Shown piece after piece: positions 1-64,000 of a stretch of DNA of 64,000 bases (its first letter is position 1; each line of letters starts with the position of its first letter). The notes beneath the pieces are model-generated. The model was not told the DNA's origin and did no database searches. It worked only from the letters and a program-made list of their open reading frames with translations. The DNA comes from Flavobacteriales bacterium BRH_c54 (lineage in GTDB: Bacteria; Bacteroidota; Bacteroidia; Flavobacteriales_E; Vicingaceae). A program made the translations under genes and the position numbers. The stretch lies in NCBI GenBank assembly GCA_000961845.1, contig LADZ01000001.1, positions 1-64,000 of the forward strand, read 5' to 3'.

Positions 1-438
1 GGATTAGTCCAAGCCGGATTAACATCAGGACGAACAGTAATGGTTTGAGTAGAAGTTTCCTGACAAGGAGCAGTACCCACAGTATAAGTAACCGATTGTG
101 TACCACTAGCCGGATTAAAAGTAGAACCGGAGACACCAGTTCCACTCCAAGTACCACCAGCAGTACCGGTAATTAAACTATTTAAGTTAATAGACCCGGC
201 AGCTGCACAAATAGGCGAGGGGTTAGTCCAAGCCGGATTAACATCAGGACGAACAGTAATAGTTTGAGTAGAAGATTGAGTACAAGGTGAAGTACCCACA
301 GTATAAGTAACCGATTGTGTTCCAACAGCCGGATTAAAAGTGGAACCGGAAACACCAGTACCACTCCAAGTTCCACCACCAGTACCAGTTACTAAACTAT
401 TTAAGTTAATAGACCCTGCAGCTGCACATATAGGCGAA
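1..438. repeat. Two tandem 219-bp coding repeats (plus the start of a third)
   Basis: Bases 1-219 and 220-438 are about 90% identical by eye at an exact 219-bp offset (73 codons), and a divergent remnant continues from 439 (ggattggtcc). The repeat lies inside the secreted protein on the minus strand. The differences cluster in one short stretch encoding PCQETSTQ versus PCTQSSTQ. More copies may lie to the left of the window. Confidence 0.9.
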
Positions 439-1169
439 GGATTGGTCCATGCAGCTGATTGTGTAGGACATGCTGTTGTTACTGAGATATCGTCTACAAA
501 ATATCTAATTGTTCCATTTGATCCACTAACAGCAGTTGTTGTTGTTGCACCATCAGTAAAAAAATTTCCGAAAGAAAAATAACGCAAACCGGCAGTGGTA
601 GGAGTAAAAGTAAAGGAAATTAATGTCCAACCTGTTTTGTTGGTTATAGGTGTTCCAGTATAATAAACATCCGGAGTTGTTACCCATACACACATGCTAC
701 CTGTATTTTGTCTTGCAGTGGTAAATTTAAAACCAATATTACTTGTTGCTCGATTTGATTTATCTGCTAAAGAAACATAGGCACTTACATTGTATGTTGT
801 ACCTACTGTTAGAGGGGTTGATAATTCTCCTTGTAAGTATTCTCGATAAGGAGTACACCCTCCGGAACCATATACAACAATGTTTGTCATTGCATTTCCA
901 GTCCTTGGAGCTTGAGTGCCGGGTGATGAAGCATTAGTAGAGAAAGGGCTGCAATAACATGATGTAGCCAAGCTTGTGTGAAAAATATCAGTACTACCGT
1001 CATTTGGGTAATCCCAATTTGCAATTGCATTGGTAAATTGAGCTTCACTAGTGTACCATGAACACTGTAGGCTTGCTAAATTAACACTTTCAAAACTCGG
1101 ATTTAAAACTAAGTTTTGACCAAAACAAAATGAAGGGATTAGTAGTAAGAATAGATATACTTTTTTCAT
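1..1169 (-). CDS. Secreted repeat-containing surface protein, 3' end beyond the window
   Basis: An open frame runs from an ATG at 1169 to the left edge with no stop (389 codons visible). It starts with a signal peptide (MKKVYLFLLLIPSFCFGQ), followed by a region of about 200 residues opening NLVLNPSFES, the style of carbohydrate-binding/jelly-roll N-domains in Bacteroidota secreted proteins. Then come 73-residue repeats (WTNPSPICAAAG..., GTWSGTGVSG..., ending ITVRPDVNPA). The design suggests an exported adhesin-like protein whose C-terminus, perhaps with a T9SS sorting domain, lies outside. Its start is 7 bp after the stop of the 154-aa gene, so the two are probably cotranscribed. Function is inferred from architecture only. 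Confidence 0.8.
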   Translation of the reverse strand, partial: MKKVYLFLLLIPSFCFGQNLVLNPSFESVNLASLQCSWYTSEAQFTNAIANWDYPNDGSTDIFHTSLATSCYCSPFSTNASSPGTQAPRTGNAMTNIVVYGSGGCTPYREYLQGELSTPLTVGTTYNVSAYVSLADKSNRATSNIGFKFTTARQNTGSMCVWVTTPDVYYTGTPITNKTGWTLISFTFTPTTAGLRYFSFGNFFTDGATTTTAVSGSNGTIRYFVDDISVTTACPTQSAAWTNPSPICAAAGSINLNSLVTGTGGGTWSGTGVSGSTFNPAVGTQSVTYTVGTSPCTQSSTQTITVRPDVNPAWTNPSPICAAAGSINLNSLITGTAGGTWSGTGVSGSTFNPASGTQSVTYTVGTAPCQETSTQTITVRPDVNPAWTN

Positions 1170-1176
1170 AATAATA

Positions 1177-1641
1177 TTAAAAGGTTAAAATTGTATTTTT
1201 TGTGCTTGCATAGTTGCTCTTAATGAAATTAGATAAAGCTATGGTAATATCGTTTTTGTTTAATGAAGAAGGTAATGAGTAAAAATATATAGATAGAATA
1301 TTACCTTGTTCATCAATGATTATTTCGCCATCTGATTGGTTTATTATTTTCTTAATTTCTGAAAGGTTAGATGGGGCATTTATTTCCACAATAGAAAAAT
1401 TTTTTGTATCAAGTTCTATTTCATTAACGATTGAAGTTCTTTTAATAAGTTGATTATCTTTGAATTTTTCAATCCTAACTAGATTATCATTAAAATCATA
1501 ATAGTTCCATGTGCCTTGTTTCATGCCATCAGCATCTATTATTTCTGTTTTTGGATCTCCATTTTGATGGTACTCAGTTTTGAACTGAGCAAACAATGAA
1601 CTTGGAATTATAACTAATAAAATAAAATATAATCTTTTCAT
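1177..1641 (-). CDS. Small secreted protein of unknown function with a MORN-like motif
   Basis: A 154-residue protein with a signal peptide (MKRLYFILLVIIPSSLFAQ). Residues about 22-65 (EYHQNGDPKTE, GMKQGTWNYYD, LVRIEKFKDNQL) look like the toxin-antitoxin-type MORN variant repeats found in many Bacteroidota exported proteins. The remaining 90 residues match no family I know. It lies directly upstream of the repeat protein in the same orientation (7-bp gap) and behind a good -33/-7 promoter, so it is the first gene of that unit. No function is assigned. Confidence 0.7.
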   Translation of the reverse strand: MKRLYFILLVIIPSSLFAQFKTEYHQNGDPKTEIIDADGMKQGTWNYYDFNDNLVRIEKFKDNQLIKRTSIVNEIELDTKNFSIVEINAPSNLSEIKKIINQSDGEIIIDEQGNILSIYFYSLPSSLNKNDITIALSNFIKSNYASTKNTILTF

Positions 1642-1664
1642 AAAAATTTGGTTTATTATCTTTT

Positions 1665-1696
1665 CAAATGTATATTAAAAAATACTTACAAACAAA
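1665..1696 (-). promoter_or_regulatory. Bacteroidetes-type promoter for the 154-aa / repeat-protein unit
   Basis: On the minus strand the sequence reads TTTG (1696-1693), a 20-nt spacer, then TACATTTG (1672-1665). This matches the Bacteroidetes sigma-A consensus TTTG-N17-23-TAnnTTTG. It sits about 24 nt upstream of the ATG at 1641. Confidence 0.6.
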
Positions 1697-1961
1697 AAAT
1701 AGTAACAATGATAATAAAAGATGCTGATTATTAATGAAAAAGAAGTTATAGTAGTTTATATACAGCATTATTTTAAACTACCTGAACTACTTTCATTATC
1801 ATATGTTTTAATAATTTTGTTTTGTGTTCAATCTTAAAAGGCTACAAAAATTACAATTAAGAAGTAAAGTAAAAGTAAATAGTTATAGTATATAAGATTT
1901 AAATGACACATCGTTCAAGACGAAGTAATCGTTAGATATGTTGCATAATAAGTTAATGTAG
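1697..1961. other. Intergenic stretch with one hairpin, no gene seen
   Basis: The AT-rich spacer between two divergent genes spans 1642-1961, including the promoter at 1665-1696. I see no coding potential. An 8-bp inverted repeat GTAGTTTA (1751-1758) / TAAACTAC (1774-1781) could form a hairpin with a 15-nt loop. No clear promoter for the plus-strand hydrolase was found. Confidence 0.4.
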
Positions 1962-2807
1962 ATGATAATAAAAAACAAAGTACTGATTAATAATGTTATA
2001 GAAAAACCTATTGTGATGGATGTTGGACTTAAATCTGATAATAAGCCTAAACCAATAGTTATTTTTGCTCATGGATTTAAAGGATTTAAGGATTGGGGAC
2101 ATTTTAACGAAGTGATGGATTTTTTTATCACAAATGAATGTGTGTTTTTAAAGTTTAATTTTTCTCATAATGGAGGAACTGTTGAGCAACCAATAGATTT
2201 TCCGGATTTAGATGCTTTTGGGAAAAACACTATTACTAAAGAGTTGAATGATGTTTCATCTGTATTAGATTGGATACACACAACAGAAGAACTTCCTAAA
2301 GAGGAATTAGATATTAATGACATTACTTTAATAGGACATAGTAGAGGCGGTGGGATAGCCATGTTAGCAGCCAGTATAGATGTTAGGATAAAAAGAATAA
2401 TTACATGGGCTGCTATCAGCGATTTTGAAAGCAGGTTGCCATCAGACTTATCCGAATGGAAAGCTAAAGGAGTGGTTTATATTGAAAATGCTCGTACAAA
2501 GCAACAAATGCCTATGTATTATTCATTTGTAGAAGATTTGTTTGCGAACAAGAATAAATACAAAATAGAAAATGCCATTAAAAAGGCTAATCAGCCACAT
2601 TTAATTATTCATGGAGATAGTGATTTAACAGTAAATGTTGAAGAAGCTAAGCAACTAAATGAGTGGAATAAAAATGCTGATTTGAAAATAATTACAGGAG
2701 CCAATCATACCTTTGATGTTAGTCATCCACACCAAGAAGAACAACTTTCTGAAGCAGCTAAAAAAGTGTTAACGTATTCATTAGCATTTATAAAAAAAAT
2801 GGTTTGA
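1962..2807 (+). CDS. Alpha/beta hydrolase (serine hydrolase, acyl-peptidase-like)
   Basis: A 281-residue cytoplasmic alpha/beta hydrolase with no signal peptide. The oxyanion-side HGF motif is at residues 37-39, the nucleophile elbow GHSRGG at 125-130 (Ser127), the acid in HGDSD at 217-221 (Asp221 likely) and the histidine in GANHTF (His249). The catalytic triad is therefore intact. The fold and spacing fit the serine aminopeptidase/dienelactone-hydrolase-like group; the substrate cannot be read from sequence. It appears monocistronic, followed by the tRNA unit. The ATG at 1962 is the first in frame before the conserved beta strand. Confidence 0.85.
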   Translation: MIIKNKVLINNVIEKPIVMDVGLKSDNKPKPIVIFAHGFKGFKDWGHFNEVMDFFITNECVFLKFNFSHNGGTVEQPIDFPDLDAFGKNTITKELNDVSSVLDWIHTTEELPKEELDINDITLIGHSRGGGIAMLAASIDVRIKRIITWAAISDFESRLPSDLSEWKAKGVVYIENARTKQQMPMYYSFVEDLFANKNKYKIENAIKKANQPHLIIHGDSDLTVNVEEAKQLNEWNKNADLKIITGANHTFDVSHPHQEEQLSEAAKKVLTYSLAFIKKMV

Positions 2808-2837
2808 TTTCTTACTATAAAAAATAAGGAATAAAAT

Positions 2838-2867
2838 TTTGTAGGAATAAAAAAATATCTATTTTTG
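2838..2867 (+). promoter_or_regulatory. Promoter of the tRNA-Gly/tRNA-Leu unit
   Basis: TTTG (2838-2841), an 18-nt spacer and TATTTTTG (2860-2867) form an exact Bacteroidetes -33/-7 promoter, about 48 nt upstream of the first tRNA. Confidence 0.75.
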
Positions 2868-2914
2868 CATTCCTTTTTTAAGGGATGTTCTTTAAAGCAT
2901 ATCAATACAATTAA

Positions 2915-2987
<73 letters not shown>

Positions 2988-3006
2988 CATTTTAGTTAAG
3001 ATAGTT

Positions 3007-3090
3007 GCTTGAGTGGTGGAATTGGTAGACACGCAAGACTTAAAATCTTGTGCCCATTAGGGCGTGCGGGTTCAAGTCCCGCCTCGAGTA
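3007..3090 (+). tRNA. tRNA-Leu (anticodon TAA)
   Basis: An 84-nt class II tRNA. The D region is GTGGTGGAATTGGTAGACAC, the anticodon stem CAAGA/TCTTG has loop CTTAAAA (anticodon TAA), the variable arm is long (GTGCCCATTAGGGCGT), and the T-arm is GCGGG-TTCAAGT-CCCGC. The acceptor stem GCTTGAG/CTCGAGT includes two G-T wobbles. It lies 19 nt after tRNA-Gly and directly before a strong terminator. Confidence 0.95.
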
Positions 3091-3091
3091 C

Positions 3092-3127
3092 AAAAAAGCC
3101 CTGTAACGCAAGTTACAGGGCTTTTTT
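3092..3127. terminator. Bidirectional intrinsic terminator after tRNA-Leu
   Basis: A perfect 10-bp stem, GCCCTGTAAC (3098-3107) / GTTACAGGGC (3112-3121), has loop GCAA and is flanked by A6 on the left and T6 on the right. It serves the tRNA unit on the plus strand and the convergent YdeI-like gene on the minus strand. Confidence 0.9.
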
Positions 3128-3140
3128 GTTTGAATTGATT

Positions 3141-3722
3141 TTATCGAAAGTTCTTTGGTAATAATTTTTTGCCTGCCATTTCTGCTATTTCACCAATACG
3201 TTTTTCCCTCGTATCTTTCTTCTTTGCTGATATCACCCAATACAAAAGTCTTTTACGAATTACAACGCTCAAACTTTGAAAATAGTCTTTGGAATTTGGG
3301 TATTGCTGAAATTTACGTTCTAAATCTTCTGGGATTATTAGCTTCTCAACTGTATCTAAAATTGTCCATGAACCGTTTTCTTTTGCAATCCTAACACATT
3401 TCAGTCCAGCATCACTCATTAATCCTTGTTTAGTCAATGTTTCTACCTTATTTTTGTTAATTTTTGACCAAATACTTGTGGGTTTTCTTTTTGTGAAATA
3501 CTGAATATACCGCTCCTCATCAAGTGACTTTTTTACACTGTCAATCCAACCAAAGCAGATTGCTTCGTCAACAGCTTGGGACCATGAAAGATTGAAATTG
3601 GCAGATTTCTTTTTGTAAAAAATTAACCAAATGGATTCTTCTTTTTTATGATTCTTTTCAAGCCATTCTCTCCATTCGTCTTTATTTGATGGACAAAAAC
3701 TATTTTTTGGCACTTCATTCAT
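3141..3722 (-). CDS. YdeI/OmpD-associated family protein
   Basis: A 193-residue protein of the YdeI/OmdA (bacteriocin-protection-like) family. It has the N-terminal NKDEWREWLEKNH segment, the conserved core WSQAVDEAICFGWIDS, TKRKPTSIWSKINK, and a C-terminal Lys-rich segment of the type DTREKRIGEIAEMAG. The ATG at 3722 is preferred; the longer frame begins with a TTG at 3731 and adds only three residues. The family is stress- or peptide-resistance-associated in enterobacteria, but the biochemical role is unknown. It is monocistronic, with a shared terminator at its 3' side. Confidence 0.85.
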   Translation of the reverse strand: MNEVPKNSFCPSNKDEWREWLEKNHKKEESIWLIFYKKKSANFNLSWSQAVDEAICFGWIDSVKKSLDEERYIQYFTKRKPTSIWSKINKNKVETLTKQGLMSDAGLKCVRIAKENGSWTILDTVEKLIIPEDLERKFQQYPNSKDYFQSLSVVIRKRLLYWVISAKKKDTREKRIGEIAEMAGKKLLPKNFR

Positions 3723-3805
3723 TGCGTACAAAATTACTCACAAAGAACCAAAATCTTTGATGTATCATTATTCAATTTGGTTCGATAATGCAACATTGTG
3801 GGCAC

Positions 3806-3841
3806 AAAAAAAGCTCATAACTTGGGTTATGAGCTTTTTTT
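3806..3841. terminator. Intrinsic terminator, probably for the 126-aa gene
   Basis: A 9-bp stem, GCTCATAAC (3813-3821) / GTTATGAGC (3826-3834), has loop TTGG, with A7 before and T7 after. It lies 21 bp beyond the stop of the minus-strand gene at 3863, and could work in both directions. Confidence 0.85.
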
Positions 3842-3862
3842 ATAATTTTTAAGCACTTACAC

Positions 3863-4243
3863 TTAAGTCCATTCTTCCCCCTTTATAACAGCAGATAGAT
3901 TTTTAGAAATAAAATTTGAATACTGTTTCAAAATTGTCCCAACATTTTTATCATTTAACAATCCAGGTATTTCAATTTCTGGATGGGAATCTAATATCAA
4001 ATCATTCACATTAATTTGATTTTTTTTTAAAGTAAATGATCGATTGTGAATTTCAATAATAATTAAATCAGGATCAGGCATAGTAATACTAATTTTTCTA
4101 TGTTTTGATGAGTAAGAAACGTTAGCTTCTAAAGAAGATATACTCACAGTAGGTTCTGAATAACCATTTCGTAATAGAAATTTAAAATTTCTAAGAACTT
4201 CTAATATGAAAATTTCTTTTATACTTACTACATTAAAATACAT
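3863..4243 (-). CDS. Hypothetical protein, 126 aa
   Basis: Not recognised. A soluble protein of 126 residues with alternating beta strands (SISSLEANVSYSS, KISITMPDPDLIIIEIHN) and a helical C-terminus. There is no signal peptide or membrane segment. It has its own strong terminator, which supports a real transcription unit. It lies between a YdeI-like gene and a T9SS cargo gene with no obvious functional link. The size and composition would fit an immunity or accessory protein, but nothing specific shows this. Confidence 0.55.
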   Translation of the reverse strand: MYFNVVSIKEIFILEVLRNFKFLLRNGYSEPTVSISSLEANVSYSSKHRKISITMPDPDLIIIEIHNRSFTLKKNQINVNDLILDSHPEIEIPGLLNDKNVGTILKQYSNFISKNLSAVIKGEEWT

Positions 4244-4339
4244 ATCATTATGTATATTATTTTAACTAATCCAAATTAATAATAATTCAAATATACAACT
4301 TAATAAATTTTGTTTTTGATACTTTCTTCTATTTTCTAC

Positions 4340-5578
4340 TTACCTCCACAACTTTTCAGTAAGTACAGTTCCATCTTCATATAGGGCTTGTACAATATAA
4401 ATACCGCTAGGTTGATTTTCTAACGAAAAATTATAAGTAAGTTGCTGAGTAGATTCGGTAACTACTATTTTACCAGTAATATCATAAACAGTAATGGTTG
4501 TTAAAATAGCATGGGTAGAAGTAATTTGGTAGTTACCATTTCCAAAATTTTGTAGGGTTAATTGATTTTTTTCTATGTTTTCAACAGAAGTTACAACATT
4601 TGGAGAAGCTAAAACAGTAATGTTTTTAGAACTTTGTTCTGTACAGTTGTTATTCGAAGAATTTAACACAATAGTATAATCTCCAACCGAAGTGTACATA
4701 TAATTCGGATGAGTGGCTGTTGAATTTCCTCCATCACCAAAATCCCATGAATAAGTAACAGCATTTTGAGATTGGTTAGTGATATTGACAATTCCTCCTT
4801 CACTTAAATAAACAGTGTCCTTATCTAAATCAAAATTAGCGATGATTGGTGCAGGAGTATTAATAGTAATATTCGTTTCATCAATAATTCCTTTATTGAA
4901 GCTTTTTACTAAATATGTCTGAGCAGTTATATTGTTTATATGTATAGAGTCTGTAGTTGCTGTTCCGAAATGTAAAATATTGTTTGAAAGATCAAGAATC
5001 TCGTAATCCCAATTGGAATTGCCGTGTTTTATTAAATCTATTGTTCCATCACCACTATTGAAACATAATTCGTCTGTAGAAATTACAGAAAGAGCTGTGG
5101 AAATATTAAAAGTAAAGGTAGCTACCTCTTGCTGTTGATTAAGCGTAAATACAATAGAAGTGTCTCCTAAAATAGTGTAGTGGGTGTTAGAAGAAATGTC
5201 TGTTAAACTAACTTTGTAATTAGATGTTAATGGAAAAACTTCTTCAATTAATAAGGTATAAGTACCCGAAACAGGAATATTAGTGTATATAGTTACAGAT
5301 TTGTCTATACTATATTCGGGAAGAGCATTTATAGATAACTCTTGTCCGGGAGCAATTTGTGTATAAATTGAAGGAACATTAGTATTGGAGCTGAATAATT
5401 TCCATGCATCATAATTTCCATCGAAATTTTCAGTAGCACCATTAAACATTCTTATAATGGTTTCGTCAGTATAGTTGTTACCGCTTATTTTAAACCTAAA
5501 GGCATTGTTGTTTCCTAAGCCATTTATACTTATTAATAAGAAGGAAATGGTAAGCAAATGAGTGCATAAATTTTTCAT
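4340..5578 (-). CDS. PKD-domain protein with T9SS C-terminal sorting domain
   Basis: A 412-residue exported protein. It has a signal peptide (residues 1-22), a beta-rich N-terminal half, a PKD domain at about 250-325 (YSWDFGDGGNSTATHPNYMY, then VGDYTIVL), and a C-terminal type A sorting domain at about 335-412 (ITVYDITGKIV, then LENQPSGIYIVQALYEDG) ending in a basic residue. It should pass the Sec system and then the T9SS to the surface. Its ligand or activity is unknown; the N-terminal region shows no catalytic motif. It is monocistronic. Confidence 0.85.
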   Translation of the reverse strand: MKNLCTHLLTISFLLISINGLGNNNAFRFKISGNNYTDETIIRMFNGATENFDGNYDAWKLFSSNTNVPSIYTQIAPGQELSINALPEYSIDKSVTIYTNIPVSGTYTLLIEEVFPLTSNYKVSLTDISSNTHYTILGDTSIVFTLNQQQEVATFTFNISTALSVISTDELCFNSGDGTIDLIKHGNSNWDYEILDLSNNILHFGTATTDSIHINNITAQTYLVKSFNKGIIDETNITINTPAPIIANFDLDKDTVYLSEGGIVNITNQSQNAVTYSWDFGDGGNSTATHPNYMYTSVGDYTIVLNSSNNNCTEQSSKNITVLASPNVVTSVENIEKNQLTLQNFGNGNYQITSTHAILTTITVYDITGKIVVTESTQQLTYNFSLENQPSGIYIVQALYEDGTVLTEKLWR

Positions 5579-5860
5579 AGTTTATAGTTTTAAAAATTAA
5601 TAATGTAAAAGTAGTTGGTAGTTATTCCGAACTAAACGGTATAAATGCTGAAAATGAACTGGGTATTAACCGAAGTGTTGGGATTTAAAAACACTTAATA
5701 CAGGTTTAACCAACTAAGTATTTTCACTATTTAAAATCAGGTATTTTACGCTTTTTTCAGAGCTATATGTGAGCGAACTTTGGGGTATAGATTTTTAATC
5801 AAAAACAATAAAGATTTGAAAATTGAAAAATTATTAATAAACTTTAAAAGACTATACATT

Positions 5861-6310
5861 ATGAAAATTAGTATCCAACTTACTCCGCTAAAACAAGCAA
5901 TTATAGCTTCTATTATCGCAATTTTATTATTGTTTGCTACTAACAAACTTAGAGCACAGTCGGTAGCTACTAAAGTTACTTTTGAGGCAGTTCCTGAATA
6001 TGTAGTTAAACAATTTACAGCAAAGCATATTCAGAATAAGTTTTATTTTAAGTTTTTAATTCAAGAAAATAGAGAAGATGCAAATTATGTGTTAGAATCA
6101 TCTATTGATGGTGTTAATTTTAATGAGGTAGCTATTAAAGAAGGGGTGAAATCTCCAAATAAGCAACCATTATTATACTGTTACATTGTTGATGATACAA
6201 CTATAAGTGATAGAATTTTCAGAGTTAGAATTACTTCTAATAAAGATGTGACTTATTCAAATTGGTTAGATTTTTCTTCTACAACCGATCAAGCGTTAGT
6301 AAATAAATAA
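5861..6310 (+). CDS. Secreted or membrane-anchored protein of unknown function, 149 aa
   Basis: The ATG at 5861 gives 149 residues with an N-terminal signal/anchor segment (about 12-30, AIIASIIAILLLFATNKLRAQS). A longer in-frame extension to 5780 lacks signal-like character and is rejected. The mature part is beta-rich (FYFKFLIQENREDANYVLES) with a C-terminal fibronectin-III-like flavour (DRIFRVRITSNKDVTYSNW). It precedes the response regulator gene by 112 bp. No function is assigned. Confidence 0.7.
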   Translation: MKISIQLTPLKQAIIASIIAILLLFATNKLRAQSVATKVTFEAVPEYVVKQFTAKHIQNKFYFKFLIQENREDANYVLESSIDGVNFNEVAIKEGVKSPNKQPLLYCYIVDDTTISDRIFRVRITSNKDVTYSNWLDFSSTTDQALVNK

Positions 6311-6422
6311 AAAATATTTTTTTTGACAAAGGATTGGTGTTTTGTTGAAAAATTGTATATTGCGTCACTCAATAAGTAGGAATAACTTACTTGTTGAGGT
6401 TTTGTTATATAATTTTTGCATT

Positions 6423-7079
6423 ATGGATCCAATCAGAATTTTGCTTACCGATGATCATTTAATAATTAGAAATGGTATTAAATTGATGTTGAAGAGACAT
6501 AAACAATTTAAAGTGGTGGCAGAAGCAGGTTCAGGAATTGAAGCAATAAATTATCTGGAAAAAAATCATAACGATATTGATGTGGTATTAATGGATATTG
6601 ATATGCCGGAGATGAATGGCATAGATGCCACCAAAGTAATTACTAACTCTTTCGAAAATATTAGAGTATTGGTCTTGTCTGTCCATAACGAAGAACCTTA
6701 TATTAAAAGTATTATTGATGCAGGTGCTTTTGGTTATGCTTTAAAAGATGCAGATACAAATGAAATAGTTAGTGCAATAGAAACTATTGCTAATGGGAAA
6801 AAATACTTCAGTTCTGAGGTGTCTAATATCATGATTAATTCTTTAATGAACAAACAAAAAGGACAAGCTGTTGAAGTGGATGAATTATCTGAAAGAGAAA
6901 TAGATGTAATTAAGTTGGTGGCTTCTGGAGCTACTAATAAGGAAGTGTCTGATAAATTATTTATTAGTTCTAGAACGGTAGAAACCCATAGAAGAAATAT
7001 TATGGATAAACTGGGACTTAATAATATAGCAGAATTAATTAAATATGCAATTAAAAGAGGGTATGTAGATGTAGATTAA
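6423..7079 (+). CDS. NarL/FixJ-family response regulator
   Basis: The ATG at 6423 gives 218 residues starting MDPIRILLTDDH; the upstream extension to 6342 is not conserved in style. The receiver domain has the acidic pocket Asp10/Asp11, phospho-acceptor Asp58 (VVLMDIDMPEMNG), Ser86 and Lys108. A LuxR-type helix-turn-helix lies at about 150-215 (LSEREIDVIKLVASGATNKE, then SSRTVETHRRNIMDKLGL). No histidine kinase lies nearby, so the partner is elsewhere. Its stop overlaps the convergent pseudouridine synthase stop by 3 bp (TTAA). A near-consensus -7 element (TAATTTTTG, 6410-6418) lies just upstream of the ATG. Confidence 0.93.
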   Translation: MDPIRILLTDDHLIIRNGIKLMLKRHKQFKVVAEAGSGIEAINYLEKNHNDIDVVLMDIDMPEMNGIDATKVITNSFENIRVLVLSVHNEEPYIKSIIDAGAFGYALKDADTNEIVSAIETIANGKKYFSSEVSNIMINSLMNKQKGQAVEVDELSEREIDVIKLVASGATNKEVSDKLFISSRTVETHRRNIMDKLGLNNIAELIKYAIKRGYVDVD

Positions 7080-7924
7080 ATCTTCACATTAAGGGTACTC
7101 ATTTTAAGTAAATTCACTTCTTCTTCTGTTAAAAACCTCCACTGACCTCTAGCTAAGTTCTTTTTAGTTAAACCCGCATAATAAACTCTGTCTAATTTAG
7201 AAACTTCATAACCTAAATGTTCAAACATTTTTTTTACGATGTTATTTTTTGAAGAATGAATTTCTACACCAATTAGCTTTTTATTTTCACCATCACCAAC
7301 ATGAGTGGCTTCTTGCATTTTGGTAAGCCCATTTTCTAAATCTACACCATTAATTAATTGTTGCAAGTGTGTTTTAGAAACATTGGTAGAAGTTGCTATC
7401 TGATAAATTTTCTTAATATGTTGTTTCGGATGAATTAGTCTTTTCACCAATTCTTCATCGTTGGTTAAAAACAAAACGCCTGTAGCATCTTTTCCTAATG
7501 GGTCAACAGGAATAACACTTTGTTTTAATTTTCCGAGTAATTCAACTACATTTCTCCTATTATATGGGTCGTTTAATGAAGAAACAAATCCTTTAGGTTT
7601 GTTCATCAGCAAATACACTTTCTTTTCATGTCTAAGCGTTTCTCCACCACAAACAATTTTATCTGTATCAGCAACTTTAAACCCCATTTCTGTGATGATT
7701 TTACCATTAACTTCAACTACTCCGGTTTGAATTAACACATCAGCCTCTCTTCTGGAACATATTCCGGCATTAGCCAAAAACTTATTTAAACGAATTTTTC
7801 CATCATCAACTTTAGGCAAAGGAGCTTGTCTAGGAGGTCTTTTTTTAAAGTCGCCTCTTTTATTTGTAGGCTTCTTAGTAAAAGATTTTTTTTTGTCTGA
7901 TGAGTTGTTTTTTTTATCTTTCAT
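7076..7924 (-). CDS. RsuA/RluB-family pseudouridine synthase with altered catalytic motif
   Basis: A 282-residue protein. It has a Lys/Arg-rich tail (1-35), an S4 RNA-binding domain (about 45-85, KFLANAGICSRREADVLI), and a pseudouridine synthase domain (about 104-250) with NKPKGFVSS, NNIVKKMFEHLGYEVSKLDR and YYAGLTKKNL. The family's catalytic GRLDxxTxG motif should sit at residues 141-149 but reads DPLGKDATG, so the catalytic Asp is Gly144. The surrounding sequence stays in frame. It may be an inactive or RNA-binding paralogue. The large-subunit versus small-subunit rRNA target cannot be decided. It is convergent with the response regulator. Confidence 0.85.
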   Translation of the reverse strand: MKDKKNNSSDKKKSFTKKPTNKRGDFKKRPPRQAPLPKVDDGKIRLNKFLANAGICSRREADVLIQTGVVEVNGKIITEMGFKVADTDKIVCGGETLRHEKKVYLLMNKPKGFVSSLNDPYNRRNVVELLGKLKQSVIPVDPLGKDATGVLFLTNDEELVKRLIHPKQHIKKIYQIATSTNVSKTHLQQLINGVDLENGLTKMQEATHVGDGENKKLIGVEIHSSKNNIVKKMFEHLGYEVSKLDRVYYAGLTKKNLARGQWRFLTEEEVNLLKMSTLNVKI

Positions 7925-8052
7925 TGTTGGATTATATCGTTATTGGTTATTTGGTTAAATGTTATAGGTTTGAGGTTTAATGTTATTCGTTAACTGTTAA
8001 TGATTAAATGTTTGAGGTTGCTATCATTGAACTTCTATCTTCCGACTCCAAC

Positions 8053-10092
8053 CTACCTCACCTCCCCACCGTTATCTATTGCTCTTTCCGGAGAAACAAA
8101 TGCCAAATTTCCTTCATTATCTTCTGCCATTAAAATCATACCTTGAGAAACAATTCCTCTGATTTTTCTTGGTGCTAAATTGATTAAAACGGACACTTGT
8201 TTGCCTATAACCTCTTCGGGGGCATAATGTTCAGCAATTCCAGAAACAATAGTGCGGACATCAATTCCTGTGTCAACCGTCATTTTTAATAACTTATCGG
8301 CATCAGGATGTTTTTCTGCGGTTAAAATAGTTCCTGTTCTAATGTCCATTTTGGTAAAATCATCAAAAGTTATTTCGTCTTTCATGGGTTTTGCTTTTGG
8401 ATTAGATTGTTGTTTATTCGATTCTTTTAATTTCTTTATTTGAGCTTCAATCACATCATCTTCAATTTTTTGAAAAAGAAGTGTTGGTTGGTTGATTTGG
8501 TGACCTGCTGTTAACTTAGCTTCGTTGCTATTCAACATCGCTTTTAATTTTTTACTTGTAGCAGGTAAAAATGGTTCAAAAACCTCACTTAAAGCATTAC
8601 AAATTTGTAAGCTAACATGTAAAATGGTTTTTACTCGTTCCTCATCAGTTTTAATGAGTTTCCAAGGTTCGGTGTCAGCTAAATATTTGTTTCCGATTCT
8701 GGCTAGGGTCATTGCTTCTGTTTGAGCATCTCTAAACTTAAATTGGGAAAGTAATTCATTTACTTTCGTTTGTATGGTAGCAATTACTGCCAATACTTCA
8801 TCATCCAAGTCTGTTTTATTGGATATGGAAGGAATTTTCCCATCATAATATTTATGTGTCAGTACCACCGTTCGATTAACAAAATTTCCTAAAATAGCTA
8901 CTAATTCATTGTTTACTCTAGCTTGAAAATCTTTCCAAGTAAACTCACTATCTTTGGTTTCGGGAGCTATGGAAGTTAATACATAACGTAATTCATCTTG
9001 TCTTTCTGGGAAATCTGCTAAATATTCGTGTAACCATACTGCCCAATTTCTTGAAGTAGAAATTTTGTCGCCTTCCAAATTTAAAAATTCGTTAGCAGGT
9101 ACATTGGTTGGTAAAATATAATCGCCATGAGCTTTTAAAATAATTGGAAAAATAATGGCATGAAATACAATGTTATCTTTCCCAATAAAATGAATTAATT
9201 CGGTATCTTCTTTTTTCCAATAATCTTCCCAATTTTTACCATTTTGTTCCGCCCATGCCTTGGTTGCCGAAATGTAACCAATTGGAGCATCAAACCAAAC
9301 GTACAATACTTTTCCGTTAGCACCTTCTATAGGTACTTTTACCCCCCAATCTAAATCTCTGGTAATAGAACGAGCTTGCAAGCCATTATCTATCCATGAT
9401 TTACATTGTCCCAATACATTTTTCTTCCACGATTTTGGGTCGTGGTGGAATTTTCCATCCAACTTTCCCTCTTCTAACCATGTTCTCAACCAATCTTCAT
9501 GTTCATTCATTGGTAAATACCAATGGCTGGTTTCTTTTAAAACAGGTATGTTGCCGCTTATAGCAGATTTGGGGTTAATTAAATCCGTTGGGCTTAAAGT
9601 AGAGCCACATTTCTCACATTGGTCGCCATAAGCATTGTCGTAGCTGCATTTCGGACAAGTACCAATAATATACCTGTCAGCTAAAAACTGTTGTTCTTTT
9701 TCATCGTAAAACTGTTCAGATGTTTCTTGAGTAAAAGCATTTTTTTCGTATAAATCTTTAAAAATTCCGGCAGCAGTTTCGTGGTGGATGGGTGATGAAG
9801 TTCTGTGGTAAATACTAAAATCTATTCCAAAATCTTCAAAGGCTTTTTTAATGATTTGATGATTTTCATCTACAATTTGTTGAGGCGTTTTTCCTTCTTT
9901 TTTAGCTCTAAGTGTAATGGCAGCACCATGTTCATCAGAACCACAAATAAAAGCTATATCGTGTCCTTGGCTTTTTAAATAACGCACATAAATATCCGCA
10001 GGCAAATATGCTCCGGCAATATGACCTAAGTGCAGAGGTCCATTAGCATAAGGTAATGCAGCAGTAATGGTATATCTTTTTGGTTTACTCAT
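8053..10092 (-). CDS. metG: Methionyl-tRNA synthetase
   Basis: A 679-residue class I synthetase charging tRNA-Met. The HIGH motif is HLGH at 21-24, there is a zinc knuckle (CPKC...CEKC, about residues 146-162), the KMSKS-type loop reads KISTS (about residue 340), and the anticodon-binding alpha bundle follows. A C-terminal EMAP/Trbp tRNA-binding domain (about 575-679, [20 protein letters not shown], then [12 protein letters not shown]) makes it the long dimeric type. The start ATG at 10092 is followed by the expected [17 protein letters not shown]. It is divergent from the LD-carboxypeptidase gene. Confidence 0.98.
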
Positions 10093-10139
10093 AAATTTCT
10101 TGATGTCATTAAGATAATGTTCCTAACCACAATTATAAT

Positions 10140-10155
10140 TATTTTTGCAAAAGTA
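10140..10155. promoter_or_regulatory. Abutting divergent -7 elements for metG (-) and LD-carboxypeptidase (+)
   Basis: TATTTTTG (10140-10147) is a plus-strand -7 box. The next eight bases, CAAAAGTA (10148-10155), read TACTTTTG on the minus strand, a -7 box for metG. For metG a TTG at 10180-10178 gives a 22-nt spacer. No good plus-strand -33 was seen. Confidence 0.55.
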
Positions 10156-10186
10156 CATTTACTAATGATACTATTGACAATTCACT

Positions 10187-11083
10187 ATGGAAAAACCTCA
10201 AGCATTAAAAACAGGCGATAAAGTAAGCATCATTTCAACTGCTCGAAAAATAAGTTTGGAAGAAGTACAACCGGCAATTAATTTGTTAACGGATTGGGGA
10301 TTAGAAGTAGTTTTAGGTGAAAATTTGTTTGCGGAAGATCATCAATTTGCAGGTACAAAAGTACAACGACTTGCTGATTTACAACAAGCTTTAAATAATG
10401 ATGAAATAAAAGCGGTTTTTTGTGCCAGAGGTGGTTATGGGACAGTGCAATTAATTGACGAAATAGATTTTTCACATTTCAAAAAACAACCCAAATGGAT
10501 AGTGGGTTATAGTGATGTGACGGTGTTGCATAATCATATTAATCAAAATTTTGGGATAGCTACCTTGCACGCAACTATGCCCATAAATTTTAGTACAAAT
10601 ACCCATAAAGCACTTCAATCGCTAAAAGACGCATTGTTTGGCAAAACTTTAAACTATCAATGTGCTTCACATCCCTATAATCGATTAGGTGAAGCAAAAG
10701 GTGAACTGGTGGGAGGAAACCTGTCTATTTTGTATAGTCTTACGGGAACGGTTTCACAAATTAACACGCAAGGTAAAATTTTGTTTTTGGAAGATTTGGA
10801 TGAATACCTATACCACATAGATAGAATGATGCAAAACCTTAAAAGAGCAGGAATGTTAAACGGTTTAAAAGGGTTATTAATTGGTGGCATGACAGACATG
10901 AATGATAATATCATTCCTTATGGACATACAGTTATTGACATTATTAAAAGCATACTAGCGGAGTATGATTTTCCTGTAGCTTTTGGTTTTCCAGCCGGGC
11001 ATTTAGCGGACAACTGTGCCTTAATTATGGGTGATGAAGTAGTTTTGAAAGTTGAGGAAGGAGGAACAACACTTACTTTTTGA
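10187..11083 (+). CDS. Muramoyltetrapeptide LD-carboxypeptidase (S66 family)
   Basis: A 298-residue S66 peptidase that would remove the terminal D-Ala from murein tetrapeptides during peptidoglycan recycling. The nucleophile is Ser109 in GYSDVT, the Arg-Gly-Gly-Tyr-Gly motif lies at 81-85, VGGNLSIL follows, the catalytic Glu is in LFLEDLDEY and the His in AGHLADN. There is no signal peptide, which fits a cytoplasmic recycling enzyme. yraN follows 10 bp downstream, likely cotranscribed. Confidence 0.93.
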   Translation: MEKPQALKTGDKVSIISTARKISLEEVQPAINLLTDWGLEVVLGENLFAEDHQFAGTKVQRLADLQQALNNDEIKAVFCARGGYGTVQLIDEIDFSHFKKQPKWIVGYSDVTVLHNHINQNFGIATLHATMPINFSTNTHKALQSLKDALFGKTLNYQCASHPYNRLGEAKGELVGGNLSILYSLTGTVSQINTQGKILFLEDLDEYLYHIDRMMQNLKRAGMLNGLKGLLIGGMTDMNDNIIPYGHTVIDIIKSILAEYDFPVAFGFPAGHLADNCALIMGDEVVLKVEEGGTTLTF

Positions 11084-11093
11084 AACAAAAAAA

Positions 11094-11453
11094 ATGGCAC
11101 AACACAACGACTTAGGTAAGCAAGGAGAAGAAAAAGCGTTGACTTTTTTAGAAGAGCAAGGTTATCAAATTGTAATTGCTAATTGGCAAGAACATAAATT
11201 TGAGATAGATATTATTGCTATTGATAATAATGAGATTGTTTTTGTGGAAGTAAAAACCCGAGCTACTGATTTTTTTGGTTCTCCTGAAGAGGCTGTAACT
11301 ATACCCAAACAGCAACACCTTATTGAAGGAGCAAATTATTATTTAGAGCAAAATGAAATTGACCTCAACGCTCGTTTTGATGTTATTGCTATTGTGATGA
11401 GCGAAAAAAATATCGTTATAAACCACATAAAAGATGCTTTCAGTGCTTTTTAG
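11094..11453 (+). CDS. yraN: YraN family (UPF0102) putative endonuclease
   Basis: A 119-residue protein from the ATG at 11094; the TTG-like extension into the upstream gene is rejected. It shows the Holliday-resolvase-like/restriction-fold core EEKALTFLEEQGYQI, EIDIIAIDNNEIVFVEVKTR and the PEEAVTIPKQQHL helix, with the Asp-Glu-Lys nuclease-like triad in place. The family role is unproven. It overlaps nothing and follows the S66 peptidase closely. Confidence 0.92.
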   Translation: MAQHNDLGKQGEEKALTFLEEQGYQIVIANWQEHKFEIDIIAIDNNEIVFVEVKTRATDFFGSPEEAVTIPKQQHLIEGANYYLEQNEIDLNARFDVIAIVMSEKNIVINHIKDAFSAF

Positions 11454-11456
11454 CAA

Positions 11457-11499
11457 GAAAAAAAGCCACTAACACACAAATTTATTAGTGCTAGTGGCT
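11457..11499 (-). terminator. Intrinsic terminator for trxB
   Basis: Reading the minus strand, GCCACTA (11498-11492) pairs with TAGTGGC (11471-11465), with inner pairing GCAC/GTGT, followed by a run of seven T. It lies between the convergent yraN and trxB genes. Confidence 0.75.
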
Positions 11500-11525
11500 A
11501 TCTGTATAGATTAAATGAATTTTTA

Positions 11526-12473
11526 TTAATGTTTTGATGCCAAAAATCTTTCTGCATCTAAAGCTGCCATACAGCCTGTTCCAGCGGCAGTAACAGCTTG
11601 TCTATAAGTTTTATCAGCAGCATCACCAGAAACAAAAACACCTTCTACATTGGTTCTAGATGAACCCGGTACATTTTTAATGTAGCCCACTTCATCCATT
11701 TCTAAATAAGGTTTGAATACATCTGTATTTGGTTTATGTCCGATAGCTAAGAAAAAACCTGTACAAGGAATCACTTTTTCCTCATTGGTTTGAGTGTTTT
11801 TTACTTTAACACCTGTAACCAAATCATTTTCTCCTAAAACTTCAACAGTTTCTGTATTGTAAAGAATCTCAATGTTTGCTGTTCTTTTTACGCGTTCTTC
11901 CATAATTTTTGAAGCACGGAATTTTTCGCTTCTTACCAACATGGTAACTTTTTTACAAATGTTGGATAAATAATGAGCTTCTTCACAAGCGGAATCTCCC
12001 GCTCCAACAATTACCGTTTCTTGGTTTCTGTAGAAAAATCCATCACAAACAGCACATGCAGAAACGCCTCCTCCTGCTGCTAAATATTTTTGCTCTGAAG
12101 GTATTCCTAAATATTTTGCGGATGCTCCCGTAGCAATAATTACGGTATCGCAATGCAATTCTTTGGTGTCATCCACCCAAACTTTATGCGGATATCCTGA
12201 AAAATCTACTCTAGTAACCCAACCTGTTCGTACATCTGTTTCAAATCTTTCGGCTTGTTTTTGCAATTGAATCATCATTTCAGGTCCGGTAACTCCATCA
12301 GGATAGCCGGGGAAATTTTCTACTTCGTTAGTTGTAGTAAGTTGACCACCCGGTTGCATTCCCATATACATTACAGGTTTTAAGTTTGCTCTTGCAGCAT
12401 AAATTGCAGCAGTATATCCCGCAGGACCTGAGCCTATAATAAGGCATTTGATTTTTTCTATTGCTTCTGACAT
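11526..12473 (-). CDS. trxB: Thioredoxin-disulfide reductase
   Basis: A 315-residue flavoprotein reducing thioredoxin with NADPH. FAD-binding GSGPAGYTAAIYAARA lies at about 14-29, the redox disulfide CAVC at 140-143, the NADPH-site GAGDSACEEA follows it, and the C-terminal FAD motif is VSGDAADKTYRQAVTAAGTG. A -7 box TAATTTTG (12510-12503, minus) lies 30 nt upstream of the start. It has its own terminator, so it is monocistronic. Confidence 0.97.
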   Translation of the reverse strand: MSEAIEKIKCLIIGSGPAGYTAAIYAARANLKPVMYMGMQPGGQLTTTNEVENFPGYPDGVTGPEMMIQLQKQAERFETDVRTGWVTRVDFSGYPHKVWVDDTKELHCDTVIIATGASAKYLGIPSEQKYLAAGGGVSACAVCDGFFYRNQETVIVGAGDSACEEAHYLSNICKKVTMLVRSEKFRASKIMEERVKRTANIEILYNTETVEVLGENDLVTGVKVKNTQTNEEKVIPCTGFFLAIGHKPNTDVFKPYLEMDEVGYIKNVPGSSRTNVEGVFVSGDAADKTYRQAVTAAGTGCMAALDAERFLASKH

Positions 12474-12834
12474 ATCTTGAGATTGTATTTTTTGTTTCCG
12501 CCCAAAATTATCATTCTTAAGATTAAAAAAGAATAAAAAAAAACTTTTTTGGATAAACTATTAAAATCAAATAGATAGAACTTGTAAAACAATAGCTTAA
12601 CTATTTTTTTATTGAAGCAACCTATTTATTTCATAATTCGTCTTTGTTTCATGAATATCTGCTTTTGAAAGTTATTCATGTTACCTTTTTCTTATCAAAT
12701 TCCCCTTTATTTCGAAAGAAGTAAAGGGGTTTTTTAATTTTAATGATGTTTGTCATCTATTGTAACTGCATTTATCTTGTTACTTTTTCATTAATTTTAC
12801 ACAATAAAGTTTTTCCAAATCTGTTAAAGCAACT
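12474..12834. other. Intergenic region with a hairpin and an unassigned terminator
   Basis: No open frame is credible here. It holds the trxB promoter (minus, -7 at 12510-12503), an 8-bp inverted repeat CATGAATA (12650-12657) / TATTCATG (12673-12680), and a plus-strand terminator at 12702-12735. Because the only upstream gene is transcribed away, the terminator implies a short plus-strand transcript: a small RNA, or a 5' leader of porZ that ends early. Confidence 0.4.
12702..12735 (+). terminator. Plus-strand intrinsic terminator without an upstream gene
   Basis: CCCCTTTA (12702-12709) pairs with TAAAGGGG (12722-12729) and is followed by T6. The opposite strand has no U-tract, so direction is clear. 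It sits 100 bp before porZ. Confidence 0.65.
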
Positions 12835-15144
12835 ATGTTTTTTAATACCGTTAAAAAGTTACTTATTCTAGCAGTTAGCCTATTGCTTTTTATTGATCTC
12901 AAGGCTCAAGATATTCCTATTGGCTCTTGGCGAGATCATTTACCTTATAGTGATGCTGTTTCGGTTAGCTACGGCAACCAAAAAGTGTATTGTGCTACTG
13001 GTTCAGCTGTATTTATTTATTCTCAATCAGATAATAGTGTTGAACGATTAAATTTAGTTAATGGATTATCGGATATAGGGCTGAGCAAAATTAAATATAA
13101 TCCTTACAATCAACGAGTAATCATTAGTTATCAAAATGGAAATATTGATATTTTAGATGCCGAAAATACCATTACTAATATACCGTTTATTACCATGAGT
13201 GGTATAATGGGTTCAAAAAAAATCAATCATATTTATTTAAAAAATCAATACGCTTATCTTTCTACCGATTTTGGAATTGTGGTGTTAGATACAGATAGAA
13301 AAGAAGTTGCCGATACTTATTTTTATGGTGCTTTGGGAGCAGACATGGTTACACATGCAGTAACTATGGATAATCAATACATTTATGCTGCTTCGGATGA
13401 TGGTGTTTTCTTCGCAGATTTTAACAACCCTAACTTATCCAATTTTAATAATTGGAGTTTTTTACCTGATTTAGGAAATAGAAAGTTCAGTAGTATCGTG
13501 TATTTTTCCAACATGTTGTTTGCTGCTAATGATGCAGCTGTTAGTTTAGGAGATACCATATTTTTTAATTTTAACGGAGTATGGCAAAACTTTTCTACAA
13601 TAGGTCAGGATGTAGAGAATTTACAGGTATTATCGAGCAACAGATTAGCAGTTAATAAATTATATTCTACAGAGATTTTTGATGAAAATTTAATGACTCT
13701 GAGAGAAATTTTTACTTATAACGGAGTTTCTAGCGTTTCTAATGAAGTAACACTTGATGCATCTGCTAATCTTTGGTTTGCCGATAATTTTAAAGGATTA
13801 GTAAAAGTTACACCAAGTAATGCTGTTGAATTTATAACTCCTGATGGTCCTTCCACATCAACTTCTTATGCATTAGACATGCGAGATGATAATTTATGGA
13901 TGGTTTCCGGTGGGTTTGTTAATCAGGTAAGTCAGAATAATATTAATCATAGAAAAGAAGGAACTTGGGTAAAATTTCCGCAAACCATACAAAATCCGGA
14001 AGGTGGTATTTTGGCCGGGCTTGTCGCTGTTGCTATTCATCCAAAAAATATTGATAATGTATTTGTAGGTTCATGGTCTAATGGGTTAATAGAATTAAAT
14101 AACGACCAAGTTACTAAAGTATATAATGCCAGAAATTCCCCATTAGACAGTGTGTTTTTTGGACCAACTCAAGTAGGAACCTTAAATTTTGATAGTGATG
14201 ATAATTTGTGGGTGACAAGTTCATTTCCCAATAATAATAAAGTATTACATGTAAAAACAGCCGATAATAATTGGCATAGTTATGCTTTTACAGGTAGTTC
14301 AGGAAACTATTTTTCTAGTGCTTTGGTAGATAGAAATGATTATAAATGGATAGTTGATCCTATTAATAAACATATAACAATTTTTGATGAAAATAAAACA
14401 TTTACTACTACTACTGACGATAGAGTTACTGAATTAGGTGGAAGTTTAAATGCAGGAAATATCCCCGGAACGGTTATTTATTGTATTGAACAAGATTTAG
14501 ATGGAAAAATTTGGTTGGGAACAGATGAAGGTGTTGCTGTAATATTCTCTCCTGATGCTGTTTTTGACGGAGAAGTTACTGCCAATCAAATTTTTGTAGA
14601 GCAAGACGGAAATGTAGAAATATTGTTAGGAACAGAATCTGTAACAGCAATAGCTGTAGATGGAGCTGATAGAAAGTGGTTTGGCACACAAAATTCCGGA
14701 GTATTTTTAATGAGTGCTGACGGTACAGAAGAGGTTTTTCATTTTACTGAAGATAATAGTCCGCTTTTTTCTAATCATATTTTAGATATAACCATTAATC
14801 ACACTACTGGAGAAGTTTTTTTTGCAACGAGTAAAGGCTTACTTTCTTATAAAAGTACTGCAACCGAAGCTTTAGATGAATATGAATTATTTGTTTATCC
14901 TAACCCTGTAAAACCTGACTTTAATGGAACAATAGCCATTAGAGGAATGGTGGTAAATTCAAATGTGAAAATTACAGATATTGAAGGTAACATTGTTTAT
15001 GAAACTACTTCGTTGGGTGGACAAGCAATTTGGGATGGTAAAAACATTAATGGAGAACGAGTAAAATCGGGTGTTTATATGGTTTTTGCTAATAGCGAAG
15101 ATGGTAGCCAGAAAAAAGCCGGAAAAATTCTTATACTTAATTAG
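12835..15144 (+). CDS. porZ: PorZ-like type IX secretion system protein (beta-propeller)
   Basis: A 769-residue protein. It has a signal peptide (1-24) and then IPIGSWRDHLPYSDAVSVSY, the typical opening of PorZ. About twelve propeller blades of the two-component-regulator type follow (YLSTDFGIVVLDT, IYAASDDGVFFADF, IWLGTDEGVAVIF, KWFGTQNSGVFLM). A C-terminal FlgD/CTD-like Ig domain (about 680-769, YPNPVKPDFNGTIAIRG) ends in ILILN. PorZ belongs to the cell-surface attachment complex that links T9SS cargo to A-LPS in Porphyromonas. Adjacency to recO also fits. The assignment rests on architecture and motif memory. Confidence 0.82.
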   Translation: MFFNTVKKLLILAVSLLLFIDLKAQDIPIGSWRDHLPYSDAVSVSYGNQKVYCATGSAVFIYSQSDNSVERLNLVNGLSDIGLSKIKYNPYNQRVIISYQNGNIDILDAENTITNIPFITMSGIMGSKKINHIYLKNQYAYLSTDFGIVVLDTDRKEVADTYFYGALGADMVTHAVTMDNQYIYAASDDGVFFADFNNPNLSNFNNWSFLPDLGNRKFSSIVYFSNMLFAANDAAVSLGDTIFFNFNGVWQNFSTIGQDVENLQVLSSNRLAVNKLYSTEIFDENLMTLREIFTYNGVSSVSNEVTLDASANLWFADNFKGLVKVTPSNAVEFITPDGPSTSTSYALDMRDDNLWMVSGGFVNQVSQNNINHRKEGTWVKFPQTIQNPEGGILAGLVAVAIHPKNIDNVFVGSWSNGLIELNNDQVTKVYNARNSPLDSVFFGPTQVGTLNFDSDDNLWVTSSFPNNNKVLHVKTADNNWHSYAFTGSSGNYFSSALVDRNDYKWIVDPINKHITIFDENKTFTTTTDDRVTELGGSLNAGNIPGTVIYCIEQDLDGKIWLGTDEGVAVIFSPDAVFDGEVTANQIFVEQDGNVEILLGTESVTAIAVDGADRKWFGTQNSGVFLMSADGTEEVFHFTEDNSPLFSNHILDITINHTTGEVFFATSKGLLSYKSTATEALDEYELFVYPNPVKPDFNGTIAIRGMVVNSNVKITDIEGNIVYETTSLGGQAIWDGKNINGERVKSGVYMVFANSEDGSQKKAGKILILN

Positions 15145-15197
15145 GTCAGAAGCCGGAAGACCGAAGTTTTACAAATAACAAATAACTTTAAACCCAT

Positions 15198-15929
15198 ATG
15201 CTCCACACCACTAAAGGAATAGTAATTCATCAGTTTAAGTATGGCGAAAAAAGTATTATTGCCAAAATTTATACTGAAAAATTCGGATTGCAGTCTTATA
15301 TTATTAATGGAGTAAGAAGTAAAAAATCAGCTAATAAATTTGCCTATTTACAACCTCTGTCACTAGTTGATGTAAATGCTTATCACAAAGAAAATAAAGG
15401 GTTACAACAACTTAAAGACATTAAGCTAGATGTTCCTTTTCGGGATATTCCTTTTAACGTTTATAAAGGCAGTATTGCTTTTTTTATTGCTGAGGTTATT
15501 TATAAAACCATTAGAGAGGAGGAAACCAATAGCGATTTGTTTCATTTTTTATATCATAGTGTTCAGGTGTTGGATGTAACCGAAAAAAATTACGCTAATT
15601 TTCATATTTATTTTTTAACACTTTTTGCCAAATATTTAGGATTTCCACCACAAGTAAACACCAAACTAAATGCAGAAAATAAATATTTCGATTTGCAAGA
15701 AGGTGTGTTTTTACCTATAAAGCCTTTTCATCCTGCATATATAGATTCAGAAGCCTCGCAAATAGTGTTGGGAATTATTCAACACCATTATCAGGAAATT
15801 GAAAATACTGTTATCAATAATAAATTAAGAGCAAACCTATTACAAGCCTTATTGGATTATTATAAAATACACGCAGTAAATTTTGACACCTTAAAAACCA
15901 AAGAGGTTTTAGAGGAATTATTTGTTTAA
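15198..15929 (+). CDS. recO: DNA repair protein RecO
   Basis: A 243-residue recombination mediator. The N-terminal OB fold carries KGIVIHQFKYGEKSIIAKIYTEKFG and NGVRSKKSANKFAYLQPLSLVDV. A helical C-terminal region carries the FLTLFAKYLGFPPQ segment. The zinc cysteines found in some RecO proteins are absent. It follows porZ by 53 bp and is 2 bp from the kinase gene. Confidence 0.93.
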   Translation: MLHTTKGIVIHQFKYGEKSIIAKIYTEKFGLQSYIINGVRSKKSANKFAYLQPLSLVDVNAYHKENKGLQQLKDIKLDVPFRDIPFNVYKGSIAFFIAEVIYKTIREEETNSDLFHFLYHSVQVLDVTEKNYANFHIYFLTLFAKYLGFPPQVNTKLNAENKYFDLQEGVFLPIKPFHPAYIDSEASQIVLGIIQHHYQEIENTVINNKLRANLLQALLDYYKIHAVNFDTLKTKEVLEELFV

Positions 15930-15931
15930 TT

Positions 15932-16273
15932 ATGCGAAGAATAAAAAGCTTTATACACGCATTTAATGGGATAAAGATGGCTTTTAAAGAAGAGCCTAAC
16001 TTTAGAATTCATGTTGTAGCAACAATAATGGTTATTGCTGCCGGATTGTATTTTAAACTATCAACAACAGAATGGTTGGCAATAGTAATTGTAATCGGAT
16101 TGGTTTTGCTTACAGAACTACTAAATACCGTTATTGAAAATATAGCTGATTTTATTTCACCGGAAAGACACGAAAAAATTAAAACGATAAAAGATATTGC
16201 AGCCGCAGCCGTTTTAATAAGTGCTATAGTTGCTTTGATTGTGGGGTTGTTGATTTTTATTCCTAAAATTTAA
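15932..16273 (+). CDS. dgkA: Diacylglycerol/undecaprenol kinase family protein
   Basis: A 113-residue integral membrane kinase with an N-terminal amphipathic helix (SFIHAFNGIKMAFKEEPNFRIH) and three membrane segments. The catalytic signature ELLNTVIENIAD (about residues 69-80) supplies the metal-binding Glu. Outside Proteobacteria this family often phosphorylates undecaprenol; the substrate cannot be decided here. The start lies 2 bp after the recO stop and the next gene starts 3 bp after its own stop, so it is part of a tight operon. Confidence 0.93.
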   Translation: MRRIKSFIHAFNGIKMAFKEEPNFRIHVVATIMVIAAGLYFKLSTTEWLAIVIVIGLVLLTELLNTVIENIADFISPERHEKIKTIKDIAAAAVLISAIVALIVGLLIFIPKI

Positions 16274-16276
16274 ATT

Positions 16277-16903
16277 ATGAAGATTTACGGCATAAGTGGT
16301 CTTGGTGCAGATGAAAGAGTGTTTAAATATCTTAATTTAAAACATGAAATTATTCCTTTAGCATGGATTAAACATGACAAAAACGAATCACTAGAACATT
16401 ACGCAAGTAGATTGGCTGCAAAAATTGATACAAGTAAAGAATTTGGTGTTTTAGGTGTTAGTTTTGGTGGCTTAGTAGCTGTTGAGATTAGTAAAACTTT
16501 AAATCCAAAAGTTACCATTTTAATATCATCTGTAGAAACAAAAAATGAACTTGGTTTCTTAATTAAAGGACTTGGTAAAATGAATTTGGTTAAATATTTA
16601 CCCTCAAAAATATTTAATCCTCCTAAAAAAATAGCTCATTTTTTATTCGGAACAGATAACAAAGAATTATTAAATAAAATTTTAGACGATACTGATTTGG
16701 ATTTTACCAAATGGGCTGTGAATGAATTATTAAATTGGAAAAATACCACACACCTTTCTTCAATAATTAAAATTTCTGGTACTAACGATAAATTGTTGCC
16801 ACCAACTAAATCTAATAACTCTATTCTTATTGAAAAAGGCGAACACTTTATGATAGTTGATAAAGCTAAAGAGATTAGTGAAGTTATTAATGAACGAATT
16901 TAA
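16277..16903 (+). CDS. Small alpha/beta hydrolase
   Basis: A 208-residue alpha/beta hydrolase with a compact lid. GLGADERVF near the N-terminus precedes the nucleophile elbow GVSFGG (60-65, Ser62). The acid is in SGTNDKLLP and the histidine in KGEHFMIVDKA. There is no signal peptide. It is the last gene of the porZ-recO-dgkA run by spacing. The substrate is unknown. Confidence 0.82.
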   Translation: MKIYGISGLGADERVFKYLNLKHEIIPLAWIKHDKNESLEHYASRLAAKIDTSKEFGVLGVSFGGLVAVEISKTLNPKVTILISSVETKNELGFLIKGLGKMNLVKYLPSKIFNPPKKIAHFLFGTDNKELLNKILDDTDLDFTKWAVNELLNWKNTTHLSSIIKISGTNDKLLPPTKSNNSILIEKGEHFMIVDKAKEISEVINERI

Positions 16904-16951
16904 ATTTTTCTAAGGATGATCAATCTAGTTTTTATTGTGGTTTAAAAAAGG

Positions 16952-17938
16952 TCAATTTTGTTTCTTTAGATATACTATTTCTTTATTAAATCCTGAGTTT
17001 TTACTAATTCTTATAGTTAAAATATCTTCTGACAATTCTAGAACCTTCCAAGAACCACTGTCTGTAAATATTTTGTCAATAAAATAGATCCTTTTGCCAT
17101 CACTACTTAATGACCATTTCATTTTTTTTTCACGTCCCATATGTTTCACTAATAGAGAATCTTTGTCAAAAATTAATTTGTAATATATATCTTCCTCATT
17201 TATATCCATAAGAGGAGGTATAGGTTTTGGAACAGAAATTTTAATTTCATTCCAATTTCCAATAAGATTATTTTGTTGAGATATTTTCTCCGTTTGAGTA
17301 AAAGTAAATTCAACATTTTCTTGAATAGGACATTCAAATACCATTTTTTTACCAGTACTTGATTTTAAAACTAACAATGGGAAAAATTGATTTTGAATAT
17401 TCATAAAATTAAATCCTCCATAATTTATTATCTTCCATTTGTTAACTGGGAAATTTATATTATATTCTCCTGTAAATATTAATAATGAATCGTTAATAAA
17501 ATCAACACTGTCGTTGTAGTTTTTACTTGAAATAATATATGAACCGATGAATTCCTTTTTTTTAAATTGTTGGTCTTTCCAGTGGGAATTTAATCGTCTT
17601 AAAATAGATTTTTCCTTACTATCTTTATGTTTAATAACTATTGAATCTGCTTTGTAAATAATGTTCATTGTATGATTTCCAATTTGAAGTACTGAATTAT
17701 TTAGAGTATATATAGATGTATCAATAATTATTAAATTTAAATCCCCAGTAGACAAGTCTCCAAATCGAATTGTATAAACGGTATCATTTTTAAATTCTAA
17801 TAAGGTTTTCTGACTTAGCGGCATGATTTCATTATTATCAGTCAATGTATATGCTGAAAACCAAATCCCGTCTATCTTTTGTGGATGGTTACAAGATGCT
17901 AAAATTGAAATGATAAATATGTAAAATAGTTTTTTCAT
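16952..17938 (-). CDS. Lipoprotein of unknown function, 328 aa
   Basis: The signal peptide ends in the lipobox LASC (Cys16). Two related halves look lipocalin-like, each with a W-x-x-x-x beta-barrel style start (KIDGIWFSAYTL, and LIGNWNEIKISVP near residue 225) and strands with D-S-I-x-I motifs (TVYTIRFGD, KADSIVIKHKD). It is probably periplasmic or outer-membrane-anchored. It follows the SDR gene by 29 bp in the same direction. It cannot be assigned to a named family with confidence. Confidence 0.7.
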   Translation of the reverse strand: MKKLFYIFIISILASCNHPQKIDGIWFSAYTLTDNNEIMPLSQKTLLEFKNDTVYTIRFGDLSTGDLNLIIIDTSIYTLNNSVLQIGNHTMNIIYKADSIVIKHKDSKEKSILRRLNSHWKDQQFKKKEFIGSYIISSKNYNDSVDFINDSLLIFTGEYNINFPVNKWKIINYGGFNFMNIQNQFFPLLVLKSSTGKKMVFECPIQENVEFTFTQTEKISQQNNLIGNWNEIKISVPKPIPPLMDINEEDIYYKLIFDKDSLLVKHMGREKKMKWSLSSDGKRIYFIDKIFTDSGSWKVLELSEDILTIRISKNSGFNKEIVYLKKQN

Positions 17939-17967
17939 TTTTTGAAATAAAATTTACTTTTAATTGT

Positions 17968-18672
17968 TTATGGCGTATCCACCGAAACAGGAATAACTTT
18001 TCCATTGATGAGAACAGGTTGTTGAGTAGCAAAGTCAAAAATAAATTTAGCCATTTCTTCCGCAGTAGTTTGTGCTTTAAAACCAGGGAAAGCATTGTTA
18101 AGCATTTCTGTCTGCACCGAGCCTAATGCCAAGCAGTTTACAAATACATTTTTACCTTTAAATTCTTCTGCCAAGCATTCGGTTAGATTGGCTAAAGCAG
18201 CTTTTGAGGCACTATAAGTAGCCAATCCCGGGAATTTTATAGAACCTTGAAAGCCACCCATGCTGCCAATGTTAACTACATGACATTTTTTTGTTGCATC
18301 AAGATGAGCAAATACACTTTGTAAAAGCAACATCGGAGCAAAAACATTTACCTGAAAAGTCTGCTGAATAGTTTTTAAATCTGTTTTTTCAAAAGGAGCA
18401 TGAGCTAAAAATCCTGCATTATTGATAACAATATCAATGTGTTGATGTTCTTTTAAAATAGCATTCAATGGTATTTTAAAATCAGGTTGACTTAAATCTA
18501 CTTTATAAACATGAATGGATTTTTGATATGTTTTAGCACAAAAATTTTGCAAGTTTTTCAGTAATTCGATGTCTCTTGCTAAAGCAATAATAGTGGTATC
18601 GGTATGGGCTGCGAAGTGTTTTACTAAAGCTGCTCCAATACCTTTGCTTGCTCCTGTAATTAGTACATTCAT
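17968..18672 (-). CDS. Short-chain dehydrogenase/reductase (SDR)
   Basis: A 234-residue classical SDR. The cofactor motif TGASKGIG lies at 6-13, NNAG at about 90, the catalytic Ser is in NIGSMGG, and Tyr/Lys are in YSASKAAL. The Rossmann start is complete. The substrate is unknown. It overlaps the upstream NlpC/P60 gene by 4 bp (ATGA), which indicates translational coupling, and precedes the lipoprotein gene. Confidence 0.92.
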   Translation of the reverse strand: MNVLITGASKGIGAALVKHFAAHTDTTIIALARDIELLKNLQNFCAKTYQKSIHVYKVDLSQPDFKIPLNAILKEHQHIDIVINNAGFLAHAPFEKTDLKTIQQTFQVNVFAPMLLLQSVFAHLDATKKCHVVNIGSMGGFQGSIKFPGLATYSASKAALANLTECLAEEFKGKNVFVNCLALGSVQTEMLNNAFPGFKAQTTAEEMAKFIFDFATQQPVLINGKVIPVSVDTP

Positions 18673-19301
18673 TCTAATCGTCCTCCAGTTTTAAAATGTT
18701 TAGCATAATAAGGATGTTCTAAACTTGAAATAATTACTCCTTTAGAAGTACTTGCATGTACAAACCTATTGTTGGTTAAATAAACACCTACATGATCTAC
18801 TTTGTTACTTCTTATTGAGAAAAAAACAAAATCACCTTCACTAAGTTCTTTTTTAGAAACACTTTTAGCAACAGCTGCAATATCGGAAGATGAACGAGGC
18901 AATTCTTTATTAAATACTTTGTTATAAAGCATATTGGTAAAGCCTGAGCAATCTACGCCTTTTTTGGTAGTGCCACCATATTTGTATTTAACCCCTAGCC
19001 ACTCATCAATAAAAGCATATAATTCAATAAGTTCTAATTCTTTAGGAGAGGCTTCTAATAGTTCGGCATATTTGGTTTTAAGTTCAAGTTCTTCTTTAGA
19101 TAAATTTGGTTCAGCAACTGCAATTTCTTCTTTTGTTTCATCAGTTTCTTCTAATTCATCAAAAACAACATTTACAGGCGATGTGTTCTTTTTTGTAGTA
19201 GTTTTATTTTTGTCAAGAAGTGGTTGAGTGTTTTTGCAACTCCACAATACAAATGCAGCAAGTAAAAGGTATAAACGATATTGATGTTGCGATGATAGCA
19301 T
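18669..19301 (-). CDS. NlpC/P60 family peptidoglycan endopeptidase (lipoprotein)
   Basis: A 210-residue protein with a lipoprotein signal (VLWSC, Cys22), an acidic linker (about 45-85), and an NlpC/P60 cysteine peptidase domain (about 95-210). Catalytic Cys118 is in GVDCSGF, His170 in KVDHVGVYL and His182 in RFVHAS. It should cleave stem-peptide bonds in murein at the cell envelope. It is the first gene of a three-gene minus-strand unit; a -7 box TATTTTTG lies at 19332-19325. Confidence 0.92.
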   Translation of the reverse strand: MLSSQHQYRLYLLLAAFVLWSCKNTQPLLDKNKTTTKKNTSPVNVVFDELEETDETKEEIAVAEPNLSKEELELKTKYAELLEASPKELELIELYAFIDEWLGVKYKYGGTTKKGVDCSGFTNMLYNKVFNKELPRSSSDIAAVAKSVSKKELSEGDFVFFSIRSNKVDHVGVYLTNNRFVHASTSKGVIISSLEHPYYAKHFKTGGRLE

Positions 19302-19460
19302 TATAAAACTTAATTGGAACTACACAAAAATAACTTTAATCTGAGTTAACTCTGTTGAAAATAAAAAGTGGTTTTGAACAATGAGTTATTGATAGACTTT
19401 ATCGGTTATTAGTCAATTATTGTCTATAAGTTAAACTTGAAATAAAATAAACTCATAATA

Positions 19461-19504
19461 GACAGATTACTTCGCTGCACTGTGTTTCGCTCGTAATGAC
19501 GATA
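19461..19504. repeat. REP-like palindromic element between divergent/convergent units
   Basis: A GC-richer 44-bp patch in an AT-rich spacer. ATTAC (19466-19470) pairs with GTAAT (19493-19497) around CTTCGCTGCAC...TTTCGCTC. This resembles the dispersed short palindromic repeats seen between genes in several Bacteroidota. A single copy in this window does not prove it is repeated. Confidence 0.35.
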
Positions 19505-19536
19505 AACATCAAACTTCAAACATCCAACCTAAAACC

Positions 19537-20856
19537 TTAATCCATATACGCACTCAAAACTGTTCCAGAAAGTCTGTTTAGACTAATTTCTATTGCTTTT
19601 GAAGCCAACTGTAATTGCATCAGCGTTAATTCGCTATTTAGTAAAGTTAATTGTGTTAAACGGAAGTCATAACCATTTATAGCTCCTTTTTTCAATTGTT
19701 CTGAGGCGGTTTCATATACTTTTTGCATGGTAGCTACATTGCTTTTTGCCAATATTATTCTTTCGCTCAAGGAAACGTGTTCGTTATAAAGTTTTAATAC
19801 ATCTGCATTAATGTTTTGAGTAACATCTTGTTTGATTAATTGGGAATTTTCGGTAAAAATTTTAGTGTTTTTAATCTCTCGGGTTACTGTTCCGCCATTA
19901 AACAAATTAAAACTTACACTTATGCCAACAGTTGGTCCATAGTTTTGATTAGAGCTAAAAAAACCTACTTCAGAAAAAGTTTTTGAGTACTGATAACCGG
20001 CAAACAAATCTATTTTAGGGTAGCGATTGGCTTTTGCCATGCGTAATTCTGTTTCGGCAATTAACTCTTGTAGATGTTGTTGCTCCAATTGATTATTACT
20101 GCTTTCTACCATTTTAGAAAGTTCTTCTTTTACAGGAATTGGTAGCAAAGTAAAGTCTTCATCAGAAATAATAAGTTCTTTTTCTAAATCATTACTTAAA
20201 ATTCGGTTCAATTCAATTTCAAGGTTTTTAATAGTATTTTGTTGATTCAATAACATAATGCTATCTGTTTGATAATCTACCAAGGCTTGTCCGAAAGCCA
20301 TAGCGGTACTCGAGCCAATTTCTTTTCTTTTTTGCTCTAAATTTAATCTGAAACGAGAAATATTAAGCGTTTGTTGGTAGTGTTTTAGCAATTGTGTTTC
20401 ATAAACTAACTGATGATAAGCCATCACGATATCTGAAACAGTCTGTTCTATGTAAAATTTAGAATTGAGTTCTCCTAATTGTTCTAAATAACCTAACTGA
20501 TTTTTTCTGGCATACACACTAAATCCATTAAAAATAGTCCAGTTGGCTAAAACAGATAAGTTTACATTAGTATTTTTAGCATTATTTCCTTCTCTAATTG
20601 AACCATCAGCAAACTCTTGTCGGGTATTGTTAAAAGAAGTGGAATAGGCACCATCCAAACTAACTGTTGGTAATTGCCCTGCATTGCCCATCGTGTTGTT
20701 ATTAGCCGCAACTTGAGCTTCGTTTTTCAATATTCTTATTTGATAATTGTTAGCCAACGCAACATTTATCAACTCTTGTAATGTTTGTGCATTTGCTAAA
20801 GAGCTAAAGCCAATCAATACAACAACTAAACTATTTTTATTTAAAAATTTCTTCAT
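19537..20856 (-). CDS. tolC: TolC-family outer membrane efflux protein
   Basis: A 439-residue protein with a signal peptide (1-23) and two OEP repeats of long helices with strand hairpins (ALANNYQIRILKNEAQVAAN, and DLFAGYQYSKTFSEV with GISVSFNLFNGG). As the outer-membrane channel it completes the tripartite pump with the adjacent RND and MFP genes. It starts 5 bp after the RND stop and is the last gene of the operon. Confidence 0.94.
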   Translation of the reverse strand: MKKFLNKNSLVVVLIGFSSLANAQTLQELINVALANNYQIRILKNEAQVAANNNTMGNAGQLPTVSLDGAYSTSFNNTRQEFADGSIREGNNAKNTNVNLSVLANWTIFNGFSVYARKNQLGYLEQLGELNSKFYIEQTVSDIVMAYHQLVYETQLLKHYQQTLNISRFRLNLEQKRKEIGSSTAMAFGQALVDYQTDSIMLLNQQNTIKNLEIELNRILSNDLEKELIISDEDFTLLPIPVKEELSKMVESSNNQLEQQHLQELIAETELRMAKANRYPKIDLFAGYQYSKTFSEVGFFSSNQNYGPTVGISVSFNLFNGGTVTREIKNTKIFTENSQLIKQDVTQNINADVLKLYNEHVSLSERIILAKSNVATMQKVYETASEQLKKGAINGYDFRLTQLTLLNSELTLMQLQLASKAIEISLNRLSGTVLSAYMD

Positions 20857-20861
20857 CTCAA

Positions 20862-23800
20862 TTATTGAAAATCTTTTTCATCTATAATTTTATTCTCTTT
20901 ACTTGCAATGTAGGTGTACAAAGCAGGAATTACGTATAATGTTAATACCAACGATAAAAGTAATCCCCCAATAATTGCCAATCCCATAGGAATTCTACTT
21001 GTAGAGGAATCTCCCAACGCCAACGCAATCGGTAAAGCTCCTAAAACAGTGGATAAACTTGTCATTAAAATAGGTCTAAAACGTTGTGATGCTGCTTCAA
21101 AAGCAGCTTGTTTTAACGACATTCCGGCATCTCTTTTCTGATTGGCAAATTCTACAATTAAAATTCCGTTTTTGGTAACAATACCAATTAACACAATCAT
21201 ACCAATCTGACTAAAAATGTTGATAGTTTGCCCGAAAACCCATAAGGTTAAAACAGCACCAGCCAACGCTAAAGGAACGGTGAGCATGATGGTTAGCGGA
21301 TCTCTAAAGCTTTCAAATTGAGCAGCCAATGTTAAGTAAACTAAAATCAGTGCAAAAACAAAAATGATGAGCGTGCTATCAGAGCTTTGGGCAAAATCGG
21401 AAGCAGTACCGGCTAATTCGGTACTAAAAGATTCATCTAAAACAACTGAAGCAATTCTTCGCATTTCATCAATTCCATCGCCTAAGGCAAAACCCGGAGC
21501 TAAATCGGCTTCTACAGTAGCTGATGTATAACGGTTGTATCTTAATAATGATGGTGGACGACTAGTTAATTCAATATCTACTAAATTATCAAGAGTAACC
21601 ATTTCACCATTTTTATTACGAACGGTAATGTTATGCAAATCTAAAGGTTCATCTTTTTTGTCTTTTTTAGCTTCTGAAAGCACAAAATATTGTTTTCCAT
21701 CTTTGATGAAATAACCCAGTCTTTCTTCATTTAAAAATGTTTGCAAGGTTTGAGCAATATCAGCTATGGTCACTCCCATTAAAGCAGCTTTATTTCTATT
21801 GATGCTTACTTTAATTTCCGGTTTATTAAATTTCAAATCCACTTGCGACATAGAGAAAACAGGGCTATTTTGCACACTGTCCATGAAAACAGGTAAAGCA
21901 GCTTTTAGCCTTTCTAAGTCGGGAGCTTGTAAAATAAACTGAACAGGCAATTTATTAAATCCGCCACCACTGGTTTGTATGGTTGGATCTTGAATAACAA
22001 ATGATTTAGCGAAAGTGTGATTTTTTAAGATTTGATTAATTTCTCCTGCCAATTGAGCTTGAGATTTTTTTCTTTCGGAAGGTTCTGCCAAAGTAATTCT
22101 GATAAAGGCAGAGTTGGCAGCAGTTGAAGCTCTAAAAGTTGGGGAAGTAACGCCTAATAAAAATGCTTTCTCAGGAATGGTATCCATAATTTTCATTAAC
22201 TCATATTGATAAGCATCCATTGCTTCATAAGAAGTTCCTTCCGGAGCAGTAGAAACAATACGCAACTGACTTTTATCTTCCATTGGAGCTAATTCCGATT
22301 GTAGTTGTGACCCAATAAAGAAAATGCTGGCTAACATCACTAAAAAAACAGGAAATGCTAACCATCTTTTATCCATAAACTTGGTTAAAGAAGTGGTATA
22401 TTTTTCGGTACTCACATTTACTATTTTACCGAAAGTACGCATCAAGACATTTTCTCGTTTGCTTTTCTTTAACATTCTAGAACTCATCATTGGTGTTAGC
22501 GAGAGCGTAATAAAAGTAGAAATGACAATAGCTCCAACAACCACCATAGCAAACTCTCGGAACAATTCACCTGTTAAACCCGGCATAAAGAAAATAGGTA
22601 AAAACACACAAACTAAGGTGATGGATGTGGCTAAAACAGCAAAAAATACTTCCCTTGATCCCTGAAAAGCAGCTTTCATAGGGTGCATACCATCTTCAAT
22701 TTTAGTATAAATATTTTCCATTACCACAATGGCATCATCCACCACCAAACCTGTTGCCAATACTAAACCTAACAAAGAAAGTACATTGATGGAAAATCCG
22801 GCAGCATACAAGAATCCAAAACTCCCTAATAATGCAATTGGAATTAAAACGATAGGAATTAGGGTAGTCCGCCAGTTCCTTAAGAAAAAGAAGATTACCA
22901 TTAATACCAAAATAAAGGCTAATACTATAGTAGATTTTACTTCACTTATGGCTTTTCTAATGGAAACAGTTTTGTCTAATGCCACATTTAATTGGATATC
23001 CTCAGGCAAGTCTTTTTTCATAATTTCCAATCTACGAAAAGCTTCGTCAACAATTTCTACATAGTTAGAGCCGGGCTGAGGTTGCAAAGCAATTCCCACC
23101 ATGGGTATAACGCCATTTCCTCTCAATAATGTTCTTTCCGCTTCAGCTCCCAATCGAGCAGAGCCAACATCTTTTAATCTTATTAAGGTATTGTTTTCTT
23201 CTTTAATGATTAAATCTTCAAACTCATCAACTGTGTAGAGCCTTCCAATGGTTCTAACGGTTAGTTCTGTTTCGGCACCTTCTACTCTCCCCGAAGGTAA
23301 TTCGATATTTTGTTTACTTAACGCATTTTTAATATCAATGGGAGTAACATTATAATCACGCATCTTGCTTGGGTCTAATTCCAAACGCATGGCGTATTTT
23401 TTTTCTCCCCAAATTCTGATGCTGCTCACTCCCGGAACAGTTTGCAAACGCTCTTTAAAAATATTATTTCCTATTTGAGAAAGCTCTAACAAACCTCTTT
23501 TCTCACTCTGTACAGTAATGGATAAAATCGTTTCAGCATTAGCATCGGCTTTGTTTACAATAGGAGGGTCAGCATCTGGTGGTAAATTTCTAACTGCCTG
23601 AGAAACTTTGTCTCGTACATCATTGGCAGCATTATTCAAATCCATTTCGGGTAAAAACTCAATGGTAATGGTGCTTCTGCCATCTGTACTATTGGAGCTT
23701 AGTGTTTTAATTCCATCAATACTATTTATTTGTTCTTCAAGTGGCTCTGTAATTTGAGATTCGATAATTTCTGCATTAGCTCCAACATAATTGGTAGTAA

Positions 23801-23939
23801 CCGTAACAACAGGTGGGTCGACACTTGGATACTCCCTTACTCCTAAAGATAGATAGCCTACAGTTCCTAAAATCACAATAATGATAGCAAAAACAGATGC
23901 TAAAACAGGTCTTTTTATACTTATATCTGATAATGTCAT
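20862..23939 (-). CDS. RND efflux transporter (AcrB/HAE1 type)
   Basis: A 1025-residue inner-membrane proton antiporter with twelve predicted membrane segments and two large periplasmic loops. Hallmarks are RPVLASVFAIIIVILG at the N-terminus, GVREYPSVDPPVVTV, and the proton-relay Asp pair in LVVDDAIVVMEN (TM4). GIVTKNGILIVEFANQ carries the TM10 Lys. Full family length supports a functional pump. It lies 10 bp after the membrane fusion gene. Substrates cannot be read from sequence; the MarR gene in the operon points to drug or phenolic compounds. Confidence 0.96.
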   Translation of the reverse strand: MTLSDISIKRPVLASVFAIIIVILGTVGYLSLGVREYPSVDPPVVTVTTNYVGANAEIIESQITEPLEEQINSIDGIKTLSSNSTDGRSTITIEFLPEMDLNNAANDVRDKVSQAVRNLPPDADPPIVNKADANAETILSITVQSEKRGLLELSQIGNNIFKERLQTVPGVSSIRIWGEKKYAMRLELDPSKMRDYNVTPIDIKNALSKQNIELPSGRVEGAETELTVRTIGRLYTVDEFEDLIIKEENNTLIRLKDVGSARLGAEAERTLLRGNGVIPMVGIALQPQPGSNYVEIVDEAFRRLEIMKKDLPEDIQLNVALDKTVSIRKAISEVKSTIVLAFILVLMVIFFFLRNWRTTLIPIVLIPIALLGSFGFLYAAGFSINVLSLLGLVLATGLVVDDAIVVMENIYTKIEDGMHPMKAAFQGSREVFFAVLATSITLVCVFLPIFFMPGLTGELFREFAMVVVGAIVISTFITLSLTPMMSSRMLKKSKRENVLMRTFGKIVNVSTEKYTTSLTKFMDKRWLAFPVFLVMLASIFFIGSQLQSELAPMEDKSQLRIVSTAPEGTSYEAMDAYQYELMKIMDTIPEKAFLLGVTSPTFRASTAANSAFIRITLAEPSERKKSQAQLAGEINQILKNHTFAKSFVIQDPTIQTSGGGFNKLPVQFILQAPDLERLKAALPVFMDSVQNSPVFSMSQVDLKFNKPEIKVSINRNKAALMGVTIADIAQTLQTFLNEERLGYFIKDGKQYFVLSEAKKDKKDEPLDLHNITVRNKNGEMVTLDNLVDIELTSRPPSLLRYNRYTSATVEADLAPGFALGDGIDEMRRIASVVLDESFSTELAGTASDFAQSSDSTLIIFVFALILVYLTLAAQFESFRDPLTIMLTVPLALAGAVLTLWVFGQTINIFSQIGMIVLIGIVTKNGILIVEFANQKRDAGMSLKQAAFEAASQRFRPILMTSLSTVLGALPIALALGDSSTSRIPMGLAIIGGLLLSLVLTLYVIPALYTYIASKENKIIDEKDFQ

Positions 23940-23949
23940 CGGATTACTT

Positions 23950-24981
23950 TTATTTTATTAATTCTACAGTAACAGGCATTCCGTCTTTAACTTGTAAAAG
24001 TCCTGTTGTTAAAACTATTTCGCCTTCAGACAAACCTTCTGTAATGTGTACTAAATCTTTAGTTCTGTTACCAATTTGAACAATTTTTTTCTGTGCTTTT
24101 CCATTTTTTACCACATAAATAGTTTGGTCGGTTATGGATGGAACAATAGCTTGTGTTGGAACTAATAAAGCATCATTAATAAAATTGGTAGTGATAATAA
24201 TTTCAGCAAAAACGCCCGGCATATACATTTTATCTTCTTTTTGTTTTAGCATTGCTCTAACATTTATCGTTCTGGAATCTGCACTAACCACCGGACTAAT
24301 TGCATAAATTTCAGCTTCTAAGGTGTCATTTTCAATTAGTACTACTATTTTTTTGCCTATTGCTATACTGTTTTGGTGGTTTTGAGCCATAGTAAAGTCT
24401 ATCTTAAGTTTATCAATTGCTGTAAGAGAAGTAATTACTTGTCCTTGTGATAAAAAAGCCCCTTCGCTAAAATTTCTCATGCCTAACTTTCCTGAAAAAG
24501 GAGCTTTAACATTGGCTAAATCAATGTTAACTTTTAATTCTTCTGCTTGAGATTTTAACGTCTCAACAGTAGAAAAAGCATTATCAACTTCTTCCTGACT
24601 GCTACCCTCAACCGCTAGCAATTGTTTTTTACGTTCATAATCTTTTTGAGCATTCTCTAACGCAGCGTTTACACCCACTAATTGAGCTTTCCAAGAGCGA
24701 TCATCAATACGGATGAGTTGTTGTCCTTTTTTAACGTTAGCTCCTTCATCAAAATAAATGGCTAACACTTGTCCTGCAATAGGAGCTTTCAATTCCACTT
24801 GCTCATTAGCCATTATAGTTGCTGTGGTTTTTACTTCACTACTAAAAGGTTGTGCAGTTACTTTAATACCTTTTACCTGCAAACTCCCTTGATCTTGCTG
24901 AGTATTTTTTTTGACATCTCCACATGACCAGATTATTGCTGTTAGGACAACTAGCGCTATATTTTTGAATTTTTTAATCAT
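23950..24981 (-). CDS. RND efflux periplasmic adaptor (membrane fusion protein)
   Basis: A 343-residue adaptor with a lipoprotein signal (WSC, Cys20). It has the biotinyl-lipoyl-like halves (ELKAPIAGQVLAIYFDEGANV and NVKAPFSGKLGMRNFSEGAF), an intervening hairpin of coiled coil, and the beta-barrel and proximal domains (MYMPGVFAEI, EGLSEGEIVLTTGLLQVKDG). It links the RND pump to TolC. It begins 3 bp after the marR stop. Confidence 0.95.
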   Translation of the reverse strand: MIKKFKNIALVVLTAIIWSCGDVKKNTQQDQGSLQVKGIKVTAQPFSSEVKTTATIMANEQVELKAPIAGQVLAIYFDEGANVKKGQQLIRIDDRSWKAQLVGVNAALENAQKDYERKKQLLAVEGSSQEEVDNAFSTVETLKSQAEELKVNIDLANVKAPFSGKLGMRNFSEGAFLSQGQVITSLTAIDKLKIDFTMAQNHQNSIAIGKKIVVLIENDTLEAEIYAISPVVSADSRTINVRAMLKQKEDKMYMPGVFAEIIITTNFINDALLVPTQAIVPSITDQTIYVVKNGKAQKKIVQIGNRTKDLVHITEGLSEGEIVLTTGLLQVKDGMPVTVELIK

Positions 24982-24984
24982 CGT

Positions 24985-25455
24985 TTATTTATTATTTCTT
25001 TTATATGCTTTAACTATAAAATCAGGTTCGGGCAAACTACCTATGGTTGTAAATAATTTATCCATACTCTTCTTAAAACTTACTTTTTCTTCTTCGGTAA
25101 AATCTCTAAGTAATAAATCATTGGTTTGTTGTACGCCTTCTTTAATTTTAGGTAGGAGTTCCAATGCTTTATCAGTAACTTCTAAAATCTGACATCTTCG
25201 GTCGTTGCAATCTGGTGTTCTAACCAACAAGCCTTTTTCGCTTAAGTAATCTACCATTCGCATGGTAGAAACTTTGTCTCTTTTTAATGCTTCGGCTAAA
25301 TCTTTTTGGGTAACCTTTCCACTATTTTCACATAAAAACAGCAATGGAGCAAAATACCTTTCAATGCCAAAAGGCTTCATAATAGATGACAAAGTACTTA
25401 GATACACCTCTGAAATACGAGCCATTTCATATCCATACATATTTTGATTAATCAT
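24985..25455 (-). CDS. MarR-family transcriptional regulator of the efflux operon
   Basis: A 156-residue winged-helix regulator. The recognition region is KVTQKDLAEALKRDKVSTMRMVDYLSEKGL and the wing RTPDCNDRRCQILEVT. It is the first gene of marR-MFP-RND-tolC, with gaps of 3, 10 and 5 bp, so it is expected to repress its own operon and release on ligand binding. A palindrome overlaps its -7 box (25479-25492). Confidence 0.94.
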   Translation of the reverse strand: MINQNMYGYEMARISEVYLSTLSSIMKPFGIERYFAPLLFLCENSGKVTQKDLAEALKRDKVSTMRMVDYLSEKGLLVRTPDCNDRRCQILEVTDKALELLPKIKEGVQQTNDLLLRDFTEEEKVSFKKSMDKLFTTIGSLPEPDFIVKAYKRNNK

Positions 25456-25478
25456 TAATTTATGATGTAGTTTAAAAG

Positions 25479-25492
25479 GTTACAAATGTAAC
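25479..25492. promoter_or_regulatory. Possible MarR operator over the -7 element
   Basis: GTTAC-AAAT-GTAAC is an inverted repeat with 5-bp arms. It contains the minus-strand -7 box TACATTTG (25490-25483), 24 nt before the marR ATG. A second palindrome TACATGTA lies at 25502-25509. Position and symmetry suggest autoregulation; this is inference. Confidence 0.4.
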
Positions 25493-25734
25493 TAATTTAG
25501 GTACATGTATTTTTTAAAGCAGTAAATTTTAAAAAGATTTAACGTTTAGGTTGTTTATCCTTGATTAAATACATTGAAGGTAACTCTTAATAATTTAAGT
25601 ATGTTCAATTTGGTCACCCTTTCTTAATTAGTTATTTTTGTTGATGATTGATATAATTGAATTTGATTTCTCTACTTTTTTCTCAATTATATTCTTGATG
25701 TCTTGTTGAATTTTAATCCAAAAACAAATTACTG

Positions 25735-27177
25735 ATGCACATTGTAGATTTAACTGTTTTTATAGTTTATATGCTTGGTTTATTAGGCATGGGCTTTTAT
25801 TTTTTGCGTAAAAACAAAACCACGGAAGACTTTTTTGTAAGCGGACGTAACATGAGTAGCTGGCATATTGGTCTATCAGTTGTCGCAACAGATGTTGGTG
25901 GTGGGTTTTCTATTGGATTGGGAGGTTTGGGCTTTATGATGGGCTTATCTGGTTCTTGGATGTTGTTTACAGGATTAATTGGAGCTTGGGTGAGTGCAGT
26001 ATTTCTAATTCCAAAAGTATATCAATTGGGAAAAGATAGTAAATTGACTACTTTTCCTCAATTATTTGGACATTATTATAATGGTAAAGTGGCATTGATG
26101 GCAGGAATTATTTCTGCTATTGGTTATTTAGGTTTTACTGGTTCACAAATTCTAGCAGGTGCTAAATTGGCTTCTTCTTCATTTGTCGGGTTGGATATTC
26201 AAACAGCCTTATTGGTGATGGGAATCGTAACAATTCTTTATACTGTGATGGGTGGAATGACTGCAGTTATATATACAGATACTGTTCAATGGATTGTTTT
26301 GATATTAGGATTGTCACTAGTAGGTATTCCACTTTCCTATCATGCTGTTGGTGGATGGGATGAAATCAGCAAAACCGTTCACCCTGATTTTATGTCGCTT
26401 ACTAACGTTTCATGGCAAATGTTAGTCAAATGGGCAGTAACCATTATTCCAATTTGGTTTGTGGGCATGACGTTATATCAAAGGATTTATGCCAGCAAGA
26501 GTGAGAAAGGAGCAAAAAAAGCTTGGTTTATTGCAGGACTTTTTGAATGGCCTGTTATGGCTTTTATGGGAGTTTTGTTGGGATTATTTGCTAGGGTTGC
26601 TGCTGATCAGGGAATGTTTGCAGAATTGGGGTATGCTAGTTCAGAAGGAATGGATGCAGAGTTAGGCTTGCCGCTGTTGTTGAGAGAAATATTACCTATT
26701 GGTTTGATGGGAGTTATGCTTTCAGTCTATTTTTCAGCTATTCTTTCTACAGCTGATAGTTGCTTGATGGCTTCTTCAGGAAATTTATTGACAGATATTT
26801 TACAGAAATTTTTTCCTAAACTTGAAAATCATTCACAAGTACTGAGAATAACACAGTTACTTACTTTGTTTATGGGAATATTTGCTATTCTTCTAGCTTC
26901 AACTATGGAAAATGTGTTAGATTTGATGTTATACGCTTATGGTTTTATGGTTTCAGGCTTGTTAGTTCCCTTAGTGGTGGGTATGTTTTTTAAGATAAAC
27001 AACAGTACTGCAGCACTGTGTTCTATGATTGCCGGAGGTACAACAACTGTGGTGTTGGCCTATAATAAAACAGCTCTACCTTTCGATTTAGATGCAAATA
27101 TTTTTGGAATTACAGCTTCTTTGTTTGTTTTTATTCTCGTTTCAATGTTAACTAAAAACATTAGAACAACTACTTAG
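25735..27177 (+). CDS. Sodium:solute symporter (SSS family)
   Basis: A 480-residue integral membrane transporter with about 13 hydrophobic segments. Family signatures are TTEDFFVSGRNMSSWHIGLS, the GYLGFTGSQILAGAKL region, and the conserved TM segment LSVYFSAILSTADSCLMASS that carries the Na+ site serines. The substrate is uncertain (sugar, proline, pantothenate-like). It is monocistronic by spacing, with no terminator recognised before aconitase. Confidence 0.93.
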   Translation: MHIVDLTVFIVYMLGLLGMGFYFLRKNKTTEDFFVSGRNMSSWHIGLSVVATDVGGGFSIGLGGLGFMMGLSGSWMLFTGLIGAWVSAVFLIPKVYQLGKDSKLTTFPQLFGHYYNGKVALMAGIISAIGYLGFTGSQILAGAKLASSSFVGLDIQTALLVMGIVTILYTVMGGMTAVIYTDTVQWIVLILGLSLVGIPLSYHAVGGWDEISKTVHPDFMSLTNVSWQMLVKWAVTIIPIWFVGMTLYQRIYASKSEKGAKKAWFIAGLFEWPVMAFMGVLLGLFARVAADQGMFAELGYASSEGMDAELGLPLLLREILPIGLMGVMLSVYFSAILSTADSCLMASSGNLLTDILQKFFPKLENHSQVLRITQLLTLFMGIFAILLASTMENVLDLMLYAYGFMVSGLLVPLVVGMFFKINNSTAALCSMIAGGTTTVVLAYNKTALPFDLDANIFGITASLFVFILVSMLTKNIRTTT

Positions 27178-27297
27178 TTTTTTTCAGTTTCTAGCTTTTT
27201 ATTTGAGTTTTTAAGGAACTTCAAGGTTATAAAGTTTAAACAAAATTGGCTCTAATTAAATATTTATCAGAAAGTGTTAAACTTTCTAAAAGATATT

Positions 27298-27327
27298 TTT
27301 GTAAGCAATCAAAAAATCGTAAATTCG
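27298..27327 (+). promoter_or_regulatory. Promoter of the aconitase gene
   Basis: TTTG (27298-27301), an 18-nt spacer and TAAATTCG (27320-27327, one mismatch to the -7 consensus). It implies a leader of about 120 nt before the ATG at 27454. The region carries no credible ORF. Confidence 0.55.
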
Positions 27328-27453
27328 CAGCAAGAAAGCAAAAGAGTTGGAATATCCATCATGGGTTAAGTTGGCGTTGGCAAGAGCATTTATTCACTTC
27401 AAGCTTCATTTTACAAGTATTTTATTCATTTATAAATTAAAAACTAACGTATC

Positions 27454-29721
27454 ATGGCATTCGACATTGAAATGATTAAGGCAGTATATGAGAAGTTTCC
27501 TTCTAGAATTGCTGCAGCAAGAAATGTAGTGGGTAAACCACTAACTTTATCAGAAAAAATATTATACGCTCATCTTTGGGATGGAGTAGCAACAACTTCT
27601 TTTGAAAGAGGGAAATCGTATGTAGATTTTGCTCCCGACAGAGTAGCCATGCAAGATGCAACGGCTCAAATGGCTTTATTGCAATTTATGCAAGCCGGAA
27701 AAAGCAAAGTAGCTGTTCCTTCAACTGCTCATGCCGATCACCTTATTCAGGCAAGAGTTGGAGCAACTAAAGATTTACAAGAGTCATTAAATAAAAACAA
27801 CGAAGTATTTAACTTCTTAAGTTCTGTATGTAACAAATATGGAATTGGTTTCTGGAAGCCGGGAGCAGGTATTATCCATCAAGTAGTATTAGAAAACTAT
27901 GCTTTTCCGGGAGGAATGATGATAGGAACAGACTCTCATACTGTAAATGCAGGTGGCTTAGGAATGGTTGCTATTGGAGTTGGTGGTGCTGATGCGGTTG
28001 ACGTAATGGCTGGAATGGCGTGGGAACTTAAATTTCCTAAATTAATTGGAGTTAAACTAACCGGAAAAATGAATGGATGGACCTCTGCAAAAGATGTTAT
28101 CCTTAAAGTAGCTGGAATTCTTACCGTTAAAGGTGGAACAGGTGCTATTGTTGAATATTTTGGCGAAGGAGCTAAATCACTTTCTGCAACAGGGAAAGGA
28201 ACTATTTGTAACATGGGGGCAGAAATAGGAGCTACTACTTCTACTTTTGGATATGATGATGCCATGAGACGATATTTAAGAGCTACCGATAGAGCGGATG
28301 TTGTTGAATTGGCGGATAAAGTTGCTGAACATTTAACCGGAGATGATGAAGTTTATGCTAATCCTGAAAAATATTTTGATCAAGTGATAGAGATTGATTT
28401 ATCAACTTTATCTCCTCATGTAAACGGTCCTTTTACTCCGGATTTAGCTACTCCTATTGCTGAAATGAGAGAAAAAGCAACTAAAAACGATTGGCCATTA
28501 AAAGTAGATTGGGGATTAATAGGTTCTTGTACGAATTCTTCTTATGAAGATTTGGCTAGAGCTGCTTCAATTGCTAAACAAGCTGTTGAAAAAGGACTTA
28601 CAACAAAATCTGAATTTGGTATTAATCCTGGTTCTGAGCAAGTAAGATATACTGCTGAAAGAGACGGTTTGTTAAAACCTTTTGAAGATTTGAATGCTAC
28701 CATTTTTACCAATGCTTGTGGACCATGTATTGGACAATGGGACAGAGCCGGTGCTGACAAACAAGAAAAAAATACCATCATTCACTCTTTCAATAGAAAT
28801 TTCTCTAAACGAGCTGATGGAAACCCAAATACACATGCATTTGTAACTTCACCAGAAATGGTTGCTGCAATTGCCATTTCGGGAGATTTAGGATTTAATC
28901 CCATTACAGATACATTAACAAACGACAAAGGGGAACAAGTAAAATTAGACCCTCCAACCGGTGATGAATTACCAAGTAAAGGTTTTGATGTGGAAGATAA
29001 CGGTTATCAAGCTCCTGCTGCTGATGGAAGCGGTATTGAAATTCTAGTTAACCCTGATTCTCAACGATTACAATTGTTAGAACCTTTTAAACCATGGGAT
29101 GGACAAAATATTACCGGAGCTAAATTATTAATTAAAGCTAAAGGTAAATGTACTACCGACCATATTTCTATGGCGGGTCCTTGGTTAAGATACAGAGGTC
29201 ACTTAGATAATATTTCAAACAACATGTTAATTGGAGCGGTAAATGCTTTTAATGATAAAACCAATGAAGTAGTGAATCAATTAACTGGTACAAAAGCTGA
29301 AGTTCCTGCAACAGCAAGAGCTTACAAAGTTGCCGGAGTACCAAGTATTGTTGTAGGAGACCATAATTATGGAGAAGGTTCTTCTAGAGAACATGCTGCA
29401 ATGGAACCAAGACATTTAGGTGTTGTGGCAGTTATTGTTAAATCTTTTGCTCGTATCCACGAAACTAACCTTAAAAAACAAGGTATGTTAGGATTAACTT
29501 TTGCTAATGAAGCAGATTACGACAAAGTTAGAGAAGATGATACGTTTAACTTTATTGACTTAGCTTCTTTTGCTCCTGACAAACAGTTAACATTAGAGTT
29601 AGCTCATGCCGATGGAAGTAAAGAACAAATTAAATTGAATCACACTTATAACCAACAACAAATTGATTGGTTTAGAGCAGGTTCAGCTTTAAATTTAATT
29701 AAGCTACAAGCTACTTCTTAA
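27454..29721 (+). CDS. acn: Aconitate hydratase
   Basis: A 755-residue aconitase of mitochondrial-type length, interconverting citrate and isocitrate in the TCA cycle. The [4Fe-4S] cysteines are in [12 protein letters not shown] and [11 protein letters not shown]. Other family signatures are [35 protein letters not shown] and the C-terminal swivel-domain [16 protein letters not shown]. It is followed 20 bp later by a strong terminator, so it is monocistronic. Confidence 0.97.
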
Positions 29722-29740
29722 GAAGTAAATTAAAAACAAA

Positions 29741-29775
29741 AAAGCCTCTAAATCATCTGAATTAGAGGCTTTTTT
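29741..29775 (+). terminator. Intrinsic terminator after aconitase
   Basis: GCCTCTAA (29744-29751) pairs with TTAGAGGC (29762-29769) and is followed by T6. The A-run before the stem would also allow some function in reverse. Confidence 0.9.
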
Positions 29776-29843
29776 ATTGTTAAATTCCAATTTTGCATAA
29801 ATTTTATAATCATAGTTAATACCGATAAAATAAATTAAAAATT

Positions 29844-29851
29844 TACCTTTG
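29844..29851 (+). promoter_or_regulatory. -7 element just upstream of the threonine aldolase ATG
   Basis: TACCTTTG matches TAnnTTTG exactly and ends only 4 nt before the ATG at 29856. The transcript would be leaderless or nearly so. No convincing TTTG was found 17-23 nt upstream. Confidence 0.45.
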
Positions 29852-29855
29852 CCTT

Positions 29856-30872
29856 ATGTTTATAGATTTAAGAAGCGATACGGTAACCAAGCCTACTCCA
29901 GAGATGTTGGAAGCAATGATGAACGCCAAAGTAGGCGATGATGTTTTTGGTGAAGATGAAGCCATAAACCAACTAGAAGAGTTGGCAGCAACCATGTTTG
30001 GCAAAGAAGCTGGTATTTTTTGTCCATCAGGGACTATGACCAATCAAATTGCCATAAAAATTCATACTAACTCTCCCGGAGAAGTAATTTGTGATGAACT
30101 TTCTCACATTTATCAATATGAAGGTGGAGGAATTGGATTTAACTCAGGGTTGGCAACTAAACTAATTTCTGGCGATAGAGGTAGGTTAACAGCTAATCAA
30201 GTTTTAGCTGCCATTAATCCGGATGATGTACATAAACCAGAATCGCAGTTAGTGAGTTTGGAAAATACCATGAACAGAGGTGGTGGAAGCATTTATAGTC
30301 TTAATGAGATGAAAGAAATTGCTGCTTTATGTAGAGAAAAAGGATTGAAATTTCATTTGGATGGAGCCAGAATTTTTAATGCCATTGTAGAAAGTGATTA
30401 TACTGCCAAAGATATTGGGAATGCTTTTGATACGATTTCTATTTGTTTGTCTAAAGGATTGGGAGCTCCTGTGGGTTCTTTGTTGGTCGGTAGCAAAAAA
30501 GACATTAAAAAAGCTCGACAAATAAGAAAAATATTTGGCGGAGGAATGCGTCAGGCAGGTTTTATAGCTGCGGCAGGAATTTATGCCTTAGAAAATAACA
30601 TAGAGCGATTAAAAAATGACCATAAAAGAGCAAAATTATTGGGAGAAGCCTTGCAAAGCCTGCCCTTTGTTGATAGTTTAATGCCTGTAGATACCAATAT
30701 TGTAGTGGCTAACATTAATGCTAAATATGTTCATTCGGATATCATCGAAAAGCTAAAACAAAAAGAGATTTTAACTATCGCTTTTGGTCCTCAGCAAATC
30801 AGAATGGTTACGCATTTGAATTTCACAGACGATATGTTGGAAAAAACCATCCACATCCTAAAAAATCTCTAA
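29856..30872 (+). CDS. GntG-family PLP-dependent aldolase (L-threonine aldolase)
   Basis: A 338-residue fold-type I PLP enzyme splitting L-threonine or allo-threonine to glycine and acetaldehyde. Signatures are DLRSDTVTKPTPEMLEAM, VFGEDEAINQLEE, FCPSGTMTNQIA, the cofactor Asp in FHLDGARIFNA and the Schiff-base Lys in CLSKGLGAPVGS. Full length. The DUF3109 gene follows 11 bp later, likely in the same transcript. Confidence 0.94.
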   Translation: MFIDLRSDTVTKPTPEMLEAMMNAKVGDDVFGEDEAINQLEELAATMFGKEAGIFCPSGTMTNQIAIKIHTNSPGEVICDELSHIYQYEGGGIGFNSGLATKLISGDRGRLTANQVLAAINPDDVHKPESQLVSLENTMNRGGGSIYSLNEMKEIAALCREKGLKFHLDGARIFNAIVESDYTAKDIGNAFDTISICLSKGLGAPVGSLLVGSKKDIKKARQIRKIFGGGMRQAGFIAAAGIYALENNIERLKNDHKRAKLLGEALQSLPFVDSLMPVDTNIVVANINAKYVHSDIIEKLKQKEILTIAFGPQQIRMVTHLNFTDDMLEKTIHILKNL

Positions 30873-30883
30873 TTAATAAAAGA

Positions 30884-31459
30884 ATGATTCAAATCCAAGA
30901 TACTATTGTTTCCGAAGAAATTTTAGAAAGAAAATTTGTGTGTAACCTTAACGCATGTAAGGGTGCTTGCTGTGTACAAGGAGATGCCGGAGCACCGTTG
31001 GAATATGAAGAATTAGAGGAGTTAGAAAATGTTTTTGAAGCCGTAAAACCTTATTTATCAGAAAAATCAATAGCCGCTTTAGAAGAAGATTTATATACTG
31101 TTGATGCCGATGGTGATTATGTTACTCAATTGGTAAATGGAAAAGAGTGTGCTTTTGTCTTTTTTGACGAACAAAATATCACCAAATGCTCTATTGAGCA
31201 GGCTTACATAGATGGAAAAACATCATTTAAAAAACCAATTTCTTGTCATTTATTTCCGGTAAGGTTATCCAAAATTGCGGATTATACAGCTGTAAATTAT
31301 GCCTATTGGGATATTTGCGATGATGCTTGTAAGTTAGGAGAAGAACTGGGCGTAAAAACCTATCAATTTTTAAAAGAACCGCTTATCAGAAGGTTTGGAG
31401 AGGAGTGGTTTAAAGAACTTACCTTGGTGGATGAAGCCTTGGAGAAAGAGAAAAAGTAA
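30884..31459 (+). CDS. DUF3109 family cysteine-cluster protein
   Basis: A 191-residue protein with conserved metal-binding-like cysteines: CNLNACKGACC near residues 20-30, then KECAFVFFDEQNITKCSIEQA, ISCHLFPVR and the C-terminal WDICDDACKLG. This matches the DUF3109 family, which resembles YkgJ-type zinc/iron-binding proteins. The role is unknown. It lies between threonine aldolase and an OmpA-like gene. Confidence 0.9.
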   Translation: MIQIQDTIVSEEILERKFVCNLNACKGACCVQGDAGAPLEYEELEELENVFEAVKPYLSEKSIAALEEDLYTVDADGDYVTQLVNGKECAFVFFDEQNITKCSIEQAYIDGKTSFKKPISCHLFPVRLSKIADYTAVNYAYWDICDDACKLGEELGVKTYQFLKEPLIRRFGEEWFKELTLVDEALEKEKK

Positions 31460-31523
31460 ATAAGTCATTTCTTTAGGCTCGAAAATTTCTTTTACAAACA
31501 ATCCTTAATTTTGTAGGTTGCTT

Positions 31524-32723
31524 ATGTTAAAGATTGATCACATAGTTATATTCGTATTGTTTTTTGGTTTTTTAAACAATAATCAAGCTCAATATACTGA
31601 TTGCTCTAAAATGCTTCACCTTACAGACACTTTTTATGAAGCCAAAAACATTTCGGGATATGGAGATAATTTAGAGTTTGAAAGTAATGATTTATACGAT
31701 TCATTAAATTTTGAAATTGAAAAAAATACCATTTGGTATTTAATATCCATTCCTTATGATGGAGAACTGTCATTTGATATTCAGTCTCTTGATGAAGGCA
31801 ATGATTGGGATTTCCTTTTGTTTGAACATAAAAATTTATTTTGTAAAAGAATTGAAGCGAAAAAGATTACTCCTATACGCAGTAACCTTTCCAGAAGTGC
31901 CAATACAGGAATTTCTAAAGATGGAAATATGCCTTTTGTAGCTGCCGGAATTAACGATAATTACAGTAAATCGCTTTTAGTTAAAAAAGACGAACAATAT
32001 GTGTTGGTAGTAAACAACTCTAAAAGAGCGGGAGGGAGTCACTCTTTAACTATTAATGTAGCAGGAGAAAAACCTGAAGTAAAAATTGAAGAGCCAATAG
32101 CGGAAACAAATTTCCTTTCGTTGAGTATTGAAATAAAAGATAAAACAACTAATAAACCTGTTGCAGGTAATATTATTATTGATGGATTGAGAAAAAAATT
32201 GGTAGAAAAAAATAATATTATGACGTATGCTGTTGACGTTCCTCAACGTAAATACAAACTTACAATTAGCACCAATTCTCCGGGTTATTTAATTTATTCT
32301 GAAGAAGTAACTATTACTTCAAACAGGACTACTTTTAGTCAAACTGTATTATTAGAGAAAATACAAAAAGGCAGAAAAGTAAACTTAAGAAACATTCAGT
32401 TTTATGGCAACCAAGCTAAATTTTTACCTCAAGCTTCGGGCGATTTAAAAGCATTGCTAGCATTTATGGAAATCAATAAGAATGTAAAAATAGAAGTAGA
32501 AGGACATGTAAATGGTCCTAACCAAAGAAACACAAAAGATTATCAAACTCTTTCTGAAGATAGAGCAAAAGCAGTTAAAGAATATCTGATTGAAAATGGA
32601 ATTGAAGCTACTCGAATTGCCTCTATTGGCTATGGCAATACACAAATGTTGCATCCTAATCCTAAATCGGAAGTAGAAATGAGTGCCAACAGAAGGGTAG
32701 AAATTAAAATTATGGAGAATTAA
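31524..32723 (+). CDS. OmpA-family outer membrane/peptidoglycan-binding protein
   Basis: The ATG at 31524 (the upstream TTG at 31518 adds two residues) gives 399 residues. There is a signal peptide (MLKIDHIVIFVLFFG...), a beta-sandwich N-terminal domain (about 25-175), and a carboxypeptidase-regulatory-like domain (about 180-275, SIEIKDKTTNKPVAGNIIID). A C-terminal OmpA domain (about 285-399) has VEGHVNG, LSEDRAKAVKEYLIENGI, and SANRRVEIKI. It would anchor the outer membrane to murein. A -7 box TAATTTTG (31506-31513) lies 10 nt before the ATG. tsaB starts 1 bp after its stop. Confidence 0.9.
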   Translation: MLKIDHIVIFVLFFGFLNNNQAQYTDCSKMLHLTDTFYEAKNISGYGDNLEFESNDLYDSLNFEIEKNTIWYLISIPYDGELSFDIQSLDEGNDWDFLLFEHKNLFCKRIEAKKITPIRSNLSRSANTGISKDGNMPFVAAGINDNYSKSLLVKKDEQYVLVVNNSKRAGGSHSLTINVAGEKPEVKIEEPIAETNFLSLSIEIKDKTTNKPVAGNIIIDGLRKKLVEKNNIMTYAVDVPQRKYKLTISTNSPGYLIYSEEVTITSNRTTFSQTVLLEKIQKGRKVNLRNIQFYGNQAKFLPQASGDLKALLAFMEINKNVKIEVEGHVNGPNQRNTKDYQTLSEDRAKAVKEYLIENGIEATRIASIGYGNTQMLHPNPKSEVEMSANRRVEIKIMEN

Positions 32724-32724
32724 A

Positions 32725-33414
32725 ATGAGTATAATATTAGGAATAGAAACAGCTACAAAAGTTTGCTCTATAGCACTTTCTAAAGATAATGAGTTATTGG
32801 CTATTGAAGAGCTTGGAGGAGAATATAGTCATGCTGAAAATGTAACTAACTTTATAGAAAAAGTGGTTAAAAAAGCCAATATAAATTTTAATGATATTGA
32901 TGTTATTGCGGTAAGTAAAGGTCCCGGTTCTTATACCGGATTAAGAATTGGTGTTTCCTCAGCAAAAGGACTGTGTTATGCGTTAAATAAACCATTAATT
33001 GCAATTGACACCTTGCAAGCGATGGCATTGCGTATGGCAAAACAAACCACAGATGAGAACTTGCTTTTTTGTCCGATGATAGATGCCCGAAGAATGGAAG
33101 TTTACACTGCTATTTATGATGCTAACAATGAGTTAATAGAACCCATTTCAGCTAAAATAATTGATGAAAATTCTTTCAGTAAACTTTTAACTGACCAAAA
33201 AATAGTGTTTTTTGGTGATGGAGCAGAAAAATGTCAAACATTATTTGCGGAAAATAAAAATGCAGTTTTTAATAAAAATGTGTTGCCATCAGCCATAGAA
33301 ATTAATGAATTAGCGTTAAAGAAACTAATTAATAATCAGTTAGAAGATGTAGCTTATTTTGAACCGTTTTACTTGAAAGACTTTATAGCTACAACACCTA
33401 AAAAAATAATTTGA
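32725..33414 (+). CDS. tsaB: tRNA t6A biosynthesis protein TsaB
   Basis: A 229-residue ASKHA-fold partner of TsaD, needed for threonylcarbamoyl-adenosine at tRNA position 37. It opens with ILGIETATKVCSIALS, carries the signature SKGPGSYTGLRIGVSSAKGL and the CPMIDARRMEVYTAIYD segment. Full length. The start is 1 bp after the OmpA-like stop, which suggests coupled expression, although the functions are unrelated. Confidence 0.95.
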   Translation: MSIILGIETATKVCSIALSKDNELLAIEELGGEYSHAENVTNFIEKVVKKANINFNDIDVIAVSKGPGSYTGLRIGVSSAKGLCYALNKPLIAIDTLQAMALRMAKQTTDENLLFCPMIDARRMEVYTAIYDANNELIEPISAKIIDENSFSKLLTDQKIVFFGDGAEKCQTLFAENKNAVFNKNVLPSAIEINELALKKLINNQLEDVAYFEPFYLKDFIATTPKKII

Positions 33415-33472
33415 AAACACTTGCCAGCCAAACAATAAGTGCTTAAAATTGTAAGCCGATAAAAAATCGAAA

Positions 33473-34000
33473 ATGATTCGTGAAAAACTAGATAAAGCCA
33501 TAAGAGAAGTTCCCGATTTTCCTAAGCCGGGAATCTTGTTTAAAGACATTACACCTATATTCTTAGATCAACAACTTTGTTCCGAAATTGTTGATGAATT
33601 AGCTAAACAATCTGAAAGAATGAATTTGAATGCCATAGTTGGTATTGAAAGTAGAGGTTTTTTCTTCGGAATTTTATTGGCTAATAAATTAAATATTCCA
33701 TTTATTCCTATTAGAAAAAGAGGTAAATTACCTTACAAAACAGTTTCTTATGAATATGAGTTAGAATATGGAACAGCCGCAATGGAAATGCATCAGGATG
33801 TGGTAAAAAAAGATTGGAATGTGTTGATTCATGATGACTTGCTGGCAACAGGAGGGACAGCAGCAGCAGCAGCAGAATTAATACAAATGCAACATGCCAA
33901 CGTATCCGGCTTCTCTTTTGTAGTGGAATTGGAATTTTTAAAAGGAAGTGAAAAATTAAAAAAATATACAAACAATATTATCAACTTAATTTCATTCTAG
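33473..34000 (+). CDS. apt: Adenine phosphoribosyltransferase
   Basis: A 175-residue purine salvage enzyme making AMP from adenine and PRPP. It shows the N-terminal REVPDFPKPGILFKDITPIF, IVGIESRGFFFG, RKRGKLPYKT, and the PRPP-binding loop VLIHDDLLATGGTAAAAAEL. Full length, cytoplasmic. It follows tsaB by 58 bp. Confidence 0.97.
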   Translation: MIREKLDKAIREVPDFPKPGILFKDITPIFLDQQLCSEIVDELAKQSERMNLNAIVGIESRGFFFGILLANKLNIPFIPIRKRGKLPYKTVSYEYELEYGTAAMEMHQDVVKKDWNVLIHDDLLATGGTAAAAAELIQMQHANVSGFSFVVELEFLKGSEKLKKYTNNIINLISF

Positions 34001-34031
34001 AAATAAAGAAGGTAACTTAACTTATTACAAT

Positions 34032-35171
34032 ATGAATTTTGAATATACAGAAAATCAGCGAATGATTGCTGACATGATTAGAGATTTCGCAGAAAAAGAA
34101 ATTCGTCCAAAGATGATGGAATGGGATGAGACTCAAGAGTTTCCTGTAGAAGTATTTAAAAAACTCGGAGAGTTAGGCTTAATGGGTGCAGTTGTTCCAC
34201 AAGAATATGGTGGTTCGGGAATGAGTTATAGTGAATATGTTGTGGTAGTTTCTGAAATTGCAAAAGTTTGCGGCTCTATTGGGCTTTCAGTTGCTGCACA
34301 TAATTCTCTTTGTACCAACCATATTTATATGTTTGCCAATGAGGAGCAAAGAAAAAGATGGTTACCTAAACTGACAACTGCTGAATGGATTGGAGCTTGG
34401 GGATTAACAGAACATAATACAGGTTCTGATGCAGGAGGAATGAATACTACTGCTAAACAAGATGGCGATTATTGGGTGCTAAATGGTGCTAAAAATTTTA
34501 TTACTCACGCTATTTCTGGAGATATTGCAGTAGTAATTGCTAGGACTGGTGAAAAAGGTGATTCAAGAGGGATGACTGCTTTTGTTATTGAAAAAGGAAC
34601 TCCGGGTTTTTCATCAGGAAAAAAAGAAAATAAATTAGGAATGAGAGCTTCTGAAACTGCTGAGTTAATATTTGCAGATTGTAGAGTGCATAAAGATAAT
34701 GTGTTGGGAAATGTTGGAGAAGGATTTATTCAGGCAATGAAGGTTTTAGATGGAGGAAGAATTTCTATTGCATCGTTAGGATTAGGTATTGCCAAAGGTG
34801 CTTATGAAGCTGCTTTAGCTTATTCTAAAGAGAGAGAACAGTTTAATCAACCAATTTCTCAATTTCAGGCAATTGCTTTTAAGTTAGCAGACATGGCAAC
34901 TGATATTGAAGCGTCAGAATTGTTAATTTATGAAGCAGCAGACCTTAAAGATAAAGGATTGCCTGTTACTAAAGTATCTGCAATGGCTAAATATTATTCT
35001 TCTGAGGTTGCTGTTAGAGTTTCTACAGACGCAGTACAAATTTTTGGAGGTTATGGATATACCAAAGATTTTCCGGCAGAGAAGTTTTATAGAGACTCTA
35101 AACTTTGTACTATTGGTGAAGGGACATCAGAAATTCAAAAATTAGTTATATCAAGAGAAATATTAAAATAA
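34032..35171 (+). CDS. Acyl-CoA dehydrogenase
   Basis: A 379-residue FAD enzyme of fatty acid or branched-chain acyl-CoA oxidation. Signatures are WGLTEHNTGSDAGGMNTTA (FAD/substrate), FITHAISGD, the helical YSKEREQFNQPISQFQAIAF, and QIFGGYGYTKDFPAEKFYRD with the catalytic Glu in IGEGTSEIQKLVIS. The length and motifs fit short/medium-chain (butyryl-CoA-type) members. It follows apt by 31 bp. Confidence 0.95.
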   Translation: MNFEYTENQRMIADMIRDFAEKEIRPKMMEWDETQEFPVEVFKKLGELGLMGAVVPQEYGGSGMSYSEYVVVVSEIAKVCGSIGLSVAAHNSLCTNHIYMFANEEQRKRWLPKLTTAEWIGAWGLTEHNTGSDAGGMNTTAKQDGDYWVLNGAKNFITHAISGDIAVVIARTGEKGDSRGMTAFVIEKGTPGFSSGKKENKLGMRASETAELIFADCRVHKDNVLGNVGEGFIQAMKVLDGGRISIASLGLGIAKGAYEAALAYSKEREQFNQPISQFQAIAFKLADMATDIEASELLIYEAADLKDKGLPVTKVSAMAKYYSSEVAVRVSTDAVQIFGGYGYTKDFPAEKFYRDSKLCTIGEGTSEIQKLVISREILK

Positions 35172-35176
35172 AAAAC

Positions 35177-35206
35177 TTGCAGATTATAATTTTATCTTTA
35201 AATTTG
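35177..35206 (+). promoter_or_regulatory. Promoter of rpsU
   Basis: TTG (35177-35179), a 19-nt spacer and TAAATTTG (35199-35206), followed by CAGCCC. The -7 box plus the following bases are the same as in the rpsP promoter (45221-45234). Confidence 0.65.
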
Positions 35207-35240
35207 CAGCCCTTTTAATAATTTTAAAAACACAATAGGA

Positions 35241-35432
35241 ATGATAATTATACCGATTAAAGATGGTGAAAACATCGAAAGAGCTTTAAAGAAGTACAAG
35301 AAAAAGTACGAAAGAACTGGGACTATCAAAGAATTGAGAAATAGAAAACAGTACGATAAGCCTTCTGTAATTAACAGAGCACAGAAAATTAAAGCTATCT
35401 ATGTTGAGAAATTAAGAAAAGCTGAAGAATAA
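35241..35432 (+). CDS. rpsU: 30S ribosomal protein S21
   Basis: A 63-residue basic protein: MIIIPIKDGENIERALKKYK, RTGTIKELRNRKQYDKPS, and a Lys/Arg-rich C-terminus. It matches S21, which sits near the anti-Shine-Dalgarno end of 16S rRNA; in Bacteroidota it is part of the complex that occludes that end. It is monocistronic between its promoter and a terminator. Confidence 0.95.
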   Translation: MIIIPIKDGENIERALKKYKKKYERTGTIKELRNRKQYDKPSVINRAQKIKAIYVEKLRKAEE

Positions 35433-35470
35433 TTAAGTTTGTTCTTTTCTTTTTTAAGAAATATTTTTAC

Positions 35471-35503
35471 AGCCTACGTTTGAAAAAAACATAGGCTTTT
35501 TTT
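35471..35503 (+). terminator. Intrinsic terminator after rpsU
   Basis: AGCCTA (35471-35476) pairs with TAGGCT (35492-35497), with inner GTTT/AAAC pairing, followed by T7 in total. It ends 11 bp before the yihY ATG and contains that gene's -33 element. Confidence 0.75.
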
Positions 35504-35510
35504 ATTTTAG
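35479..35510 (+). promoter_or_regulatory. Promoter of the YihY gene, embedded in the rpsU terminator
   Basis: TTTG (35479-35482) in the terminator stem-loop, a 20-nt spacer, then TATTTTAG (35503-35510, one mismatch). The -7 box ends 4 nt before the ATG, so the mRNA would have almost no leader. Confidence 0.5.
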
Positions 35511-35514
35511 CTAT

Positions 35515-36528
35515 ATGGCATCAAAAATTGTAAAAAAAATACTCGATTTAAAAGTGGTGAAGCAACTTATTGCTTGGTCGAAAAAAATTGTTTTACCTGG
35601 TTTTGATGGAATCCCACTGTTTGAAGTATTAACTTTTCTATTTAAAGGTATGCAAGAAAGCTCTTTAACTACAAGAGCTGCAGCATTGGCTTTTCGTTTT
35701 TTCTTGGCTATTTTTCCTGCATTAATTTTTTTACTTTCCCTATTACCTTATATTCCTATTGATGATTTTTATAATAACTTATTGGTTCTTTTAGAAGGTT
35801 TGTTACCAGATGATGCATTTGAAATGACTAGAAGCACGATGGACGATTTGGTGCATAAAAGACATGATACCTTACTTTCATTAGGATTTATTTTCGCACT
35901 ATACTTTGCAAGCGATGGCGTTAATTCTATGATTGAAGAGTTTAATCATTCTTATCATTCACTACAGAAAAAAATAGGTTTTATAAGGCAACGATTAACC
36001 TCTTTTTTAATATTAGGCATCCTAACTGTATTAATGGTGTTGGCTATTTTTTTAATGGTTTTCTATAAAGTAATTATTAATTATTTAATCACTCAAGAGT
36101 GGCTTCCAGCTGATATTTCTTTAGGGTCACTTGCCGTAATTAAAATGCTTACCTTACTTACTTTGTTCTTTACAGGCATATCTTCCATTTATTATTTTGG
36201 TAACTTAAAAGGTGGTAAATTTAGGTTTATGTCGGCAGGTTCTACGTTAGCTACGGGGTTGGCAATTCTGATTTCTGCAGGTTTTGGATTTTATGTAAAC
36301 AACTTTGCTAATTATAATAAAGTGTATGGTTCTATAGGCACATTAATTGTTGTGTTATTGTGGATTTATTTTAATTCCTTAGTTTTGTTAATTGGTTATG
36401 AGTTAAATGCAAGTATTGCTCATGCCAAAGCAGATAAAAAAATAACCAGCGAAGAAGATTTAGAAGATATAAACTTAGAGATTAGAGATAAAAATAAACC
36501 TGAAGAAGGGGATTTACCAACTATATAA
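35515..36528 (+). CDS. YihY/BrkB-family inner membrane protein
   Basis: A 337-residue polytopic protein with six predicted membrane segments in the YihY (once called RNase BN) arrangement. Motifs include LTTRAAALAFRFFLAIFPAL, FALYFASDGVNSMIEEFNHSY, and YGSIGTLIVVLLWIYFNSLV with GYELNASIAH at the C-terminal end. The charged tail is cytoplasmic. Function in the family is unsettled (transport or envelope integrity). Confidence 0.93.
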   Translation: MASKIVKKILDLKVVKQLIAWSKKIVLPGFDGIPLFEVLTFLFKGMQESSLTTRAAALAFRFFLAIFPALIFLLSLLPYIPIDDFYNNLLVLLEGLLPDDAFEMTRSTMDDLVHKRHDTLLSLGFIFALYFASDGVNSMIEEFNHSYHSLQKKIGFIRQRLTSFLILGILTVLMVLAIFLMVFYKVIINYLITQEWLPADISLGSLAVIKMLTLLTLFFTGISSIYYFGNLKGGKFRFMSAGSTLATGLAILISAGFGFYVNNFANYNKVYGSIGTLIVVLLWIYFNSLVLLIGYELNASIAHAKADKKITSEEDLEDINLEIRDKNKPEEGDLPTI

Positions 36529-36631
36529 ACTAATAATTATGAAATACGTCATGAGCAAATTACTCTTCAACAAGGATGAATAGTTGAAATGGCGATTCCA
36601 TATGACCGATTTAATAAAATAAAATATACAT

Positions 36632-37198
36632 ATGAAAAATTCAAAATTATTGTTATTTGTTTTACTGATTTTAACGACAACTATAACTCAAGCTCAAATT
36701 ACTATTGGTGATGTTACCATGCCTAAAAAAGTAAAAGTTGGCGAAACAGAATTAGAGCTTAATGGGGCAGGTGCCAGAGTAAAGTTATTTATGGATATGT
36801 ATGTGGCAGGGTTATATATTAAAACCAAATCTATCGATGCTAAAAAAATTGTTGAAGCCAATGAACATATCGCTATAAAATTGCAAATTGTTTCTTCATT
36901 AATTACAAGTGATAAAATGATAGATGCCGTTAATGAAGGCTTTAAAAATTCTACTAATGGAAAAACTGCTTCCATCCAAAAAGAAATAGATCAGTTTATT
37001 GGAGCGTTTAAAGATGAAATAAAAAAAGGTGATGTGTTTGATATTTTTTATGTTCCTAATAAAGCAACTCTAGTTGTTAAAAATGGCAAATTAATGGCAA
37101 AAATTGAAGGGCTTGATTTTAAAAAAGCATTATTTGGCATTTGGCTTTCTGATACACCTGCCGATAAAAACTTGAAAAAAGCACTTTTAGGAGAGTAA
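36632..37198 (+). CDS. Secreted chalcone isomerase-like protein
   Basis: A 188-residue protein with a signal peptide (1-21) and a chalcone-isomerase-like fold (Chalcone_3 type): VTMPKKVKVGETELELNGAG, RVKLFMDMYVAGLYIKTK, IAIKLQIVSSLITSDKM, and a C-terminal FKKALFGIWLSDTPADKNLK. Bacterial members lack proven isomerase activity and may bind lipid. It is convergent with the DUF2807 gene, with a 3-bp gap. Confidence 0.88.
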   Translation: MKNSKLLLFVLLILTTTITQAQITIGDVTMPKKVKVGETELELNGAGARVKLFMDMYVAGLYIKTKSIDAKKIVEANEHIAIKLQIVSSLITSDKMIDAVNEGFKNSTNGKTASIQKEIDQFIGAFKDEIKKGDVFDIFYVPNKATLVVKNGKLMAKIEGLDFKKALFGIWLSDTPADKNLKKALLGE

Positions 37199-37201
37199 AC
37201 C

Positions 37202-37945
37202 TTATTTCTTAATCAGTTTTCCTCTTCCGGTGTGTTGACTAATAGTAATGCTTGGATTGCTATAATATTCAATGTTTCCTAATGAGGTTAATTCTATGAG
37301 TAAACTATTAGTTGATGTCAGAATTACATCTCCTGTTCCATCGTGGTTGACATGGGCATTCTCACTAATTAAGTTTTTGCAAGTTAACCAACCTGATCCC
37401 CCTGAAAATAAATAAGTGAACTTAGCTTTTCCATTTAAAGTAAAATCTGCCGGACCGGTATGTTGTAAAATATTTATTTTTTGAGCATCTACCGTTAGAT
37501 TAATGCTTCCTGTTCCGTTGCGTGTTTCAAAAGTAAATTCATCTAATTTTAGCTCTCCTAAGCTACTAACATTTCCAAAGCCTGTATAATTGATGTACTT
37601 TATATTAGGTAAGGATAGGTAAACTGTAATATCTTCTTTGTAGCTTCTTAAAAAATTACACTTGTTATCGTTTTTCAATTCTAATTCCGTTCCTTTTTGC
37701 CTAGCCCTAACATATTTTAATAAGTTTTCTCCGCCTTCAATAGTAAGTGAAGCAATACTATCCTGACGGAGCACCAAATTCAATTTATCTTTTAAAACAA
37801 TGCGGGTAATATCATTGCCAATAACTCTTGTCTCTACAACTTGTTTTCCGGTAGATTTAATACAGGCACTTTCTTTTACACAAGCATTTAGCACAATCAT
37901 AATAATTGCAAAAAAGAAAATTCTATATTTTAAAACAAGTTGCAT
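37202..37945 (-). CDS. DUF2807 (head GIN-like) lipoprotein
   Basis: A 247-residue lipoprotein (lipobox LNAC, Cys22) with a right-handed beta-solenoid-like DUF2807 domain: repeated strands such as LNLVLRQDS, LTIEGGENLLKYVRA, INYTGFGNVSS and GPADFTLNG. The family is a putative auto-transporter adhesin head. It starts right next to the stop of the PagL-like gene (TAA then ATG), so the pair is cotranscribed. Confidence 0.88.
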   Translation of the reverse strand: MQLVLKYRIFFFAIIMIVLNACVKESACIKSTGKQVVETRVIGNDITRIVLKDKLNLVLRQDSIASLTIEGGENLLKYVRARQKGTELELKNDNKCNFLRSYKEDITVYLSLPNIKYINYTGFGNVSSLGELKLDEFTFETRNGTGSINLTVDAQKINILQHTGPADFTLNGKAKFTYLFSGGSGWLTCKNLISENAHVNHDGTGDVILTSTNSLLIELTSLGNIEYYSNPSITISQHTGRGKLIKK

Positions 37946-39031
37946 TTATTTTATTCTAAATCCCAGACCTACTTCTATGAAATCAGCTACCGCCCAATGA
38001 CTTTTTAATCCTAAATTAAAAAATAAGTTGTCGTTTATTTTATATCTAGAGTTTATTCTATGATAAAAATAACCATCCTCTTTGTAATTTGGTAAAATAT
38101 ATCCACCCATGTGTAAAGAAAGCATTATATTTCCTATGTTTATTCCGTACATTACTCCAAGTCCGGTTCTTAAGTTGTCAGTTTTTGATGCCTCTATATT
38201 GTCATTGTATTCAATTAAAGCTTCTATTGATTTGTTGTAAAAAATATCGGCACTAAAACCAAAGGAGGTTTTGTTATTAATTGGTTTTACCATGTTGTAA
38301 GCAATATTTGCGATGTAATACTTAGGACCTTCCACGGGAGGGATTTCTTTTAACCCGGTATTGCCAACTATAAAATGTTCCCATGTTTTTTCTTTGTTAG
38401 TAAGGGTAGTTGTTTGAATTTCTTTATCCTTACCAAAACTATAAGAAACGCCCGTATTTAATGAAAAAACGTTAAAACCTAAGTTTGGACGTACAAAAGA
38501 ACCATTAGAAAAATGGACTAAAGAAATACCCGCAGAAAAAGCGATATGTTTAGAAGCCTGAATTTCCCATAAAGAATTTACATTTATGAGTGCATTAAAC
38601 CTAGAACCTATGGCTATGTTTTTATAATTATCTGCACGGTCAAAAGGTTTTTCTACATAACCGAACCCATAACCAAAACGAAGTTCCCACCTAATTTTTC
38701 GCTTGCTCAACGGAATTTGAATATAAGGAAAAAAACCAAAGGAATTGCCCAACTCTTCTTCATTTCCTAAATTTAGATACATTGCTGAGATACCAATTTT
38801 TGGGTAATTAAAGAGTTGCTGCCACGCTTTATTACCAGTGGTGTTTTTATAAAAAGAAACTTCATAAATAAAAGAATGTCCTTCAATAATTTCGGTTACT
38901 ATCGGGCGATGAGGTAAGATAGAACCATAATGAACGGTCTCTTCAATTCCAAATTCAGGAACGCTTTGTTGAGAAAATGATGTTTGCCAACTAAGGAAAA
39001 GACATAAAAATAGTCGATATTTGAAAATCAT
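37946..39031 (-). CDS. PagL-like lipid A 3-O-deacylase / acyloxyacyl hydrolase family
   Basis: The ATG at 39031 gives 361 residues with a good signal peptide (MIFKYRLFLCLFLSWQTSFS). The longer start at 39088 would overlap mazG and place a second hydrophobic stretch before the signal. It is an outer-membrane beta-barrel with the PagL-type active site His-Phe-Ser in LVHFSNGSFVRPN and repeated barrel strands ending in FIEVGLGFRIK. It probably trims acyl chains of lipid A, changing outer membrane properties. It leads the operon with DUF2807 and is divergent from mazG. Confidence 0.8.
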   Translation of the reverse strand: MIFKYRLFLCLFLSWQTSFSQQSVPEFGIEETVHYGSILPHRPIVTEIIEGHSFIYEVSFYKNTTGNKAWQQLFNYPKIGISAMYLNLGNEEELGNSFGFFPYIQIPLSKRKIRWELRFGYGFGYVEKPFDRADNYKNIAIGSRFNALINVNSLWEIQASKHIAFSAGISLVHFSNGSFVRPNLGFNVFSLNTGVSYSFGKDKEIQTTTLTNKEKTWEHFIVGNTGLKEIPPVEGPKYYIANIAYNMVKPINNKTSFGFSADIFYNKSIEALIEYNDNIEASKTDNLRTGLGVMYGINIGNIMLSLHMGGYILPNYKEDGYFYHRINSRYKINDNLFFNLGLKSHWAVADFIEVGLGFRIK

Positions 39032-39079
39032 TTTTACCACCAAACAAAAATAGAAGATAAAACCGAAATACCATTTTTT

Positions 39080-39853
39080 ATGATGCAAGAAAAATTAAAA
39101 GCCTTTGAACGTTTGTTAACCATTATGGATGAACTAAGAGAAAAATGTCCGTGGGATAAAAAACAAACCATGCAAAGTCTTCGTCACCTAACGATTGAAG
39201 AAACCTATGAACTTACCGATGCCATTTTGGATAATGATATGGAAGAAATCAAAAAAGAGTTGGGCGATTTAATGTTGCATCTTGTTTTTTATGCTAAAAT
39301 TGGTTCAGAAACCAATGATTTTGATATGGCAGATGTGTTAAATGGTGTTTGTGAGAAATTAATTCATCGTCACCCTCATATTTATGGCGATGTAACTGTT
39401 AAAGATGAAGAAGAAGTAAAATCTAATTGGGAAAAATTAAAACTGAAAGAAGGTAAAACTTCTGTGTTGGAAGGTGTACCAAAATCGCTTCCGGCATTAA
39501 TAAAATGCATAAGAATACAGGATAAAGCCAGGGGAGTAGGTTTTGATTGGGATAACAAAGAACAAGTTTGGGAGAAAGTGGTAGAAGAAATGGAGGAGTT
39601 AAAAGAAGAAGTGGATGCTCAAAACCAAGAACGTATTGAAGCAGAATATGGCGACTTACTTTTTGCAGTAGTAAATTATGGAAGGTTTTTGAACATTAAT
39701 CCCGAAGATGCCTTGGAAAAAACCAATAAAAAATTCATTAACCGTTTTCAATACTTAGAAAAAGAAACTAAAAAAGATGGTAAAATCCTAAGCGATATGA
39801 CATTGGAAGAAATGGATGTTTATTGGAATGCGTCTAAGAATTTTTATGAGTAG
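39080..39853 (+). CDS. mazG: Nucleoside triphosphate pyrophosphohydrolase MazG
   Basis: A 257-residue enzyme hydrolysing (d)NTPs to monophosphates. It has two MazG domains: the N-terminal one with CPWDKKQTMQSLRHLTIEET and KKELGDLMLHLVFYA, and the C-terminal one with EEMEELKEEVDAQNQERIEA and EYGDLLFAVVNYGR, both carrying the ExxE..ExxD metal-binding pattern. Two adjacent ATGs (39080, 39083) are equally likely starts. Confidence 0.95.
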   Translation: MMQEKLKAFERLLTIMDELREKCPWDKKQTMQSLRHLTIEETYELTDAILDNDMEEIKKELGDLMLHLVFYAKIGSETNDFDMADVLNGVCEKLIHRHPHIYGDVTVKDEEEVKSNWEKLKLKEGKTSVLEGVPKSLPALIKCIRIQDKARGVGFDWDNKEQVWEKVVEEMEELKEEVDAQNQERIEAEYGDLLFAVVNYGRFLNINPEDALEKTNKKFINRFQYLEKETKKDGKILSDMTLEEMDVYWNASKNFYE

Positions 39854-39935
39854 TTTTTTTTAGATGCATCAAGAAAAAATATTGTTAAGTTGTGTGTAAA
39901 AATGTTAAGGTGCCATATTATCAGTTTAAAGAAGA

Positions 39936-40463
39936 ATGAAGTTTATTTTAACTTATAGTTTGTTATTTGTCTTATTCAGTTTAAGTCTGAGCTTTTGTTA
40001 TGGACAAGATAATGTGCTAGATTTAAAGAAGATTAACAGTAACAAGAAACTAACAGTTGAAAAACCTATTTACTTAAAATTAAAAATAGATAGTACAGAA
40101 TCACATTATATACTTTTTGAAACATTTAACGAAAGTTTAGTTTTGAGTTCGCCTAAAAAAGTTGATTTAGATACATATAAAATAGTATCGTTTGATACTG
40201 TTTCTTTCACTTCAATAGAAAAGATGTGGATTAATTCAAAGGATATTTCTCAAAAGTGTTATCGTAACATGTATTTTCTATCTATAGGTACATTTGTTGG
40301 CTCTACACTTTATGCTATGTTTAACATTTCTGAAAATAGTTCTAACCAAAAAAGGATATTACATGCAATACCTATTGTCGCATCAGTTTATTTTACATTT
40401 CATTTTAGAGATAGAAAAATAAATACTAAAAAATGGCAATTAAATTCAACAGTTTCCCCTTAA
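39936..40463 (+). CDS. Hypothetical exported/membrane protein, 175 aa
   Basis: Not recognised. It has a signal peptide (MKFILTYSLLFVLFSLSLSFCYGQ), a polar beta-rich region (about 25-110, NKKLTVEKPIYLKLKIDS), and a C-terminal membrane segment pair (about 113-160: NMYFLSIGTFVGSTLYAMF and RILHAIPIVASVYFTFHF). The start shows no special signal. It is the first of three small plus-strand genes before asnB. Confidence 0.6.
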   Translation: MKFILTYSLLFVLFSLSLSFCYGQDNVLDLKKINSNKKLTVEKPIYLKLKIDSTESHYILFETFNESLVLSSPKKVDLDTYKIVSFDTVSFTSIEKMWINSKDISQKCYRNMYFLSIGTFVGSTLYAMFNISENSSNQKRILHAIPIVASVYFTFHFRDRKINTKKWQLNSTVSP

Positions 40464-40484
40464 GGGTCTTTATTCAAAATTGAT

Positions 40485-40862
40485 ATGTTTAACTTCATAA
40501 AGAGAAAAACTTTATACATCAGATTATATACAAATATTGTGTTTATAAGAGATGTTGAAAGCAAAAAAGAACTAAAAAGAGAGGCTACTAAACTTTTTTC
40601 AAATAACAGGCTTTTATTTGCTGATTTTATAAATGGTGAAGAGTGCTTAATAACAACTATAAAAGAATTGTTTGAAGGAAAATCAACTTCAACATTTAAT
40701 ATATTAATTCAACCAATGGAGAAAATTGAGGGAGGTTTGTCTTCGGTTGAAAATAGAGCTTTAATGGATGTTGCTGAACATATAGGAGGAAGAAACATTG
40801 TTATTTATAATAAAACCAATCTATTAAGTGACAATATGGTGTTAGAAATGGTTAAAAAGTGA
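40485..40862 (+). CDS. Hypothetical soluble protein, 125 aa
   Basis: Not recognised. It is basic at the N-terminus (MFNFIKRKTLYIRLYTNIVF), with RDVESKKELKREATKLF and alternating helices and strands that recall YjeF- or rod-shape-type small proteins, but no firm family match. The last part (LMDVAEHIGGRNIVIYNKTN) is glycine-containing and conserved in style. It follows the 175-aa gene by 21 bp. Confidence 0.55.
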   Translation: MFNFIKRKTLYIRLYTNIVFIRDVESKKELKREATKLFSNNRLLFADFINGEECLITTIKELFEGKSTSTFNILIQPMEKIEGGLSSVENRALMDVAEHIGGRNIVIYNKTNLLSDNMVLEMVKK

Positions 40863-40884
40863 AATAGAATTAATTTTTTTTATA

Positions 40885-41511
40885 ATGAGATTATTTAAAA
40901 TAATAATTACAATGTTTATACTTACTACTATTATTAATTGTAATAGTATTAAAAATAAAGACATTAAGATTTATAATGTTACAAGTAATTCAATTTCATT
41001 AAAAGCATATAATTGGAATGATTCAACATATCATGAGCTTAAAATTATACCAACAGGAAAAATAGTTACTTATCAGGACACTTCTTTTATTGGATTAAAC
41101 ATTATTTATGAAAAGGACACTATTTTAAAAGGTAATTTTTATTGGGATAATGGTCAAATTTTTACTTTTTGGTGTTTTTATAAAAATGATATTCCAGAAG
41201 ATATTCCTGCTGACATTTTTGATGATTTAAATAGTTATGAATTCAATTGTGGAATAGACAAGGTTTTTGATATGGATACTTCTTATTTTTTCTATGATGA
41301 TAAGAACCATTTCTCTCCAAATATGGCTATATCTTTAGGGGATATAATCCCTAGTAATCTTTATAAAGGAAGATTTTTAAATTATAAAATACAAAATTTT
41401 CCTTTTACAGAAGAGTATATTGAAATTAATATGAATAAAAATTATAGAATTGAATCGATAACATTTAGATTTAAGAATGGTATTCTTAAATACCCATGGG
41501 AGGAACTTTGA
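40885..41511 (+). CDS. Hypothetical lipoprotein, 208 aa
   Basis: Not recognised. The signal ends in a lipobox-like IINC (Cys19). The mature part is beta-rich with many aromatic residues (FYWDNGQIFTFWCFYKND) and an acidic mid-section. It follows the 125-aa gene by 22 bp and converges on asnB with a 3-bp gap. Confidence 0.6.
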   Translation: MRLFKIIITMFILTTIINCNSIKNKDIKIYNVTSNSISLKAYNWNDSTYHELKIIPTGKIVTYQDTSFIGLNIIYEKDTILKGNFYWDNGQIFTFWCFYKNDIPEDIPADIFDDLNSYEFNCGIDKVFDMDTSYFFYDDKNHFSPNMAISLGDIIPSNLYKGRFLNYKIQNFPFTEEYIEINMNKNYRIESITFRFKNGILKYPWEEL

Positions 41512-41514
41512 CAA

Positions 41515-43377
41515 TCAATCAATATACATTTTATACCATTCTTGAAAAGAAATAAGGGCATAAATGAGTGCGGAATTGTCTTCTTCACCTCGCAAATGAG
41601 CTTGGATAATACGTTCAATGTGCATCATTGAAAATCCATCGATTTGATAGAAAAAGTTTTTGTCGAGGAGTTCATTTATTTTTTCTTCGGAGCTAAAAAT
41701 ACTTCTTAAAGGCATGCCAAAACCCGCTTTTCTTCGGTTGGTGATGTAGTTGGGTAAAGCAGTTTTGTAAGCATCCTTTAAAACAGCTTTGGTTTTTCCA
41801 AACTTATTGAGTTTGTAATTTCTCGGCAGGGCATAAGCCAACTCTATAATTCGGTAATCTAAAAAAGGCACACGAGCTTCAATACTATTAGCCATGGTCA
41901 TTCTATCGAAATAAGCTACATTTTTTTGTAAGAAATTTTCGTGTTCAAAATCGGTAAAAGCATCAAATGGGTTTTGTTCTTCAGGAAAATAAGAAGAAAG
42001 TAAATCAATGGTTTTTTCTTTGTTGTTGCCAAAAACACTTGCTGCGTTTTCAAAATCTCCTACAATGGTATAAATGCCAAACCTATAATTGGGATAGTTA
42101 TGGTATTTTCCCAATTTATGTAAATATCTTCTAAAAGCTTTAAACTTTCCTTTTCCTTGATCGAGATTAGCCAATACATGAGAAATTTTTACCGACAAAG
42201 GCATCTTGTGCAGCCAACCATCTATCAATGCAAGTTGATGCCCGGCATAACCTAAAAAAAGTTCGTCAGCGCCCATACCCGATAAAATAACTTTTGAGTG
42301 TTTAGCTGCTTCTTGTGTAATTAGGTAAGAAGGAATTTGAGAACCATCAGCAATTAAATCATCACTGTATTGAATGGTTGTTCTAATGTTTTCAAGTGTA
42401 GTATTGTCGCTTCCAATAGCAATTTTAGAAAGTGATAAGTTCCATTCGTTAGCTAATTTTTCAGCATAGTAATAATCGGAGGTAGTACCTTCTTTTTTTA
42501 AATCTTCAAGAGCCTTTCCTGCACAATAATGTTTAATATTAGTATTGTCTTTTAGGTAAGAAGCAATAATAGAAGAATCAATTCCACCGGATAGGAAAGT
42601 GCCAATAGGAACATCGGCAATTAATCTTTTTTCAACAGCGTCTTGCATTAAGTTACGGAGTTCTTCCTGAGCTTCAGGATAAGAGATGTTGTTATAATTA
42701 CTTTGCTTTTTAGGGTGCCAATAAGCAGTTGTTTCAAAAGTTCCCGAATTAATATCGAAAGTGCCAATATGAGCAGGCGGAAGTTTAAAAATGTTTTTAA
42801 ACAAGGTTTCCGATTTCGGAGAATATTTGAAGACAAAATAGTTTATTAGGTTTTCGGTATCTAGTTGAGGTTGAACTCCCGCTTTTATAATGGCTTTAAT
42901 TTCTGAACCAAAAATTAATGACGTTTCATTTTTATGAAAATACAAAGGCTTAACTCCTGCTCGATCTCTCACTAAATAAAGTTGGTTGATGTTTTCATCT
43001 AAAATAGCAAAAGCAAAATCGCCATTGAGCAAGTGAACGAAATCGATACCTTTAAGTAAATAGAGTTTTAACAATACTTCCGTATCAGAACTAGAGCTAA
43101 ATTTTTCGTTTGCTAAATAAGTGGTTTTTAATTCCTGAAAATTATACGTTTCGCCATTATAAATTAAATGTACTTTACCATCGGGAGACGAAAAAGGTTG
43201 ATTGCCATTTTCAGAAAGGTCAATAATGCTTAGCCTGTTGTGCCCTAATCCAACATAACGGTTGTTTATTTCTTTTTCAATATTTCCGGTAGCATCAATA
43301 CCTCGGTGGTGCAATGCATTTATCATTGCCGATAAAGGAAGTTTTTTGTTAGAGATATAGCCGCTAATTCCGCACAT
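41515..43377 (-). CDS. asnB: Asparagine synthase (glutamine-hydrolysing)
   Basis: A 620-residue amidotransferase making asparagine from aspartate, ATP and glutamine. The N-terminal class II glutaminase starts at catalytic Cys2 (MCGISGYI) with HRGIDATG and IYNGETYNFQ. The synthetase domain has the PP-loop FLSGGIDSS, GMGADELFLGYAGHQ and SIEARVPFLDY. Some AsnB-like enzymes act in polysaccharide decoration, and no other sugar genes lie nearby. The palindrome GTAAC-AAAT-GTTAC (43399-43412) lies upstream. Confidence 0.94.
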   Translation of the reverse strand: MCGISGYISNKKLPLSAMINALHHRGIDATGNIEKEINNRYVGLGHNRLSIIDLSENGNQPFSSPDGKVHLIYNGETYNFQELKTTYLANEKFSSSSDTEVLLKLYLLKGIDFVHLLNGDFAFAILDENINQLYLVRDRAGVKPLYFHKNETSLIFGSEIKAIIKAGVQPQLDTENLINYFVFKYSPKSETLFKNIFKLPPAHIGTFDINSGTFETTAYWHPKKQSNYNNISYPEAQEELRNLMQDAVEKRLIADVPIGTFLSGGIDSSIIASYLKDNTNIKHYCAGKALEDLKKEGTTSDYYYAEKLANEWNLSLSKIAIGSDNTTLENIRTTIQYSDDLIADGSQIPSYLITQEAAKHSKVILSGMGADELFLGYAGHQLALIDGWLHKMPLSVKISHVLANLDQGKGKFKAFRRYLHKLGKYHNYPNYRFGIYTIVGDFENAASVFGNNKEKTIDLLSSYFPEEQNPFDAFTDFEHENFLQKNVAYFDRMTMANSIEARVPFLDYRIIELAYALPRNYKLNKFGKTKAVLKDAYKTALPNYITNRRKAGFGMPLRSIFSSEEKINELLDKNFFYQIDGFSMMHIERIIQAHLRGEEDNSALIYALISFQEWYKMYID

Positions 43378-43471
43378 TTCTGTTGAATATTTTTTTATGT
43401 AACAAATGTTACCAAATTTTAGAAACTAGAGGGCTTACATTTGAATAATTATTCAACTAAACTACAATTAC

Positions 43472-45076
43472 ATGAAACATTTAAAGCTTACTACTTTCTT
43501 TTGGCTGTTTTTTTCGTTGGTATTAACAGCTCAAAATAATTTTAATTATTCAGTTCATTTAGATTCTGTAACCATTTCTAATTTACCGGGAGTACACTCT
43601 TTTGCTTATGCTCAGCATGATGGTAAATGGCTGATAATAGGAGGTAGGCTTGATGGTATTCATGCTCGTCAGCCTTTTAATGCATTTCCGGAAAATCAAA
43701 ATAATCAAAACATATTAGTGATAGATCCTGTTAGTCAACAGTATTGGTCATCAAGTGTTGGGGTGTTGCCAACTAACTTAAAAGAGCAATTGCAATCAAC
43801 TAACATGAATTTTTATCAGGACAATGATACCTTGTATATTATTGGAGGATATGCTTTTTCACCAACTGCCAACGATCATATTACTTTTCCGTATTTAGCA
43901 TCGGTGCAGGTTTCAGACTTAATGAACGCAGTAATTAACAATGCATCCATTACTCCATATTTTAAACAAATTAGCGACACAGCTTTTGCAGTTACAGGTG
44001 GACAAATGGGAAAAATTGGCAACGAAATTTATCTTATTGGCGGACATCGATTTGATGGAAGATACAACCCAATGAACAATCCTACTTTTGTGCAAAAATA
44101 TACCAACCAGATAAGAAAATTTGTTTTTAATAATTCGGGTACGCAGCTAAGTTTTTCTAATTATTCAACCATTACAGACCCCATACATCTAAGAAGAAGA
44201 GATTATAATTTATTGCCTCAAATTTATCCTGATGGCAGTCATGGCTATACTATTTCATCAGGCGTTTTTCAGATAAACGTAGATTTGCCGTTTCTTTATC
44301 CTGTTGATATTACTGCTGTGGGACATAACCCTATTACTTCATTTAATCAATATTTAAGTAATTATCAAGGAGCAAAAGTTGCTTTGCACGATAGTATTAA
44401 TAACGAAATGCACAATTTATTTTTTGGAGGAATGAGTCAGTATTATTACCAAAACAATACACTTGTTCAGGACAATCAAGTACCATTTGTAAAAACCATT
44501 AGCAGAATGAGTAGAGATTCCTCAGGTAATTTACTTGAGGTTCAGTTGCCAATAGAAATGCCGGGTTATAGAGGGGCAGGTTCAGAGTTTTTTGTTAATA
44601 AAGACTTACCTCATCACGAATCAGAAGTGATAAAGTTAGACGCTATTCAAGCAGATACCATTTTGTTGGGCTATATTTTTGGAGGAATTTTAAGTCCTAC
44701 CATTAACCCTTTTGCAAATAATGTAACCAATACGACTTCTGCCGATAATAAAATTTATAAAGTGTACTTAATTAAAGATATTCCTCAAAGTGTGTATGAA
44801 ATTAATGGTAAAAACCCTTATCAAGTAAATCTATACCCTAATCCTGTAGATGATATGCTGAATGTTTCTTTTGAAATGGAAAATCCGTCACCAGTAGATT
44901 ATTTTGTAACAGATGCTAAAGGAGCTATCGTTCAAGAAGGTGTAATAAAAGCTGTAAGTTCAGGAGAAACACATCATAAAATTAAACTCAATAAAATAAG
45001 CGGAGCTCAAACACTATTTGTTACTTTTATATTTGATGATAAGTTTTATGTAAGCAAGAAAGTAGTTAAAAATTAA
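43472..45076 (+). CDS. Kelch-like secreted protein with T9SS sorting domain
   Basis: A 534-residue exported protein with a signal peptide (1-20). Kelch-type blade motifs (GKWLIIGGRLDG, DTLYIIGGYAFSP, EIYLIGGHRFDGRY, NLFFGGMSQYY) form a beta-propeller. A type A sorting domain (about 450-534, QVNLYPNPVDDMLNVSF) ends in a basic KKVVKN. It should be secreted by T9SS and attached or released. Its activity is unknown; no catalytic motif was seen. A -7 box TACATTTG lies at 43436-43443. Confidence 0.85.
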   Translation: MKHLKLTTFFWLFFSLVLTAQNNFNYSVHLDSVTISNLPGVHSFAYAQHDGKWLIIGGRLDGIHARQPFNAFPENQNNQNILVIDPVSQQYWSSSVGVLPTNLKEQLQSTNMNFYQDNDTLYIIGGYAFSPTANDHITFPYLASVQVSDLMNAVINNASITPYFKQISDTAFAVTGGQMGKIGNEIYLIGGHRFDGRYNPMNNPTFVQKYTNQIRKFVFNNSGTQLSFSNYSTITDPIHLRRRDYNLLPQIYPDGSHGYTISSGVFQINVDLPFLYPVDITAVGHNPITSFNQYLSNYQGAKVALHDSINNEMHNLFFGGMSQYYYQNNTLVQDNQVPFVKTISRMSRDSSGNLLEVQLPIEMPGYRGAGSEFFVNKDLPHHESEVIKLDAIQADTILLGYIFGGILSPTINPFANNVTNTTSADNKIYKVYLIKDIPQSVYEINGKNPYQVNLYPNPVDDMLNVSFEMENPSPVDYFVTDAKGAIVQEGVIKAVSSGETHHKIKLNKISGAQTLFVTFIFDDKFYVSKKVVKN

Positions 45077-45198
45077 CTTTACTTTTGGAAGGTAAATCTC
45101 TATTGATAACTAACAGTTAGGTTTTAAAAGAGTTGTAAGTTGTTTCAAGCTAGTGCGTAGCTTAATTTTACATGGATTTTAAACTTTTTAATAAATAA

Positions 45199-45228
45199 TT
45201 GTTTAATTCAAACTAATTTGTAAATTTG
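45199..45228 (+). promoter_or_regulatory. Promoter of rpsP
   Basis: TTG (45199-45201), a 19-nt spacer and TAAATTTG (45221-45228), followed by CAGCCCC. The leader is about 55 nt. The core matches that of rpsU. Confidence 0.65.
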
Positions 45229-45288
45229 CAGCCCCAATTTATTTTGGGAGAACTAATTATTTATTTATCAATTTTTAAACATTAGAAG

Positions 45289-45915
45289 ATGTCTACAAAA
45301 ATTAGATTACAACGTCACGGTAAAAAAAGATATGCTTTTTTCCATGTTGTTGTAGCAGACGCAAGAGCCCCACGTGATGGGAAATTTATTGAAAAATTAG
45401 GTGTTTACAATCCAAACACTAACCCGGCAACTATCGATATCGATTTTGATAGAGCATTGCATTGGGTAAAAACAGGTGCACAGCCAACAGATACTTGTCG
45501 TGCATTATTGTCTTACAAAGGAGTACTTCATAAAGATCACTTAGATAGAGGTGTGTTGAAAGGAGCTATGACTCAAGAACAAGCAGATAAGAAATTCGAA
45601 GCTTGGATGAAAGACAAAGAAGGTAAAATTGAAGGTAAAAAAGATAGCCTTTCTAAATCTAAAGAAGAGCAAGAAAAAGCTAGATTAAAAGCAGAGCAAG
45701 AAGCTAAAGATAAAAAAGCTGCTGAAATAGCTGCTAAAAATACTCCGGTTGAAGAAGCTCCTGTAGTTGAAGAAGCTGTAGAAGAAACTACTGAAGCTCC
45801 TGCTGAAGAAGTAGCTGCTGAAGTAAAAGAAGAAGCACCGGCAACTGAAGAGGCACCTGTAGCTGAAGCTAAAGAAGAAGAGGCTCCTGCTGAAGAAGAG
45901 AAAAAAGAAGATTAA
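45289..45915 (+). CDS. rpsP: 30S ribosomal protein S16 with long acidic C-terminal extension
   Basis: Residues 1-80 are canonical S16 (STKIRLQRHGKKRYAFFHVV, DARAPRDGKFIEKLGVYNP, DRALHWVKTGAQPTDT). Residues about 95-208 form an extension: a Lys/Glu-rich helix (SKSKEEQEKARLKAEQEAKD) followed by low-complexity Ala/Glu/Pro/Val repeats ending KKED. Ordinary S16 is about 80-90 residues. Long tails on S16 are common in Bacteroidota. It heads the rpsP-rimM-trmN6 run. Confidence 0.95.
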   Translation: MSTKIRLQRHGKKRYAFFHVVVADARAPRDGKFIEKLGVYNPNTNPATIDIDFDRALHWVKTGAQPTDTCRALLSYKGVLHKDHLDRGVLKGAMTQEQADKKFEAWMKDKEGKIEGKKDSLSKSKEEQEKARLKAEQEAKDKKAAEIAAKNTPVEEAPVVEEAVEETTEAPAEEVAAEVKEEAPATEEAPVAEAKEEEAPAEEEKKED

Positions 45916-45924
45916 TAATTATAC

Positions 45925-46464
45925 ATGAAAATAGAAGAAACCTTTTATTTAGGCTATACTTCTAAAGTGCATGGAAAAAATGGAGAATTGGTTGTAAAAC
46001 TTGATGTTGATCAACCAAATGCTTACAAGAAATTGGAATCAGTTTTTATCCGAATAAACAAAATGGATAACCAACTGGTTCCTTTTTTTGTTACCAAAAC
46101 AACCTTGCAAAATAACAATACTGTTGTTATAAAATTAGATGGTGTAGAAGAAGTTGATGAGGCTAAAAACCTTGTTGCTAAAGAAGTATATTTGCCTCTA
46201 AGTATGCTTCCGCCACTGAAAGGAAATAAGTTTTATTTCCACGAAGTAGTAGGTTTTGTTGTTGAAGATTTGCACAAAGGAAATTTAGGAACAATCAATC
46301 AGGTGTTGGACTATCCTCATCAGGCAGTGTTAGAAATTATTTCTCCTGATAATAAAGAAATTCTTATTCCTGTTAGCGATGATTTTATTGTTGAAGTTAA
46401 TCGTGAAAAACAACTAATCAAAACAAACGCTCCCGAAGGCTTAATTGATATTTATTTGGAATAA
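45925..46464 (+). CDS. rimM: Ribosome maturation factor RimM
   Basis: A 179-residue 30S assembly factor. The N-terminal beta-barrel is FYLGYTSKVHGKNGELVVK, the linker has VEEVDEAKNLVAKEVYLPLS, and the C-terminal PRC barrel has FVVEDLHKGNLGTINQVLDY and IPVSDDFIVEV. It starts 9 bp after rpsP. The usual neighbour trmD is absent here. Confidence 0.96.
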   Translation: MKIEETFYLGYTSKVHGKNGELVVKLDVDQPNAYKKLESVFIRINKMDNQLVPFFVTKTTLQNNNTVVIKLDGVEEVDEAKNLVAKEVYLPLSMLPPLKGNKFYFHEVVGFVVEDLHKGNLGTINQVLDYPHQAVLEIISPDNKEILIPVSDDFIVEVNREKQLIKTNAPEGLIDIYLE

Positions 46465-46476
46465 ATCACCTTTGAG

Positions 46477-47187
46477 ATGAGTAAAGGCTTTCAATTCAAA
46501 CAATTTTTTATAGAACAAGATAAGTGTGCCATGAAAGTGGGTACTGATGGAGTATTACTTGGTGCTTGGGCAAACATACAAGACGGAAATGTATTGGATA
46601 TTGGTAGCGGAACAGGGTTAATTGCTTTAATGACCGTTCAAAGGAATTCGAATGTTGTTGTGGATACTATTGATATTGAAGAAAATGCTTTTATTCAATC
46701 AACAATTAATATTGCTAATAGTAAATGGATCGATAGCGTTTTTGCTCATCATATAGCATTGCAAGATTATGCTCCCGATAAAAAATATGACACCATAATT
46801 TCAAATCCACCATTTTTTAATAACACTTATCAGCCTGAAGAAGAGAAAAGGAATATTGCAAGGCAAAATTTGCTACTCCCTTTTGAGCAACTGGTCTTCC
46901 ATGTTAATCGCTTGTTGAAACCGGAAGGTGTTTTTTCGGTAGTGTTGCCAAAAGAAGCGGAACATTTTGTTGAGCTTGCAAAAAAACATTCGTTGTATTT
47001 AAATAAGAAAATGAATGTTTTTCCCAATTCAAAAAAAGCTTGTAAACGAGTTTTGTTAGAATTTTCGAGAAAGGAAGACGAAGTAGTAGAGGGAAATTTG
47101 ATTATAGAGACCGACAAAAGACATGTTTATTCTTCTGAATATGAGTTGTTAACAAAGGATTTTTACCTTGAATTTAAGAGAGGTTAA
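46477..47187 (+). CDS. trmN6: tRNA1(Val) (adenine-37-N6)-methyltransferase
   Basis: A 236-residue class I methyltransferase of the YfiC/TrmN6 type. The N-terminal FQFKQFFIEQDKCAMKVGTD is family-specific. The SAM-binding motif I is VLDIGSGTGLIAL and the catalytic NPPF motif is in IISNPPFFNNTY. It modifies A37 of tRNA-Val. It starts 12 bp after rimM, so it is likely in the rpsP transcript. Confidence 0.92.
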   Translation: MSKGFQFKQFFIEQDKCAMKVGTDGVLLGAWANIQDGNVLDIGSGTGLIALMTVQRNSNVVVDTIDIEENAFIQSTINIANSKWIDSVFAHHIALQDYAPDKKYDTIISNPPFFNNTYQPEEEKRNIARQNLLLPFEQLVFHVNRLLKPEGVFSVVLPKEAEHFVELAKKHSLYLNKKMNVFPNSKKACKRVLLEFSRKEDEVVEGNLIIETDKRHVYSSEYELLTKDFYLEFKRG

Positions 47188-47227
47188 AAAATACACTTTA
47201 TACTTTTTTTACAAAGAAATTAATTCA

Positions 47228-47235
47228 TAACTTTG
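47228..47235 (+). promoter_or_regulatory. -7 element of the DUF177-rpmF unit
   Basis: TAACTTTG matches the consensus and lies 13 nt before the ATG at 47249. A clear -33 TTTG was not found (T-run at 47204-47210). Confidence 0.45.
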
Positions 47236-47248
47236 TCCGCTTTCATTA

Positions 47249-47785
47249 ATGCGGATTAAAGTGAAGTTTTTGAAGGAGTATACGATAGATTTTTCAGGGT
47301 TGAAACAAGGAGTTCACCAATTTGACTTTAAAGTTGGCAAAACGTTCTTTAGTTTATTTGAAAATGAAGATTACAATGATGCTACTTTTGAAGTAGATTT
47401 AGCATTAGAGAAACAATCAACTATGATGTTATTAGATTTTTCTATTAAAGGAAAAATTAATGTAGATTGTGATAGATGTTTAGAGCCGGTAGATATTGAA
47501 GTGGAGTGTGAGGAGCATTTAATTGTAAAGTTTGGAGAAGAAATGTATGAAGGCACAGATGAAATAGTTATCTTGCCGGAAAGTGAGCATCAAATTGATG
47601 TTTCTCCATACATTTATGAGTTTATTCAAATAAATATTCCTCAAAGGAGAAAGCACAAAAAAAGTGATTGTAATCCGGAGGTAATAAAAAAACTTAAAGA
47701 AATAGAAGTAAAGAATACAAAACAAAAAGAAGCAGAAATCGACCCTAGATGGGCTCAATTAATAAATTTAAAAACAGAAAACTAA
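47249..47785 (+). CDS. DUF177/YceD family protein
   Basis: A 178-residue YceD-like protein. The core is INVDCDRCLEPVDIEVECEE, with a CxxC pair, followed by ILPESEHQIDVSPYIYEFIQ and PQRRKH. YceD proteins are linked to 23S rRNA or L32 assembly and nearly always precede rpmF, as here (6 bp gap). Confidence 0.93.
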   Translation: MRIKVKFLKEYTIDFSGLKQGVHQFDFKVGKTFFSLFENEDYNDATFEVDLALEKQSTMMLLDFSIKGKINVDCDRCLEPVDIEVECEEHLIVKFGEEMYEGTDEIVILPESEHQIDVSPYIYEFIQINIPQRRKHKKSDCNPEVIKKLKEIEVKNTKQKEAEIDPRWAQLINLKTEN

Positions 47786-47791
47786 ATAAAA

Positions 47792-47977
47792 ATGGCACAT
47801 CCTAAAAGAAAAACCTCGAAAACGAGAAGAGACAAAAGAAGAACTCACTACAAAGCTGTTGCACCAACTGTTGTAAATTGTTCAAACTGTGGAGCACCAG
47901 TTCTTTATCACAGAGTTTGTGGTGATTGTGGTTATTACAGAGGTAAGTTAGCAGTTGAGAAAACAGTAGCTATCTAA
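47792..47977 (+). CDS. rpmF: 50S ribosomal protein L32
   Basis: A 61-residue protein starting [20 protein letters not shown], with a zinc ribbon CSNCGAP and CGDCGYYRG (four cysteines kept, so the Zn-binding form). It lies in the classic DUF177-rpmF-fabH order, separated from fabH by a terminator. Confidence 0.97.
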
Positions 47978-47991
47978 AAAAACATTGATTA

Positions 47992-48032
47992 ACAAAACTT
48001 ACTGCTATTATTTCAGTAAGTTTTTGTTTTTT
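47992..48032 (+). terminator. Intrinsic terminator after rpmF
   Basis: AAAACTTACTG (47994-48004) pairs with CAGTAAGTTTT (48014-48024), with a 9-nt loop, followed by TGTTTTTT. The T-rich tail also contains the -33 element of the fabH promoter. Confidence 0.75.
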
Positions 48033-48052
48033 ATAAATCTCTTCTAATTTTG
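48023..48052 (+). promoter_or_regulatory. Promoter of fabH-accB-accC, overlapping the rpmF terminator
   Basis: TTTG (48023-48026), an 18-nt spacer and TAATTTTG (48045-48052) match the Bacteroidetes consensus exactly. The -33 is inside the terminator's arm and U-tract. The leader is about 45 nt. Confidence 0.65.
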
Positions 48053-48102
48053 AAAGTAATTTTCAAAATAGAATACCCACACTTTTAAAGCAAAACTAAA
48101 TT

Positions 48103-49104
48103 ATGAGTAAAATTACTGCTGCGATTACTGCTGTTAATGGTTATGTTCCTGATTATGTTTTAACAAACAAGGAATTAGAAACCATGATAGATACTTCTGA
48201 TGAATGGATAGTTTCTAGAACAGGAATTCAAGAAAGAAGGATATTAAAAGGCGAAGGTAAAGGTTCGTCAGTAATGGCAGCAGAAGCAGTAAAAGGATTG
48301 TGTGAAAAAAGAGGTATTTCTCCAAAAGAGATAGATTTATTAATCTGTTGTACTGTAACGGCCGATCATATTTTTCCGGCAACAGCCAATATTATAACAG
48401 ATAAAGTTGGAGCGACTAATGCTTTTGGCTTTGATCTTAATGCAGCTTGTTCAGGTTTTCTTTACGGATTAACAACAGGTTCAAAATATGTTGAGTCAGG
48501 TTCTCATAAAAAAGTTGTAGTTGTAGGAGTGGATAAAATGTCCGCTTTGGTAGATTATGAAGATAGAGCAACATGTATCATCTTTGGAGATGGTTGTGGA
48601 GCAGTGTTGTTAGAACCAAACGAAGAAGGTTTTGGAGTGAAAGATTCTATTTTAAAAAGTGATGGTTCTGGGTTTCAATACTTGCACCAAAAAGCTGGAG
48701 GATCTGCTTACCCACCTACATTAGAAACGGTTAAAAATAAAGAACACCATATTTTTCAAGACGGACAACCTGTATTTAAATTTGCTGTAACCAATATGGC
48801 AGATGTTTCCGCTGAAATTATGGAAAAAAATAACTTAACCAGCGATGATGTTGCTTGGTTAGTGCCACATCAGGCAAATAAAAGAATAATCGATGCCACA
48901 GCCAGAAGAATGGGATTAAGTGATGAAAAAGTGATGCTTAATATTCAGCGTTATGGAAATACTACTTCTGGTACAATACCTTTATGTTTATGGGAATGGG
49001 AAAATCAACTTAAAAAAGGAGATAATGTAATTTTATCTGCTTTTGGAGGTGGATTTACATGGGGAGCTATTTGGGTAAAATGGGCTTACGATACAAATAA
49101 ATAA
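48103..49104 (+). CDS. fabH: Beta-ketoacyl-ACP synthase III
   Basis: A 333-residue initiating condensing enzyme of type II fatty acid synthesis. The catalytic triad is Cys116 ([10 protein letters not shown]), His in VPHQANKRI and Asn in [11 protein letters not shown]. The GGGFTWGA C-terminal motif is present. It leads fabH-accB-accC (gaps 21 and 82 bp), grouping initiation with acetyl-CoA carboxylase. Confidence 0.97.
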
Positions 49105-49125
49105 AATAACAAAAACAAATAAATT

Positions 49126-49632
49126 ATGAAGTCATCAGAAATTCAAGAACTAATAAAATTTGTTGCAAAATCGGGAGTTAGTGAGGTAGAAATTGAAGAC
49201 AAAGATTTTAAAATCACAATCAAAACTCCACCTTATAAAAGAGGAAATCAGCCAACTGTTGAGGTAATCAGACAAGAAGTTGTTCAGCCACAACAGCAAC
49301 AAGCTCAGCAAGCTCCTGTAGCTGCTCCTCAGGCACAAGCTCAAGCAGCTCCTGCTGCTCCGACAAAAGAAGCACCAAGTGAAGATGCTAATTATGTTAC
49401 TATTAAGTCTCCAATGATTGGAACGTTCTACAGAAAACCTTCGCCAGACAAGCCTAACTATGTTAGTGTTGGTGATGAGGTGAAAAACGAAACAGTAGTT
49501 TGTGTTATTGAAGCAATGAAATTGTTTAACGAAATTGAAGCTGAAATTAGCGGAAAAATCGTTAAAATTTTAGTTGATGATGGTTCTCCTGTTGAGTACG
49601 ATCAACCACTGTTTTTAGTAGATCCAAGTTAA
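49126..49632 (+). CDS. accB: Acetyl-CoA carboxylase biotin carboxyl carrier protein
   Basis: A 168-residue BCCP. The N-terminal helical/beta region is followed by an Ala/Pro/Gln-rich linker (about 48-80) and the C-terminal biotinyl domain with IEAMKLFNEIEAE (Lys132 is the biotin site). It pairs with accC. The carboxyltransferase subunits are not in the window. Confidence 0.96.
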   Translation: MKSSEIQELIKFVAKSGVSEVEIEDKDFKITIKTPPYKRGNQPTVEVIRQEVVQPQQQQAQQAPVAAPQAQAQAAPAAPTKEAPSEDANYVTIKSPMIGTFYRKPSPDKPNYVSVGDEVKNETVVCVIEAMKLFNEIEAEISGKIVKILVDDGSPVEYDQPLFLVDPS

Positions 49633-49714
49633 ATTAATATTTTGAACAAATTGTAATCTATTAAGATAGATTCTTTTTCAAATTTTCAAATTGTTTAATT
49701 GCCAAATTTAAATT

Positions 49715-51055
49715 ATGTTTAAAAAAATATTAATTGCAAATAGAGGTGAAATAGCTTTGCGTGTTATCAGAACTTGTAAAGAAATGGGAATTAGCACGGT
49801 TGCTGTTTATTCTACTGCAGATAAAGATAGTTTGCATGTTAGATTTGCAGATGAAGCTGTTTGTATAGGTCCAGCTCAAAGCTCATTATCTTACCTTAAT
49901 ATACCTAATATAATTGCAGCGGCTGAAATTACAAATGCTGATGCTATTCATCCGGGATATGGATTTTTATCTGAAAATGCCAAATTTTCAAAAATTTGTC
50001 AGGAAAATGGAATAAAATTTATTGGAGCATCACCAGAAATGATTGATGCTATGGGAGATAAAGCTTCTGCAAAAACTACTATGATTAAAGCAGGAGTTCC
50101 TGTTGTACCAGGTTCTGAAGGATTATTAAAAGATTTAGCAGATGCAAAAGCAACGGCTAAAAAAATAAAATATCCAGTAATGATGAAAGCTACTGCCGGT
50201 GGTGGTGGTAAAGGTATGCGTGTAATTTGGAATGAAGAAGAAATGGAAGCTGCTTGGGATTCTGCCAGAAAAGAAGCTGCGGCTGCTTTTGGAAATGACG
50301 GAATGTACATGGAGAAATTTATTGAAGAGCCTCGTCATATTGAAATTCAAATTGCAGGAGATGGCAAAAATGCTTGTCACCTTTCAGAAAGAGATTGTTC
50401 TATTCAAAGAAGACACCAAAAATTAGTAGAAGAAACTCCTTCGCCATTTATGACGGATAAGTTGAGGGAAAAGATGGGTGAAGCTGCTATAAAAGCTGCT
50501 TTAGCAGTTAAATATGAAGGTGTTGGTACGGTTGAGTTTCTGGTAGATAAAAACAGAGATTTTTATTTCATGGAAATGAATACGCGTATTCAAGTGGAAC
50601 ATACCATTACCGAAGAGGTAATTAATTTTGATTTAATTAAAGAACAAATAAAATTAGCTGCCGGAGATAAAATTTCTGGTAAAAACTACTATCCTCAACT
50701 TCATGCCATTCAATGTAGAATTAATGCAGAAGATCCTTTTAATGACTTTAGACCAAGTCCGGGAGTGATTAAAACGTATCATTCTCCTGGAGGACATGGA
50801 ATTAGAATAGATACACATGCTTATGCAAGTTATGTTATTCCTCCTTATTACGATTCTATGATTGCTAAATTAATTACCGTAGCTCAAACTAGAGAAGAAG
50901 CTATATTGAAAATGCAACGAGCGCTAGATGAGTATATTATAGAAGGAATTAAAACTACTATCCCATTTCATCAGCAATTAATGCAAGATGAGAAATTTAG
51001 AAAAGGAGACTTTACCACAAAGTTTATGGAGACGTTTAAATTAAAAGATATTTAA
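49715..51055 (+). CDS. accC: Acetyl-CoA carboxylase biotin carboxylase subunit
   Basis: A 446-residue ATP-grasp enzyme carboxylating the biotin of AccB. Signatures are [31 protein letters not shown], the Gly-rich loop [33 protein letters not shown], and [16 protein letters not shown]. Full family length. Confidence 0.97.
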
Positions 51056-51137
51056 AAAAACTTTTTTGATAAGTTCTTCAAAATAATAAGAATAATATTA
51101 TATTTGTTCGGAATAATTTCAATAAAACTACAATTCT

Positions 51138-51977
51138 ATGGATAAAGAAATTTATAAAGTGCTTGTTCCTCATGATTTTACACCTGTTGCAGATTGTGCA
51201 ATCAGTCATGCTGCTCAGGTAGCTAAATCTTATAATGGTGATGTTTACCTTTTGCATGTTGTGTCAAAACAAAAAGAAGTTGAACCAACTCGTGAAAAAT
51301 TAAAAGAAATTGCTTTAAAAGCGGAAAACAAGTATGGTGTTAATATGCATGTAGTTGTAAGAATAGGAAGTATATTTGAAGATATTGGAGATGTTGCATC
51401 AGAAATTTCTGCCGGATATATTGTGATGGGAACGCATGGGGCAAGGGGAATGCAAAAAATATTAGGTAGCCACGCTATAAAAGTAATATCTCATTCTAAA
51501 GTACCTTTTATTGTAGTTCAAGAAAAAGAACCATCAGCAACAGATACTTATGACGATATAGTTGTGCCTATCGATCATGCAGATGTAACCAAACAAAAAT
51601 TAAAAATTGCAGCAAGTATTGCTAAGCATTTCAAAAGCAGAATTCACATTTTTGCTGATTCTGAATCTGATGAATTTTTAAAGAAAAAACTAAACCAAGA
51701 ATTAAGCTTTGCTAAAAAATATTTCGATGAGAAAAATTTACCTTACGAAATAGACAGGGCGGTAGAAGGTAGCGGAAACTTTAAAAAACAATTAGTAAGA
51801 TATGCTGCTAAAATGGACGCAGACTTAATTGTTATTGTAAATACACAAGAAGGAGCTTTATTACCTGATTTCTTTGGTAGCGATGAACAAGAAGTAATTG
51901 CTAACGATGCTGAAATTCCGGTATTAATCACTAATCCAACACATGAATTTGTTGCAAGTAGTGTTTTTGGAACATAA
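51138..51977 (+). CDS. Universal stress protein, tandem UspA domains
   Basis: A 279-residue protein with two UspA folds. Domain one (about 4-140) has KVLVPHDFTPVADCAISHAA and the ATP-loop-like VMGTHGARGMQKILGSHA. Domain two (about 147-275) begins DDIVVPIDHADVTKQKLKIA and its loop is degraded (VIVNTQEGALLPDFFGSDEQ), so only the first half is likely to bind nucleotide. A terminator follows 80 bp later. Confidence 0.92.
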   Translation: MDKEIYKVLVPHDFTPVADCAISHAAQVAKSYNGDVYLLHVVSKQKEVEPTREKLKEIALKAENKYGVNMHVVVRIGSIFEDIGDVASEISAGYIVMGTHGARGMQKILGSHAIKVISHSKVPFIVVQEKEPSATDTYDDIVVPIDHADVTKQKLKIAASIAKHFKSRIHIFADSESDEFLKKKLNQELSFAKKYFDEKNLPYEIDRAVEGSGNFKKQLVRYAAKMDADLIVIVNTQEGALLPDFFGSDEQEVIANDAEIPVLITNPTHEFVASSVFGT

Positions 51978-52055
51978 AAAAATGCATAATATTAATATGA
52001 AAAAGTCCCAATTGGATTGTTAATTACATAGGGATATGAAAAAACTTTAAAGATA

Positions 52056-52088
52056 AAAACCATCAGCAATTCTGTTGATGGTTTTTTT
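52056..52088 (+). terminator. Intrinsic terminator after uspA
   Basis: CCATCAGCA (52060-52068) pairs with TGTTGATGG (52073-52081), with one bulge, followed by T7. It isolates the downstream TIR/SIR2 cassette from uspA transcription. Confidence 0.85.
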
Positions 52089-52234
52089 GTAGCTTACTCT
52101 CAGAGTGAAATGTAAGATGAATATCATAAAACTTTTATGTAGAATTTTTTCAAAATATGAATATTTATTTAAATGATTATTCTTTCAAATAGTTTTAATA
52201 TTTTTATTTTTTTATATAAAATACCTTATTTGTT

Positions 52235-52242
52235 TATATTTG
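52235..52242 (+). promoter_or_regulatory. -7 element of the TIR/SIR2 cassette
   Basis: TATATTTG matches TAnnTTTG exactly and ends 18 nt before the ATG at 52261. The 17-23 nt upstream window is a T/A run without a TTTG. Confidence 0.5.
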
Positions 52243-52260
52243 GAAGATTAAAGAAAAAAG

Positions 52261-53016
52261 ATGAATGATATATTAATCAATAAATTATCCGAGATATTCA
52301 CGGAGCTTGAAAAGCTAAAGGAAGGTGAAGGTTATACTTTTAATAGGATAGTTAATAGAATTAAATCAATAAGTCTAAAACATTTTTCTCAATCTTCTTA
52401 CGCTAGTGATATAGAAAAAATTTTAAGAAAAGTAAATGATAGTTTTTCAGGTTTGAAAGATAGGCATATAATTGAATTAATGGGTGTTGTCCAAATAATG
52501 ATTGATGATTTAGAATTATCACCAAATACTTCATCTGCTAAAATAAATGCAAAACCTATAGAGAGCAAATTAGATAAATCTAAAGTATTTATTGTGCATG
52601 GACATGATGATGCATTAAAAAATGAAATAGCAAGGTTTATTGACCAATTAGGGCTTAAACCTATTATACTTCACGAACAACCTAGTTCCAGTAAAACAAT
52701 CATTGAAAAAATTGAGGATTATTCTAACGTTGGATATGGAATTGTATTATATACACCATGTGATGAAGGTGCTAAAAAAGGAGAAGAATTAAAAGGTAGA
52801 GCTAGACAAAATGTAGTGTTTGAACATGGTTTTCTTATTGGGAAAATAAGAAGAGAAAATGTATGTGCAATCATTAAAGACAATGTAGAAAAACCTAATG
52901 ATATTTCAGGTATCGTCTATATTCATTATTCTGGCAACTGGAAAATGGATTTAATTCAAGAGCTTAAAAAATCAGGGTATGAGGTGAATGCCGAACAACT
53001 ATTTAAAGAAATATAG
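52261..53016 (+). CDS. TIR-like domain protein (CAP12/Pycsar-type nucleotide-binding TIR)
   Basis: A 251-residue protein. Residues 1-95 form a helical domain (ILINKLSEIFTELEKLKEGE, SDIEKILRKVNDSFSGLKD). Residues about 108-245 form a TIR-like domain of the PF10137 kind: KVFIVHGHDD (109-117), PIILHEQPSSSKTIIEKIED, GIVLYTPCDEG, RARQNVVFEHGFLIGKI. Glu188 in NVVFEHG is the likely NADase glutamate. Members of this family act as NAD-depleting effectors in CBASS/Pycsar defence. The SIR2 gene starts 1 nt after its stop, so they form an operon. The region is very AT-rich and flanked by core genes, which suggests an acquired cassette. Defence function is inferred. Confidence 0.85.
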   Translation: MNDILINKLSEIFTELEKLKEGEGYTFNRIVNRIKSISLKHFSQSSYASDIEKILRKVNDSFSGLKDRHIIELMGVVQIMIDDLELSPNTSSAKINAKPIESKLDKSKVFIVHGHDDALKNEIARFIDQLGLKPIILHEQPSSSKTIIEKIEDYSNVGYGIVLYTPCDEGAKKGEELKGRARQNVVFEHGFLIGKIRRENVCAIIKDNVEKPNDISGIVYIHYSGNWKMDLIQELKKSGYEVNAEQLFKEI

Positions 53017-53017
53017 A

Positions 53018-53293
53018 ATGTACAAAGACAACTTATTCAATTTAATTCGAAAAGAGGAAGTAATAATTGTAGCTGGTGCTGGGTTGTCAATATATGCAGG
53101 TTTTCCTTCAGGAAAAGAGTTAGCAGAAATAATTTATAATGGTTTAAGTGAAGCTGAAAAAAAAGAGGTGAATGAAAACTTGCTTTTACCCGATTTAGCA
53201 GAAGAGTTTTACCGCATAAAAGGAAATAATAAAAATGCTCTCATTACACTATTAAAAAAACACTTTGTTGAGTTTACCACCAATATCAACTGA
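53018..53293 (+). CDS. SIR2-family protein, N-terminal part of a frameshifted gene
   Basis: From the ATG at 53018, 91 residues open a SIR2_2-type domain: VIIVAGAGLSIYAGFPSGKE carries the NAD-binding GAGxS (20-24), then a helical segment LLPDLAEEFYRIKG and LLKKHFVEF. The frame stops at 53291-53293 (TGA) in mid-domain. The continuing SIR2 sequence (STDYHKKLVSIPHF) is in the +1 frame, so this is one gene with the next entry. It lies 1 nt behind the TIR-like gene. Confidence 0.75.
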   Translation: MYKDNLFNLIRKEEVIIVAGAGLSIYAGFPSGKELAEIIYNGLSEAEKKEVNENLLLPDLAEEFYRIKGNNKNALITLLKKHFVEFTTNIN

Positions 53294-54905
53294 TTATCAT
53301 AAGAAATTAGTTTCTATTCCCCATTTTCATGGCATTATTACTACTAACTATGATAATTTATTTGAAGATAATTGTGGTAATGGATGTCAAGTTATTGTTA
53401 CGCCAGAGGATGTTCCCTATATAGATAATAAAAAGAAGCAGATTTTTAAAGTTCACGGAGACTTATCAAAACCAGAAAGTATAATAATATCTTCATCAGA
53501 CTATAATACATTCTTTAAATATGATAGTCAGAACAATGTTTATTGGAGTGTTATCAAAGAAAGAATTGCAACAAAAAATGTTTTATTTCTGGGATACAAT
53601 ATAGAAGACTCTAATATTAGAGTAATCTATGAAAAAATAACTGATTCATTAAAACATCACAAAAAAGAATGTTTCCTTGTTGCTCCAAATTTAAATCAAG
53701 CTAAAATTAATGATTTAAATAGGCAGGATATACACTATATTGATTCTAAAGCTGAAGAAATAATTGATGAGTTAATTGATAATATTAAGGCAAATATTGT
53801 AGCCGATTTACATTTAAATAAAGTTTCTGCTGATACATTTAAAAGATTTTGTAATAACTATCAAATAGCTCCAGATTTAAAAGATGGAGAATCAAATTTT
53901 ATAGTATCTGGATTTAAAGGTTTAAAAAATGAACCCTTGGATGGGAAAATAAACTTTAAAATAAAAAAAGAATCTGAAGCAATTAAAAGTTTAAAAGAAC
54001 TTATTGAGGGGAATTATTTTGGGGAAATTGATATTTCTAAAGAGGAACTTGAAAAAATGAATCTGACTTATAACGGAATTACTGCAGTTTCAACTGAAGA
54101 TGCTGATAGGTTGAAAATAAAAAGCACTCCGAGAGTAGATAGTAAAATAGATTTAAGATTTGAAAATGGAGAAGAATTTACAGATATACCTGTCGTTATT
54201 TTTACCTCAAAAGTAAAAATAGAGATTCGGGCTCAACTGATAAATTCTGTTTTATCAATTACAATTCATCTTCCTATAACTGAAAATTTGGAACCAAAGG
54301 TTCATTATTCTCATAACGAAATATGTGAAAGGGTTCAAGACGAAATTGCTTTGTTTACTATTCTTGAAAATTTCACTAAAGGTAGTAAGTTTACTGCTTA
54401 TGGAAAGGATGGTTTTCAAACAACAAATACTTTTGGAACTATACCAGACTTACATCAACATTCGGTTAATATGTTAAATTATTTAGGTAAATTAAAAGAA
54501 ATTGAAAATAATTATAATATTCGATTCACCAATTTTCCTTTTACTTCAATTAGTGAGTCTATTGATTCCATTGATATAGTACACTCAGTAATTAATAATA
54601 AACCTCTTTCTGGCACAATGAATAGTGATAAACTATTAGAAGTTGATATTGATAAATCTGCAGAAAATATTATACAAGTATTGGAAGAAATAGATACAGG
54701 TAAATTTCCTTTAACAAGTCATTTTGAAGAAGTGGAATATATTGAATTAATAGGACATAAATTAAATTTAGGATATAAGATTGTTGAATATTTAGACTTA
54801 GAAGTCACTAATTGGGATTCTATTAAATCAAAAAGGGAGAATGTAGCATTTGTGAAAAGTAAGACTAAGCAAGTAAAGATATTTTATAGCTCCGAGAAGA
54901 ATTAG
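53265..54905 (+). CDS. SIR2-family protein, C-terminal part of a frameshifted gene
   Basis: The +1 frame opens after a TAA at 53253 and runs to 54905. It supplies the rest of the SIR2 domain: GIITTNYDNLFED (NAD-site Asn/Asp), FKVHGDLSKPESIIIS (catalytic His), NVLFLGYNIEDSNIRV. After about residue 180 follows a region of some 360 residues matching no family I know, mixed alpha/beta (EIRAQLINSVLSITIHLPI, HNEICERVQDEIALFTILEN). No SLOG/macro-type Gly motif is visible. It is probably one protein of about 628 residues with the upstream part, if the shift is an error or is suppressed. The TTG start given is only the open-frame limit. Confidence 0.75.
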   Translation: MLSLPPISTDYHKKLVSIPHFHGIITTNYDNLFEDNCGNGCQVIVTPEDVPYIDNKKKQIFKVHGDLSKPESIIISSSDYNTFFKYDSQNNVYWSVIKERIATKNVLFLGYNIEDSNIRVIYEKITDSLKHHKKECFLVAPNLNQAKINDLNRQDIHYIDSKAEEIIDELIDNIKANIVADLHLNKVSADTFKRFCNNYQIAPDLKDGESNFIVSGFKGLKNEPLDGKINFKIKKESEAIKSLKELIEGNYFGEIDISKEELEKMNLTYNGITAVSTEDADRLKIKSTPRVDSKIDLRFENGEEFTDIPVVIFTSKVKIEIRAQLINSVLSITIHLPITENLEPKVHYSHNEICERVQDEIALFTILENFTKGSKFTAYGKDGFQTTNTFGTIPDLHQHSVNMLNYLGKLKEIENNYNIRFTNFPFTSISESIDSIDIVHSVINNKPLSGTMNSDKLLEVDIDKSAENIIQVLEEIDTGKFPLTSHFEEVEYIELIGHKLNLGYKIVEYLDLEVTNWDSIKSKRENVAFVKSKTKQVKIFYSSEKN

Positions 54906-55068
54906 TTTCGGGAATAATTAAGGTTAATTGCTCTGTGGTTAATTGAAAAAATTGGAAGAAGAAATACTTTATGATTATTAACATTAAAAATAAAAGGAAT
55001 TAATAATCTTATTATTTTTTATCTTTTAAAGATTCTGCGTAATTGACAATTAAATTGGGACTTTTTTG

Positions 55069-56835
55069 TTAATACCCAACCTCTAAATCTAATCTATCTT
55101 TTAATAGTTTTAAGACAGGATTTTTCTCCGACATTTTTTCAAACTTTTCTTCGGGAGTAAATGCTTTTTTATTGGCTTTGTCTTTATTAATGGTCAATTC
55201 AAAATCAATATTATAATTGTTTAGTGTAGCTCTAAAAAAGTCTAAGATGTCAGGTTTTTGAGCAGTAAATTCATCTACTATGGCTTTATTTTCTACAATA
55301 ACTTTTATTAGTGTGCCTTCAATTTCAGGAGTGTTTTCAAAAGCCGAAGCAAACATAATTTGACCATCAGTTAAAAGTTTATCCTTATAGATTTTCCATT
55401 GAGCTAAGAATGCTTCTTCTGTAAAAGCTACGGTAGGTTTTTCTGAAGTATCTTCTTTTTTGCCGGAGTTTTCTTTGTCGGCAAGTTGTTCTTTTATAGA
55501 AATGGTTCCGGACAACTGAAAACTCCCTAATTGCTTACTATAAGTCGCTTTTTTTTCTTCAACCGGTGGTGTTTCCGGTTTGGTAAGAGTAATTATTGGT
55601 TCATTAACAATTGTTGGCGTTGGTTGGGGTTGTTCTTTTTTAGGTTGAACAACAACGCCCTCATGCTTTTCAACAGCTTTTGCTAACTCTTTGTTGTTAG
55701 AAAAAGGGAGGTTAATTATGGGCTTTTTTTTTTCGTCTTGCGAGTAGTTTCTACTGCATAGTTGCATTAACATTACTTCTACCAAAAGCCGTTTGTTTTT
55801 ACTGCTCTTATAAGTAGTGTCTGTTTGGGAAGTAATGGATAAAAACGAAATTAAATCGTTAAGATTTATTTTTTTAGATTGATCTAAGTACTTTTCTTTA
55901 ATAGAAGGACCAACTTCTAATAAATTAACCGTTGCATTATCTTGGCAAACCAATAGGTTTCTTAAATGTTCAGATAATCCGTTAATGAAGTTATGACCAT
56001 CAAAACCATTGTTTAATATTTCATTAAAAATTAACAGCGCATTAGAAATATTATTAGTAATAATAGCATCGGTAATTTTAAAGTAATAATCGTAATCTAA
56101 AATATTAAGGTTATCAATTACATCCTGATACGTTATTTTATTTCCTGAAAAACTAACAATCTGGTCGAACATAGAAAGAGCGTCTCTTAAAGCTCCATCT
56201 GCTTTTTGAGCGATAATATGTAAACCTTCTTTTTCAGCTTCAATAGTTTCTTTTTCAGCAATGTGTGCCAAGTGATTGGCGATATCTTCAATTTGAATTC
56301 TATTGAAATCAAAAACCTGACAACGAGATAATATCGTTGGGATAATTTTGTGTTTTTCGGTAGTAGCTAATATAAAAATAGCATGTTTAGGAGGCTCTTC
56401 TAATGTTTTTAAGAAAGCATTAAAGGCAGCTTGGGATAACATGTGTACCTCGTCAATAATATACACCTTATGTGTGCCAAGCTGAGGAGCAAACCTCACC
56501 TGATCTATCAAAGCTCTAATATCATCAACAGAGTTATTTGAAGCTGCATCGAGTTCATATACATTTAAAGAATGTCCTTCATTAAAAGATTTACATGATT
56601 CACACTCATCACAGGCCTCAATATTTTGAGTAATATTAAAACAGTTAATGGTTTTTGCTAAGATTCTTGCACAAGTAGTTTTTCCGACTCCTCGTGGTCC
56701 GCAAAAAAGAAATGCTTGTGCTAAATGTGCTGTTTTTATGGCATTTTTTAAAGTAGAAGTGATGGAGTGTTGCCCAACTACAGTATCAAAAGTTACCGGT
56801 CTGTATTTCCTGGCTGAAACAATGTAATTTTCCAT
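55069..56835 (-). CDS. dnaX: DNA polymerase III subunits gamma/tau
   Basis: A 588-residue clamp-loader ATPase. Walker A is GPRGVGKT (46-53), the zinc module uses Cys64, Cys75, Cys78 and Cys81 (CDECESCKSF), Walker B is YIIDEVHML, the arginine finger is in LATTEKHKIIPTILSRCQVF. A Lys/Pro-rich linker (about 390-440) precedes the C-terminal tau-like domain. A -7 box TATATTTG (56870-56863, minus) lies 28 nt upstream. It is convergent with the SIR2 gene. Confidence 0.97.
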   Translation of the reverse strand: MENYIVSARKYRPVTFDTVVGQHSITSTLKNAIKTAHLAQAFLFCGPRGVGKTTCARILAKTINCFNITQNIEACDECESCKSFNEGHSLNVYELDAASNNSVDDIRALIDQVRFAPQLGTHKVYIIDEVHMLSQAAFNAFLKTLEEPPKHAIFILATTEKHKIIPTILSRCQVFDFNRIQIEDIANHLAHIAEKETIEAEKEGLHIIAQKADGALRDALSMFDQIVSFSGNKITYQDVIDNLNILDYDYYFKITDAIITNNISNALLIFNEILNNGFDGHNFINGLSEHLRNLLVCQDNATVNLLEVGPSIKEKYLDQSKKINLNDLISFLSITSQTDTTYKSSKNKRLLVEVMLMQLCSRNYSQDEKKKPIINLPFSNNKELAKAVEKHEGVVVQPKKEQPQPTPTIVNEPIITLTKPETPPVEEKKATYSKQLGSFQLSGTISIKEQLADKENSGKKEDTSEKPTVAFTEEAFLAQWKIYKDKLLTDGQIMFASAFENTPEIEGTLIKVIVENKAIVDEFTAQKPDILDFFRATLNNYNIDFELTINKDKANKKAFTPEEKFEKMSEKNPVLKLLKDRLDLEVGY

Positions 56836-57032
56836 AAATAAATACTACTTTTTAAGAGGTAACAAATATACTTTTAAATGAAGCAATAATGAAAATGAAT
56901 TAAGAAATATTTATCAACTCCAAATAAAAAAATGCACTTTTGTAACTGTGCAGACTATATAAATTTAAGTACATTCGCATGTTTTTATACTAAACACTGT
57001 ATTTTGTAGTTATACAACACAAAATTTATTTT

Positions 57033-59615
57033 TTGAAGTTAAACAAAGTCATATTAATAACATTTGCACTTTTATTGGTGCTTGCTTCTTGTTCAAGAAA
57101 GAAAAATACTTTTACCAGAAGAGCTTATCATAATACCACAGCAAGGTATAATGGGTATTTTAATGCCCGAGAAATCATGAAAGCAGATGTGAAAAAGCTG
57201 CGAGAAGAACACAGTGATGATTTTTCTGAGCTTATTCCAATATTTATTTATCCTGATGAAACAAAATCTAAAAGCATGTTTCCTAATATGGAAAGAGTGA
57301 TAGATAAAACCACTAATGTAATTGATAGACATTCTATATATATTAGAAATGAAGAACATGTTAGGTGGATTGATGATTGTTATATGTTAATGGGGAGAGC
57401 TCGTTTTTATAAACAAGAATTTTATATTGCGCTAGAAGTTTTTGAATATGTGGCGAAAGCCTATAACAAAAAACCACCCGGTTACGAAGCTCAAATTTGG
57501 TTAGCAAGAACTCATTTGGAATTAAAAGAATTGAATAAAGCTGAAGCTATCCTGAAAAAATTAGAAGAAAAGAAAAGTATTCCTAAACAGTTTGCTAGCG
57601 AATTTAATGCTGTTTTTGCTGATTATTATATTCGGGTAAACAATAGGGAAGAAGCTATAAAACATCTTGAAAAAGCATTGGAAACTACTAGAAAGAAACA
57701 CCATAAAATAAGATTCAATTATGTGTTAGCTCAACTTTGGCTAAAACAAAAAGAGTTTGAACAAGCTTCTATTTATTTTAGTAAAGTAATAAAATTGAAG
57801 CCTGGGTATGAAATGCTTTTTAATGCAAAAATCAGTAGAGCATTAGCTTTTGATACAGAAGGAGAAGGGCAAAGTAGCATTAAAAAAATGCTTAGAAAAA
57901 TGCTAAAAGATAAAAAGAATGAAGATTATAAAGATCAGATTTATTATGCTTTGGCAGATATTGCTTTTAAAGAAGAAAAAGATTCGTTAGCGATAGATTA
58001 TCTTACAAAATCTGCTGCGTATAGTACCACAAATACTAAACAAAAAGCAATAACTTATTTAAGGTTGGGGCAATATTTTTATGATATTCCTAAATACTTA
58101 AAATCGTACAATTATTATGATAGTTGTTTAACCGTATTGCCAAAAGAGTATAAAGACTATGAAAAAATTGAAATGCGAACAAAAGCATTGAAAAAATTGG
58201 CAGACAACATTGTTATTGTACAAAAAGAAGATAGTCTGCAAAGAATGGCAACTGATGTAGAATTTAGAACTAAGGTTATTGATGATTTAATTGCAAAAGC
58301 TGAAAAAGAAGAACAGGAAAAGCAGTTAGCCGAAAGTAATAACAATAGTGTAGATTTTATGGAGAATAATGTTCCGGGTGGAGGAACTAATAAAGGTGAA
58401 TGGTATTTCTATAACCAAAATACTATGGGTTTTGGTTTTTCTGATTTCAGAAAAAAATGGGGAGATAGAAAATTAGAAGATAATTGGAGAAGAAGTAATA
58501 AAGAAAGTTTAATACCCGATGAGGAATCTATAGCAAACGAAAATGATTCTTCTAAAACCGATACAAGTGGAACTAAAGTAAACGAAAAAACCACTCCCGA
58601 ATATTACATGCAGTTTTTGCCTCTTACAGAAACTAAAATGAAAGCTTCTCACAATAAAATTATTGAAGCACTTTTTGCATTAGGAAATATTTATAAAGAA
58701 GACTTTCAAGACTACCCACACTCCATAAAATCTTTTGAAAGATTGATTTCAGATTACGATACATCAAGCTATGTACTTCCATCCTGGTTTAATCTTTATA
58801 GAATTAGTTTGCTAATTAAAGACGATGAAATGGAGGAGAAGTATAAAAATTTAGTATTGAGAAATTATCCAGAGAGTGAATATGCTAAAATAATTTTAGA
58901 CCCTACTTATAATCAAGTAACCAGAGAAAACAGACGAAGAGTAGATAATTATTACTCTATTGTTTACGAGCTTTTTAAAGATGGGCATTATGATAAAGTT
59001 ATTATGCGATGCGATAGGGCGACAACTATTTTTGCTGAGAATCATATTCAAGATAAATTTGATTTTCTGGCAGCATTATCAATAGGGCATACTATGCCGA
59101 GAGATACTTTTAAAGTAGCTTTAGAAATATTTATTGAAAATCATCCTGAATCTGAGTCGAAACCAGAAGCGGTTAAAATTCTTAAATTGATGAAAGATGG
59201 AATTAAAATCGATATTGAAACGGAAAAAGAAGTGCCATATAAACATGTTTTTGATACAGAATTTTTAGTTGTAGTAGTGGTTCCAAATACCGATAAGCAG
59301 CTCAACATGTATAAAAATAAAATAGTAGATTTTAATAGAAATAATTTTAGCGACCTTACTTTTGAGCCGGTAAAAAGTATTTTTTTAGATGCCAAAAGTC
59401 AGATAATTATAGTAAAACCAATTAAAGGATATGAAAAAGTGATTAATTATTATAAAGCATTAATCCTAAACAAAACCTCATTACAAGAATTAAACGCTAA
59501 AGAATATCCAACATTTATTATTTCAAGTGATAACTTTAACTTGTTTTATAAAGATAAAGATATCCCTTATTATTTAACCTTCTTTAACAAGAATTTTGAT
59601 GTGAGCATAAAATAA
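57033..59615 (+). CDS. porW: SprE/PorW-like type IX secretion lipoprotein (TPR)
   Basis: An 860-residue lipoprotein with lipobox LASC (Cys20). The frame starts with TTG at 57033, and no ATG precedes the signal peptide, so TTG is the likely start. It opens KKNTFTRRAYHNTTARYNGY, typical of SprE/PorW. TPR arrays follow at about 110-390 (YKQEFYIALEVFEYVAKAYN, KQFASEFNAVFADYYIRVNN, EQASIYFSKVIKLKPGYE) and about 540-720, with a helical, less conserved C-terminus. SprE/PorW links T9SS core parts and is needed for gliding and secretion in flavobacteria. Confidence 0.85.
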   Translation: MKLNKVILITFALLLVLASCSRKKNTFTRRAYHNTTARYNGYFNAREIMKADVKKLREEHSDDFSELIPIFIYPDETKSKSMFPNMERVIDKTTNVIDRHSIYIRNEEHVRWIDDCYMLMGRARFYKQEFYIALEVFEYVAKAYNKKPPGYEAQIWLARTHLELKELNKAEAILKKLEEKKSIPKQFASEFNAVFADYYIRVNNREEAIKHLEKALETTRKKHHKIRFNYVLAQLWLKQKEFEQASIYFSKVIKLKPGYEMLFNAKISRALAFDTEGEGQSSIKKMLRKMLKDKKNEDYKDQIYYALADIAFKEEKDSLAIDYLTKSAAYSTTNTKQKAITYLRLGQYFYDIPKYLKSYNYYDSCLTVLPKEYKDYEKIEMRTKALKKLADNIVIVQKEDSLQRMATDVEFRTKVIDDLIAKAEKEEQEKQLAESNNNSVDFMENNVPGGGTNKGEWYFYNQNTMGFGFSDFRKKWGDRKLEDNWRRSNKESLIPDEESIANENDSSKTDTSGTKVNEKTTPEYYMQFLPLTETKMKASHNKIIEALFALGNIYKEDFQDYPHSIKSFERLISDYDTSSYVLPSWFNLYRISLLIKDDEMEEKYKNLVLRNYPESEYAKIILDPTYNQVTRENRRRVDNYYSIVYELFKDGHYDKVIMRCDRATTIFAENHIQDKFDFLAALSIGHTMPRDTFKVALEIFIENHPESESKPEAVKILKLMKDGIKIDIETEKEVPYKHVFDTEFLVVVVVPNTDKQLNMYKNKIVDFNRNNFSDLTFEPVKSIFLDAKSQIIIVKPIKGYEKVINYYKALILNKTSLQELNAKEYPTFIISSDNFNLFYKDKDIPYYLTFFNKNFDVSIK

Positions 59616-59658
59616 ATATGCTAATTTTAGCCACGTTTTAGATTGGAATAAAAAGAAT

Positions 59659-59690
59659 TTTGAATGTAAAAGAATAAAAAATTACCTTTG
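59659..59690 (+). promoter_or_regulatory. Promoter of the bactofilin-atpZ unit
   Basis: TTTG (59659-59662), a 20-nt spacer and TACCTTTG (59683-59690) match the consensus exactly, 32 nt before the ATG at 59723. Confidence 0.7.
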
Positions 59691-59722
59691 TCCGCTGAAA
59701 ACTTAATTTATTAACGTAAATA

Positions 59723-60148
59723 ATGTTTACCAAAAACTCAAATAAGATGGCAAAAACACAAGAAATAACCAGCCCGGAAATTAATATTATTCAGAAAGGA
59801 ACTGAAATTACAGGGAATATTACTTGCTCAGGCGATATTAGAATTGATGGTGCTTTAAATGGAACATTAGTTTCTCAAGGAAAATTGGTTGTTGGAAATT
59901 CAGGAGTAATAGAAGGAGAAGTGAAATGCAAAAATGCTGATGTTTCTGGAAATATCAATGCGAAAATATATGTTGAAGAATTATTACAATTAAAATCTAC
60001 AGCAAACATAGTTGGTGAAATCAATACCAAAAAGCTTTCTATTGAACCGGGAGCAAACTTCTCAGGAACTTGTAACATGGGCAATGGAAACAATACTCAA
60101 CTAAATGGAGCAAAAAAAGAAGCCCACCAAGAAGTCCAACTCGTTTAA
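59723..60148 (+). CDS. Bactofilin (polymer-forming cytoskeletal protein)
   Basis: A 141-residue bactofilin. The beta-helix core (about 20-110) shows the repeating pattern GTEITGNITCSGDIRIDGAL, GKLVVGNSGVIEGEVKCKNA and LKSTANIVGEINTKKLSIEP. A second ATG at 59747 (MAKTQEIT) is an equally possible start. It assembles filaments at the inner membrane. Its 3' end overlaps atpZ by 44 nt in another frame. Confidence 0.92.
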   Translation: MFTKNSNKMAKTQEITSPEINIIQKGTEITGNITCSGDIRIDGALNGTLVSQGKLVVGNSGVIEGEVKCKNADVSGNINAKIYVEELLQLKSTANIVGEINTKKLSIEPGANFSGTCNMGNGNNTQLNGAKKEAHQEVQLV

Positions 60149-60359
60149 TAAATTTGCTAGGCTATCAGGTATAGCAGTTCAGATGGGGGTGATTATTTTT
60201 TTAGGAGCATACTCAGGCAAGTTGTTAGATGAAAAATATCCTTCCGATAAAAAATGGTTTACTATAGGGCTAACTATTTTGAGTGTTGCCATAGCACTAT
60301 ATACAGTGTTAAAACAAGTAAATAAAATTAATCAAGAAGAAGATGAAGAAAAACAATGA
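60105..60359 (+). CDS. atpZ: AtpZ/AtpI family ATP synthase accessory protein
   Basis: An 84-residue protein with a basic N-terminus (MEQKKKPTKKS) and two membrane segments (GIAVQMGVIIFLGAYSGKLL and FTIGLTILSVAIALYTVL). It matches AtpZ, the small F0 accessory gene before atpI/atpB. It overlaps bactofilin by 44 nt and the next gene by 4 nt (ATGA), giving tight translational coupling. Confidence 0.88.
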   Translation: MEQKKKPTKKSNSFNKFARLSGIAVQMGVIIFLGAYSGKLLDEKYPSDKKWFTIGLTILSVAIALYTVLKQVNKINQEEDEEKQ

Positions 60360-60757
60360 ACCGAGTTACTGTTAATTTTTTTCTTCTGTTATTAATATCT
60401 CTAGGTGTAATTTTTTGTGGACATCTTTTTCTTTTACATTTTTTAGGTTTTCCATTGTTTGGTAACAAGATTATCTTAGCCTATTTAGTTAACTTTAGTA
60501 TCACCTTTGGCAGTTTTGTTTTTCTATTCAATTTCAGAAATAAATTTGCTGAAAGTTTAGGCTATTTTTTTATGGCTGTGAGCATGTTAAAGTTTGTGGT
60601 GTTTTTCATCTTTTTTCATCCTGATTATCATGAAGATGGTAAGGTAGATAAATTAGAATTTGCAGCCTTTTTTATACCATATGCAGTGAGTCTTTTTTTA
60701 GAAACTATAGTGCTGATTAGGTTGTTAAATAAAGGGGGTTCAGGAGGTTGGAAATAA
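60356..60757 (+). CDS. DUF6168-like membrane protein in the AtpI position
   Basis: A 133-residue protein with four predicted membrane helices (VTVNFFLLLLISLGVIFCGH, ILAYLVNFSITFGSFVF, SLGYFFMAVSMLKFVVFFI, FIPYAVSLFLETIVLIRLL). It lies between atpZ and atpB, where AtpI is encoded in other phyla, so an F0 assembly or ion role is plausible. The family name is from memory of Flavobacteriia proteins. It overlaps atpZ by 4 nt. Confidence 0.75.
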   Translation: MNRVTVNFFLLLLISLGVIFCGHLFLLHFLGFPLFGNKIILAYLVNFSITFGSFVFLFNFRNKFAESLGYFFMAVSMLKFVVFFIFFHPDYHEDGKVDKLEFAAFFIPYAVSLFLETIVLIRLLNKGGSGGWK

Positions 60758-60782
60758 GTGGTAAATATTTTTTTGAATATGC

Positions 60783-60812
60783 TTTGAAAATAGATATTAA
60801 TAATTACTTTTG
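60783..60812 (+). promoter_or_regulatory. Promoter upstream of atpB
   Basis: TTTG (60783-60786), an 18-nt spacer and TACTTTTG (60805-60812) match the consensus exactly. It can drive atpB-E-F-H-A apart from the bactofilin promoter. Confidence 0.7.
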
Positions 60813-60847
60813 CAGCGTTTTTAAACAACCTTTTTTTGAAGACTGAT

Positions 60848-61915
60848 ATGCAAGGAAAAAAAATATTCAAGTTACTTTTATTTTTATTGTTAATAACGCC
60901 ATCATTAACTATTGCTTCTGAGGAAGTTGCGAAAGAAGAAAACAGTGTTAAATCAGAAATTAAACAAGACATTATGCATCATTTGCAAGATGCGTATGAT
61001 TTTCATCTTTTTACAGATAAAACTACCAATACACATTACGGATTTCCATTACCTATAATTTTATGGGATAATGGTTTGCACGTTTTTATGTCGTCAAAAT
61101 TTCATCATGGAGAAGCTGTTGCTGAATCAAAAGGAAATTACTATAAAATTTATCACAATAAAATCTACAAAACAGATGCTGAAGGAACGTTATCTATGGA
61201 TGAAAATCATCATGTAACGAATGCTAAGCCTTTAGATTTTTCTATTACCAAAAGTGTTTTTAGTGTAATGCTGATTTCTTTACTTATATTTTTATTGTTT
61301 AGAGGATTTGCTAAATCATACAAAAAATCTCATATACCTAATGCAGTTGGTAAATTTATGGAGCCATTAGTGTTGTTTGTAAGAGATGAAATTGCTATCC
61401 CAAATATTGGTGAAAAACATTATAAAAAATACATGAGTTACTTATTAACTGTATTCTTTTTTATATGGTTTATTAATTTAACAGGGTTAACTCCACTTGG
61501 AATTAATGTAACGGGAAATATAGCGGTAACATTTTGTTTGGCATTAATTACTTTTTTAATTACTCAATTTACATCTAAAAAAGATTATTGGAAACACATT
61601 TTCTGGATGCCGGGAGTGCCTGTGCCAATGAAGTTTGTATTAGCTCCAATAGAATTGTTAGGAGTCTTTATTAAACCATTTGCATTGATGATTCGTTTGT
61701 ATGCAAATATTTCAGCAGGACATATAGTATTGATGAGTTTAGTAGGGTTGCTATTTGTTTTTCAAAATTGGTTTGCACGAGGAGCATTTTTAGGGTTGAC
61801 ATTGTTTTTGTCTATCATAGAATTGCTAGTAGCTTTTTTACAAGCATATATTTTTACCATGCTAACAGCCCTTTATTTTGGAGGAGCAGTGGCAGAACAT
61901 GATGACCACCATTAA
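60848..61915 (+). CDS. atpB: F0F1 ATP synthase subunit A
   Basis: The ATG at 60848 gives 355 residues; the TTG at 60836 only adds four. It has a signal-like segment (1-23), an N-terminal extension of about 110 residues (HHLQDAYDFHLF..., probably periplasmic), and the core a-subunit helices with the proton-channel Arg in IKPFALMIRLYANISAGHIV. Family length without the extension is about 250. It has its own promoter and is followed by atpE. Confidence 0.96.
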   Translation: MQGKKIFKLLLFLLLITPSLTIASEEVAKEENSVKSEIKQDIMHHLQDAYDFHLFTDKTTNTHYGFPLPIILWDNGLHVFMSSKFHHGEAVAESKGNYYKIYHNKIYKTDAEGTLSMDENHHVTNAKPLDFSITKSVFSVMLISLLIFLLFRGFAKSYKKSHIPNAVGKFMEPLVLFVRDEIAIPNIGEKHYKKYMSYLLTVFFFIWFINLTGLTPLGINVTGNIAVTFCLALITFLITQFTSKKDYWKHIFWMPGVPVPMKFVLAPIELLGVFIKPFALMIRLYANISAGHIVLMSLVGLLFVFQNWFARGAFLGLTLFLSIIELLVAFLQAYIFTMLTALYFGGAVAEHDDHH

Positions 61916-61963
61916 GGTAAATCATCATTTAATTTGTAATTATTAACTTAAATTTTATATATT

Positions 61964-62155
61964 ATGGAAATTCCAGCGATTGTAGGTGCAGGTTTAGTAG
62001 TAATCGGAGCCGGTATTGGTATCGGACGTATTGGTGGTTCAGCAATGGACGCTATTGCGAGACAGCCTGAGGCTACTAACAAAATTCAAACAGCTATGCT
62101 TATTGCAGCAGCGCTTATTGAAGGTATTGGATTTGCTGCATTATTTGCAGTTTAA
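61964..62155 (+). CDS. atpE: F0F1 ATP synthase subunit C
   Basis: A 63-residue hairpin of two helices: GAGLVVIGAGIGIGRIGGSA, loop AIARQPEATNK, and ALIEGIGFAALF with the ion-binding Glu. No Na+-site Gln is seen in helix one, which favours proton coupling. A perfect 15-bp hairpin follows its stop. Confidence 0.97.
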   Translation: MEIPAIVGAGLVVIGAGIGIGRIGGSAMDAIARQPEATNKIQTAMLIAAALIEGIGFAALFAV

Positions 62156-62162
62156 CTAATCT

Positions 62163-62197
62163 AGAATCAACCGTAACGATTGGTTACGGTTGATTCT
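62163..62197 (+). promoter_or_regulatory. Perfect hairpin between atpE and atpF
   Basis: AGAATCAACCGTAAC (62163-62177) pairs perfectly with GTTACGGTTGATTCT (62183-62197) around loop GATTG. No U-tract follows (TAAAATTTAAAATT), so it is more likely an mRNA stability or processing element than a full terminator. Confidence 0.6.
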
Positions 62198-62223
62198 TAA
62201 AATTTAAAATTTAATAAAAAGAT

Positions 62224-62724
62224 ATGGAAAAATTAATAAATGAATTTTCGGTAGGCTTGTTTTTTTGGCAAACACTATTGTTTTTAGTGTTACTTTTTTT
62301 ACTTAAAAAGTACGCTTGGAAACCTATTTTAAATGCAGTAAATGAGCGTGAAAAATCAATTGAAGATGCTTTGAATAAAGCTGAAGAAGCCAAAAAAGAG
62401 ATGGCTGAATTAAAATCTGCTAATGAAGATTTATTAAAAGAGGCTCGTGTTGAAAGAGATGAAATATTGAAAGAAGCTCGTACATTAAAAGATAAAATTA
62501 TTGCAGAAGCTAAAACTAAAGCTAATGAAGATGCAGAGAGAATTGTTGCATCAGCAAGAGAAAGCATTCAGCATGAAAAGATGGCTGCTGTTACTGAACT
62601 AAAAAATCAAGTAGCTGTTTTATCTATTGAAATTGCAGAAAAAATATTAAAACAAGAACTTTCTTCTGAAGCAAAACAATCTTCTATGATTAGTAGTGTT
62701 GTTAATGAGATTCAACTAAATTAA
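62224..62724 (+). CDS. atpF: F0F1 ATP synthase subunit B
   Basis: A 166-residue peripheral stalk subunit. One N-terminal membrane helix (FFWQTLLFLVLLFLLKKYAW) precedes a long charged coiled coil (about 30-150, EEAKKEMAELKSANEDLLKE) and a C-terminal delta-binding region. It follows the atpE hairpin; atpH starts 8 bp later. Confidence 0.97.
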   Translation: MEKLINEFSVGLFFWQTLLFLVLLFLLKKYAWKPILNAVNEREKSIEDALNKAEEAKKEMAELKSANEDLLKEARVERDEILKEARTLKDKIIAEAKTKANEDAERIVASARESIQHEKMAAVTELKNQVAVLSIEIAEKILKQELSSEAKQSSMISSVVNEIQLN

Positions 62725-62732
62725 TACCTAAA

Positions 62733-63293
62733 ATGTTAGATTCGAAAGTAGCATCAAGATATGCTAAGTCCTTAATAGACTTAGGAAAGGAGCAGAATGC
62801 TTTAGAAACATTGATTAAAGATATGATCTTAATCAAGGATGTTTGTAATGAAAATCCTGATTTCATAACTTTACTTAAAAGTCCTGTTATCAGAGGAGAT
62901 AAGAAACAAGCTATTATCAAAGAAGTTTTTTATAACTCATTTAGTTCCGAAGTAACAAAAGCTTTCGTAGAAATTATTTTAAGAAAAAAAAGAGAATCAA
63001 TTCTTTATGCTATTGCGGTTTCTTTTATTAGTTTATATAAAGAACATTATAATATTAAAATAGCAAAAGTAACTACTGCAGTTCCCCTTTCTGCCGAGCA
63101 AAAACAAAGTATTATTGCTCAAATTAATAAAACAGAAAAAGCTACAATAGAATTAGAAGAAGTAGTAAATAAAGATATAATTGGTGGTTTAATTCTAAGA
63201 ATAGAAGATAAACAACTGGATGAAAGCATCAGAAGAAAACTCTTAAATTTAGAGATGGAATTTGATGAGAACCCTTATGTAAGAGAATTTTAA
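62733..63293 (+). CDS. atpH: F0F1 ATP synthase subunit delta
   Basis: A 186-residue OSCP/delta subunit joining F1 to the b stalk. It has the N-terminal helical bundle (SKVASRYAKSLIDLGKEQNA), the IILRKKRESILYAIAVSFIS helix and the C-terminal IIGGLILRIEDKQLDESIRR. It is full length, 29 bp before atpA. Confidence 0.96.
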   Translation: MLDSKVASRYAKSLIDLGKEQNALETLIKDMILIKDVCNENPDFITLLKSPVIRGDKKQAIIKEVFYNSFSSEVTKAFVEIILRKKRESILYAIAVSFISLYKEHYNIKIAKVTTAVPLSAEQKQSIIAQINKTEKATIELEEVVNKDIIGGLILRIEDKQLDESIRRKLLNLEMEFDENPYVREF

Positions 63294-63322
63294 AAACTAT
63301 AATAACGATAAAATAATATAAA

Positions 63323-64000
63323 ATGGCCGAAGTAAAACCAGCTGAAGTATCAGCAATCTTAAGACAACAATTAGCCGGATTCAAAACAGAAACTCAACTA
63401 GAAGAAGTAGGAACAGTACTTCAAGTAGGTGATGGAATTGTTAGAATTTATGGTTTATCTAGCGTTCAAGCAGGTGAGCTTATTGAATTTGATAACGGAC
63501 TTTCTGCAATTGTACTTAACTTAGAGGAAGACAATGTAGGTGCTGTATTGTTAGGTTCTTCAGAAGGACTTAAAGAAGGAGATAACGTTAAAAGAACAAA
63601 CAGAATTGCTTCTATTAATGTAGGTGAAGGAATGTTAGGTAGAGTGGTAGATACCTTAGGAACTCCAATTGATGGAAAAGGTCCTATTGAAGGAGATGTT
63701 TATGAAATGCCAATTGAAAGAAAAGCTCCAGGTGTAATTTACAGAGAGCCTGTTGCCGAGCCAATGCAAACAGGAATTAAAGCTATTGATGCGATGATTC
63801 CAATTGGTAGAGGTCAAAGAGAGTTAATTATTGGTGACCGTCAAACAGGAAAAACTTCTGTTGCTATTGATGCCATTATTAACCAAAAAGAATTTTACGA
63901 TAGAGGAGAACCTGTATTCTGTATTTATGTAGCGGTTGGTCAAAAAGGATCTACTGTTGCTAACATTGTACAAACATTAGAAAATGCTGGAGCAATGAAA
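63323..64000 (+). CDS. atpA: F0F1 ATP synthase subunit alpha, 5' part
   Basis: The frame starts at the ATG at 63323 ([20 protein letters not shown]) and runs off the right edge after 226 codons of about 525. The N-terminal beta-barrel ([20 protein letters not shown]) and the start of the nucleotide-binding domain with Walker A GDRQTGKT (about residues 170-177) are present. It is the fifth atp structural gene of the operon; gamma would be expected to follow. Confidence 0.97.

Follow-up and report, generated by a model that had tools for sequence, protein, structure and literature searches.

A SIR2 gene divided between two reading frames

The locus between uspA (51138–51977) and dnaX (55069–56835, minus strand) in the 64,000-nucleotide stretch of DNA analyzed here (the window) raises the question of whether a suspected defence gene is broken in the organism, broken only in the assembly, or kept in a switchable state. 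Two plus-strand genes (52261–54905) are found between these flanking genes. The first (52261–53016) is intact and encodes a TIR-domain protein of 251 aa that matches the CAP12/Pycsar TIR family of Pfam (PF10137, E 9.7e-40, profile positions 1–118 of 119) as well as the PADLOC candidate PDC-S35 (E 8.8e-82). The second is a SIR2 gene that begins with the ATG at 53018, 1 nt past the TIR stop codon. This is the homologous start (MYKDNLF vs. MYKENLF in the intact homologue L022, a protein of 634 aa from a Bacteroidales MAG), while the start listed for its reading frame, 52988, falls within the upstream gene.

The coding sequence of the SIR2 gene is divided between two open reading frames of the plus strand. 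ORF A (53018–53293) contains the GAGxS motif and runs for 91 codons until a TGA (53291–53293). ORF B (53256–54905), preceded by an in-frame TAA (53253–53255), carries the remaining SIR2 catalytic motifs (TTNYD, KVHGD, and GYNxED), followed by a C-terminal part of approximately 360 residues with no assigned family (53817–54902, plus strand); it matches the SIR2_2 profile (PF13289, E 1.7e-25), stays open for about 549 codons with no further disruption, and has only TTG codons (53265 and 53268) as near starts. When L022 was compared with the window using tblastn, its residues 1–83 matched frame A (63% identity, E 7e-30) and its residues 89–626 matched frame B (41%, E 2e-153), the two alignment pieces being only five residues apart. 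The same pattern was obtained with L024 (626 aa) and with L025 from Rufibacter (620 aa), and codon-usage scores favour frame A up to about 53250–53290 and frame B beyond. Because both homology and codon-usage scores switch frames, the two-frame pattern is far beyond chance, and the homologues confirm an earlier note on this DNA, which had placed GAGxS and TTNYD/HGD in different frames of one SIR2 domain.

Spread over the two frames, the GAGxS loop and the TTNYD and KVHG motifs, together with the SIR2 fold, are features of SIR2_2 (PF13289) defence NADases, and the gene is suspected to encode a phage-defence enzyme that destroys NAD. In a structural model of a homologue (mean pLDDT 84.5), the SIR2 domain is nearest in fold to ThsA, DSR2, and KomC (Z 23–24.5), and the break falls between two helices of this fold (residues 72–83 and 91–97). 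The C-terminal part of about 360 residues was modelled separately (mean pLDDT 88.6). It had no Pfam match above the cut-off, no Foldseek match at E ≤ 0.001 in the PDB or among viral models, and no clear match in PDB sequences; no SLOG or APAZ domain was among the matches listed, and the best fold match in a second look reached only Z 4.1 (VIA). Such a result does not prove a new fold, as parts of multi-domain models can be missed, but the C-terminal part could be an undescribed sensor domain that may sense infection.

Position and authenticity of the frame change

The stop codons of the two frames (TAA 53253–53255 in frame B, TGA 53291–53293 in frame A) bound the frame change to 53253–53293. 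The zone itself (53254–53290, plus strand) corresponds to a net change of +1 or −2 relative to the homologues, and holds both a run of seven adenines (A7, 53254–53260) and an ACCACC repeat (53276–53281). In order to place the shift, joined peptides were scored against six homologues and the scores were summed. The sums were almost flat from 53255 to 53281, with the best positions at 53267–53279, and a junction at A7 scored about 9 units under the best value of 1852; homology thus slightly favours positions past the A run, while a one-base surplus was mildly preferred over a two-base deficit. The earlier note had put the shift near 53275–53285, at ACCACC, which lies in the zone and is a possible site, although such flat scores do not support it as the unique one. 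Likewise, its proposal that removing one base restores the domain agrees with the mild preference of the six homologues, whereas ACCACC as the site of that base is not established. The A7 run, which it had named as the other candidate, holds its place within the zone, and homology to the six proteins does not separate the two.

The assembly, 2.92 Mb in 69 contigs, has draft status, and a consensus or assembly indel that conceals an intact SIR2 gene was therefore weighed. The break would be a single indel with clean flanks on both sides and a fully open frame B, and a homopolymer lies in the zone, all of which speak for an error. Against this, when approximately 410 kb of the genome were compared with 1.18 Mb of the congener G008 (UspA 99% identical, approximately 90–96% identical DNA where the window is shared), all 123 orthologous ORFs (48,594 codons) were free of frameshifts. 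Three flagged cases were single stop codons with no frame change, one of them in an upstream start extension of dnaX. The 95% upper bound on the frameshift rate is about 2e-5 per base, which for a gene of such length predicts fewer than 0.04 frameshifts. Moreover, about 68 homopolymers of at least seven bases are located inside window ORFs of at least 150 aa (the runs in window ORFs include 33 A7 and 20 T7), and none of the window genes with G008 orthologues is frameshifted. These frameshift-free genes indirectly support a break that is real in the DNA, and we consider an assembly error unlikely, though the next most likely reading after inactivation.

Probable loss of function and its alternatives

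The homologues provide the reference for an unbroken gene. At 11 related loci (L022 and L024–L033, including Hymenobacter copies) the protein is encoded in one frame with no split at this point, and the lone stop in the L031 alignment is that ORF's own end; the natural split of homologues that the earlier note had named as a refutation was not seen at these loci. Two further copies are broken. In Carboxylicivirga (L023, 1804–3684) the gene has two in-frame nonsense codons, one of them a TGA in place of the WAGAG tryptophan, and is otherwise 78% identical to L022, and the copy on a Bacteroides fragilis plasmid is a fragment between IS elements; this sample of broken copies is small and unsystematic and gives no rate. 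No relative was present in a scan of viral contigs, phage records gave only weak SIR2-domain matches, and no account of frameshifted SIR2 defence genes was found in the literature searched. Several copies are situated directly downstream of restriction genes (a type I specificity subunit in L024, a type III enzyme in L032, and a type I enzyme in L033), and a possible partner, a 557-aa protein of unknown family (L025:4025–5698), is encoded directly upstream of the intact Rufibacter gene.

Probably, the TIR and SIR2 genes arrived between uspA and dnaX as a cassette by horizontal transfer, and the SIR2 gene was later inactivated by a natural frameshift of recent date. The gene would once have encoded a single protein of about 630 aa, in which a SIR2 NADase resembling those of ThsA, DSR2, and KomC stood at the N-terminus, ahead of an uncharacterised C-terminal domain, until a small indel (a net gain of one base, or a loss of two) arose within the SIR2 fold and cut its first part off from the remainder. 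Initiated at the regular start, translation would now end after 91 codons, giving a product that keeps the nucleotide-binding loop and lacks the catalytic Asn and His, while a product initiated at TTG 53265 or 53268 would keep both catalytic residues and lack the GAGxS loop. As each fragment is predicted to lack a needed part, neither should be an NADase. In the Vibrio Nezha system, an alanine change of either SIR2 catalytic residue abolishes immunity (PMC11559045), and by analogy a disrupted SIR2 domain should do likewise.

This reading is consistent with several observations: homologues are intact while the frame here is disrupted, as expected of a pseudogene, other copies of the family are also broken, and the cassette is an accessory one (see below). 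Rapid loss and pseudogenes are known for defence genes (PMC8791490, PMC10121019). The open frame B speaks against it, in that the change must then be very recent, or be an error, or leave a protein still made by slippage; if the indel is real, the lack of further disruption in frame B points to a recent one. Of the three explanations that the earlier note had offered (error, inactivation, and phase variation), real inactivation has the strongest support, the frameshift-free comparison with G008 speaks against error, and phase variation is left as a minor possibility. The cost of autoimmunity, also mentioned there, is a plausible reason for the loss, and the cost or the redundancy of a defence gene might explain why the change was tolerated or selected. 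Most likely, in our view, a costly defence gene was recently lost in an ordinary way. One more defence effector would thus apparently have been lost by a small indel after its acquisition, in line with a view of cell-suicide NADases as costly genes with a rapid turnover. A more useful lead than the frameshift are the intact homologues, which define a family of SIR2 proteins with an uncharacterised C-terminal domain.

Reversible switching, through slipped-strand changes or RNA polymerase slippage at A7, would allow full-length NADase to be made in a small fraction of cells or from a small fraction of transcripts. Slippage is more frequent at longer homopolymers and has been documented for AT-rich bacteria (PMC5574713), and A7 lies within the allowed zone, where a change would join the frames at a nearly equal homology score. 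But A7, the only repeat in the zone relevant to a phase-variable gene, is short and of ordinary frequency among the runs counted above, a second state was not observed, none of the homologues is split at this point or has been shown to switch there, and homology slightly prefers positions after the run. Switching is accordingly judged quite improbable, and somewhat more so in its bet-hedging form, in which A7 would mostly silence a lethal NADase, by a genetic or a transcriptional route, and leave the full-length protein to rare cells or transcripts. The pieces might also act as separate proteins, with ORF B starting at one of the near TTG codons, yet the break is located inside the SIR2 fold (at homologue residues of about 83–89) and the homologues examined are fused, which gives such a natural split very little probability. 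Programmed ribosomal frameshifting is hardly credible and was set aside, since despite an overlap of about 37 nt between ORF A and ORF B the 11 related loci encode the protein in one frame, a −1 slip on A7 immediately meets the TGA at 53269–53271, and no RF2-like +1 site is present, the stop context (AAC-TGA) apparently offering no re-pairing.

The cassette and its relation to known systems

Comparison with G008 suggests that the TIR and SIR2 genes were inserted as a cassette (approximate limits 52014–55052) into the loop of the uspA/dnaX terminator hairpin. The uspA terminator hairpin is contiguous in G008, where it is followed by an unrelated ORF of 211 aa between uspA and dnaX, while in the window its arms are parted by the 3-kb cassette. 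A search of the 45 other genomes covered in the order gave no SIR2 homologue of this kind, and to judge from this and from the different content of G008 between uspA and dnaX, the cassette is accessory. Its ends form an imperfect inverted repeat of about 60 bp (52000–52059 and 55016–55066). A transposon origin is unsupported, as neither this genome nor four congeners yielded another copy of the terminal repeat, and no recombinase was identified within the cassette. Four other segments of 1.6–1.8 kb in the window (16271–17972, 25553–27267, 39858–41507, and 43378–45188) are absent or replaced in G008, and are not copies of one another.

A conserved TIR and SIR2 pair was sought at other SIR2 or TIR loci and not found: TIR relatives at other sites are not accompanied by this SIR2, no homologue of the TIR gene is encoded at the other SIR2 loci, and the neighbours of the other SIR2 copies are different genes, among them restriction genes of types I and III. 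Because relatives elsewhere are unpaired, the two genes may have joined only here. A Thoeris-like partnership is possible from their adjacency, while conservation gives it no support.

Among known systems, the intact upstream gene is by profile a clear member of the PDC-S35/CAP12-type TIR candidates, although elsewhere in the class the PDC-S35 TIR stands without this SIR2. SPARSA SIR2-APAZ proteins are of similar length and have an alignable SIR2 fold (Z 20.8), but the alignment covers only residues 1–291, and no short Argonaute was seen next to the copies that were inspected. The SIR2 fold also matches the effectors DSR2 (Z 24) and KomC (Z 23), which differ from the protein described here in length and in the C-terminal part. 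As for Thoeris, the ThsA match spans only the SIR2 domain, neither SLOG nor any solved fold clearly matches the C-terminal part, the TIR protein belongs to PF10137/PDC-S35 with no ThsB among the matches listed, and neither the pairing nor a conserved ThsB-type neighbour recurred at the other loci of either gene. On the other hand, a TIR gene adjoins the SIR2 gene as in the pair of ThsA (SIR2-SLOG) and ThsB (TIR), the L022 SIR2 protein is closest by profile to the ThsA1/ThsA models of PADLOC (E 9e-38), and the SIR2 fold of the homologue model superimposes on that of BcThsA over 248 residues (Z 24.5, rmsd 2.4).
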